Shown here: positions 1-32,259 of the stretch, piece by piece
Layout of the letters: each line of letters starts with the position of its first letter
Position numbering within the stretch: the first letter of the stretch is position 1
Origin: a virus
Strand: one strand, 5' to 3'
DNA length: 32,259 nucleotides
Virus record (IMG/VR): IMGVR_UViG_3300027985_001080
Span: 1 to 32,259 of that record
The notes under the pieces: generated by a model
The model's database searches: none
Told to the model about the DNA's origin: nothing
What the model saw: only the letters and a program-made list of their open reading frames with translations
Program-made: the position numbers and the translations under genes

Positions 1-177
1 AAGCGAGACCCCGGGCGCTGCTTCCGACGTGCCGGTTTCCGCCCGGTTGGACACACGGCCGGCGGGCTAATCGCGCTGCAACTACGGTCCGGCGACTTCC
101 CTCCCGCCACGCAGGCACGGCCGCGATTCGCGCACGGACAAGGCGATCTGTTCGACGGCACCGGGTGGGCCGCCTGA
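1..177 (+). CDS. Hypothetical protein, C-terminal fragment
   Basis: This is an open frame from the first base of the window to TGA 175-177, giving the last 58 residues of a protein that begins outside the window. The fragment reads as ordinary protein, with a CFRRAGFRPVG stretch followed by a TAGGLIALQL hydrophobic strand. I recognise the general look from actinophage hypothetical proteins but cannot name a function. The tail contains QGDLFD close to the C-terminus. That resembles the QxDLF type of beta-clamp-binding peptide, which is suggestive because a clamp gene lies 380 bp downstream. The same tail sequence recurs in degraded form at 288-331. The stop overlaps the next small ATG (TGATG). 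Confidence 0.55.
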   Translation, partial: KRDPGRCFRRAGFRPVGHTAGGLIALQLRSGDFPPATQARPRFAHGQGDLFDGTGWAA

Positions 178-319
178 TGCTCGACCTCGAACTCTGGCTG
201 ATGGGCACCCCCGCCGACCTCGACGCCGCCAACCATGTGCCGATGCGGTGACCGTCGATGCCTAAGCAGATCCAGCACAAACGCGCTACGGACAAGGTTG
301 CCTGTTCGACGACATCGGG
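134..319 (+). repeat. Degenerate 32-bp direct repeat (134-165 and 288-319)
   Basis: The two 32-bp segments match at 26 positions, including identical blocks ACGGACAAGG and TGTTCGACG. Both encode a GQG-x-LFD peptide in the corresponding frame. The distance between copies is 154 bp. This points to a local duplication that later decayed. Confidence 0.5.
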
Positions 320-331
320 AGGTCTACGTGA
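177..331 (+). pseudogene. Gene debris: truncated small ORF plus duplicated tail
   Basis: An ATG at 177, overlapping the previous stop, opens a 24-codon frame (MLDLELWLMGTPADLDAANH...) that ends at TGA 249-251. It looks like the N-terminus of a larger actinophage protein that has lost its frame. A second frame from about 266 to TGA 329-331 reads RYGQGCLFDDIG and mirrors the HGQGDLFDGTGW ending of the previous gene. No single intact reading frame covers the stretch. I read it as remains of a duplication or deletion next to the dnaN operon. A real 24-residue peptide at 177-251 cannot be excluded. Confidence 0.35.
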
Positions 332-558
332 CTGAGTTCCCGTACGTGTGGGTGTGGCGTCACCGCACCGCCGAATCCCCGTATCCGCGGGTGAAGGTGC
401 CCTGGTTCGGCGACGGAGTCGACCGCACCGGACAACGGTGCCAGGTCGTGTGCCGCGGCACGATGAACTCCGCTTTGATCAAGTTCGTCGATGGTTTCGC
501 GGTTGTGACCAGCCGCGGCGGACTCCGCAAGGCGCCAACAACTGGAGATACACGATGA
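328..558 (+). CDS. Small conserved actinophage-type protein
   Basis: The protein has 76 residues. The GTG start at 328 is preferred over upstream in-frame codons because GGGAGG (317-322) sits 5 nt before it. The protein is basic and beta-rich, with a middle segment (RTGQRCQVVCRGTMNSALIKF) and a GFAVVTSRGGLRKA end. The pattern of a conserved CxVxxRGxxNSxLxxFxDG core is one I associate with small unnamed proteins of actinobacterial phages and integrative plasmids; no biochemical role is known to me. Its TGA overlaps the dnaN ATG (ATGA), so it is probably translated with the clamp as the first intact gene of this operon. Confidence 0.6.
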   Translation: MTEFPYVWVWRHRTAESPYPRVKVPWFGDGVDRTGQRCQVVCRGTMNSALIKFVDGFAVVTSRGGLRKAPTTGDTR

Positions 559-1688
559 AGTTTCGCATAGAACGTGACGCGCTCGCCGACGCCGTCGCGT
601 GGGCGGCGAAGAGCCTACCGAGCCGGCCGCCGGTGCCGATCCTCGCCGGGGTTCTCATGCGGGTCGCCGACGGGCGACTACAGGTCTCCGGATTCGACTA
701 CGAGGTCTCCAGCCAGGTCACCATCGACGTGCAGGCCGACGCCGACGGGGCCACGCTCGTATCCGGCCGCCTGCTCGCCGAGATCACCAAGGCGTTGCCG
801 GCGAAACCGGTCGACATCGCGGCGGTCGGCGCCCACCTGGAACTGGTCTGCGGCAGCGCCCGGTTCACCCTGCCGACCATGCCGGTGGAGGACTACCCGA
901 CGCTGCCGAAGATGCCAGCCAGCGCCGGCACCATTGACGCGGCCACCTTCGCCACCGCGGTACAACAGGCCGCCGTCGCCGCCGGCCGCGACGGAACGCT
1001 GCCGATGATGACCGGCGTACGGATCGAGGCGAACGGATCCACCCTCGCCATGCTCGCCACTGACCGCTACCGCCTCGCCCTGCGCGAGATCGAGTGGCGG
1101 CCGGACGACCCGGACGTCAGCCTCAACGCCCTCGTTCCGGCCCGTACCCTCGCCGATACCGCGAAGACCCTCGGCCCGCTCGGTGGCGAGGTGACCATGG
1201 CGCTGGCCCACGGCAGCGCCGGCGAAGGAATGATCGGCTTCTCCGGCGGCACCCGGCGCACGACCAGTCGGCTGCTCGACGGCGGCAACTACCCGCCGGT
1301 GCGCTCGCTCTTCCCGGCGAGCCACAACGCCGAGGCCCGGGTTCCGGTTGCCGCGCTCGCCGAGGTCGTCAAGCGGGTGGCCCTGGTCGCCGAGCGCACC
1401 ACACCGGTCCTGTTGAGCTTCGGCGAGGACGGCTTGGTGGTCGAGGCGGGCGGGTCGGAGGACGCGCGCGCCTCCGAAGCGATGGAGGCAGGGTTCACCG
1501 GAGAGCCGCTCACCATCGGCTTCAACCCGCAGTACCTGCTCGACGGCCTGTCGGCGCTCGGCACGCCGACGGTGGTGTTCCACATCGTCGACGGGCACAA
1601 GCCAGCCGTTCTGGCCGGTGCCGAAGACGGCGACGAACCCGACCTCGGATACCGGTATCTGATCATGCCGATTCGGGTTAGCCGATGA
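555..1688 (+). CDS. dnaN: DNA polymerase III beta subunit (sliding clamp)
   Basis: The product is 377 residues, normal for a bacterial beta clamp, which forms a dimeric ring that tethers DNA polymerase to the template. The start is ATG 555, with GGAG about 7 nt upstream, not the longer in-frame extension, which would overlap the small upstream gene. The three clamp domains are recognisable: about 1-120 (MKFRIERDALADAV, DGRLQVSGFDYE), about 125-245 (TGVRIEANGSTLAMLATDRYRLA) and about 250-377 (NYPPVRSLFP, LLDGLSAL). It ends with [10 protein letters not shown], the C-terminal strand lining the peptide-binding pocket. The sequence looks like an actinobacterial chromosomal DnaN rather than a distant phage clamp, so recent capture from a host is likely (inference). 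No DNA polymerase gene is visible in the window. The clamp may serve host DnaE or a phage polymerase encoded upstream. Confidence 0.95.
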   Translation: MKFRIERDALADAVAWAAKSLPSRPPVPILAGVLMRVADGRLQVSGFDYEVSSQVTIDVQADADGATLVSGRLLAEITKALPAKPVDIAAVGAHLELVCGSARFTLPTMPVEDYPTLPKMPASAGTIDAATFATAVQQAAVAAGRDGTLPMMTGVRIEANGSTLAMLATDRYRLALREIEWRPDDPDVSLNALVPARTLADTAKTLGPLGGEVTMALAHGSAGEGMIGFSGGTRRTTSRLLDGGNYPPVRSLFPASHNAEARVPVAALAEVVKRVALVAERTTPVLLSFGEDGLVVEAGGSEDARASEAMEAGFTGEPLTIGFNPQYLLDGLSALGTPTVVFHIVDGHKPAVLAGAEDGDEPDLGYRYLIMPIRVSR

Positions 1689-2227
1689 GCGGCGTAACCG
1701 CACACCCGGCCGTGACGGCATACGCCTGCGCCGGGATCGTCGATGACATGATGCAACCCGACCCCGGTGACGCTATCGGCGTGGCCGCGGCCAAAGCCGT
1801 CTGCAACCGCTGCACCAGCGTCAGCCGGTGCCTCGACGACGCCCTCAGCATGGACAAACCGGATGGTGTGTGGGGCGGCTACACCGGCGACGAAATCAGG
1901 TGGATCAAAGCTGGGATCAGTCCTGAGCCGTGCATCGACTGCGGAACTTCCATCGTGCCTAGGACACGGCACCAGCAACGTTGCGGCGTATGTTCCGCTG
2001 TCATCCACGTTGCCGTCCGGAAGAAGGCGGCCGAACCGGTTCGGCATCCGTGCGGCACCCTCGCCGCGCTGCTCCAGCATCAGGCTGCCGGTGAACCGAT
2101 CGACGACGACTGTGCGGACGCCCACCGGAAGCAGATAACGCAACGTAACGCACGTAAACGCCGATCCAGGTCTGTCCATAAACCGGGTATGCCCGCCGCG
2201 AGGCAACGTTCCCACGCTGTGGTCTGA
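1685..2227 (+). CDS. WhiB-like iron-sulfur transcription factor with extra zinc ribbon
   Basis: The product has 180 residues and its ATG overlaps the dnaN stop (ATGA). Residues 1-70 form a WhiB-like domain: Cys15, then Cys40-x2-Cys43-x5-Cys49, the four ligands of a [4Fe-4S] cluster, followed by [11 protein letters not shown], the family's G(V/I)WGG turn. WhiB proteins bind the primary sigma factor and tune transcription. Unusually, a second metal site follows (Cys83-x2-Cys86 and Cys100-x2-Cys103, a zinc-ribbon pattern). After it comes a [15 protein letters not shown] segment like the CGTxxxYxxHxRxGE motif seen in many actinophage small proteins, and an Arg/Lys-rich C-terminus. Location between clamp and ssb suggests control of phage early/late expression or takeover of host transcription (inference). 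Confidence 0.85.
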
Positions 2228-2253
2228 CATCACACAGGAAGGACCGAATATTC

Positions 2254-2739
2254 ATGGCTGGAGAGATCGTCATCACGGTTGTCGGGAACCTCTGTGACGA
2301 CCCCGAGCTGCGGTTCACCCCGTCCGGTGTGGCGGTGGCGAAGTTCCGGGTCGCTTCCACACCACGCACCTTCGACCGTGCCTCCGGTGAGTGGAAGGAC
2401 GGCGAGCCGACGTTCCTGTCGTGCACGGTGTGGCGGCAGCCCGCCGAGCATGTCGCCGAGTCGCTTCAGCGTGGCGCCCGGGTCATCGTGACCGGCCGGC
2501 TGCGTCAGCGCTCTTACGAGACGCGTGAGGGTGAGAAACGCACCGTGATGGAGGTGGAGGTCGACGAGGTCGGCCCGAGTCTGCGTTACGCGACGGCGAA
2601 GGTGCAGAAGATGATGCGTTCGTCGGACGGGTCTGGTCGTACGCCGGCTGGTGGCACGTCTGACGATCCGTGGCAGGCGCCGGCTGCGGCTGGTGGTGGG
2701 CCGACCCGCGGCGATTTCGACGCCGAGCCGCCCTTCTGA
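2254..2739 (+). CDS. ssb: Single-stranded DNA-binding protein
   Basis: The product has 161 residues. The ATG is preceded by AGGAAGGA (2237-2244), a strong ribosome-binding site. Residues 1-110 are the OB-fold ([55 protein letters not shown]). The tail is a Gly/Ser/Pro-rich linker ending in DFDAEPPF, a variant of the acidic SSB tip (DDDIPF in E. coli) that recruits replication and repair partners. Tetramers coat ssDNA at the fork. It is the last gene of the dnaN-whiB-ssb operon and is followed at once by a hairpin terminator. Confidence 0.95.
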
Positions 2740-2745
2740 TCCATG

Positions 2746-2775
2746 TGCCGGGGCGGCTGTCTGGTCGCCCCGGCA
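2746..2775 (+). terminator. Hairpin terminator after ssb
   Basis: A perfect 10-bp stem (TGCCGGGGCG paired with CGCCCCGGCA) encloses a 10-nt loop, 6 nt after the ssb stop. There is no T-run, as is common in actinobacterial terminators. It lies between convergent genes (ssb on + and the HTH gene on -), so it may end transcription from both sides. Confidence 0.65.
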
Positions 2776-2831
2776 TCCGTTCATCGACGATCGGGGATGC
2801 TGATGTTGCCGGGTGGTGTGACGTGAACAGG

Positions 2832-3128
2832 TCAGGGATCAGTCTTCTTCTTGACGACGTTCCTGACAGAAACCATTCGGGATACGTGTTCCCGGGTGTA
2901 ACCGGTCCGGCGGGCCGCCTCGGATTTCGACATCCCCGCTTCGACGGCCTTAACCGTCGCGTCGATCAACTGTTCATGCAGTGCCTTGAGCTTGGCCTCC
3001 GTCCGGTTGTACTCGCGTGCGACTGCGTCGAGAGTCAGCGACTCCGGAGTCTCTTGCGCTTGGCGCGGTCCGCGGGGCACGTTCCGCATTGTCGCACACC
3101 CGATGTCGCGACCAGATGTCATGGACAC
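2832..3128 (-). CDS. Small helix-turn-helix DNA-binding protein
   Basis: This is the only convincing minus-strand gene. It ends at 2832; the start is uncertain. The frame stays open to GTG 3197, but the DNA above about 3150 is AT-rich and looks regulatory. GTG 3128, with GGAAAG 9 nt upstream, is preferred (98 residues); ATG 3089 is another option. The core is a helical segment with an HTH: LHEQLIDATVKAVEAG, then MSKSEAARRTGYTREHVSR, where SEAARRTGYTREHVSRM is a classical turn-plus-recognition-helix pattern. A basic VVKKK tail follows. Divergent placement facing the replication initiator, with a palindrome between them, suggests a local repressor or switch (inference). Confidence 0.7.
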   Translation of the reverse strand: MSMTSGRDIGCATMRNVPRGPRQAQETPESLTLDAVAREYNRTEAKLKALHEQLIDATVKAVEAGMSKSEAARRTGYTREHVSRMVSVRNVVKKKTDP

Positions 3129-3149
3129 GGATTGCGGCTTTCCGGGTGA

Positions 3150-3197
3150 CCGGTATGTAATCTTGATTCGCGATGACATATAGTGATCGTACATCAC
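3150..3197. promoter_or_regulatory. Divergent regulatory region with operator-like palindrome
   Basis: The stretch between the minus-strand HTH gene and the initiator is visibly AT-richer than its surroundings. It contains the palindrome GTGAT-CGTAC-ATCAC at 3183-3197, a 5-bp arm operator-like site just ahead of the initiator's ribosome-binding site. A possible + strand promoter is TTGCGG (3132-3137), an 18-nt spacer and TGTAAT (3156-3161); the match to consensus is weak. The neighbouring HTH protein is the obvious candidate to bind here (inference). Confidence 0.4.
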
Positions 3198-3221
3198 GTG
3201 GCGGATATGGGGAGGCGGCTG

Positions 3222-4478
3222 GTGGTCACCAGGTGGGAGGTGGAGAAGGCGGTGGGTACGTCACGGCTGGAGCCGATCGGCCGCGTCATCATGCTCACGC
3301 TGCTGACGCTGACACGGTGGGAGACGGCCGAGATACCGCCGACGTATGCCCCCACGTTCACTGACCTGGAGCGGTTGACGGGGTGTTCCCGGTCGACGCT
3401 GACGGAGTGGATGAAGGCGCTGAGCGATGCGGATTGGGTGTCGCGGAAGTCCTTCCCGGGTGAGTCGAGGCCCGGGTTCGTGCTCGGGGTCGGGTCTGCG
3501 CAGTTGGTTCGGCCGATCCGGGAACGAAAGCCCAAGAATGCCAAGCGTCAATCTCCCGTACCGCCAGGCGGTACGGCAGGCTTGCCTGACGAAACGGCAG
3601 GCAAAGAGAAAAACATCGATGAAGCGTACCGCCTGGCGGTACAAGACGAGCCACCTGCCGTACCGCCCAGCGGTACGCGCCGTACCGCCCAGCGGTACGC
3701 GACCGTACCGCCTGGCGGTACGCCAGCCGAGGCCCCTATAAGGAATCTCCCTACGGGAGATGCTGTACCTGCTACAACCACTCCACCCACACCCCCAACG
3801 CCTACGGCGATCAACGAACCATCAACGACCGACAAGTGGCCCACCACCAACCGGCAAACCTCCCCAACCGTCGGCGCCCACAACACCGCCAAACCCCAAA
3901 CCCGGCAGCCGACGATGTTCACCCCCACCAAAACACTCCCCGAAGCGATCCGGATCATCCTCGACGGGCTCCACACCGCCGGCTACCCACACGCCACCGA
4001 AGCCGACGCCCGCGCCGTCCACACCGCCATCCGCACCAAACACGGCCACAAAGTCGTCCCCAACTACCTGCGCACCATGGCCGCCAACCAGTCATTCACC
4101 CCGTTCTTCGACACCGTCCGCGAACAACGCCGCGAACAAGTCGAGCAGCAGATCCGCACCATCCAAGCCGACAACCCCGACTGCGAACACGGGCTCTCCG
4201 GCGGCAACATGCCACACCCGGCAACCGGGCAGATGCTGTGCCCGTCCTGCCGAAACGGCACACCGTCCCCCCAGGAGCGGATCCGCAGACGAACCCACCC
4301 GGCCATCACCGGAGCACTCGACGCCTACCGCACCGCGGGAGGCACCCTCACCGCCGCCGTCCTGCTGCGCCTCAGCCACGAACTCAACGTCCTGCACTCG
4401 AAAGGCGCCACCGCGCAACAACTCGCCGAGATCGCCACAGCCGCCGCCGGCACCCTCCAACCAGCCGCCGCCACGTGA
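3222..4478 (+). CDS. Replication initiator (winged-helix, origin-containing)
   Basis: The product has 418 residues from GTG 3222, chosen because GGGGAGG (3209-3215) lies 6 nt upstream. The frame is open further upstream (GTG 3183), but that would run through the palindromic operator. Residues 1-90 look like a winged HTH (GRVIMLTLLTLTRW, TFTDLERLTGCSRSTLTEWM, KALSDADWVSR). Residues about 110-170 are low-complexity and are encoded by five palindromic repeats. A Thr/Pro-rich linker follows. The C-terminal part has a helical segment (LPEAIRIILDGLHTAGYPHAT) and a Cys/His cluster (DCEHG ... MLCPSCR) that may bind zinc. The gene lies directly upstream of the DnaB helicase. The arrangement parallels lambda O, where the initiator gene contains its own origin. 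The role as initiator and helicase recruiter is inferred from domain order and context. Confidence 0.7.
   Translation: MVTRWEVEKAVGTSRLEPIGRVIMLTLLTLTRWETAEIPPTYAPTFTDLERLTGCSRSTLTEWMKALSDADWVSRKSFPGESRPGFVLGVGSAQLVRPIRERKPKNAKRQSPVPPGGTAGLPDETAGKEKNIDEAYRLAVQDEPPAVPPSGTRRTAQRYATVPPGGTPAEAPIRNLPTGDAVPATTTPPTPPTPTAINEPSTTDKWPTTNRQTSPTVGAHNTAKPQTRQPTMFTPTKTLPEAIRIILDGLHTAGYPHATEADARAVHTAIRTKHGHKVVPNYLRTMAANQSFTPFFDTVREQRREQVEQQIRTIQADNPDCEHGLSGGNMPHPATGQMLCPSCRNGTPSPQERIRRRTHPAITGALDAYRTAGGTLTAAVLLRLSHELNVLHSKGATAQQLAEIATAAAGTLQPAAAT
3557..3722. repeat. Five palindromic iterons: probable replication origin
   Basis: Five near-identical 19-bp palindromes of the form CGTACCGCC-N-GGCGGTACG occur at 3557-3575, 3625-3643, 3659-3677, 3681-3699 and 3704-3722. 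Copies 3 and 4 are identical (centre CCA instead of CAG or CTG). Start-to-start spacings are 68, 34, 22 and 23 bp; 68 is twice 34, and 22-23 is about two helical turns. Relative to the codons they fall in all three reading frames (encoding VPPGGT, YRLAV, VPPSGT, RTAQRY, VPPGGT). The conservation is therefore at DNA level, not protein level, as expected for initiator-binding iterons. Confidence 0.75.
3745..3761. other. Hairpin and AT-rich step next to the iterons
   Basis: The perfect 7-bp stem ATCTCCC-TAC-GGGAGAT starts 22 bp after the last iteron, directly behind CCTATAAGGAA (3735-3745), the AT-richest bases nearby. Together with the iterons it could form the unwinding or primer/helicase loading part of the origin (inference). 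Confidence 0.45.
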
Positions 4479-4489
4479 AGGGACCACAC

Positions 4490-5809
4490 GTGCCCACCCA
4501 AACGGAAACCGCCCCCGGCTTCGACCTCGACGCCGAAAAGATCGTCATCGGTAGTCTCATGACCGACGCCACCATCATCGATACGATTGTCGAAAAACTC
4601 GGCCACGCCGACTTCTACAACCCGCGCCACGCCGACCTGTACACGGCAATCGTCAACGCCCACGACAGCGGTGTCCCCACCGAACCGGTCGCCCTCGGCG
4701 GCTACCTGTCCGACCACGGCGTCCTCAACCGGCTCGGCGGCCTCGAATACCTACATGAGTGCTACGCGTCGGTTCCCGTCGCCGCGCAGGCCGGCTTCTA
4801 CGCCGACAGGATCTGCGAGTTGGCGATCCGTCGCCGCCTCGAAGTGGCCGGGGTACGCATCACCCAAGCCTCACAGACCGCAGGTTTGACCACGGAACAA
4901 GTCGCCGCGCTCGCCGAAGACTTGATCGGCAAGGCAACCCCGCGCCGCGGCGACGCCGACATGGTCCAGTTGGGTGCGCTGCTGGCATCCGGCCTCGACG
5001 ACATCGAACACCGCAACGGACACCCGACAGGGTTGAAAACCGGATTCAACGACCTCGACAAGCGGCTCAACGGGCTACGGCCGAAACAGCTCGTGACCAT
5101 TGCCGCCCCGACCGGATCCGGTAAGTCGGTGTTCCTCGCCGACATTGCCCGCCACCTAGCGATCAGGAACAAGCACACGGTGGCGTTTTTCAGCCTGGAG
5201 ATGGGCCGTGACGAAATGTTCGAGCGGATCATCGCCGCGGAGGCTGGTGTCCGCTACGACCGGATCCAACGCGGCGGCCTGGACGACAACGACTGGCGCA
5301 AGGTCAGCAACGTGCTCGGGCCCATGTCGATCGCCCCGCTGTTCATCTGCGACCAGCCGGAGATCACCGTCCGGCAGATACAGGCCAAAGCGCAACACTT
5401 GAGCCGTCAACACGGACTAGACGCGGTAGTCGTCGACTACCTGCAACTAGTGCAGCCGAGCCGGAACTACGGCAACGAACAGCAAGAGATTTCCGACGTC
5501 AGTCGCGCGTTGAAGGTGATGGCCGGCACCCTCGACGTGCCTGTCATCTGCGCGGCGCAGATGAACCGTGGACCCGACATGCGCGCCGACAAACTTCCCC
5601 AACTGTCCGACCTACGCGGATCCGGGGCGATCGCGAACAACAGTTCCGTCGTCGTGTTCGTGCACCGCCCCGACTACTACGACCCAGAGTCGACCCGTCG
5701 CGGTGAGGCCGACCTGCTGGTCCGTAAGTGCCGTCACGGGGAACCCGGCACGACCGTCGTGGCGGCGCAACTGGACAAATCACGTTTCGTTGACATGGCC
5801 ATCGACTGA
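4490..5809 (+). CDS. dnaB: Replicative DNA helicase, DnaB family
   Basis: The product has 439 residues from GTG 4490, with AAGGGA 6 nt upstream; the longer upstream reading frame overlaps the initiator and is not credible. It has the full DnaB layout. The N-terminal domain (residues about 10-110) begins DLDAEKIVIGSLM, the usual DnaB opening. The RecA-like ATPase domain begins about residue 180 with GLKTGFNDLDKRLNGL and carries Walker A APTGSGKS (Lys212), FFSLEM, Walker B VVVDYLQL (Asp316), the ICAAQMNRG sensor segment and LSDLRGSGAIANNSSVVVFVHRPDYY. It should act as a hexameric ring unwinding DNA 5' to 3' at the fork. Starting 11 bp after the initiator, it forms an initiator-helicase pair. 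Confidence 0.95.
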   Translation: MPTQTETAPGFDLDAEKIVIGSLMTDATIIDTIVEKLGHADFYNPRHADLYTAIVNAHDSGVPTEPVALGGYLSDHGVLNRLGGLEYLHECYASVPVAAQAGFYADRICELAIRRRLEVAGVRITQASQTAGLTTEQVAALAEDLIGKATPRRGDADMVQLGALLASGLDDIEHRNGHPTGLKTGFNDLDKRLNGLRPKQLVTIAAPTGSGKSVFLADIARHLAIRNKHTVAFFSLEMGRDEMFERIIAAEAGVRYDRIQRGGLDDNDWRKVSNVLGPMSIAPLFICDQPEITVRQIQAKAQHLSRQHGLDAVVVDYLQLVQPSRNYGNEQQEISDVSRALKVMAGTLDVPVICAAQMNRGPDMRADKLPQLSDLRGSGAIANNSSVVVFVHRPDYYDPESTRRGEADLLVRKCRHGEPGTTVVAAQLDKSRFVDMAID

Positions 5810-5819
5810 GGAGCCCATC

Positions 5820-6017
5820 ATGGCGCACCCGACACAGTCCTGTTACGTCGACTGTTGCCCCTGTTGCCGTATCCGCACAGTCGTGGCACCTGTGATGGTC
5901 AACGCCGCTGACAACGGCCACGGCGTCACCGCCGACTACCTGTGCCCATTCGGACACATCTGGCATACCGGCTGGTTGGACAGTACATGGCGCGACACCG
6001 ACGAAACTGCGGTGTAA
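5820..6017 (+). CDS. Small Cys-rich (zinc-binding) protein
   Basis: The product has 65 residues from ATG 5820, with GAGGAG (5808-5813) just upstream. It contains a double-cysteine motif DCCPCC near residues 11-16 and a CPFGHIWH motif near the C-terminal third, together able to bind one or two metal ions like a zinc ribbon. Location directly behind the helicase gene and before another Cys/His-rich gene suggests a helper protein. I do not recognise a named family. Confidence 0.65.
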   Translation: MAHPTQSCYVDCCPCCRIRTVVAPVMVNAADNGHGVTADYLCPFGHIWHTGWLDSTWRDTDETAV

Positions 6018-6020
6018 CCC

Positions 6021-7040
6021 ATGGAACCGTTGCTTCCGCTGCCGGGCCTGCACTACAACGGCGCCGAGAACCCCGACAACTGGCGTCCCTCCTACACCAG
6101 CCAAACCCGCCGGCCCGTCACGGAAGGCGACCTGGTCGGCTGGCGGTATGGGGCGTGGCGGGCCGTCGAAGTCCACCCAGTGCCCGAGGTTGACCTACAC
6201 GACGACGAACGCCAGAAACTCGACCAGTACATGTCCAGGTTCAAGGAGGAGTACCGGCCGAAGGCGCGGATGCTGGAACGGCCATACCGGGTTGTTCTCC
6301 GCCACGAGGCGGGACCGCTGATCCTCAACCCGGGTGAGGCATCGCAGCGTCTACACGACGGCGCCTGCACCGTGCACTTCCGCGTCACCGGCATCGGCTC
6401 CGTGTTCACGGTACTACCCGAGCCGTACCACACCTGCTCCTGCCACGGCCACATCTGGCCCTGCCAGGAAATCGACCGCACCACGCTTGCCCAGCACCAG
6501 ATGCGTAGGATGGGCCGGCTGATGGCCACCGCCGATCCAGGGGTGTGCGCCCACTGCCTGGAGCCGATCACCACCCGGCAGAAGTCGTTGACGTTCCCGG
6601 AAGCATCCCGGCTGGTTCCCGGCGCCCCCGGTCCGACGTTCCACGCCGGCCGCAGCGCCTGCTGGGACGCCGCCGAATCCTACGAACGGTCCGGCCGGCT
6701 CGCCGACAACCCCGACATTGTCCGCCTGGCGTCATGCCCGGGTATCCGGTTCATCCACGAACAGCACGGCATGCCCACCGGACGGCGTGTCGAATGCACC
6801 GCCGGGCCGGCGTGCACCGGATTGCACGGCCCGGCCGGACACCGGCGGGAGACACCGTGCTGGTATCAGGTTCACCTGGCCGCCAACGACGGCGCCTACG
6901 CCCGACCAAGCCTGGACTGCGGCTACCGCGGTCGCCGGGGTGGCTGTCTGGGCGCCGACTTGTCATCGGGTGGAACCTCACTGTCACCGGTCGCTGCGGA
7001 CCTGCTGTGGAGCATCCGGAACCATGGCCACAACCTTTGA
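6021..7040 (+). CDS. Cys/His-rich hypothetical protein
   Basis: The product has 339 residues from ATG 6021, 3 nt behind the previous stop. The N-terminal half has a WRYGAWRAVEV strand and an acidic, charged middle. The protein has several metal-site-like clusters: CSCHGHIWPC near residue 140, CAHC near 178, ECTAGPACTGLHGP near 258-271, then ETPCW and DCGYRGRRGGC near 299-309. Such repeated Cys/His clusters suggest a multi-zinc protein, perhaps nucleic-acid binding. I recognise the style from actinophage conserved hypotheticals but cannot assign a function. The 3' end overlaps a possible start of the following HTH gene. Confidence 0.7.
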   Translation: MEPLLPLPGLHYNGAENPDNWRPSYTSQTRRPVTEGDLVGWRYGAWRAVEVHPVPEVDLHDDERQKLDQYMSRFKEEYRPKARMLERPYRVVLRHEAGPLILNPGEASQRLHDGACTVHFRVTGIGSVFTVLPEPYHTCSCHGHIWPCQEIDRTTLAQHQMRRMGRLMATADPGVCAHCLEPITTRQKSLTFPEASRLVPGAPGPTFHAGRSACWDAAESYERSGRLADNPDIVRLASCPGIRFIHEQHGMPTGRRVECTAGPACTGLHGPAGHRRETPCWYQVHLAANDGAYARPSLDCGYRGRRGGCLGADLSSGGTSLSPVAADLLWSIRNHGHNL

Positions 7041-7551
7041 TCACCGGCGTCGTATCGGAGCAGGCGATGGCCATCCCCACCACCGCACAGGAAGTCCTCG
7101 ACCGTTGGCGGGCGATGCCAGACAACGAACGAGCGGCGATACTACGACGCACCATCCCCCTACGGGCGCGTCGGCGACGCCACCGCCGAACCCTCCGGCT
7201 ACCAGCAGCCAGAACCCGCTGACCGCCACCACCTACCACAACCCGTGCGGAGAACGCCCACTCATCGACCCCGACCTAGGCCCGGCATTCCAGTACGGTT
7301 ACCGCGACCTGCAACGCGTCTGGCGCACCTCCGCCACGTCGCCCACCAACAACGACGGTGATCTCATCCGCGACATGCGCCGCGCCGCTGGTTTGACCCA
7401 ACGCCAGCTCGCTACCGCCATCGGCCACAGCGAGCACACCGTTTCCTGCTGGGAGCGTGGCCTGCGCCATCCTCCCCAGCATGTGCTCACCCGCATCCAC
7501 CTGTACCTCAACGAAGTCGGCTGCCCACATCCGCCACAGCATCGACCGTAG
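7024..7551 (+). CDS. XRE-family helix-turn-helix regulator
   Basis: The C-terminal half is a clear XRE/Cro-type HTH: DLIRDMRRAAGLTQRQLATA, then IGHSEHTVSCWERG, then LTRIHLYLN. The start is uncertain. The only ATG in the frame upstream of the HTH is 7024, which overlaps the previous gene and gives a His/Pro/Thr-rich stretch of about 75 residues of low quality. A later non-ATG start (around 7220, CTG) would give a 110-residue protein beginning at TATTYHNPCGERPLID, where good coding sequence begins. The family usually binds operator DNA as a dimer. It lies upstream of the packaging genes and may control late expression (inference). Confidence 0.6.
   Translation: MATTFDHRRRIGAGDGHPHHRTGSPRPLAGDARQRTSGDTTTHHPPTGASATPPPNPPATSSQNPLTATTYHNPCGERPLIDPDLGPAFQYGYRDLQRVWRTSATSPTNNDGDLIRDMRRAAGLTQRQLATAIGHSEHTVSCWERGLRHPPQHVLTRIHLYLNEVGCPHPPQHRP
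7067..7222 (+). CDS. Small ORF, 51 residues, uncertain
   Basis: ATG 7067 is preceded by GGAG (7057-7060), 6 nt away, a much better initiation context than the overlapping HTH frame has. The peptide begins MAIPTTAQEVLDRWRAMPDN and then becomes almost pure Arg (RARRRRHRR). The first 28 residues look like a genuine helical protein; the arginine-rich end may be a frame artefact. It could be a real small protein or the start of a gene broken by a frameshift. Confidence 0.35.
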   Translation: MAIPTTAQEVLDRWRAMPDNERAAILRRTIPLRARRRRHRRTLRLPAARTR

Positions 7552-7569
7552 TCGAAGCGGATACAGTGT

Positions 7570-7785
7570 GTGCGATCGTATGACGTCGTGGAGCACGCAA
7601 ACCCAGCGAAGGAAGTCACTACCGTACGTATAGCCCCGGCTGGCCGGCAACGCATCGCCGCCCGCGCCCAACGAGCCGACGTCGACTTCTCCCACATGAT
7701 CCGCCGCATGCTTGCCTACGCCGACCAGCACATGCCCGACGGCTGGACGCCCCGCACCGGTTCGTCCGCCTCTTCACCGAAGTAG
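7570..7785 (+). CDS. Small RHH-like DNA-binding protein
   Basis: The product has 71 residues from GTG 7570; GTG 7588 is an alternative, and neither has a good ribosome-binding site. The core TVRIAPAGRQRIAARAQRAD followed by VDFSHMIRRMLAYADQHMP has the strand-helix-helix pattern of ribbon-helix-helix proteins, which bind DNA as dimers through the strand (here TVRIA). Such small proteins can be regulators or antitoxin-like; no toxin partner is present. It sits immediately ahead of the terminase genes. Confidence 0.6.
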   Translation: MRSYDVVEHANPAKEVTTVRIAPAGRQRIAARAQRADVDFSHMIRRMLAYADQHMPDGWTPRTGSSASSPK

Positions 7786-7791
7786 TCCTCT

Positions 7792-8559
7792 ATGTCGAAT
7801 CCGAACCCGAACACTGACGCCCGTGACAAGGCTCCACGGTGCTCGAAACATCGCCAGCGAGATGGCCAGCACTGTAAAGCGTTCGCAGTTCGAGGAACCG
7901 ACCCCCCAGCCTGTCGTAAGCACCTGGGCGCACCGACACAAACGGCGCGTTCACGGGAGGAGCTGCGATTGACGGTGTCCCGTTGGGGGTTGGGAGACAT
8001 CGCGGTCGATCCGGGCGTGGTGATGGTGCGGCTGGTGTCCCAGTCGGCGCAGCGGATCGAACTGTATGCCGACCTGCTGGAGAGGGCGTACGAGGCGGCC
8101 GAGCGGCTCCGTCGGGCACACGACGCCGAAGACCTGGTGGTGCAGCAGATGGACCCGGACTTGGATCGGCCTGAGGATCCATCGGTGCAGGCGGCCCGGC
8201 ATGACCTGCGGCGTATCTTCACCACCGGCGGGGTAGCGGCGTTGATCGGCTACAAGTTCGACGCCGACCGGGACGGCCGGGTCTACGCCTCCGAGGAGGC
8301 GGTACGCGGGCTGGCGAGGTTGGAGGCTGAGGAGCGGGACCGCTGTGCTGGTTTCGCCGCGAAGGCGGTTGCGGCCGGGCTGGCGGAGCGGCAGGTACGC
8401 ATCGCTGAACGGCATGGCCGGCTGATGGCTTCCACCTTCCGCGGTGCGCTCGATGACGCCGACGTTCCTGTAGGGGTCCGGCAGCGGATCGAACAGGCGT
8501 TCGCGCGTCGAATGTCCATACTTGCCGGGGATCGTGTGATCGACGGGACGCCTGTGTGA
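7792..8559 (+). CDS. terS: Terminase small subunit (putative)
   Basis: The product has 255 residues. It precedes the large terminase with a GTGA overlap, the standard position of the small, DNA-recognising packaging subunit. The N-terminus has a zinc-knuckle-like group Cys17, Cys28, Cys41 and His44 (RCSKHRQRDGQHCKA ... ACRKH), common in actinophage small terminases. The middle is helical and charged (AQRIELYADLLERAYEAAERL), and the C-terminal third (EEAVRGLARLEAEERDRC, GLAERQVRIAERHG) fits an oligomerisation and coiled-coil region. Assignment rests on layout and position; no classical N-terminal HTH is obvious. Confidence 0.75.
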   Translation: MSNPNPNTDARDKAPRCSKHRQRDGQHCKAFAVRGTDPPACRKHLGAPTQTARSREELRLTVSRWGLGDIAVDPGVVMVRLVSQSAQRIELYADLLERAYEAAERLRRAHDAEDLVVQQMDPDLDRPEDPSVQAARHDLRRIFTTGGVAALIGYKFDADRDGRVYASEEAVRGLARLEAEERDRCAGFAAKAVAAGLAERQVRIAERHGRLMASTFRGALDDADVPVGVRQRIEQAFARRMSILAGDRVIDGTPV

Positions 8560-10142
8560 CACTCGACGCGGAACCGTTCCCAGACTCCGATCGGGCGTTC
8601 ATTCGTACGATCTTCTCCGACCTGTTCGGGTCTGATCCGAAGGTTGGGCGTGACCCTACCGACCAGGATGCGTTGACAGATCCGGTTACGGTGGCGGCGC
8701 ATCTGGATCCGACGTATCGGGTACGCGCGCACCTGCGGGTGATCGGTGGCGAGTACGCGAAGCTACTTGCGGACAAGCTTGCGTACGAGCAGAACCGCAG
8801 GGCTCCACGCCTGATGGTCAACACTCCGCCTCAGGTGGGGAAGACTGTTTCTGCGGTGGAGTGGGCCGCGTTCTGGTGGCTGTGTCTTTTCCCCCGCGAC
8901 CGGGTGATCATTGGTTGTTACAACAGTGACCTGGCCGTAGACCGCGGTACAGCCATCCGACGGCTGATCAACACCTATGGGGGGCGGTACGGTCTCGCGT
9001 TGGAGCGCGGGTCGTCGGCGAAGAAGGACTGGCGGCTGACCAGCGGTGGCGGCGTCTTGAGCGTCGGTGTCGCTGCCGGTGTCACAGGCAAACCCGGCAA
9101 TTTCATCATCATCGATGATCCGACGAAATCTCGGGCGGAAGCGGACTCGCCAACCTACCGGAAAGCGGTATCCGACTGGTATTCGGCGGACCTGATGACC
9201 CGACGTTCCCCCGGCGCCCCAGTGGTGATCATCCAAACGCCGTGGACTCCACACGATCTTCGCGCGCAGGTACTTGCCCACGACGGGCGCATCGAAGACG
9301 GCGGACGGTGGCGTGTCGTTGTCATGCCAGCCCTGTGCACCGACCCGGCAACCGATCCGCTCGGCCGGGCATACGGTGATCCCCTTCCCCATCCCGCCGT
9401 CGACGAGGGCGACCGGGACGGCCTACTTGCGCACTGGGCGGAGCAGCGGGCCACTACGATGGTCCGAGATTGGATGGCGTTGTACCAGTGTGATCCGAAA
9501 CCTCAGGAAGGAACCCTCCTTGCCGGGGACCTGCTGGTCGAGCGGCGCTGTTACACGGCCGGGAACGTGTGCGCGCCTCCGCAGCGGGTGGCGGTGGCGG
9601 TTGACCCGTCCGGTGGTGGCCGGGACACCGCCGGTGTGGTGGCTGGCTACCTCGGCGATGACCAGCGGCTGTACTTGACGCATGACCGGTCCGGGGTGAT
9701 GTCATCGGAGGCGTGGTCTCGTGTGGCGTGTGAGCTGGCGCAGGAGACGAACGCGGAGTTGATTGTCTGCGAGGTCAACTTCGGGGGTGATCTGTGTACC
9801 CTTGCGATCCGTACGGCGTGGGAGGCGCTGCGCCGCGAGCATCCGCACCGGTTCGGGACCATCTGCCCGCGGATCGTCGCCGTTCGTGCCAGGCGGGGCA
9901 AGATGCTTCGCGCTGAGCCGATCGCCCAGCAGTGGCAAGAGGATCGGATCCGTACTGCGGCGTTCCTACCTGAGCTTGAAAGCGAGTGGGTTTCGTGGCT
10001 TCCGGGCCCGGAGTCTCCGGGCCGGATCGACGCGTCGGTGTACCTCGCGTACGAGCTGTTGCCGGTGCCGCAGTCGGGTGAGTCGACGGTGGCGGGCGCG
10101 CAGCATATGGCCGGAGCTAACCTGCTTCCATGGGGCCGCTAG
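8556..10142 (+). CDS. terL: Terminase large subunit (packaging ATPase and nuclease)
   Basis: The product has 528 residues from GTG 8556, overlapping the small-subunit stop. It is the motor that pumps DNA through the portal and cuts the concatemer. The ATPase half has Walker A TPPQVGKT (Lys96), a WWLCLFPRDRVIIGCYN segment, and Walker B FIIIDDP (Asp187/Asp188). The nuclease half has an RNase H-like fold with VAVDPSGGG (Asp350), CEVNFGGD, and GRIDASVYL (Asp492) as probable metal ligands. Length and motif order match actinophage TerL proteins of the DNA packaging family. It is followed by a 91-bp gap before the Acb2-like gene. Confidence 0.93.
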   Translation: MTLDAEPFPDSDRAFIRTIFSDLFGSDPKVGRDPTDQDALTDPVTVAAHLDPTYRVRAHLRVIGGEYAKLLADKLAYEQNRRAPRLMVNTPPQVGKTVSAVEWAAFWWLCLFPRDRVIIGCYNSDLAVDRGTAIRRLINTYGGRYGLALERGSSAKKDWRLTSGGGVLSVGVAAGVTGKPGNFIIIDDPTKSRAEADSPTYRKAVSDWYSADLMTRRSPGAPVVIIQTPWTPHDLRAQVLAHDGRIEDGGRWRVVVMPALCTDPATDPLGRAYGDPLPHPAVDEGDRDGLLAHWAEQRATTMVRDWMALYQCDPKPQEGTLLAGDLLVERRCYTAGNVCAPPQRVAVAVDPSGGGRDTAGVVAGYLGDDQRLYLTHDRSGVMSSEAWSRVACELAQETNAELIVCEVNFGGDLCTLAIRTAWEALRREHPHRFGTICPRIVAVRARRGKMLRAEPIAQQWQEDRIRTAAFLPELESEWVSWLPGPESPGRIDASVYLAYELLPVPQSGESTVAGAQHMAGANLLPWGR

Positions 10143-10173
10143 TGGAGGAGCAGCAATAACATAACCGGGAGAC

Positions 10174-10215
10174 GTGACGTGCCGCTACGGTGACTGTGGT
10201 CGATGTAGCCGTTGA
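10174..10215 (+). CDS. Possible 13-residue Cys-rich peptide
   Basis: In the 91-bp gap after the terminase a GTG at 10174 opens VTCRYGDCGRCSR, then a stop. Three cysteines in 13 residues resemble a zinc knuckle like those in neighbouring small genes. GGGAG (10167-10171) is too close for a comfortable ribosome-binding site. Low confidence; it may be chance. Confidence 0.25.
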   Translation: MTCRYGDCGRCSR

Positions 10216-10233
10216 TGCTCATACCCTCCACCC

Positions 10234-10641
10234 ATGGCCGCATACCCCGAAGACGACGTCACCCGCCGCTTCACCCACCACCCCCCAACCCGGCCCGGCA
10301 TCGCCGAACTCCACGAACACGTCCGCGGTGAATGCGCCGACCTCGCCACCGAACTCAACCGGATCATGCCGAGCTGCTACGAGGCTAGGCGCGCCATCGA
10401 CGCCGTAGACGACGCCTGCAAACACGCCAACGCGGCGGTAGCCCGCTGGATGAACTACGAGGCGGCCCCGGTGCCCGCAGTCGGTGACCTGGAAGCAAGT
10501 CGTGTCGCTGAGATCCTCGCCCAGGAGGTGCGGGGCGGTGAGTCGGTGTCAGCGGTGATGTTGCGCCTGCTGGACGAGTTGATGCGGTATCGGGGGCACG
10601 CCGCGGCGTCGGCCGCCATGACGAACGGCAGGGCCCTCTGA
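10234..10641 (+). CDS. Acb2/Tad1 hairpin-family protein (putative nucleotide sponge)
   Basis: The product has 135 residues from ATG 10234. No ribosome-binding site is visible and TACCCT lies 6 nt upstream, so a leaderless transcript is possible. Residues 11-72 match the hairpin domain I know from Acb2 and Tad1-related phage proteins: FTHHPP at 13-18, then HEHVRGECADLATELNRIMP (27-46), then a helix with the typical end HANAAVAR at 64-71. Acb2 oligomers sequester cyclic di- and trinucleotides and so block CBASS; some relatives also bind the gcADPR signals of Thoeris. Actinophages carry many untested members. The C-terminal part (about 75-135) is a helical extension (VAEILAQEVRGGESVSAVML) not needed in the minimal family. 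Family membership is by motif recall; activity is inference. Confidence 0.65.
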   Translation: MAAYPEDDVTRRFTHHPPTRPGIAELHEHVRGECADLATELNRIMPSCYEARRAIDAVDDACKHANAAVARWMNYEAAPVPAVGDLEASRVAEILAQEVRGGESVSAVMLRLLDELMRYRGHAAASAAMTNGRAL

Positions 10642-11066
10642 TGCCCGCCTGGCTGCTCGTACTGCTCATCTTCCTGGCTACCCATCGGATCACCCGGCTG
10701 ACTGTCGCCGACAACGTGCCCATGGTGAAGATCCCCCGCGATGCGGCGATCCGATACCTCGACCCCACACCGCAGCAGGTTGCCATCAACCCGATGGTGA
10801 AAGGCCACTGGGGTGGTACCGGCCGGGCGCTCGCCTACCTGCTCGAATGCCCGTGGTGCATGTCCGTGTACGTGGCCGCGGTTGTGGTGGTGGTGACCGA
10901 CTGGTGCACGTCTGTGCCGGTGCCGTGGCTGGTGTGGATCGCCGCGTCCAGCGTGACCGGATTGATCGCTGATGTCAGCGCCCGTGTCGATCAGCGGCAT
11001 GAACTGGCGGAGATCGAGAAGCGTCGGGCGACGTTCGCCGAGCAGCGGGAGACGGGGCAGCGGTGA
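10641..11066 (+). CDS. DUF1360-like membrane protein
   Basis: The product has 141 residues and its ATG overlaps the previous stop. An N-terminal hydrophobic helix (PAWLLVLLIFLATHR) leads into ITRLTVAD. ALAYLLECPWCMSVYVAAVV carries the CPWCxSVY signature of the family, followed by another membrane segment (VPWLVWIAASSVTGLIAD) and a charged, cytoplasmic C-terminal helix. The protein is expected in the membrane. The function of this widespread actinophage family is unknown to me. It is co-translated with the Acb2-like gene upstream and the zinc-knuckle peptide downstream. Confidence 0.75.
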   Translation: MPAWLLVLLIFLATHRITRLTVADNVPMVKIPRDAAIRYLDPTPQQVAINPMVKGHWGGTGRALAYLLECPWCMSVYVAAVVVVVTDWCTSVPVPWLVWIAASSVTGLIADVSARVDQRHELAEIEKRRATFAEQRETGQR

Positions 11067-11179
11067 ACGGCTTCGTTTGCCCGCCGTGCCGTGCCGGTCG
11101 GCATGGTCAGTGTGCTGGTTCGGGCTGGTGTGACTGCCAACACCGCACAACACTGACCGTCATCGATAGACGCCGGTAG
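11063..11179 (+). CDS. 38-residue zinc-knuckle protein
   Basis: The GTG overlaps the stop of the membrane protein (GTGA), a normal coupling arrangement here. The short product has the cluster CPPCRAGRHGQCAGSGWCDC followed by QH, that is five cysteines and two histidines in about 23 residues. This should bind one or two zinc ions. Similar tiny proteins are common between packaging and portal genes of actinophages; their function is unknown. Confidence 0.6.
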   Translation: MNGFVCPPCRAGRHGQCAGSGWCDCQHRTTLTVIDRRR

Positions 11180-11180
11180 A

Positions 11181-11231
11181 CGCCTACCATCCCCCCACAA
11201 GGCCCACACAACCACGGGGGTGACGTAGGCG
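11181..11231 (+). promoter_or_regulatory. Inverted repeat covering the portal ribosome-binding site
   Basis: The 52-bp gap before the portal gene is bracketed by CGCCTAC (11181-11187) and GTAGGCG (11225-11231), with an inner CCCCC/GGGGG pair that could extend the stem across a small internal loop. The GGGGGTGA that would act as ribosome-binding site lies inside the right arm and the ATG follows directly. Folding would hide the start signal. Confidence 0.4.
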
Positions 11232-12896
11232 ATGCCCGACCGCATCCGCGCGGCGGCACCCCCACCGCCCCTACACCCACTCACCGCCTCCGCCCAGATC
11301 ATCGCCGAAGCCCAAGCCAGCAGAAACAACAAAATCTGGCAGTACGAGTCGTGGCAGCAAGAGGCGTGGGGCTTCTACGACAGCCTCGGCGAATTCGAAT
11401 TCGGTGTCGGCTGGCTGTCCGCCGCCCTGTCCCGGGTACGGCTGACCGCCGCTGAGCTCGTCCCCGGAGGCGACGAACCCGAACTAGTCTGCGACGGGCC
11501 GGCAGCCGAGCTGGTCGAACAGCTCGGCGGCGGCATCGCCGGACGCGCCCAGATCATGAAACAGTTCGGGTTGCACCTGTCCGTGCCTGGTGAATGCTGG
11601 CTGGTCGCCGAACGCTACGACCGGCGTATCCCCCTCGCCCAGGCCGACTGGACGGTCAAGTCCACTGACGAGATCCGTCCGCTTCGCGGCGCGGATGGCG
11701 GCTATGAGATCCGAGTCGACGACAACGGGTGGCGGGCGTTGGCGCCGGAGTCGCTGCCGGTGCGGGTGTGGGATCCGCATCCACGCTGGTCGTGGAGGGC
11801 GACCTCAGCGGCCCGCTCCGCTATTCCGATCATGCGGACGGTTGAGCTACTCAACCGGCGCATCATCGCCACGCTGGTGTCTCGGCTGGCGATGAACGGG
11901 CTCCTGCTGATCCCGCAGGAGTACACGATCAACGCCCCCGCCGAGTACCAGGACAAGCCGGATCCGTTCGTGGCGATGCTCATCGACATCGCCGGGCGGA
12001 ACATCCGCGAACCTGGGTCGGCGACCGCGTCCATCCCGATCCCGTTGAAGTTTGCCTCCGAAGCCATCGACAAGTGGCGGCACTTGACTTTCGGTGACGG
12101 CGTCGACAGGGACTTGATCGATGAGCGGGAGCGTGAACTTAACCGGCTCGCCACCACGCTGAACTTGCCCACCGAAGTGTTGACCGGAATCGGCAAGATC
12201 AACCATTGGGGCCAGTGGCAGATGGAGGAATCCGGCATCAAAATGCACGTGTCCCCGGTCGCGGAAACGATCGTCGGCGCGTTGACCGTCGGATACATGC
12301 ACCCGCTGCTGAAAGCCGGCGGACATGACATGGTCGGCCCCAACGGCGGAAAGATCATCATCTGGTATGACCCGTCAGAACTGGTGGCCCGCCCCGACAA
12401 GTCACAGCAGGCGCTATCCGCCCACGACCGGATAGTCATATCCGACACGGCACTACGCCGCGAATCCGGCCTGGACGAGGCCGACGCCCCCACCGACGAC
12501 GAGGTACGCCGCCAACTGCTGGTCAAACTCGTCTCCGCCGGCAACGTACAAGCGTACGAATCCCTGACCGGTGAACGGCTCGGCGTCGCCAGCCATCCCA
12601 CCGCCGGCCCTGAAACTCTGGCCCCCGACGTGCCGCAACCCAGCGGCCCGGGTGGCGACGGCGCATCACCGCCTAAACCTGCGGTCACGCCGGGGGCCAG
12701 AACCCCACCCGACACCCGCGGAAAGCCACCACCCACCCCAGGCGAGGAGGCGATGGCGGACCTGTCCCGGCGGGTCACCGCCATGATGCCCGAACGGGTT
12801 CCATCCGCCGCCGGTATGCGGGCACCACCAGCCTCCCAGGTCAACGGTGTACGACACAGCAGGGACGGCCCCACAGGCGGGAAACGGCTTAGGTGA
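11232..12896 (+). CDS. Portal protein
   Basis: The product has 554 residues from ATG 11232. Portals form the dodecameric ring at the capsid vertex through which DNA passes. Supporting features: position directly after the terminase block and before the MuF/protease gene; an N-terminal segment KIWQYESWQQEAWGFYDSLG and EFGVGWLSAALSRV; the central MRTVELLNRRIIATLVSRL helix; DERERELNRLATTLNLPTEV followed by NHWGQWQMEESG, typical of actinophage portals; and a Pro/Gly-rich, disordered C-terminus from about residue 460. The last part overlaps the upstream reading frame of the next gene. Confidence 0.9.
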   Translation: MPDRIRAAAPPPPLHPLTASAQIIAEAQASRNNKIWQYESWQQEAWGFYDSLGEFEFGVGWLSAALSRVRLTAAELVPGGDEPELVCDGPAAELVEQLGGGIAGRAQIMKQFGLHLSVPGECWLVAERYDRRIPLAQADWTVKSTDEIRPLRGADGGYEIRVDDNGWRALAPESLPVRVWDPHPRWSWRATSAARSAIPIMRTVELLNRRIIATLVSRLAMNGLLLIPQEYTINAPAEYQDKPDPFVAMLIDIAGRNIREPGSATASIPIPLKFASEAIDKWRHLTFGDGVDRDLIDERERELNRLATTLNLPTEVLTGIGKINHWGQWQMEESGIKMHVSPVAETIVGALTVGYMHPLLKAGGHDMVGPNGGKIIIWYDPSELVARPDKSQQALSAHDRIVISDTALRRESGLDEADAPTDDEVRRQLLVKLVSAGNVQAYESLTGERLGVASHPTAGPETLAPDVPQPSGPGGDGASPPKPAVTPGARTPPDTRGKPPPTPGEEAMADLSRRVTAMMPERVPSAAGMRAPPASQVNGVRHSRDGPTGGKRLR

Positions 12897-12900
12897 GCAG

Positions 12901-15900
12901 GTGGCACGGCGGATACGAGGCTTGAACGACCGGCGCCGAGACGGGCTGATCGCCGCGGTTGAGGCGCTGGTCGTGCGGCTGCTACACCTGACCGTCAACG
13001 CCGCCGCCCGGCTGATCGACGTGGCGACGTCGCGGGAAACCGTGTCAGACGACAGTCTCGCGATCATCCCGGCGGGGTGGACGACCCGCGTCGATGACAC
13101 GCTGCTACCGGAAGTTGCCACGGTGTGGCAGGAGACGTCGCAGGCGCTGCTGGACGACGCCGACGCGTTCGGCGTCGACGTACCAGAACAACTGCTCACA
13201 CCGGACGCGTCCCAGTTTCTCGCCTCAGCACGAAACCGGCTGGTCGGCATCGGCGACGACGTGTGGGACACGGCCCGGAAGCAGCTAGCCGCCGGGGTCG
13301 CCGCCGGTGAAGGTGTCGACGAGCTGGCCGCCCGGGTCGCCGCCTCTGCCGGCCTGACGCGGGAACGGGCGATGCTGATCGCCCGCACCGAAGTCATCGC
13401 CGCATCCAACGCGGCGTCGTTGGCTACTGCGTCGCTGCTGGGCGAGGCCGGGATGGTGAAGGAGTGGCTGGCCACCCCGGATGCCCGCACCCGGGAAACT
13501 CACCGGGTCGCCGACGGGCAGCGGGTTCCGTTGACGGATCAGTTCACCGTCGGCGGGGCGGCGTTGATGTTCCCCGGTGATCCGACCGGACCACCCGACC
13601 AGGTGATCAACTGCCGGTGTTCGATCGCCTACGTTTTCGATCAGAGACAGGAGACTGTCGTGGACGACACCGGACAGCCGATCGTGGCCGCCGCTGAAAC
13701 ACATGCCGGCGCCATGGTTGCGCTCATCCCCGCCGACACCGACGCTCAACGCCTCGCCGTTGACGGAGGCGAGCCGGTCGACCAGCTACACGTCACCGTC
13801 GCCTACCTCGGCGACGCTGCCAGTTGCCCCGGCCACATCCGCAAACGGATCATCTCCGATCTGGAAGACGCCGCCGCCGGCTGGCCGCCGCTTTCCGCCG
13901 ACGGGTTCGCGATCAGCGTGTTCAACCCGCCCGGCCACACCAGCATGGCCGACGGCAAGGACCGGGACACGTGCGTGACGCTCGGCGTGTCCGGTGACGA
14001 CCTCGAAGACGTGTACGACACCGTTTCCGAAGTGGTTCAGGATGCCGCCGACCCGGACGAGTGGACGCTCCCACGGCAGCACAGCCCGTGGGCGCCACAC
14101 ATGACGTTGCAGTACACCGACGATGTCACCCGCACCGTCGACCTGGTCGACCGGGCCGGGCCGGTCACGTTCGACCGGCTGCGGGTGACGTTCGGCGACG
14201 ACACCGTCGACATTCCTCTCACCGGCGAGGACCTCGCCGACGACATGGCCGATGTGGCCGGCGACGCCGAAGACGACACCGACTGGGATGCGTACTTCAA
14301 CGCCGCGATCCAGGAGTTCCTGCAAAACGATCGCCCCTTGCGCGAGTACTGGGTGCACGGCAAAGGCGCGTTGAAGATCCGCTGGCCGCAGAAGGGTGCG
14401 TTCAAACGCTGCGTCCGCCAGCTACGCAAGTATGTGCGGGACCCGAAAGGACTGTGCGCCGTGTACTACCGGGAAGCAAACGGCCGCTGGCCGGGGTCGA
14501 AGAAGAAGCACAGCGCCGCCTCCCTGGACGTTTTGCAGGTGGACGAACCCGACCAGCCGATGGTGGAACCGGACCAGCCGGACCAGCCGGCGCCGATGCC
14601 GGAAGACGGCACCGGTATCGGCTTCGCGCCCGGCGAGCACTGGCACGCCATCATGCATGTTGAGGGAGTGTCGACTGGTCTGCGCACCTACACCGGGTTG
14701 ACGTGGCGGGAACCACCGTTCGCATTCCACTGGGCCATCCAGTCGGCCGCACATGGTGGCACACCCGAAACCGTGCAGGTGGGTTTGGTCACCCGCGTCG
14801 AACGTCACGGCGACGCCATCCACGGCTGGGGCACCCTCGACCTCGGCTCCGACGATGGCAGCGAGTACGCCCGTAAACTCGCCGCCGGGTTCGCCCGCTG
14901 GGTGTCGATCGGTTTGGACGAGTCGTTCAAGGAATCAGATATCGAATACATGTGGCCCGACGGCGCCGACATGTTCGACACCGAGCCGGAAGAGATGCTC
15001 ATCACCAGCGGCCGGATCGGCGAGTTGACCGCCGTGTCGGTGCCCGCACAGCAGGAGGCCGTCGTGGAACCGTCCCCGGAACTGCTCGCCGTGTTCGACG
15101 TCGTCACCGAGCCGATGACCGCCGCGGCGGTCGGCGTGCACAAGACCGGCACCACCGACGATCCGTGGGACGCCGACATGATGGTCAAACGGCTACCGTC
15201 ACCGATGCCGGTCGAAACAGCCCGCGATGTGTACGCGTGGATCGATGAATCCCGCATCCAAGACGGCATGATCCCGAAAGACGCGTGTAAGTTCCCCCAC
15301 CATCAGGTGTCCGCTGACGGGCGGCCGGGTGCGGCGAACCTGGTCGGATGTTCACGGACGATCGGCGCGTTACACGGTGCGCGGGGCCGCGAGCCGGACA
15401 TTCCCGACGCCGACCGGCGTGGCGTGTACAACCATGTGGCCGCGCACCTGCGTTCCGCGGACCGGGAGGTGCCCGACTTCACCGCATCATCGTCCCCGAC
15501 GGTGGTCGTCGCCGCCGGACACACGATCACCATCCCGGACGTTCCCCCCGCCGGCTGGTTCACCGAACCGGACGATGTCGGTGTGGAAGGCGCGTTGACC
15601 GTCACCGACGGCGGACGTATCTACGGCTACCTCGCCCCCGCCGGCATCGCTCACCGCTCATTCACCGACCGGCGGGTTGAGGTGCCGATGGGTAACGTCG
15701 ACTACTCCCGGTGGATGGGTGGAGAAGCCCTGGTTGCCGGTGGCGGGCGGGTCGTGGCCGGGCCAATCACGATGGAATGCGGGCACCTGCCCCCCGGCGC
15801 GTCGGCGGCCAGCCGGGTACGTATGGAGCACTACGACAACACCTGTTCGGTGGTGGCGAAAGCAGCTATCGGGGAGAACCGGCACGGGGTGTGGATCGCC

Positions 15901-16248
15901 GGGGCGTTGGAGCCGGGGGTGAACGCCGAGCAGGTGTCGCGGATGCTGGCGTGCCGGCTATCCGGGGATTGGGCTCCACATCCGGAACGGCCAGGCTGGC
16001 GAGAGTTCGTGGCGGCGTTACTTGTGCCGGTTCCCGGGTTCGCGATGGGCCGTGCCGCCCCGTCGGTGATGGTGTCGGATGGTGCGCTGGTCGCCTCGGT
16101 GGTGCCGGTACGGATGGCGGATCCTGCACTGGTCGTGGCCGACACCGGCGTGGACCTGAATCCGGTGATGGACTATGTCGCCCGCAGGATCGGCCGGGAC
16201 GCGGCGTCGCGGATGGCGTCGCTACGAGCGCGTGTCGGCCGGGATTGA
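12901..16248 (+). CDS. Polyprotein: MuF head morphogenesis, 2H phosphoesterase and capsid protease
   Basis: The product has about 1115 residues. GTG 12901 is preferred, with AGGTGAG over the portal stop; GTG 12847 is an in-frame alternative. Domain order from that start: (1) about 1-245, MuF-like, with LIARTEVIAASNAA, WLATPDARTRETH and NCRC; (2) about 270-430, a 2H-phosphoesterase pattern with two HxT motifs, HVTVAYLG (His297) and PHMTLQY (His400), 103 residues apart; (3) about 460-540, DYF/REYWVHGKGALKIRW module ending GRWPGSKKKHS; (4) a PDQP-repeat linker; (5) about 575-720, prohead-protease-like, with probable catalytic His618 in AAHGG and Ser669 in WVSIGLDE; (6) about 757-860, KFPHHQVSADGRPGAANL module; (7) a C-terminal beta-rich region with YGYLAP and MECGHLPPGA. 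MuF and protease shape the procapsid; the role of the 2H domain is unknown. Confidence 0.82.
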   Translation: MARRIRGLNDRRRDGLIAAVEALVVRLLHLTVNAAARLIDVATSRETVSDDSLAIIPAGWTTRVDDTLLPEVATVWQETSQALLDDADAFGVDVPEQLLTPDASQFLASARNRLVGIGDDVWDTARKQLAAGVAAGEGVDELAARVAASAGLTRERAMLIARTEVIAASNAASLATASLLGEAGMVKEWLATPDARTRETHRVADGQRVPLTDQFTVGGAALMFPGDPTGPPDQVINCRCSIAYVFDQRQETVVDDTGQPIVAAAETHAGAMVALIPADTDAQRLAVDGGEPVDQLHVTVAYLGDAASCPGHIRKRIISDLEDAAAGWPPLSADGFAISVFNPPGHTSMADGKDRDTCVTLGVSGDDLEDVYDTVSEVVQDAADPDEWTLPRQHSPWAPHMTLQYTDDVTRTVDLVDRAGPVTFDRLRVTFGDDTVDIPLTGEDLADDMADVAGDAEDDTDWDAYFNAAIQEFLQNDRPLREYWVHGKGALKIRWPQKGAFKRCVRQLRKYVRDPKGLCAVYYREANGRWPGSKKKHSAASLDVLQVDEPDQPMVEPDQPDQPAPMPEDGTGIGFAPGEHWHAIMHVEGVSTGLRTYTGLTWREPPFAFHWAIQSAAHGGTPETVQVGLVTRVERHGDAIHGWGTLDLGSDDGSEYARKLAAGFARWVSIGLDESFKESDIEYMWPDGADMFDTEPEEMLITSGRIGELTAVSVPAQQEAVVEPSPELLAVFDVVTEPMTAAAVGVHKTGTTDDPWDADMMVKRLPSPMPVETARDVYAWIDESRIQDGMIPKDACKFPHHQVSADGRPGAANLVGCSRTIGALHGARGREPDIPDADRRGVYNHVAAHLRSADREVPDFTASSSPTVVVAAGHTITIPDVPPAGWFTEPDDVGVEGALTVTDGGRIYGYLAPAGIAHRSFTDRRVEVPMGNVDYSRWMGGEALVAGGGRVVAGPITMECGHLPPGASAASRVRMEHYDNTCSVVAKAAIGENRHGVWIAGALEPGVNAEQVSRMLACRLSGDWAPHPERPGWREFVAALLVPVPGFAMGRAAPSVMVSDGALVASVVPVRMADPALVVADTGVDLNPVMDYVARRIGRDAASRMASLRARVGRD

Positions 16249-16309
16249 CCGTCACCCAAACCCCACCGTCGGTGACCTACCGTGTGTGTGATGGAAGGAG
16301 TAGACGACG

Positions 16310-16390
16310 ATGTGTAACTGCGGACGACGCACCCCACCCCCGCCACCACCACCACCACCGCCGCCGCCGGCCGACCCGGACGGTAGTTGA
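16310..16390 (+). CDS. Proline-rich miniprotein (26 residues)
   Basis: ATG 16310 is preceded by GGAAGGAG (16293-16300), one of the best ribosome-binding sites in the window. The peptide starts MCNCGRR, a CxC metal- or redox-type motif, continues with a run of 12 prolines interrupted by nothing else, and ends ADPDGS. The proline run is coded by CCA then CCG blocks and could vary in length by slippage. Position between protease and major capsid genes suggests a role in head assembly or virion decoration; that is only inferred from context. Confidence 0.5.
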   Translation: MCNCGRRTPPPPPPPPPPPPADPDGS

Positions 16391-16515
16391 ACAATCCCAC
16401 CACAACCCGACTGGACTGAACGACAACACGCAGTTACCCTGACCACGATCATTGCTGTACCTGCTGGGCCGCCGGACAGCGCACGTGTCATCACGAGCGC
16501 CACGGGGGCCCACCA
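16391..16515 (+). other. Gap before the major capsid gene
   Basis: This 125-bp stretch is AC-rich and has no coding frame. TGGACT and TACCCT separated by 17 nt (about 16411-16439) could be a weak promoter for the strongly expressed capsid gene. The ribosome-binding site for GTG 16516 is GGGGG at 16504-16508. No strong hairpin was found. Confidence 0.25.
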
Positions 16516-18258
16516 GTGTCTGAGGACATCTTCCGACTGCCAGACGATCTTTCCGGCGTCAGCAACGACGAACTCGCCGAACTGCACCAGCAGGCCACCG
16601 CCGCATTCGACACCCTGTACGAGGGTGGCGCGAGCGTCGGGAACCTTGCTCGGGCGACCGAGCTGGCTGATGCGATCGAAACCATCACCGGCGAGCACAG
16701 CCGCCGCAGCCAGGCGGTTGAGCAGTTCGCCGCGCAGCGGTCCCGTGTGGATGCCCTACGCCAGCCGAAACCGTCGGACGAGCCTGCTCCGGAACCGGAT
16801 CCGGATCCGGAGCCTGAAATCGCCCCGAAGTCCGACGGGCAGCCGGCCATGGTCGCCGACGCGCGCCCCCGCACCGACGTACACGACGTCCTCAAGGACC
16901 GGCCGTCGATCAACCCGTCGTTGGCGGACGCGTCCCGAAGGGCACCAGACCCGAACGTGCCCGCCCGGCAGGAAGAACTTGTCATCACCGCCTCCTCGCC
17001 GACAGCGGGCGCACCGATCGGATCACGGTTCGCGTCGCTCCAGGATCTGACCAGGGCGGTGCAGGCGGCCGCGAAGGGCACCTCCATCTCCACCACACGA
17101 GACGCCGACCGGGACTGGCGGCTGGTGTCCCACGCCCCACTCGCATCCATCCAGAACAGCCACCCGGTCACGCTCGGCTGGGACACCCCACCGGACGCGG
17201 TCGAACGCGCATGGAAAGAACTGACCGCCAACCCGGAGCAGGTACTCACCGCCGCGGGCGGCTGGTGCGCGCCCAGCGAGATCCGCTACGACTTTTTCAA
17301 CATCGCCTGCGAATCAGGGATGATCGATCTTCCGACGATCGGTATCGAACGCGGCGGTATCCGTTACCCCGTGTCGCCGTCCCTGGCGGACGTGTTCTCC
17401 CCGGTCGTGGCACCGTTCGGCGGGGACCTGTCCAACGCCACCGTGCCGTGGCTGTGGACCGAAGGCGACGACATCCTCGCCGCCACCGGCGACCCGACCA
17501 AACCATGCATCCGGGTGCCCTGCTCCAGCTTCTCGGAGACGCGGTGGGAGGCGTACGGCATCTGCCTGACCGCCGGAAACCTCACCGACGCCGCCTACCC
17601 GGAAGCGACCACCAACTTCATGCGGCTGCTCATGTCGGCGTTCTACCGCGCCAAGAGCACCCGCTACATCAACACCATGGTCAACCTGTCCACCCTGTGT
17701 TCCCCGGCGACAGGTATCGGCGCCGGTGGGGCCGGCATGACCGCCCCGCTGCTGGGCACCGTGGAAATGGCCGCCATCGACTACCGGGCCCGCTACGGCA
17801 TGTGCGATATGGACATCCTCGAAGTGGTGCTCCCGTACTGGGCGAAAGGCGCCGTCCGTTCCGACCTGGCCAAACGAAACGGGCTCGCCCTGTTCGACGT
17901 CACCGACGACATGATCGCCAGATGGTTTGATGTGCGCCGGGTGAGGGTGCAGTTCATCTCCGACTGGCAGGTCCGCGCGTCCGGCTACCCGGGCTACTCC
18001 ACCGCGATGACCGCATGGCCCACCCAGGTCCAGTTCCTGATCTACGCGCCGGGCACGTTCGTGCTCGGCAACGGCCCCAGCCTCGACCTGGGTGTGATCC
18101 GTGACTCCACCCTCAACGCCGCCAACGACCACACGGCGGCGTGGATGGAAGAAACCCACCTGATCGCCATGTTCGGCCACCGGTCGTGCCGGTACATCGT
18201 CAACGTCTGCACCGACGGCACCACCGGCGCCGCCGACCTGACTGCGTGTGCCCCGTAA
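16516..18258 (+). CDS. Major capsid protein (HK97-fold)
   Basis: The product has 580 residues from GTG 16516. The N-terminal third (about 1-200) is helical and charged (DELAELHQQATAAFDTLYEG, HSRRSQAVEQFAAQRSRVDAL) with a Glu/Pro/Asp-repeat linker. It looks like the scaffolding delta domain that the protease removes. The shell part begins near residue 225 (LTAAGGWCAPSEIRYDFFN) and includes GIERGGIRYPVSPSLADVF, a Cys-bearing loop (TKPCIRVPCSSFSETRW), STRYINTMVN and VLPYWAKGAVRSDLAKRNG, typical of actinophage capsids. It follows the protease gene as expected. Extra cysteines may allow disulfide or metal contacts. Confidence 0.88.
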   Translation: MSEDIFRLPDDLSGVSNDELAELHQQATAAFDTLYEGGASVGNLARATELADAIETITGEHSRRSQAVEQFAAQRSRVDALRQPKPSDEPAPEPDPDPEPEIAPKSDGQPAMVADARPRTDVHDVLKDRPSINPSLADASRRAPDPNVPARQEELVITASSPTAGAPIGSRFASLQDLTRAVQAAAKGTSISTTRDADRDWRLVSHAPLASIQNSHPVTLGWDTPPDAVERAWKELTANPEQVLTAAGGWCAPSEIRYDFFNIACESGMIDLPTIGIERGGIRYPVSPSLADVFSPVVAPFGGDLSNATVPWLWTEGDDILAATGDPTKPCIRVPCSSFSETRWEAYGICLTAGNLTDAAYPEATTNFMRLLMSAFYRAKSTRYINTMVNLSTLCSPATGIGAGGAGMTAPLLGTVEMAAIDYRARYGMCDMDILEVVLPYWAKGAVRSDLAKRNGLALFDVTDDMIARWFDVRRVRVQFISDWQVRASGYPGYSTAMTAWPTQVQFLIYAPGTFVLGNGPSLDLGVIRDSTLNAANDHTAAWMEETHLIAMFGHRSCRYIVNVCTDGTTGAADLTACAP

Positions 18259-18304
18259 CCGGTGACCGATCCAACATCCGGCGACATGGGACGGAGGTGA
18301 CATC

Positions 18305-19222
18305 GTGGCAGGCCCACGCCTGTACGTGCCACCTTCGTCCTACACGCCGCTGCCCTACGGGCTGCTGTCGGTGGTGCAGGCCCGTTTCGACGAGGTCAAC
18401 CCGCACTGGCAGACCGGCATCACCTGGCAGCCGTTGTGTGGGATCGCCGCCGCCACCTACGACGAATGTTTGGCGGTCACGGGCACGGGCGCCCCACCGC
18501 CCCCGTCGTCGAAAACGGCGACGGCGACGTGGACTGCTCGGGGGGCGACACCGTTCACCGTGTACTCACAGTTCGACTGTTCCCCGGCGGTGTTCGCCGA
18601 ACAGTCGCAGCAGTTGGGTAGCGAGTCGCTGGCCCGCACCGAGGCGTGGCGGCTGGAGTACGCGTTTTGGACCGGTGTGGCCGACACCAACACGACGGTG
18701 TTCCCGCACCTGGCCGCCGACACGCAGGTCGTCGACAGTGAGGGGATCCTGTTGCAGACGGCGTCGGCGGCGGTGACTGGTGTCGTTGACGTGGTTGAAG
18801 GGCTCGCCACGGTCGAGAAGGCCCTGGCGGATTGCCTGCCCGGTGTCGGGGTGGTGCACATACCACGCCAGTTGGTGCCGGCGTTTTCCGCACAGGGGCT
18901 GCTGGTCAAATCTGGTGTGACGTTGCGTACCTGGAATGGGAACCTGGTGGCGGCTGGGGCCGGCTATCCGGGTACCGCCCCGGACGGGTCTGATCCGGCG
19001 GCGGGCACGTCGTGGATTTATGGCACCGGGCCGGTGTTCATCTACCGGTCCGACGTGCAGGTGATGCCGATCTACTCGATTGTCAACCGGTCCACCGACG
19101 ATGTGGCTGCGATCGCGGAGCGCACCTATGTGCTCGGATTCGACTGTTGTCATGTGGCCGCGCTGGTCACCACTGGTGGGGAACCGGCAGGGGAGCCGTC
19201 CAGTCCGGGGCCGGCGGCATGA
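18305..19222 (+). CDS. Virion structural protein downstream of capsid
   Basis: The product has 305 residues from GTG 18305, with GGAGG (18294-18298) 6 nt upstream. It has patterns that recur in the gene right after the capsid in actinophages: FDCSPAVFAEQSQQL, WRLEYAFWTGV, GVGVVHIPRQLVPAF, GAGYPGTAPDG, WIYGTGPVFIYRSDV and AIAERTYVLGFDCCHVAA. The function is not firmly known; a head-associated or capsid-related protein is likely from the position. There is no signal peptide or membrane segment. The stop overlaps the next ATG. Confidence 0.65.
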   Translation: MAGPRLYVPPSSYTPLPYGLLSVVQARFDEVNPHWQTGITWQPLCGIAAATYDECLAVTGTGAPPPPSSKTATATWTARGATPFTVYSQFDCSPAVFAEQSQQLGSESLARTEAWRLEYAFWTGVADTNTTVFPHLAADTQVVDSEGILLQTASAAVTGVVDVVEGLATVEKALADCLPGVGVVHIPRQLVPAFSAQGLLVKSGVTLRTWNGNLVAAGAGYPGTAPDGSDPAAGTSWIYGTGPVFIYRSDVQVMPIYSIVNRSTDDVAAIAERTYVLGFDCCHVAALVTTGGEPAGEPSSPGPAA

Positions 19223-19530
19223 TCCGGGTTTCGTGTGCCAGCTTCGAGGCGTTTCTGGCCACGTTCGCCACGCTGCGTGGTGTCGGGGTGGATGCGGTTG
19301 CGGTCGGCGCCAACGAGTTGACGGTTCCAGACGGCACCGACTTGACGCTTTTGCGGGCGCTCGACGACGGCGCCACGGTGAGCGTGCACACCGTGCTACC
19401 GGATCTGCCTGCAACCCACGTGCCGGCGCCACAACCCCCACCCCCGGCGCCGACGCCTGCACCGGCGGTGCAGGCGTCGAGTAGACCGGTGCGGCGAACC
19501 ACCCGTAAAACAAGATCCGACGGGGAGTAA
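19219..19530 (+). CDS. Small head-associated hypothetical protein
   Basis: The product has 103 residues and its ATG overlaps the previous stop (ATGA). The first 60 residues are an ordered alpha/beta segment (ASFEAFLATFATLRGVGVDAV, then VPDGTDLTLLRAL). The rest is a Pro/Ala-rich tail ending with Arg/Lys/Thr. The layout resembles small proteins found between capsid and tail genes. I do not recognise a defined family. Confidence 0.6.
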   Translation: MIRVSCASFEAFLATFATLRGVGVDAVAVGANELTVPDGTDLTLLRALDDGATVSVHTVLPDLPATHVPAPQPPPPAPTPAPAVQASSRPVRRTTRKTRSDGE

Positions 19531-19532
19531 CG

Positions 19533-20198
19533 ATGACGGTCTACACGAAGTGCTACTCCCCGATCAAGGGTCGGGTGATGCGGATCGTGCAGCTCACCGA
19601 ATGCGGTGTGCCGGTCACCGGCTCGTCGATGATCGTGCACTCCGGGTTCACGCAGGTCGTGTCGTCCGCCCAGTACGAGACCGGAGACGAACACCTGGTC
19701 AAAACCGCCGACGCGTTGCTGTGCATCAACGAGAAAGACGCCGACATCCTCAAGCGGTTCGAGCTGACGATGACGTTCTGCTACATCAACCCGGCTTTGG
19801 TGTCCAGTGTTGTGTCCCCGGCCCGGCTGTTGACCGCATCGGAGTCGCCGACCGGCACCGGGTTCGCGTTGGCTGAAGGTGCAGCGACCGGGCATTTCAG
19901 TCTGGAAGTGTGGCAGCGGGTCGCCGGGTCGGCCGGCTGCGACGCGTCCGGCGCCGCCCAGTACGTGTACAACGCGTGGCCGCACCTGTACAACGGGAAG
20001 ATCGGTGACTACACCATTGCGATCACCCCGTCCGAGTTGGAAGTGACCGCCGAATCCAAACCGGTGTCCACGTCGTGGACGATCGGTGACACGTGGCTGG
20101 GGTCTGGTGCCGTATCCGTGGTGGAAGATCACTGGTTCCAGAATTTGACCACGGCGACACCACCGACGGCCGCATGCCAGTTGCAGGATCTCACCTGA
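19533..20198 (+). CDS. Probable major tail protein
   Basis: The product has 221 residues from ATG 19533, with GGGGAG (19522-19527) upstream. The protein is beta-rich: MRIVQLTECGVPVTG and IVHSGFTQV at the start, AGFEL-like strands (DADILKRFELTMTFC), CDASGAAQYVYNAWPHLYNG, IGDYTIAITPSELEVTAESK, and an end TWLGSGAVSVVEDHW followed by TPPTAACQL. This N-to-C pattern, including the HW..TT..PP..C end, matches tail tube subunits of actinophages as I know them. It is placed before the head-tail connectors, which is unusual but known in some actinophage groups. It is followed by a strong hairpin. Confidence 0.6.
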   Translation: MTVYTKCYSPIKGRVMRIVQLTECGVPVTGSSMIVHSGFTQVVSSAQYETGDEHLVKTADALLCINEKDADILKRFELTMTFCYINPALVSSVVSPARLLTASESPTGTGFALAEGAATGHFSLEVWQRVAGSAGCDASGAAQYVYNAWPHLYNGKIGDYTIAITPSELEVTAESKPVSTSWTIGDTWLGSGAVSVVEDHWFQNLTTATPPTAACQLQDLT

Positions 20199-20217
20199 CC
20201 CCCCTTCCCGGGGTTAC

Positions 20218-20257
20218 GGGCCGCAGGCCGGGTCGACGGGGGCCCGGCCTGCGGCCC
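20218..20257 (+). terminator. Strong hairpin after the tail tube gene
   Basis: A perfect 15-bp stem (GGGCCGCAGGCCGGG paired with CCCGGCCTGCGGCCC) with a 10-nt loop lies 19 nt after the stop of the probable tail tube gene. There is no T-run. It probably ends or weakens transcription so that capsid and tube are made in excess over the genes behind it. Confidence 0.7.
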
Positions 20258-20287
20258 CGCAGCCCAAACGGAAGGAGATGACCGTAG

Positions 20288-21415
20288 ATGGGTGCGGTCG
20301 GCTACACCTCCGGTGATCCACGTAAACTCGACCGGACCGGATACAGCAAAGGTGACGTCGTCGCCGCCGACGCCACCGGTGAACTAGCCGCAGTCACCGT
20401 CGGCGCCGACACCGAGGTGTTCACCGCCGATGCTGCCGCCGCCGAAGGTGTCGACTGGGCAGCCGGTGGCGGGTCCGGGACACCGTCAGCGACGGTGGTC
20501 GCCGAAACTGCCTACGCGCAGGCGTCCACCGCCGGGACGGCAACCGCATACTCGCGCGGCGACCACACCCACGGCACCCCGGCGTTACCAACCCCGGCGG
20601 ACATCGGCGCCACACCAACCACACGGGCGATCAACACGACGTCGCCGGTGACCGGTGGCGGTGACCTGTCCGCCGACCGGACCATCGCCGTCACCGTCGG
20701 CACCACGGCCGGAACCCTCGCCGCCGGCGACGACTCGCGGATCACCGGCGCGCAGCAGCGTTCCACCCTGACCACCAAGGGTGACCTGTACGTGGCCACC
20801 GCCGCAGCGACCACCACCCGGCAGGCCGTCGGCTCCGACGGGCAGGTACTCATCGCCGACGCGGCGCAATCCACCGGGGTGGGCTGGGCGGCGGCGACCA
20901 CCCCGAACCCGGAAGCGTACCGGCTCGGCCTGGAACTGATCACCGCGTCGGTGTTCGGGTCCATGACTACTTTCTTCGCCCTCAACGCCGGTGTGCTGGT
21001 GCTGGTTTTGGTGCGCGCCACCCGCGACGCCACACTGACCACCATGGGGATCGGGTTGCAAAGCGGAGGCATCACCTCTACCGGCAACAACACCCTGGCC
21101 ATCTACTCGGAGTCCGGCACTCGGCTCGGGGAGACTGTCGACCTGTCCGCCACGTTGACCAGCGCCGGCTACCAGGAAGGCGCCCTGTCCGCATCGGTCG
21201 CCGTCACCGCCGGTGACTTCCTGTACCTGGGTGCTCTGACCCACTACGCGACGGCACCGAACGTCATCGGGTTCAGCTACGACGGTGTCGCCGACCCGGA
21301 CATCAACACCCACCGGCCGTCGATCTTCTACACCGGGCAGGCGAGTTTCCCGGCGTCGTTGACGATCGCGTCGGGAAACGCCAACACCGGCGGCTATTTT
21401 CTGACGGCGAGGTGA
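20288..21415 (+). CDS. Fibre-like virion protein
   Basis: The product has 375 residues from ATG 20288, with GGAAGGAG (20270-20277) upstream. The N-terminal half consists of short beta repeats known from phage fibres: YSKGDVVAADATGELAAV, AYSRGDHTHGTP, a GGGDLSADRTIAVTVG repeat, and TTKGDLYVATAAATTT followed by VGSDGQVLIAD. The C-terminal half (from about residue 215) looks like a compact beta sandwich (YRLGLELITA, TTMGIGLQSGG, SARLGETVDLSA-like strands) and could bind a ligand such as cell-surface sugar. It lies between tail tube and head-tail connector genes, so it may be a head or neck fibre rather than a baseplate fibre. Confidence 0.65.
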   Translation: MGAVGYTSGDPRKLDRTGYSKGDVVAADATGELAAVTVGADTEVFTADAAAAEGVDWAAGGGSGTPSATVVAETAYAQASTAGTATAYSRGDHTHGTPALPTPADIGATPTTRAINTTSPVTGGGDLSADRTIAVTVGTTAGTLAAGDDSRITGAQQRSTLTTKGDLYVATAAATTTRQAVGSDGQVLIADAAQSTGVGWAAATTPNPEAYRLGLELITASVFGSMTTFFALNAGVLVLVLVRATRDATLTTMGIGLQSGGITSTGNNTLAIYSESGTRLGETVDLSATLTSAGYQEGALSASVAVTAGDFLYLGALTHYATAPNVIGFSYDGVADPDINTHRPSIFYTGQASFPASLTIASGNANTGGYFLTAR

Positions 21416-21419
21416 CCTG

Positions 21420-22682
21420 ATGGGACGTCTACTCGGACCTGATGCCAACGCCCGACTGGTGTACATACCCGGCGGCACGTCGCTGGGTAATGCGGTCGGG
21501 CGTGTCGCGGTCGTGTACGCGGCGGCTACCGGATCGACGCTTGCGGACATTCGCACCTACGACGGCACCGACACGCCAGGGTCGGCTATTACCGGATCCC
21601 AGTTGACCGTCGATGCGGACAGCTACCTGCCGCTGTTCTGGTTCCCCGACAACGTGGACACGGTGTACGTGGAGGTTGCCGGCGGGACCAGGGTGGCGTT
21701 ACACGCCGACTACGACACCCGCATCGACCGGATTTCCGCGAATGCAAACGCGCCGCTGATCTCCACCGGGGTCACCTCGGGTGGTGACATCGCCGTCAAC
21801 GGGGTGAACACGAAGGCGATCGATATCGATCCTCTGGTCGGCTATGTCGTCGACGTGATCACGGATCCGACCACTCCGACGGTGACACGGGTGGCCACGA
21901 CCACGACCACGACGGTCGAGTTGGACGCGGTAGCGCAGACCCGCATCGTCACCTGGTGGTTGATGGATTCGACCGGTGCGGTCATCCAGCAGGCGACCCG
22001 GCCGACGAACACCCAACGACGTACCCATCTCCAGCTCGCCATAACCGGCTACGACCAATCATCCGGGACGATCTTCACAAGTAAATCGTCACTGGTCATC
22101 CACGCGCAGGCGATAGAACAACTGTATGACCTTATGTATGCGTTGGGGAATTTTTCCGTTTCAGGTTCTACACTCAGCGCAAACGGCGCCAACCTGTCGT
22201 TCGACAAGACCGTCGGTGTGGCATTCGAGCCGTCCTGGAACCACTTCTCAGGTGGCTCCTTGACGAACGATCCGCACAGTTTCACCAGCGCCGCCCAATC
22301 GCCGGTACAGTTCAGGCACCTGATTCGTACCACAGTCGTTGCGGTGCCAGCCTTGGTCACCACGTTGGATGTGGCCAATTACGACGAGAATGGGGTCTTG
22401 ACAGCGATCGGCGGTGGCATCAACCAGTCATCGACTTTCCGGGTATTCGTGGTGGCGGCGAACGACATCACAGACCAGGTCGTCGTGCAGTACGGGCAGA
22501 CAACCTACACGTCCCTCGCCGGAGCACAGGCCGCTATAAACACGGAAACTTTCGTCATCAACCCGGAGATGCGCGACAACGGTGCTCTGATCGGCTACAT
22601 ATGCGCGATCAGGTCAGCGACAGACCTCAGCGACCCGGCGCAGGCGTCGTTTCATCCGGCGGGCAAGTTTGAACGGCCGTAG
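21420..22682 (+). CDS. Fibre- or appendage-like virion protein
   Basis: The product has 420 residues from ATG 21420, close behind the previous fibre gene. The N-terminal part is an adhesin-like beta domain (VYIPGGTSLGNAVGRVAVVY, TLADIRTYDGTDTPGS). The middle contains a Thr-rich strand. The C-terminal half (FSVSGSTLSANGANLSFDKT, WNHFSGGSLTNDPHSF) ends in IGYICAIRSATDLSDPAQAS and FHPAGKF, an end I know from phage fibre and appendage proteins. DNA from about 22050 to 22560 has clearly lower GC than the N-terminal half, suggesting exchange of the distal part. Confidence 0.6.
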   Translation: MGRLLGPDANARLVYIPGGTSLGNAVGRVAVVYAAATGSTLADIRTYDGTDTPGSAITGSQLTVDADSYLPLFWFPDNVDTVYVEVAGGTRVALHADYDTRIDRISANANAPLISTGVTSGGDIAVNGVNTKAIDIDPLVGYVVDVITDPTTPTVTRVATTTTTTVELDAVAQTRIVTWWLMDSTGAVIQQATRPTNTQRRTHLQLAITGYDQSSGTIFTSKSSLVIHAQAIEQLYDLMYALGNFSVSGSTLSANGANLSFDKTVGVAFEPSWNHFSGGSLTNDPHSFTSAAQSPVQFRHLIRTTVVAVPALVTTLDVANYDENGVLTAIGGGINQSSTFRVFVVAANDITDQVVVQYGQTTYTSLAGAQAAINTETFVINPEMRDNGALIGYICAIRSATDLSDPAQASFHPAGKFERP

Positions 22683-22691
22683 GGAGATACC

Positions 22692-23234
22692 GTGGCGATT
22701 CCTGCGGGCGCAGCCGGGTTCACCAACGTCGTCGACGTCATCTCGATCGACGTCGCCGATTCGGTGCTGGCCTACCTCGTCGACTTCGGCTGCGGTGATC
22801 TGGACCGGTTCTGCCGGCTGGTGCCCGGAGACATCGCCTGGGACCAGTGTGACTGCGGCCTGTTCGCGCAGACCATCACCTCCACATACCCGTCGAACAC
22901 GTTTCCCACGTCGGCGGCCGACACCCCGTACGACGCCTGCGGGCCGCTGCTGATCGTCTACGCGGTGACGGCGGAACTGGTACGCTGCGCACCCACCGTC
23001 GACGACGAAGGAACCGCGCCGACCTGCACCGAGTTGGAAACCGCCGCCCGGACCCTTGAATGTGACCGGCAGGCGCTGCGCCTAGGTGTCGTCTGCGCGT
23101 TAACCGACCTGCGGGACACGGACCGAATCATCGAGTTCACAGTCGGCGACGCGGCGACCAGCGGACCGCAGGGCGGCTGCGTCGGGGTGTCACTGGCCTA
23201 CCGGATCGCGGTCCCCAACGTGTGCTGCGACTGA
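22692..23234 (+). CDS. Cys-rich connector-region protein (possible tail terminator)
   Basis: The product has 180 residues from GTG 22692, with GGGAG (22682-22686) upstream. It has many cysteines (DFGCGDLDRFC, DQCDCGLF, DACGPLLIVY, LVRCAPTVDDEGTAPTC) and an end GPQGGCVGVSLAYRIAVPNVC. Proteins with this pattern lie ahead of the head-tail adaptor in actinophages. The conserved LRCAPxxDDxGxxPxxxxL stretch and the closing beta strands are compatible with a tail terminator or head-closure fold; this is inference from position. Confidence 0.5.
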   Translation: MAIPAGAAGFTNVVDVISIDVADSVLAYLVDFGCGDLDRFCRLVPGDIAWDQCDCGLFAQTITSTYPSNTFPTSAADTPYDACGPLLIVYAVTAELVRCAPTVDDEGTAPTCTELETAARTLECDRQALRLGVVCALTDLRDTDRIIEFTVGDAATSGPQGGCVGVSLAYRIAVPNVCCD

Positions 23235-23249
23235 TGAGGCGAGGCCACC

Positions 23250-24338
23250 GTGACCACCTTCCTGCAAGGCTCCACCGCCACCGTCTACGTGCAATGGCTG
23301 GAATACGCCCCCGACGGGCCGCCGGTCGCGGTCACCTCGGTCACGGTGACCATCACGAACCTGTCCACCAGCACGGTGGTGCTCGGCCCCACCTCGACCG
23401 GGGTGACGAACCCGGCCACCGGGGTCAACGTGTACAACTGGGCGGTCGACGCCAGCCAAACCGTCGGCGACTACCTGGTGTCGTGGTCGGGTACCGACCC
23501 TGGCGGTGGGGGCACCGTCACCGCATCCGAGATCGTCACCGTCGCTACCGCCGCGTCGGCGGCCTCCCCGACCGGGCTGTGTGAGCCGTGGGATCCGATC
23601 TGGTGCGTGGCGCTTCCCACCGGTTCGGAGGCGGTGTCCGGCTATGCGGTGCAAGCCGCGTCGGAGGCGCTGTGGTCGGCGACCGGGCAACGTTTCGGCC
23701 TGTGCACCGAAACGATTCGCCCCTGCCGGCGTGACTGCTACGGCCGGTCGTGGCCGTACACCGACATGTGGTGGGAGTACGGCACCTACCCGCGGCCGGT
23801 GCTGTACCAGGGTGCCTGGTACAACGTTGTCTGCGGATCCTGCCCGGACAACTGCTCGTGCACCACCTTGGAAGAGGCGCTGCTACCCGGCGTCGTGTAC
23901 GACATCCTGCAAGTCAAGGTCGATGGGACACCGCTTGCCACGTCGGCGTACCGGCTGGACAACAACCGGTTGTTGACCCGCACCGACGGCGGCACGTGGC
24001 CGACCTGCCAGAATCTGGCGGCGGCGGACACCGAAACCGACACGTGGTCGGTGACCGCCCGCTTCGGTGAACCGGTGCCCATCCTCGGGCAGCAGGCCGT
24101 CGGTGAACTCGCCGCGGAGATCACCCGGGCGTGTCTGGGTGAAGACTGCCGGCTACCGAAGAACATCACCCAACTGGCCCGGCAAGGTGTCACGATCTCT
24201 TTCCCCGAGGGGCAGAACCTCGCCGACCGGCTGTACCTGTGCGGGCTGTTCATCGAGACGTTCAACCCGAAACGTCTGGTCGCCCTGCCGCGGGTGTACG
24301 ACGTGGACGGGCCGTCTTTCCGTAGGACCGGCACCTGA
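23250..24338 (+). CDS. Head-to-tail adaptor with N-terminal Ig-like domain
   Basis: The product has 362 residues from GTG 23250. From about residue 108 (LCEPWDPIWCVAL) onward it has the actinophage adaptor pattern: AASEALWSATGQRFGLC, a Cys-rich loop (CGSCPDNCSC), GVVYDILQVKVDGTPLAT, YRLDNNRLLTRTDGGTWPTC, then GEPVPILGQQAVGELAAEI and CRLPKN. The adaptor ring docks under the portal. In front of it is a separate beta domain of about 105 residues (STATVYVQWLEY, VTSVTVTITNLSTSTV, YLVSWSG), Ig- or BppU-like in strand pattern, probably exposed on the neck surface. The stop overlaps the next ATG. Confidence 0.7.
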   Translation: MTTFLQGSTATVYVQWLEYAPDGPPVAVTSVTVTITNLSTSTVVLGPTSTGVTNPATGVNVYNWAVDASQTVGDYLVSWSGTDPGGGGTVTASEIVTVATAASAASPTGLCEPWDPIWCVALPTGSEAVSGYAVQAASEALWSATGQRFGLCTETIRPCRRDCYGRSWPYTDMWWEYGTYPRPVLYQGAWYNVVCGSCPDNCSCTTLEEALLPGVVYDILQVKVDGTPLATSAYRLDNNRLLTRTDGGTWPTCQNLAAADTETDTWSVTARFGEPVPILGQQAVGELAAEITRACLGEDCRLPKNITQLARQGVTISFPEGQNLADRLYLCGLFIETFNPKRLVALPRVYDVDGPSFRRTGT

Positions 24339-24763
24339 TGGCCCGGCACACCATCCACCACGCCGTGTTGCGGGCGTTCCTACGCTCGCCGACCGGTGGG
24401 GTGGCCCGCAACATGCTACGCCGCGGCTTGAAAGTGGAATCGGCGGCGAAACGGAACCTGGCCGGGGCCAACGGAAGGCCACGGCGGATCGACACCGGGC
24501 AGACGCGGGCGTCGGTGAACACCCGGCTGCTGCTGGTGCGGGGGCTGCCGACAGCCCGGGTCGGCACACCGTTGCGGCGGGCCCGGTGGATCCACGACGG
24601 CACCGGCATCTACGGGCCACGCCACACCCGCATCGTCCCGAGACGGGCGAGGTTCCTGCGGTTCAAACCGAAAGGATTACGCCGTTACATCTACGTGCGG
24701 TCGGTGAAGGGAATGCCCGCGAACCCGTTCCTCACCGACGCCCTACCCGCCGCGAAGGATTGA
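24338..24763 (+). CDS. HK97 gp10-like neck / tail-completion protein
   Basis: The product has 141 residues and its ATG overlaps the adaptor stop. The sequence fits the gp10-like pattern: a helix with GLKVESAAKRNL, then RRIDTGQTRASVNTRL, a strand region with GTPLRRARWIHDGTGIYG, and an end of FKPKG plus PANPFLTDALPAA. The motif of xDTGxLRxS, HxGTGxYG and NPFLxxAL is the family's core. These proteins join the completed head and tail. The protein is strongly basic. Confidence 0.75.
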   Translation: MARHTIHHAVLRAFLRSPTGGVARNMLRRGLKVESAAKRNLAGANGRPRRIDTGQTRASVNTRLLLVRGLPTARVGTPLRRARWIHDGTGIYGPRHTRIVPRRARFLRFKPKGLRRYIYVRSVKGMPANPFLTDALPAAKD

Positions 24764-24833
24764 CCGTCACCGATCGTCGTCGGGCTGGTTCTACGGTCAT
24801 GAAGACCGGCAGACACCGCCCCGAGGAGCCGCT

Positions 24834-25301
24834 ATGGTCAGATCGTTCACAGTCAGTCGTGAACCAAAATCGATCCCGGTCGGCGGTGAGATGTTCGCCG
24901 CCATGCCGGTCATCTCAGCTATCAGCCTGGGTGGGCTGCTGGACAAGCTCGTCGAGATCCAATCTGTCGCCGACGGATTGGGTGAGACGGGAACCACACA
25001 CGTCGAGTCGATGAAACGGATCACCAAGCTTGTCGATGAGGCGTTCAGTCTGGTGCTGCTGCCGGAGTCGGCGCAGCGGCTACGGGACCGGCTCTACGAC
25101 CAGGTGAACCCGGTGGACGTGTCCAGAGAGGCCATTCCGGCGATCGCGGAACTCGTCACCGAGTACACCGGGCGCCCTACTTCGCCGTCGCCGTCCTCTA
25201 CCAGCACCTCGACGACAGGCGATGGCCTCTTTTCGACGGATGGTGCGCCAGCCGCGGATTCGACCCCCTCGACCTTGACGGGCGCCGCTTCTGCAATCTG
25301 A
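24834..25301 (+). CDS. Tail assembly chaperone (gpG-like)
   Basis: The product has 155 residues from ATG 24834, with GAGGAG (24822-24827) upstream. A helical domain (ISLGGLLDKLVEIQSVADGL, then LVDEAFSLVLLPESAQRLRDRL, then AIAELVTEYTGRP) is followed by a Ser/Thr/Pro-rich tail. Location directly before the tape measure gene and the YTGRP ending of the folded part are typical of actinophage gpG-type chaperones. They coat the tape measure protein and guide tube assembly. A -1 overlapping frame near the end of the helical domain gives the longer gpGT-like form. Confidence 0.8.
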   Translation: MVRSFTVSREPKSIPVGGEMFAAMPVISAISLGGLLDKLVEIQSVADGLGETGTTHVESMKRITKLVDEAFSLVLLPESAQRLRDRLYDQVNPVDVSREAIPAIAELVTEYTGRPTSPSPSSTSTSTTGDGLFSTDGAPAADSTPSTLTGAASAI

Positions 25302-25492
25302 CCCACCACTGGATTCTGGCGACCACGTCGGGCGACAGCCACCAACAACTCAACGATCTTGTGTTTGGGCCGCACACCGACCACACGCCGGATGAATCGG
25401 ATCCCGAGTCAGGGCTGATACCGCCGTCCTGGTGGCAGGGAGACGAGGAAGCCGCGCAAACGAGCATGACGGCCCTGGCTACACGGATGTGA
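25178..25492 (+). CDS. Tail assembly chaperone, -1 frameshift extension (gpT-like)
   Basis: In the -1 frame relative to the chaperone, an open frame without its own start continues from about 25178 (YFAVAVLYQHLDDRRWP) to TGA 25490-25492, about 104 codons. The sequence (LFDGWCASRGFDPLDLDGRR, FCNLTHHWILATTSG, SWWQGDEEAAQT) is good protein and resembles T-domain extensions in actinophages. Slippage is most plausible around C-CCT-ACT (25175-25181), where a proline tRNA could re-pair from CCT to CCC; no classical XXXYYYZ heptamer is present, so the exact site is uncertain. The fused product would be made at a low ratio. Confidence 0.65.
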   Translation, partial: YFAVAVLYQHLDDRRWPLFDGWCASRGFDPLDLDGRRFCNLTHHWILATTSGDSHQQLNDLVFGPHTDHTPDESDPESGLIPPSWWQGDEEAAQTSMTALATRM

Positions 25493-25527
25493 GGTTACGG
25501 CCGTCGCCACGGGGGACGGCCGTAACC
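25493..25527 (+). terminator. Perfect hairpin between chaperone and tape measure genes
   Basis: A 13-bp perfect stem (GGTTACGGCCGTC paired with GACGGCCGTAACC) with a 9-nt loop begins right after the gpGT stop and ends 2 nt before the tape measure ATG. The only purine-rich candidate ribosome-binding site (GGGGGA, 25511-25516) is in the loop and right arm. It could be a partial terminator or a translational control of the tape measure protein. Confidence 0.6.
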
Positions 25528-25529
25528 GT

Positions 25530-27761
25530 ATGAGCCAGCCGATCGACACCGCGTACGTCGAGATCAAACCAGATCTTGGCCGGTTCGCCGCTGAACTGAA
25601 ACGTCAACTTGATGTTGCGCTGCGCCAGATGCAGGCCAACGTCAACACGTCGATGCGGGAAACCAGCAAGCAGGTCGCCGACGAAGGCCGGAAGGCTGGG
25701 AAGGACTACGGCAGGAATCTAGCCGATAGCACAGCCAGCCAGCTTAAGAAGACCAGCAAGAAGATCACCGACGAGGGGCGGCAGGCGGGGGACGCGTTCG
25801 GTGATGGTCTGCGCCGCGGGGTGCTACCCGCGGCCCGGCAGGCCGGCGACGCGGTCGACGACCTCGGCGACGAGGCGTCGAGCACCGCCCGTCACGTCGG
25901 GCGTCTCGACAACGAGATCGAGGATTTGAACCGGTCGTTGGCGGCGCTGGCTGTCGCCTATACGGCGGCCGGTACCGCGGCTAAACGCGCCGACATCAGC
26001 CAGTCGATCCGTGGCAAGCGGCAGAGACTACGCGAAGTAACTGACGTGCGTGGGCTGCTACCTAGCGTCGGCGACGCCACCGCCGCCGGCGCCAAAACGG
26101 CGGAAGAGTTCGCTGCCGGGTTCGGTCAGATGCTGGCACGGTCGCCGATTAGCCCGTATCTACTTGCCGCGCTGGCTCCTACGTTGCCGCTGATCGCCAC
26201 CGCAGTCTCCGGTGCACTGTTGGCCGGGCTATCCACCACCGCCGTGGCCGCCGGGATCGCCGCCGCGTTCCAACGCGCCGACGTCAAAACCGCCGCCGCG
26301 GGACTCAAAACCGAGTTGCAGCCGGTGTGGGCCGGTATCGGGAGCGATTTCGCCGACCAGACCACGCAGGCGTTGAAATTCATCCGCTCCGATATCAGGT
26401 CGTTGGGGCCTGACCTGCGTGAGGCTCTGCGTCCAGCGGCCGGGTACATCCGCCCGTTGACGGAAGGATTCTCCGGGCTGATACACAGCGTGTTGCCGTC
26501 GCTGCGGCGTGCCATCATCGCGTCCCAGCCGGTAGTGGAGGCGTTGGGGCGGCGCCTACCGGAGTTGGGGCGTTCGATCGGAGCGGTCTTCGACGCCATG
26601 GCCACTCACGCCGACGCCGCAGCGAAAGGCTTGAACATCTTCTTCCGGATCCTGGAGTTCGCCCTGGAGTCGATCGCCGGGACGATCAGCGTGTTGTCGC
26701 AGGCGTTTTCTACGGCGGAGGTTGTCGCCGACAAGGTGACCTCGTTCCTCGGGCTACCGAAGTTGTGGGCCGAAGGCACCGACCAGGCGCAGGAGGGCAC
26801 ATCGTCGTGGGGTGCCTCACTGGAAGGGCTCGCTGACGAGTTCGCCTCTACCGGTGACGCCGCAGCCACCGTGACTCAGGCGTTCGATGAACTGTTCAAC
26901 TCCCAACTTGGTGTGGACCAGGCCACGATCAGCTACCGGAACGGTCTGGCCGATCTGAAGGAGCAGTTGCTGGAGGGCACACGGACGCTGGATGAGAACA
27001 CGGCTGTCGGACGCCAACACCAGCAGGCGATCTTTGACCAGATTTCCGCTATCGGCGCGTTGCGGCAGGCCCGCATCGAAGATGGCACCACGGTGGAGCA
27101 GGCGAACCAGCTTTATCTGGATGAGATCGCCGCGTTGAAGCGGACAGCGATCGGTGCCGGGTACACGGCGACCCAGATTTCCGGGCTTACCGCGGTGTAT
27201 GAGGCGGTCCCGGGTGCGGTGAAGACGCGGGTGTCGGTGCCGGGCGCGTCTGGTTCACTGTCGACGGTCAACAGTTTGAAGAAGCGTTTGCAGGAGTTGG
27301 ACAAACTGGTTGTCCAGCCGACGATTTTGTCTCCGGCTACCGGGTTTTTCGGTTTCTCGCACGGTGGTCTGATCCGCGGACCTGGCACCAGCACATCGGA
27401 TTCGATCACTACTCGTGTGTCTACCGGAGAGTTTGTGGTGCGGGCGGCGGCGGTGCGTCGCCCGGGTGTGCTGTCACTGTTGGATGCGATCAACGCCGGG
27501 CAGGTGCGTGACGTCTCGGCGCGTCTGGCCGCGTTGACGGCGCCGCCGCGACGCCGCCCTGCGCCGCAGCCGGCTGCGGCGCAGGTGGCCGTGCCGATCG
27601 GCCGGTTCGACGGGTCGGATCGGCCGATCGATGTGCATCTGACGGTGCAGCTCGGTGACGAGGTGATCGACCGGCGGGTGGAGCGGATCGCTGGCCGCCT
27701 TGATCGGGCGAACAACGTCTTCCAGGCGCGTGCCCTCACCTACGGGCAGCGCACCGTGTGA
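25530..27761 (+). CDS. Tape measure protein
   Basis: The product has 743 residues from ATG 25530. It is the long tail-length-determining protein, expected to be extended inside the tube and ejected with DNA. Layout: an N-terminal helical coiled region (YVEIKPDLGRFAAELKRQL, then repeats of KKITDEGRQAGDAFG type), a hydrophobic stretch at about residues 203-250 (YLLAALAPTLPLIATAVSGA), more helices, and a C-terminal region with FGFSHGGLIRGPGTSTSDSI and RVSTGEFVVRAAAV, the usual G.I.GPG..TSDSI...S.GEFVV signature of tape measure ends. By the usual rule of about 0.15 nm per residue the tail would be near 110 nm long (estimate). Confidence 0.92.
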   Translation: MSQPIDTAYVEIKPDLGRFAAELKRQLDVALRQMQANVNTSMRETSKQVADEGRKAGKDYGRNLADSTASQLKKTSKKITDEGRQAGDAFGDGLRRGVLPAARQAGDAVDDLGDEASSTARHVGRLDNEIEDLNRSLAALAVAYTAAGTAAKRADISQSIRGKRQRLREVTDVRGLLPSVGDATAAGAKTAEEFAAGFGQMLARSPISPYLLAALAPTLPLIATAVSGALLAGLSTTAVAAGIAAAFQRADVKTAAAGLKTELQPVWAGIGSDFADQTTQALKFIRSDIRSLGPDLREALRPAAGYIRPLTEGFSGLIHSVLPSLRRAIIASQPVVEALGRRLPELGRSIGAVFDAMATHADAAAKGLNIFFRILEFALESIAGTISVLSQAFSTAEVVADKVTSFLGLPKLWAEGTDQAQEGTSSWGASLEGLADEFASTGDAAATVTQAFDELFNSQLGVDQATISYRNGLADLKEQLLEGTRTLDENTAVGRQHQQAIFDQISAIGALRQARIEDGTTVEQANQLYLDEIAALKRTAIGAGYTATQISGLTAVYEAVPGAVKTRVSVPGASGSLSTVNSLKKRLQELDKLVVQPTILSPATGFFGFSHGGLIRGPGTSTSDSITTRVSTGEFVVRAAAVRRPGVLSLLDAINAGQVRDVSARLAALTAPPRRRPAPQPAAAQVAVPIGRFDGSDRPIDVHLTVQLGDEVIDRRVERIAGRLDRANNVFQARALTYGQRTV

Positions 27762-27946
27762 CAGACAACTACCAGAGGCAGTCACCGAACCGGTGGGCGC
27801 ACGCCTCCACCAGCCATCAATCGACTGTCATGAGTTCAGGGTGGTTGTTCCGTAGCGTCACATCCGATGGTGGCAGTACCGAACCTGCCGCCGTGGGCCG
27901 ACCGCTCGATGCCGCCTACCAGGACCGTGTGACATGGCCACCCTGA
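27758..27946 (+). CDS. Small ORF in the tape measure / Dit gap, uncertain
   Basis: A 62-codon frame starts at GTG 27758, overlapping the tape measure stop, and runs 13 bp into the next gene. The peptide (TDNYQRQSPNRWAHASTSHQ ... DAAYQDRVTWPP) is polar and has no recognisable domain. In another frame a 21-codon stretch 27867-27932 (MVAVPNLPPWADRSMPPTRTV) also looks protein-like. The 172-bp gap may hold one short gene, or the remains of one. Confidence 0.3.
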   Translation: MTDNYQRQSPNRWAHASTSHQSTVMSSGWLFRSVTSDGGSTEPAAVGRPLDAAYQDRVTWPP

Positions 27947-29463
27947 CCGCTACCGTCGACGACACCACCGCCAGCGTGCAACTGGTCGGCACATTCAGCG
28001 GATACCCGGACGGAACCCCCATCACCGTCTACCGGGTCACCCCCGACGGGGTGGAAACCGCGGTGCGGGGCGCTAACCCGGTTCTCACCTCGGATGGAAC
28101 ATTTGTCATCTACGACTTCGAGGCGCCGTTAGGAGTGGCGGTCACCTACCGGGCCGTAGACCCCTCAGGGCTGATCGCCTACGACTCCTACACTCGCACC
28201 GTCGCCCCCGGCGGGTGGGGCTCCACCGACACCGGCCAGGCGTACACCACCTCCGGCACCGCTGCTGACTTCTCCGTCGACGGCACCCAGGGAATCCAAG
28301 CCCCCACCACCGTCAACTCGTTTCGTAGCGCGGTCATCAACGTCGGCACCCCAACCCAGCACATACGTTTGACCACCGGTGTCTTTGCCGTCACCGGCGC
28401 GGTCACCGGGATCGGTATCGTCACCGGCGCGCCGATCACCGCCCGCGCGTGGGGCCGCTACACCGACGCCAACAACTACTACGAGGCGCAACTGTCCTAC
28501 AACACCGACGACACGGTGGACCTGTACCTCACCGAACGGGTCGGCGGGGTGGGGGCGGTGCTGGCCGGGCCAGCCGAGGTAGCCGCCTCGTTCACCGACT
28601 ACGAACAGTTCACCATCGATTTCGACATCTCCAACACCGTCTATCCGGTGCTGCGGGCCAAGGCGTGGGCGACCGCCACCGAACTGCCACCTGCGGCGTG
28701 GGATCTGGAGTACGTCGCCACTTCCGGGGTGCTCACCTCCGGCGACTCGGCCGGGGCGGCATCCCGGCTGGAAACCGGTAACACCAACGTGAACCCACAG
28801 ATCCTGTTCGATGACCTGTACGTGTGGGGCACCGAAGTCGAGGCCACCAGCGGTCAGGTCACCCTGGACGACACCTACGCCTGGCTGAAAGACCCGTACG
28901 CCCCCGGAAACAACATGCGCATCGACCTGACCACAGAGATCTACCGTCCGTGCGAGGGCGCCGGCTTGACCGCGGTGTTGGAGACGTTCGGTGCGGACAG
29001 CCGCGTCTCCGCGACCGGCGTGTTCGACATCGTCAACAGCGCCGACCCGATGACTGTCGCGCATGCCCGAAAATCCCCGGCGACGGAGATGAGCATTATC
29101 TCCAGGCAACTGTCTGATATCACGGCTATCGCCGCCCTGCTGGCTCCAGGGTCTGACCTGCTGTTGCAGTTACCGGCCACCTACGGGCTGTTCAACAGCA
29201 CGTACGGATCAGAATGGGTCACGGTGGAGGACGTCACCACCGGCCGGATCACCGTGGACATGCGCACCCCGCTACGTCGATGGACGATCCCCTACCGGGT
29301 CACCAGCACACCATCCGACATCGCATCCGGGTTGACCGGAGGTAGCATCCCCGCCCCGTCAACCGCTACCTGGCAGGCACTGGCCGACTCCGGTAACACC
29401 TGGGCGACCCTGGCCGCTACAGGCAACACCTGGTCGGACGTAGCGCAGGGGGACTACGTCTGA
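27934..29463 (+). CDS. Minor tail protein with lectin-like domain (Dit-like)
   Basis: The product has 509 residues from ATG 27934. Residues 1-95 are a beta domain (TTASVQLVGTFSGYPDGTPI, FEAPLGVAVTYRAV) typical of the first half of distal tail proteins. About 100-310 reads as a concanavalin-like jelly roll (ITARAWGRYTDANNYYEAQL, TVDLYLTERVGG, LRAKAWATATELPPAAWDLE, ILFDDLYVWGTE), a possible sugar-binding module. The rest (about 320-509) is a second half of the Dit ring domain (NMRIDLTTEIYRPC, LLQLPATYGLF, WVTVEDVTTGRITVD) and ends WATLAATGNTWSDVAQGDY. It forms the hub at the tail tip. The domain assignment is by pattern only. Confidence 0.65.
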   Translation: MATLTATVDDTTASVQLVGTFSGYPDGTPITVYRVTPDGVETAVRGANPVLTSDGTFVIYDFEAPLGVAVTYRAVDPSGLIAYDSYTRTVAPGGWGSTDTGQAYTTSGTAADFSVDGTQGIQAPTTVNSFRSAVINVGTPTQHIRLTTGVFAVTGAVTGIGIVTGAPITARAWGRYTDANNYYEAQLSYNTDDTVDLYLTERVGGVGAVLAGPAEVAASFTDYEQFTIDFDISNTVYPVLRAKAWATATELPPAAWDLEYVATSGVLTSGDSAGAASRLETGNTNVNPQILFDDLYVWGTEVEATSGQVTLDDTYAWLKDPYAPGNNMRIDLTTEIYRPCEGAGLTAVLETFGADSRVSATGVFDIVNSADPMTVAHARKSPATEMSIISRQLSDITAIAALLAPGSDLLLQLPATYGLFNSTYGSEWVTVEDVTTGRITVDMRTPLRRWTIPYRVTSTPSDIASGLTGGSIPAPSTATWQALADSGNTWATLAATGNTWSDVAQGDYV

Positions 29464-30542
29464 TGGCCCACACCGTCTCCTCGCCGCGTCTGCTGACCGC
29501 GCTGGACGGCAGCCACCGGATGACCCCCGATGTGTGGCTGCTACGTGACCCGCCGGTCCAGATGCCGATCGTCGACGGGTCGGTGACCGCATCGTACCTG
29601 CAGCAAACCGCTCGTACCGCGACGCTTGGAGTCGACACGCAGGTGTTGACGTCTCTTGACGTGTCGACGTTGTCCGACGTGGTGATGATCCGTACCGGTG
29701 TCACCGGTATTGAGATGGTGCCGGTGTTCACCGGCCGCGTCGACAGCGTCGACGACGACGACACCGGGATGGTCACCATACACTGCGTTGACCGCGGTGC
29801 GGACATCATCCGGGCCAGGTTCGAGGTTCCGTGGGCCGTGACCGCGGGGAAGTCGGTGGTTTCCGAAATCCGTAAGATCATTCAGGATGTCGATTCAAGT
29901 TTCGTCTTGGATGTTGAACCGAATGTCACTGATCTACTGACCCCGGTCATGGTGTTCGGTGAAGACCGTGGTGGCGCGTTGGATGAGCTTGCCTCGTCGC
30001 TGAACTCGGTCTGGACGGCGAACAGGTACGGATCGCTATCTCTGTTCCGGAATCCGTACAGCATCAGCACGGAGATCACATCAGTTGCGGTGATCACCGA
30101 CGGTGCGAACGGGAGAATCAGCCGATACGCGCGTAACGTCGCCAGGGAGAACATCGCCAACTCCGTGACGCTAATCGTGGAGCGTAGCGACGGCAGCGAC
30201 CCGATCAGAGTCACAGAACGCGACGACGACCCCACATCCGGAACATATTGGGGTGGGACCTTCGGCAAACAGAACATCATCGTGTCCAACGCGACGCCGC
30301 GTAACGAAACCTCGGCCCGCGTCCTCGCCCGGCGCATCCTCAACCAGTCCCTGGCTGTCATGCGTACGTGGCGCATCGAAACGCCGCACTATCCGATCCT
30401 GGATCCCGGAGACGTCATCACCGTCGACTACGGCGGTGATGTGACGCAGCAGGTGGTGGAGGGCATCACTTATCCGCTGATGGCTACTGACTCCGGGATG
30501 CTGACGACGCGTGAGCTGCAAATGCTCAGTCTGGCTAGCTGA
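29463..30542 (+). CDS. Tail hub / tail-associated protein (gp27-like, DUF5047 type)
   Basis: The product has 359 residues and its ATG overlaps the previous stop. It has LDGSHRMTPDVWLLRD near the N-terminus, VDGSVTASYLQQTARTATL, PVFTGRVDSVDDDDTGMVTI and CVDRGADIIRARFEVP, the strand pattern of a gp27-like baseplate hub. The C-terminal part (GRISRYARNVARENIANSVT, then VLARRILNQSLAVMRTWRIE, YPILDPGDVITVDY) is typical for siphovirus hub proteins that check orientation of the tail tip. It is found right after the Dit-like gene as expected. Confidence 0.72.
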   Translation: MAHTVSSPRLLTALDGSHRMTPDVWLLRDPPVQMPIVDGSVTASYLQQTARTATLGVDTQVLTSLDVSTLSDVVMIRTGVTGIEMVPVFTGRVDSVDDDDTGMVTIHCVDRGADIIRARFEVPWAVTAGKSVVSEIRKIIQDVDSSFVLDVEPNVTDLLTPVMVFGEDRGGALDELASSLNSVWTANRYGSLSLFRNPYSISTEITSVAVITDGANGRISRYARNVARENIANSVTLIVERSDGSDPIRVTERDDDPTSGTYWGGTFGKQNIIVSNATPRNETSARVLARRILNQSLAVMRTWRIETPHYPILDPGDVITVDYGGDVTQQVVEGITYPLMATDSGMLTTRELQMLSLAS

Positions 30543-30556
30543 GGAGGGGAAAGAGT

Positions 30557-31420
30557 ATGACGCAGCCCCTCGCGAGCGCGATCGCCAGTCAGCAGACGCC
30601 GGCGGCTGGCCTACGGATAGGCAGGGTGATCAGTTTTGACACCGGCTACGTCAACGTCGCGGTCTCTGGTGCCAGTGTGCTGTTGGGGGCGACATACCTG
30701 ATCGGCGGATATACGCCGGTTGTCGGGGACATTGTTCTGCTCACTAATCTTGGGTCGCAGTGGGTCGTGCTTGGTGAACTGTCAGCCAACCCGGAAATCA
30801 ACGCTGTCAAGAACAACTCGTTTGAAGATATAGACCAAGATGCGTCATTTCCGTATCACTGGACGTCGTACATTCCCGCCGGCCAGTCTGTTGACATGGC
30901 TGTCGGCTATAGCAACGTCTGGGGCAATATGATCGATGGCCAGTTCGCCGCCTACGTGCAGGCTGACTTCATCAATGATGCGTCGGTGATCGCAACCGGC
31001 ACAGCCTACGTCATCAGCGACTTGTTTTCGGTGACGGAAGGTGACCTGTGGTCGCTGAGCGGCTGGGTCACCGTGTCATCTGGCGCCAGCTACAATTTCG
31101 CCGAAACGCAAGCTGACATATTCATGTACATATATTCGAATCCGGATGACACGTATCCGACGTCAACGCCGGTGACCTCGTTTTCAGTGATTGAACCGGG
31201 GCTGATCGCTGAAGGGATCTGGCTGAAGCTGTCAGCTTCATATCCTGTCGGCTGGGGCGGATTCCGTATCCCCACCGGCGGCGCGTACGGCCAGATCGTG
31301 TGCCAGGGCTCATGCACGCGGAGACCTATTAGCGGTTTAGTCGAGACATCGGTGGTCATGTACTTTGATCGGATTCAGGCGATGCGTGTAGGGAATGTGG
31401 GAGCTGAGGTTACCGGATAA
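30557..31420 (+). CDS. Minor tail protein with OB-like and carbohydrate-binding-like domains
   Basis: The product has 287 residues from ATG 30557, with GAGGGGA (30542-30548) upstream. The first 75 residues are a small beta barrel (LRIGRVISFDTGYVNVAVSG, VVGDIVLLTNLGSQWVVLGE), like the OB/gp5 spike-type domain in other siphovirus tails. From about residue 80 a jelly-roll module begins (NNSFEDIDQDASFPYHWTSY, YVISDLFSVTEGDLWSLSGW), like family 4/9 carbohydrate-binding modules. DNA of this second part is AT-richer than the rest of the window, which suggests exchange of the receptor-facing module. The stop overlaps the next ATG by one base. Confidence 0.62.
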   Translation: MTQPLASAIASQQTPAAGLRIGRVISFDTGYVNVAVSGASVLLGATYLIGGYTPVVGDIVLLTNLGSQWVVLGELSANPEINAVKNNSFEDIDQDASFPYHWTSYIPAGQSVDMAVGYSNVWGNMIDGQFAAYVQADFINDASVIATGTAYVISDLFSVTEGDLWSLSGWVTVSSGASYNFAETQADIFMYIYSNPDDTYPTSTPVTSFSVIEPGLIAEGIWLKLSASYPVGWGGFRIPTGGAYGQIVCQGSCTRRPISGLVETSVVMYFDRIQAMRVGNVGAEVTG

Positions 31421-32070
31421 TGACTACGTCTAGTGCTGATCAGGGTTTGGTGTTGCCTAGTTCTGGCGATAGCAGTGACGCTGTTACGGCGTTTACGTCG
31501 TATAACGATGGGGTTGAGTCACGTCTTGTCAAACGGTACGCCTCAGCGGCGGAGCGTACCGTCCGGAACCCAACCCCCAACGAAGGAGAACTTGGGCACG
31601 TCTCCGCCACGAGCAGGTTTTACGTTTATGACGGCTCCGCTTGGGTGGACCTGCTGGAGCAGTCAGCTCCTGAATCAGTCGTGGGAACTGACGGGACCGA
31701 TGCCTCCAGCCTCAGCAGCACGACGTACGCCACCGGAGCGACGGTGTGTAGCGCCACCTTCACCGCGTCGTCGTCTGGCCGGGCGTTTGTGCATCTTTAC
31801 GGACGGCTCGGCTCGGACGGCACGAACCGCACATATCTGAGTTTCGCGATCAACGAAGATGATATCGGCGGCGTCGAAGTTCTCGGCGCCAGCGACAACA
31901 GAGCTTTGACCGTGCAGATAAACAGCCCGTTCATCGGCCTCGGTATGACCAAGCTGGTCACGGGGCTCACCGTCGGGCAAACCTACTTCGCGTATGTCGT
32001 GTACCGCGTCTCCGGCGGGTCATCAGGCGCATACGTTCACCGTGAAATCGCCGTTGGCCCGGCGACGTGA
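31420..32070 (+). CDS. Tail fibre protein, copy 1
   Basis: The product has 216 residues from ATG 31420. Residues 1-58 (TSSADQGLVLPSSGDSSDAV, VESRLVKRYASAAERTVRNP) are an attachment segment that is repeated almost exactly in the next gene. SRFYVYDGSAWVDLLEQ follows, a short motif common in actinophage fibres. From about residue 85 there is a jelly-roll-like domain (FTASSSGRAFVHLYGRL, TYLSFAINEDDIGGVEVLG, VTGLTVGQTYFAYVVYRVSG), probably the tip that meets the cell surface. GC is lower in the 5' part. The gene is followed after 9 bp by a second copy. Confidence 0.65.
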   Translation: MTTSSADQGLVLPSSGDSSDAVTAFTSYNDGVESRLVKRYASAAERTVRNPTPNEGELGHVSATSRFYVYDGSAWVDLLEQSAPESVVGTDGTDASSLSSTTYATGATVCSATFTASSSGRAFVHLYGRLGSDGTNRTYLSFAINEDDIGGVEVLGASDNRALTVQINSPFIGLGMTKLVTGLTVGQTYFAYVVYRVSGGSSGAYVHREIAVGPAT

Positions 32071-32252
32071 GGGGTTACTGTGACTACGTCTAGTGCTGAT
32101 CAGGGTTTGGTGTTGCCTAGTTCTGGCGATAGCACTGCCGCTGTTACAGCGTTTACGTCGTATAACGATGGGGTTGAGTCACGTCTTGTCAAACGGTACG
32201 CCTCCGCGGCGGAGCGTACCGTCCGGAACCCAACCCCCAACGAAGGAGAACT
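31421..32252 (+). repeat. Direct repeat of 172 bp (31421-31592 and 32081-32252)
   Basis: The two copies are exactly 660 bp apart and differ at 4 of 172 positions; two differences are silent. They begin at the second base of the start codons and end at GAAGGAGAACT. The low divergence means recent duplication or continued gene conversion. Recombination between the copies would delete or swap one complete fibre tip in frame. Confidence 0.9.
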
Positions 32253-32259
32253 AAGCTAC
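32080..32259 (+). CDS. Tail fibre protein, copy 2 (partial)
   Basis: GTG 32080, with GAGGGG (32069-32074) upstream, opens a frame that runs off the window after 60 codons. The first 57 codons match copy 1 with only two amino-acid changes (S to T and D to A at codons 19-20). It then diverges (ELSY against ELGH). The two genes therefore share one attachment segment and probably carry different tips. Confidence 0.65.
   Translation, partial: MTTSSADQGLVLPSSGDSTAAVTAFTSYNDGVESRLVKRYASAAERTVRNPTPNEGELSY

Follow-up and report, generated by a model that had tools for sequence, protein, structure and literature searches.

A candidate replication origin of palindromic iterons within the initiator gene of an actinobacterial phage group

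In phages P22 and L, iterons lie within initiator gene 18 itself and vary from one phage to the other in step with the initiator, and the adjoining gene 12 encodes a DnaB-type helicase (PMC8022706). In lambda and the Stx phages the iterons lie in gene O, where a 19-bp imperfect inverted repeat is the minimal site and is bound by O dimers, and an AT-rich unwinding segment adjoins the iterons (PMC7466680; PMC3349717). The G38P-G39P-G40P system of SPP1 brings a phage initiator and a phage DnaB-type helicase together at the phage origin (PMC5615212).

Here we analyse a locus in a 32.3-kb viral record in IMG/VR, the whole of which we refer to as the window. The locus resembles the 18-12 region of P22 and L in having iterons inside the initiator gene and a DnaB-type helicase gene next to it (PMC8022706), and it resembles lambda O/ori-lambda in combining in-gene 19-bp inverted-repeat iterons with an adjoining AT-rich segment; in addition, an Stx-phage O protein resembles the model of the initiator's N-terminal domain (NTD). 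There are also clear differences. P22 has four repeats of ~20 bp and L has six of 11 bp, whereas the window has five 19-bp palindromes and belongs to an actinobacterial host group. The lambda repeats are imperfect, and O hands over to the loader P and host DnaB, whereas in the window the very next gene encodes a phage DnaB. In SPP1 the loader is a separate protein, G39P, but none was recognised beside DnaB in the window. RepA_N-type plasmid initiators and DnaD share with the window's initiator an N-terminal winged helix of similar fold, a likeness that is generic only.

Since P22 and L already provide an example of the layout with a following DnaB, and lambda one of 19-bp inverted-repeat iterons, the locus would not be a new kind of origin. 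Given these precedents, direct succession of initiator and DnaB, and an unfamiliar iteron, are expected in such systems. The original prediction had singled out the DnaB-type helicase directly after a winged-helix initiator as unusual; the succession itself is present (4490-5809), but its novelty is lost to genes 18-12 of P22 and L (PMC8022706). What is new, as far as our searches reach, is the initiator family with its phage group, the 34-22-23 spacing that stays fixed in recombined genes, and the hairpin in the presumed melting region. Literature searches of open-licence papers gave no description of these origins.

Table 1 Features of the initiator locus (positions in the window unless residues are stated)
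Feature	Position	Strand	Description
Initiator gene	3222..4478	+	GTG start at 3222, 418 aa; relatives begin with the same MxTRWEVE
Initiator domains	residues ~1-95; ~96-236; ~240-415		winged-helix NTD; disordered iteron-bearing linker; helical C-terminal domain
N-terminal winged-helix DNA-binding domain (predicted)	3222..3539	+	AlphaFold2, structural matches
Iteron 1	3557..3575	.	CGTACCGCCAGGCGGTACG, phase 2
Iteron 2	3625..3643	.	CGTACCGCCTGGCGGTACA, phase 1; position of the first site of L024/L025
Iteron 3	3659..3677	.	CGTACCGCCCAGCGGTACG, phase 2
Iteron 4	3681..3699	.	CGTACCGCCCAGCGGTACG, phase 0
Iteron 5	3704..3722	.	CGTACCGCCTGGCGGTACG, phase 2
Candidate DNA-unwinding element	3736..3775	.	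40-bp stretch of lowest stability in the gene, starting 14 bp 3′ of iteron 5
Hairpin	3745..3761	.	ATCTCCC-TAC-GGGAGAT, exact, within the unstable segment
DnaB-type replicative helicase gene	4490..5809	+	GTG start; Pfam DnaB 7.6e-22, DnaB_C 1.6e-77; phrog_19 2.5e-101

The initiator stop (4478) and the GTG of dnaB (4490) are separated by an 11-bp gap, with no loader between. Pfam annotation places sliding clamp, WhiB-like and SSB genes 5′ of the initiator. The sliding clamp gene (552-1688), of the DNA polymerase III beta type, is carried by the 32-kb record itself, and the WhiB-like and SSB genes come after it. Just 5′ of the initiator, on the minus strand at 2832-3197, lies a divergent small helix-turn-helix gene with a weak phrog_686 match, possibly the initiator's regulator.

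The prediction of five 19-bp palindromes inside the initiator gene, at 3557-3722 and in phases 2, 1, 2, 0 and 2, proved exact to the position. Compared with CGTACCGCC-N-GGCGGTACG, iterons 1 to 5 have 0, 1, 1, 1 and 0 mismatches; iterons 3 and 4 have 8-bp arms flanking CAG, and iteron 2 is without the outermost pair. No further copy was found in the whole window at ≤3 mismatches (expected 0.08). When the gene was shuffled among synonymous codons so that the peptide was preserved, a mean of 0.25 and a maximum of 3 palindromes resulted, and none of 1,000 shuffles reached the 6 observed, the sixth palindrome in this count being an overlap of neighbouring sites. We conclude that a chance origin of the palindrome cluster is excluded. 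The spacings of 68, 34, 22 and 23 bp are as predicted, but only those of 22 and 23 bp are near whole helical turns, as all four had been said to be; 34 bp corresponds to 3.2 turns and 68 bp to 6.5.

Relatives were found through DnaB (seven viral contigs) and through the clustered-palindrome pattern (L015, a contig of Micromonospora sp. 15K316); L024 and L015 are one locus. Direct searches of phage, plasmid, viral-contig and genome collections with the whole initiator returned no relatives. A profile of the NTD matched in 42 of 355 genomes of the family of Micromonospora sp. 15K316, and at most of the matching loci palindromes lie immediately 3′ of the NTD. A single-palindrome hit, L006, was rejected as a chance match inside an unrelated gene.

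Two Micromonosporaceae elements, L024 and L025, encode an NTD 59-61% identical to that of the window and carry TACC-type iterons at the identical 34-22-23 bp spacing. Their C-terminal domain (CTD) is non-homologous to the window's, the BLAST match reaching no further than the linker, and in the L024 genome the downstream DnaB is only 38% identical to the window's. Conversely, L007, L008, L010 and L013 have a CTD in common with the window and a DnaB that is 67-68% identical, whereas their NTD is more distant (~48% identical) and the palindrome they carry, TGGTCCGCYnRGCGGACCA, is of the TGGTCCGC type. The sites of L009 are TAGTCCGCC. L011, L012, L058 and L059 combine a window-type CTD and DnaB with other NTDs; the repeats of the first three are quite different from the window's, and no repeats were seen in L059. 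Since L024 and L025 share both NTD and iteron with the window, whereas phages closer in DnaB and CTD carry other palindromes, the iterons follow the DNA-binding domain. On the loci compared, we conclude that iteron type goes with the NTD, and not with the CTD, the helicase or the neighbourhood. The switch from a TACC to a GTCC half-site is probably one event, and this co-variation therefore rests on few independent changes. The recurrence in L024 and L025 also means that the iteron sequence, which had been described as unlike that of other origins, is not unique.

The comparison of homologous genes that had been proposed as a check showed that the palindromes persist, the reverse of a peptide kept while palindromes are lost. 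Across the six iterons of L007, L008, L010 and L013, variable positions number 3 of 96 in the arms, 36 of 94 in the spacers and 9 of 18 in the centres, although these sites are not fully independent. At third codon positions in the same four relatives, 2 of 34 vary in the arms versus 13 of 30 in the spacers. The 47-nt block after the last iteron shows zero differences among these four. Thus, as had been suggested, it is the DNA rather than the peptide that appears to be conserved: one word is read in three frames to give unrelated peptides, and third positions in the arms are kept.

The NTD was modelled by AlphaFold2 as a winged helix with a mean pLDDT of 89.9. The CTD is partly well predicted, and the linker has pLDDT <50 at residues 100-190 and 195-236; with this linker predicted to be disordered, the peptide there would be free to vary. 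The NTD model matches the O protein of Stx phage Min27 (BFVD, E 1.9e-4), one among many phage helix-turn-helix proteins matched. Its structural neighbours include the NTDs of RepA-type initiators (4pql/4pt7) and of DnaD (2v79), at Z 7-8; the neighbours are generic winged helices, and the fold also resembles MarR and CRP proteins. Matches of the window's initiator to phage-initiator profiles are weak (phrog_270, E=0.05; phrog_391, E=0.068). Relatives with the same NTD match O-like initiators strongly (phrog_391 at 3.6e-28 for L024 and 4.3e-37 for L043), mainly through their other CTDs. No plasmid Rep family (Rep_3, RepA_N) is among the initiator's Pfam or PHROG matches, and the searches run gave no sequence match to solved initiator structures or to the P22 or L initiators.

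Both the AT-rich step and the perfect 7-bp hairpin that were said to follow the array are present. The segment at 3736 ranks among the least stable 0.5% of the window, and in 8 of 12 loci, the window included, the gene's 40-bp stretch of lowest stability begins 4-17 bp beyond the final iteron; in L024, the segment at this place is the second least stable. With a cluster of sites inside the gene, an easily melted segment adjoining it and an O-like predicted fold of the NTD, the proposed likeness to the lambda O/ori layout is supported.

A hairpin occupies the same place in 8 loci, with invariant CC-TNC-GG and with 6 of 8 pairs changed on both sides. Its covariation score was 0.78, compared with 0.29 in shuffles (0 of 500), although the hairpins were picked for being palindromic, which biases this test upward; that place and loop stay constant carries more weight. 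Half of the relatives have a plain AT-rich block instead of the hairpin, or none, and further loci with the same NTD have no hairpin, so that it cannot be a general requirement of the family. The hairpin (pyrimidine arm-CC-TNC-GG-purine arm) might act as a single-strand or RNA signal, for example in helicase loading or first priming, and so allow DnaB to be loaded without a loader, but we regard this as speculative and rather unlikely. A reading of the loop as a UNCG RNA tetraloop was discarded, since the register does not fit and that strand has no such hairpin.

A cumulative GC-skew maximum had been expected at 3.5-3.8 kb, and that of the window lies at 3530. No keto-to-amino step in the window is larger than the one at 3591, within the array. 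At fourfold-degenerate sites, GC skew changes within the initiator gene from +0.47 before the iterons to -0.56 after them; these sites are G/T-rich up to a switch at ~3530-3600 and C/A-rich beyond it. In sign, this flip runs counter to the usual leading-strand rule, and codon or composition bias could produce it instead. In other relatives the flip is weak or absent (absent in L011/L012). The window, L007, L008 and L009 have their largest skew step at or beside the iterons; L010, L011, L012 and L013 do not. Hence, we take the skew as supporting evidence only, and as support that is itself unexplained.

We conclude, with a probability of roughly 0.88, that the array (3557-3722) and the unstable segment (~3736-3775) form a phage replication origin embedded in the initiator gene, as in lambda and P22. 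This assessment comes from sequence comparison, and the central claim of the original prediction is supported by the retention of third positions in the arms and by the way the sites follow the NTD. The most serious competing explanation is that the palindromes are operators only, through which the initiator or another regulator controls its own operon, with replication starting elsewhere. A palindrome bound by a winged-helix dimer is a typical operator, and the likeness of the predicted fold to MarR and CRP proteins points the same way. However, the array lies mid-gene, away from a promoter position, its 4-6 sites at fixed 22/23/33/34 spacing are more than operators commonly have, it is followed by a hairpin and by a conserved block of unstable DNA, and the neighbours are DnaB, SSB and sliding clamp genes. 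We therefore consider an operator-only role improbable, although autoregulation through the same sites may be an additional role. Plasmid iteron arrays also control copy number, and the sites might accordingly be a centromere-like or incompatibility locus for prophage maintenance rather than for lytic initiation; but no parA/parB-like neighbour was noted near the array, and the unstable segment and adjacent DnaB indicate initiation, which makes such a locus very hard to credit.

The remaining alternatives concern how the repeats arose. If they arose as a side effect of a linker peptide that is repetitive and disordered, selection would have acted on the protein and not on the DNA. The closest relatives do keep the frames, and hence similar peptides (YRxAV, VPPxG, TAxRY). 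This explanation is nevertheless the least credible of all, its probability close to nil: the same word in three frames encodes unrelated peptides in the window (VPPGGT, YRLAV, VPPSGT, TAQRY and VPPGGT for iterons 1 to 5), synonymous shuffles never yield as many palindromes, third positions are kept in the arms while spacers change, and site 2 of L024 (CATACC...GGTATG) has two compensating changes that preserve the palindrome. Short palindromes can enter coding DNA in several frames, and the iterons could in principle be in-frame inserted copies of a mobile palindromic repeat (REP/MITE-like). Insertion of this kind is highly improbable, given that the window has no other copy, that viral and genome collections have hardly any copies outside initiator-like loci, and that the word differs between phage groups while its place in the gene is constant.

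If the array is an origin within the initiator gene, dimers of the initiator would use the N-terminal winged helix to bind the 19-bp palindromes, and several dimers on sites 22, 23 and 34 bp apart would assemble into a nucleoprotein complex. This complex would melt the unstable DNA just 3′ of the array, and the CTD would recruit the phage DnaB, the product of the adjoining gene, to the strand thus opened, with no separate loader gene nearby. We infer the direct contact between CTD and DnaB from gene order alone. The least explained parts of the locus are the covarying hairpin and the base-skew flip of unusual sign. For the actinobacterial phage group, the analysis provides a defined candidate origin of ~220 bp. 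It also reveals a natural experiment, in which NTD and iterons recombine as one unit with several CTDs and helicase arrangements; consequently, origins of uncultured phages should be predictable from the initiator gene alone, and a loader-free handover from initiator to DnaB can be tested.

Several further arrangements were seen around related genes. Short-tailed proteins with the same NTD (L033, L039, L041, L050 and others) are accompanied by TRGTCCG-n5-CGGACYA palindromes, and in the three loci examined (L076-L078) the genes for such proteins precede a gene for an ATPase rather than one for DnaB. Downstream of the L053 initiator, which has another CTD, there is an apparent DnaC-like ATPase instead of DnaB (L075, ~1261-1938). 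Another part of the L009 contig (L014, 648-782) has a TACCGCC/GCGGTA site pair beside long GAAGCAA palindromes. Among cultured phages, the genes upstream of DnaB in MrSmee and Archie are without such repeats. Streptomyces phage Chymera has five palindromic GGGGGACAGTGCCCC repeats in gp45, mostly 36 bp apart (L054, 3844-3999), and the gene preceding gp45 encodes a related winged-helix domain. In Mycobacterium phage Panchino, the replication initiation gene 57 has two blocks of 11-bp tandem repeats (ACCCTCGCGAG; L055, 2109-2164 and 2309-2364), which are a candidate in-gene origin.

Follow-up and report, generated by a model that had tools for sequence, protein, structure and literature searches.

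The window, meaning here the whole stretch of 32,259 bases that was analysed, comprises an entire virus record, which is probably a fragment. It encodes a sliding clamp, WhiB and a DnaB helicase, and its nearest phage matches are mostly phages of Gordonia, Saccharomonospora and other actinobacterial hosts; together, these features point to an actinobacterial phage, a virus of soil-type bacteria. On the plus strand, an uninterrupted open reading frame (ORF) running from ATG to TGA at 10234-10641 encodes a protein of 135 amino acids (MAAYPEDDVTRRFTHHPPTRPGIAELHEHVRGECADLATELNRIMPSCYEARRAIDAVDDACKHANAAVARWMNYEAAPVPAVGDLEASRVAEILAQEVRGGESVSAVMLRLLDELMRYRGHAAASAAMTNGRAL). As the preliminary description had placed it, this gene is located between the terminase and portal genes, in the order terminase, hairpin gene, DUF1360 gene, portal. 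The relevant features are the following:

8556-10142, plus strand: large terminase subunit (context; tblastn against phage terminases, best 52.9% identity, Saccharomonospora phage PIS 136)
10234-10638 (stop TGA 10639-10641), plus strand: Acb2/Tad1-hairpin-domain protein, 135 aa (ORF, Pfam PF24729, leave-one-out profile)
10249-10449, plus strand: hairpin domain, residues 6-72, with a short N-terminal helix, FTHHPP, two long helices and ANAAVAR (profile match 6-71; AlphaFold2 block pLDDT about 92-98)
10276-10278, plus strand: codon of H15, aligned to Y8 of T4 Vs.4 (Pfam end points and gapless motif reading; MAFFT shifts this stretch by one residue)
10324-10326, plus strand: codon of R31, aligned to the ligand contact K23 of Vs.4 (R in 81 of 82 aligned sequences)
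10375-10389, plus strand: CYEAR, residues 48-52, replacing the GREKS/SREKS inter-helix loop of the stand-alone family (column counts)
10450-10638, plus strand: C-terminal extension, residues 73-135, two predicted helices (no relative detected; third-position C/G break; structure models)
10639-10643, plus strand: TGATG, one-base overlap of the hairpin stop and the DUF1360 ATG (sequence)
10641-11066, plus strand: DUF1360 (PF07098) protein (context; Pfam E 4.3e-10, above cut-off)
11232-12896, plus strand: portal protein (context; tblastn against phage portal proteins)

The hairpin gene has a GC3 of 0.84 and a codon score typical for the genes of the window. No Shine-Dalgarno-like sequence was found directly upstream of the ATG at 10234, and a sigma-70 consensus scan detected no promoter or terminator belonging to the gene itself. 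The TGATG overlap with the DUF1360 start may reflect translational coupling. A short ORF with a GTG start (MTCRYGDCGRCSR) and GGGAG just 5' of it extends over 10174-10215; it shares the frame of the hairpin gene and stops at a TGA 18 bases 5' of the hairpin ATG, which has no clear ribosome-binding site; this ORF could be a leader peptide or a coupling element for the hairpin gene.

Two further observations concern other parts of the window. The MuF head protein (ORF 12847-16248) carries, at residues 310-437, a 2'-5' RNA ligase/2H phosphoesterase domain (PF13563, E 3.7e-8, above cut-off) with both HxTx motifs (HVTV and HMTL) present. The 2H phosphoesterase superfamily includes the anti-CBASS nuclease Acb1 (PMC11722364), and no Acb1 structure was matched by the sequence of the MuF 2H region. 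A tblastn search with this region retrieved 335 phage records, all with actinobacterial hosts. In the related record L095, the ORF right after the MuF gene (L095:10232-12694) encodes a NUDIX domain (E 6.7e-18), and the MuF ORF of PIS 136 contains neither a 2H phosphoesterase nor a NUDIX domain; judging from these domain matches, the MuF/protease protein seems to have an exchangeable enzyme domain, either within it or next to it. At the end of the contig, a 172-base direct repeat (31421-31592 and 32081-32252, 98% identical) gives rise to two successive ORFs whose N-termini are almost identical (MTTSSADQGLVLPSSGDS...) and which are probably duplicated tail genes.

The Pfam model of the Acb2/Tad1 hairpin (PF24729, curated gathering cut-off 27 bits) matches the 135-aa protein with 35.2 bits (E 1.5e-8), aligning residues 15-71 with model positions 2-58 of 58. 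A leave-one-out profile, built from 54 homologues with the window protein excluded, gives 78.9 bits (E 1.9e-23) over residues 6-71, compared with a top score of 7.9 bits among 1000 shuffles of the protein; of the window's 445 stop-to-stop frames, only the hairpin ORF matches this profile. The stand-alone hairpin family, phrog_1454, matches the window protein at E 5e-13, and phrog_717, which represents Acb2 proper, does not match it. The assignment to the hairpin family, for which the preliminary description had named a profile search as the check, is therefore borne out by matches above cut-off. Those members of the family that have been tested sequester signal molecules of bacterial antiviral defence. 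No full-length relatives of the 135-aa protein were found in IMG/VR or GTDB genomes.

The link of the stand-alone family to proven Acb2 proteins appears weak outside PF24729 and rests mainly on this shared Pfam model, which T4 Vs.4 matches with 71.4 bits. Comparison of the stand-alone family with phrog_717 by hhalign yields a weak match over the second helix (E 1.2e-4, probability 56%), our own stand-alone-family profile scores Vs.4 at E 0.12, and Vs.4 reaches phrog_1454 at E 7e-4. In a phmmer search, Vs.4 finds PaP2 p26 at E 0.03, so that proven Acb2 proteins are equally divergent from each other. Given the weak link to Vs.4 outside Pfam, the window protein can be filed, by its sequence, as a divergent stand-alone member of the known Acb2/Tad1 hairpin superfamily, but not under Acb2 proper.

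The predicted structure agrees with this placement. Acb2 protomers consist of a short N-terminal helix followed by two long antiparallel helices (PMC12043709), and the AlphaFold2 monomer prediction for the window protein, made from an alignment of 55 sequences, has the same layout, with helices at residues 6-11, 21-44 and 49-77 (block pLDDT about 92-98). The hairpin fold, also proposed for checking in the preliminary description, was thus recovered at high confidence (block pLDDT about 94-98 for the hairpin of the two long helices), and the FTHHPP start (residues 13-18) and the ANAAVAR end (residues 65-71) that it had recognized are both present. Foldseek comparison with predicted viral structures retrieved phage hairpin proteins, several of them named Acb2/Tad1 hairpin, with probabilities up to 1.00. 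Searches of the PDB with Foldseek and VIA-align returned generic helical matches, with no Acb2 or Tad1 among the matches listed, which we do not count as evidence against the family. One sequence departure within the hairpin is the CYEAR loop. The (G/S)RE-K-S version is common, not universal, in the family: R occupies the position of Y49 in 72 of the 82 aligned sequences and K the position of A51 in 59, so other members depart from GREKS as well.

Beyond the hairpin, the preliminary description had noted a helical C-terminal extension of about 60 residues. AlphaFold2 indeed predicts two helices here (residues 83-100 and 105-134), with a lower confidence (block pLDDT 52-87) than for the hairpin. 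Residues 73-135 have no relatives in Pfam, IMG/VR or GTDB genomes and no significant ones in phages (best E 2). At codons 66-71, that is, at the end of the hairpin, the third-position C share of C+G switches from 87% to 40%; none of 413 overlapping 135-codon stretches in other genes of the window contains an equally strong break, with those in MuF and portal being nearly as large. This shift in codon usage suggests a fusion between the hairpin and a segment of different origin. Having an extension is not new in the family, given that unrelated extensions are present in Nergal gp2 and KimJongPhill gp38. A single-sequence model of the extension produced insignificant Foldseek matches only, the best being MatP and TraM with E above 2, and a DNA-binding reading of this segment was dropped for that reason.

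The best reference for function is T4 Vs.4, a proven cGAMP sponge that forms a hexamer and binds its ligand with a Kd of about 30 nM (PMC10097602). Its ligand contacts are Y8, the base-stacking residue, H11, K23, R79 and F82, with the S74N substitution also disturbing ligand binding, and its hexamer interface includes L29, A66, A73 and A77 (PMC10097602). In the 82-sequence alignment, the window protein retains all four of these interface residues, as L37, A54, A61 and A65. H15 and R31 are conservative counterparts of Y8 and K23 in what is an uncertain inter-family alignment; the pairing of H15 with Y8 comes from the Pfam model, in which residue 7 of Vs.4 falls on position 1 and residue 15 of the window protein on position 2. 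In the column of H15, the 82 sequences have tyrosine 40 times, phenylalanine 21 times and histidine 19 times, so that a ring is kept almost always and histidine is common. The remaining ligand-binding positions, H11, S74, R79 and F82, align with P18, C62, A67 and A70 and are unmatched, with the same uncertainty of the inter-family alignment, in which the N-terminal stretch is shifted by one residue.

The conserved scaffold and the ring/cation pair, together with the unconserved loop, lead us to read the window protein as a sponge, possibly one with a shifted ligand range. The most likely reading, and one we hold to be reasonably probable on the grounds of sequence and modelling, is that it serves phage counter-defence as an oligomeric hairpin sponge for cyclic nucleotide immune signals. 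Protomers formed by the short helix and the two antiparallel helices would assemble into a hexamer through their alanine/leucine helix faces; cyclic nucleotide signals would be held at the protomer interfaces, with H15 stacking on the ligand and R31 contacting its phosphate; and with the signal sequestered, effectors of the CBASS (or Thoeris) type would not be triggered during infection. The proposed sponge would carry an added C-terminal helical segment. The family part of the preliminary description's reading stands. The window protein is not close to experimentally proven Acb2: outside the Pfam model the link of its family to Vs.4 is weak, GREKS is lost and several Vs.4 ligand residues are unmatched. 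That it sequesters cyclic nucleotides is therefore something that we infer.

The genomic position of the gene bears on an alternative function. Among 27 virus contigs with both a hairpin gene and a detectable large terminase gene, the two are located within 2.5 kb of each other in 12, compared with 3.7 expected under random placement (P about 2e-4; the statistic is approximate, as a few contigs are near-duplicates). A hairpin gene is found between terminase and portal in LuckySocke, pSt2308, GiJojo, L025 and L042. The idea that a late, packaging-region position sets this member apart was rejected on these grounds. The clustering, the overlap of the hairpin stop with the DUF1360 start and the divergence of the ligand-loop residues would fit a hairpin whose nucleotide binding has been lost or altered and which, keeping its fold for oligomerisation, now has a part in packaging DNA or assembling the head, perhaps as a cofactor of terminase or portal. 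We regard this as unlikely, because the gene appears dispensable for packaging: in PIS 136 and L095, which carry the two closest relatives of the window terminase (about 51-53% identical), terminase is followed directly by DUF1360 (or a comparable small ORF) and then by portal, with no hairpin gene in the slot. In addition, relatives are located in unrelated modules, and the window protein has kept R31 and a ring at position 15. The empty slot in these two phages marks the hairpin gene as an accessory gene and, judged by gene order, it is an accessory insertion into a slot used repeatedly by the family. Elsewhere, relatives lie between endolysin and holin (Jace), beside thymidylate synthase (Anthony), beside an RNA ligase (ChisanaKitsune) and in the tail region (S-2L); such a spread over lysis, nucleotide metabolism, RNA ligase, tail and packaging contexts is expected of a transferable accessory gene. 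A pairing of the hairpin gene with DUF1360 was also considered and no firm link emerged: DUF1360 is present in 10 of 50 hairpin contigs and adjoins the hairpin gene in few of them, although L042 repeats the order terminase, hairpin, DUF1360, portal with other ORFs in between.

Two further points concern members of the family. In cyanophage S-2L, an unannotated hairpin gene (L012:3001-3192) overlaps the 5' end of the gene annotated as tail assembly. A 592-aa open frame (L051:2429-4207) ends in a PF24729 domain (residues 528-584), its remainder matching no Pfam model; it may be a large hairpin fusion or a start-site artefact.

A second alternative retains the sponge and changes its target. The CYEAR loop and the C-terminal helices might reflect a non-CBASS ligand, for instance an ADP-ribose signal of Thoeris or a different small nucleotide. 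The replacement of the GREKS loop, with CYE also carried by the relatives L028 and L029, is compatible with such a change, as is the presence of a related stretch, SSREN..ALTHVEEALMWMN, a version of the stand-alone-family loop stretch, in Tad1, which binds gcADPR plus cyclic nucleotides (PMC12043709). The N-terminal beta domain of Tad1 (PMC12043709) is absent from the window protein, however, and we give this variant, too, only a small share of the probability. Far less probable still is a composite system, in which the altered-loop hairpin, fused to a new C-terminal module that changes its assembly or tethers it, would work alongside the MuF 2H phosphoesterase, the virion-borne enzyme degrading signals early in infection and the sponge acting later. 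That the frame is spurious or decaying and merely resembles the family is very improbable, since the missing Shine-Dalgarno-like sequence and the lack of a close full-length relative in IMG/VR and GTDB genomes are outweighed by the leave-one-out score, well above that of any shuffle, and by the intact frame with its high GC3 and typical codon score.

Actinobacterial phages encode many stand-alone hairpin proteins: a search with a generic hairpin sequence matched 342 phage records, 211 of which are mycobacteriophages. The genome note on Microbacterium phage Statler mentions a hairpin protein, without a functional test (PMC13348362); the searchable literature yielded no other actinophage mention of the protein, and the literature search found no ligand-binding data for any actinophage hairpin protein. 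The ligands of these proteins would reveal whether actinophages face nucleotide-signal defences, and a ligand survey would gain a useful outlier from the diverged CYEAR subgroup.

Among known systems, the closest to the window protein are the stand-alone hairpin proteins of phrog_1454, deposited in UniProt as “Acb2/Tad1 hairpin domain-containing protein”, examples of which include L015, LuckySocke gp72 and KimJongPhill gp38. They share the motif F-x-(Y/F/H)-H-P...R...ANAAIAR and the hairpin size, and several adjoin terminase; identity over the hairpin reaches at best 49% (L015), and the window protein differs in the change of GREKS to CYEAR, of W64 to H and of T56 to D and in its unique C-terminal extension. 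Vs.4 and PaP2 p26 (phrog_717) resemble it in the PF24729 domain (Vs.4), the short helix and two long predicted helices, the retained aligned interface residues and the ring and cation at the positions of Y8 and K23. They differ in lacking the FxYHPP and GREKS motifs and in the Vs.4 ligand residues that are unmatched in the window protein, and the inter-helix segment of Vs.4 is longer by about 19 residues. Tad1 has, in its C-terminal helical part, the RE..ALT.(L/V)EEA.MW.N stretch common to the stand-alone family, which is the part most diverged in the window protein; in place of the Tad1-type N-terminal beta-sheet domain, the latter has 14 residues before the matched domain, with no predicted strand. 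Finally, Acb2 homolog 43 (PDB 9ptq) is the top PDB sequence match to the stand-alone family profile (32.8 bits); in contrast to the window protein, it has 76 residues, no extension and a conserved PEGREKS, and its ANA-AR end is diverged.
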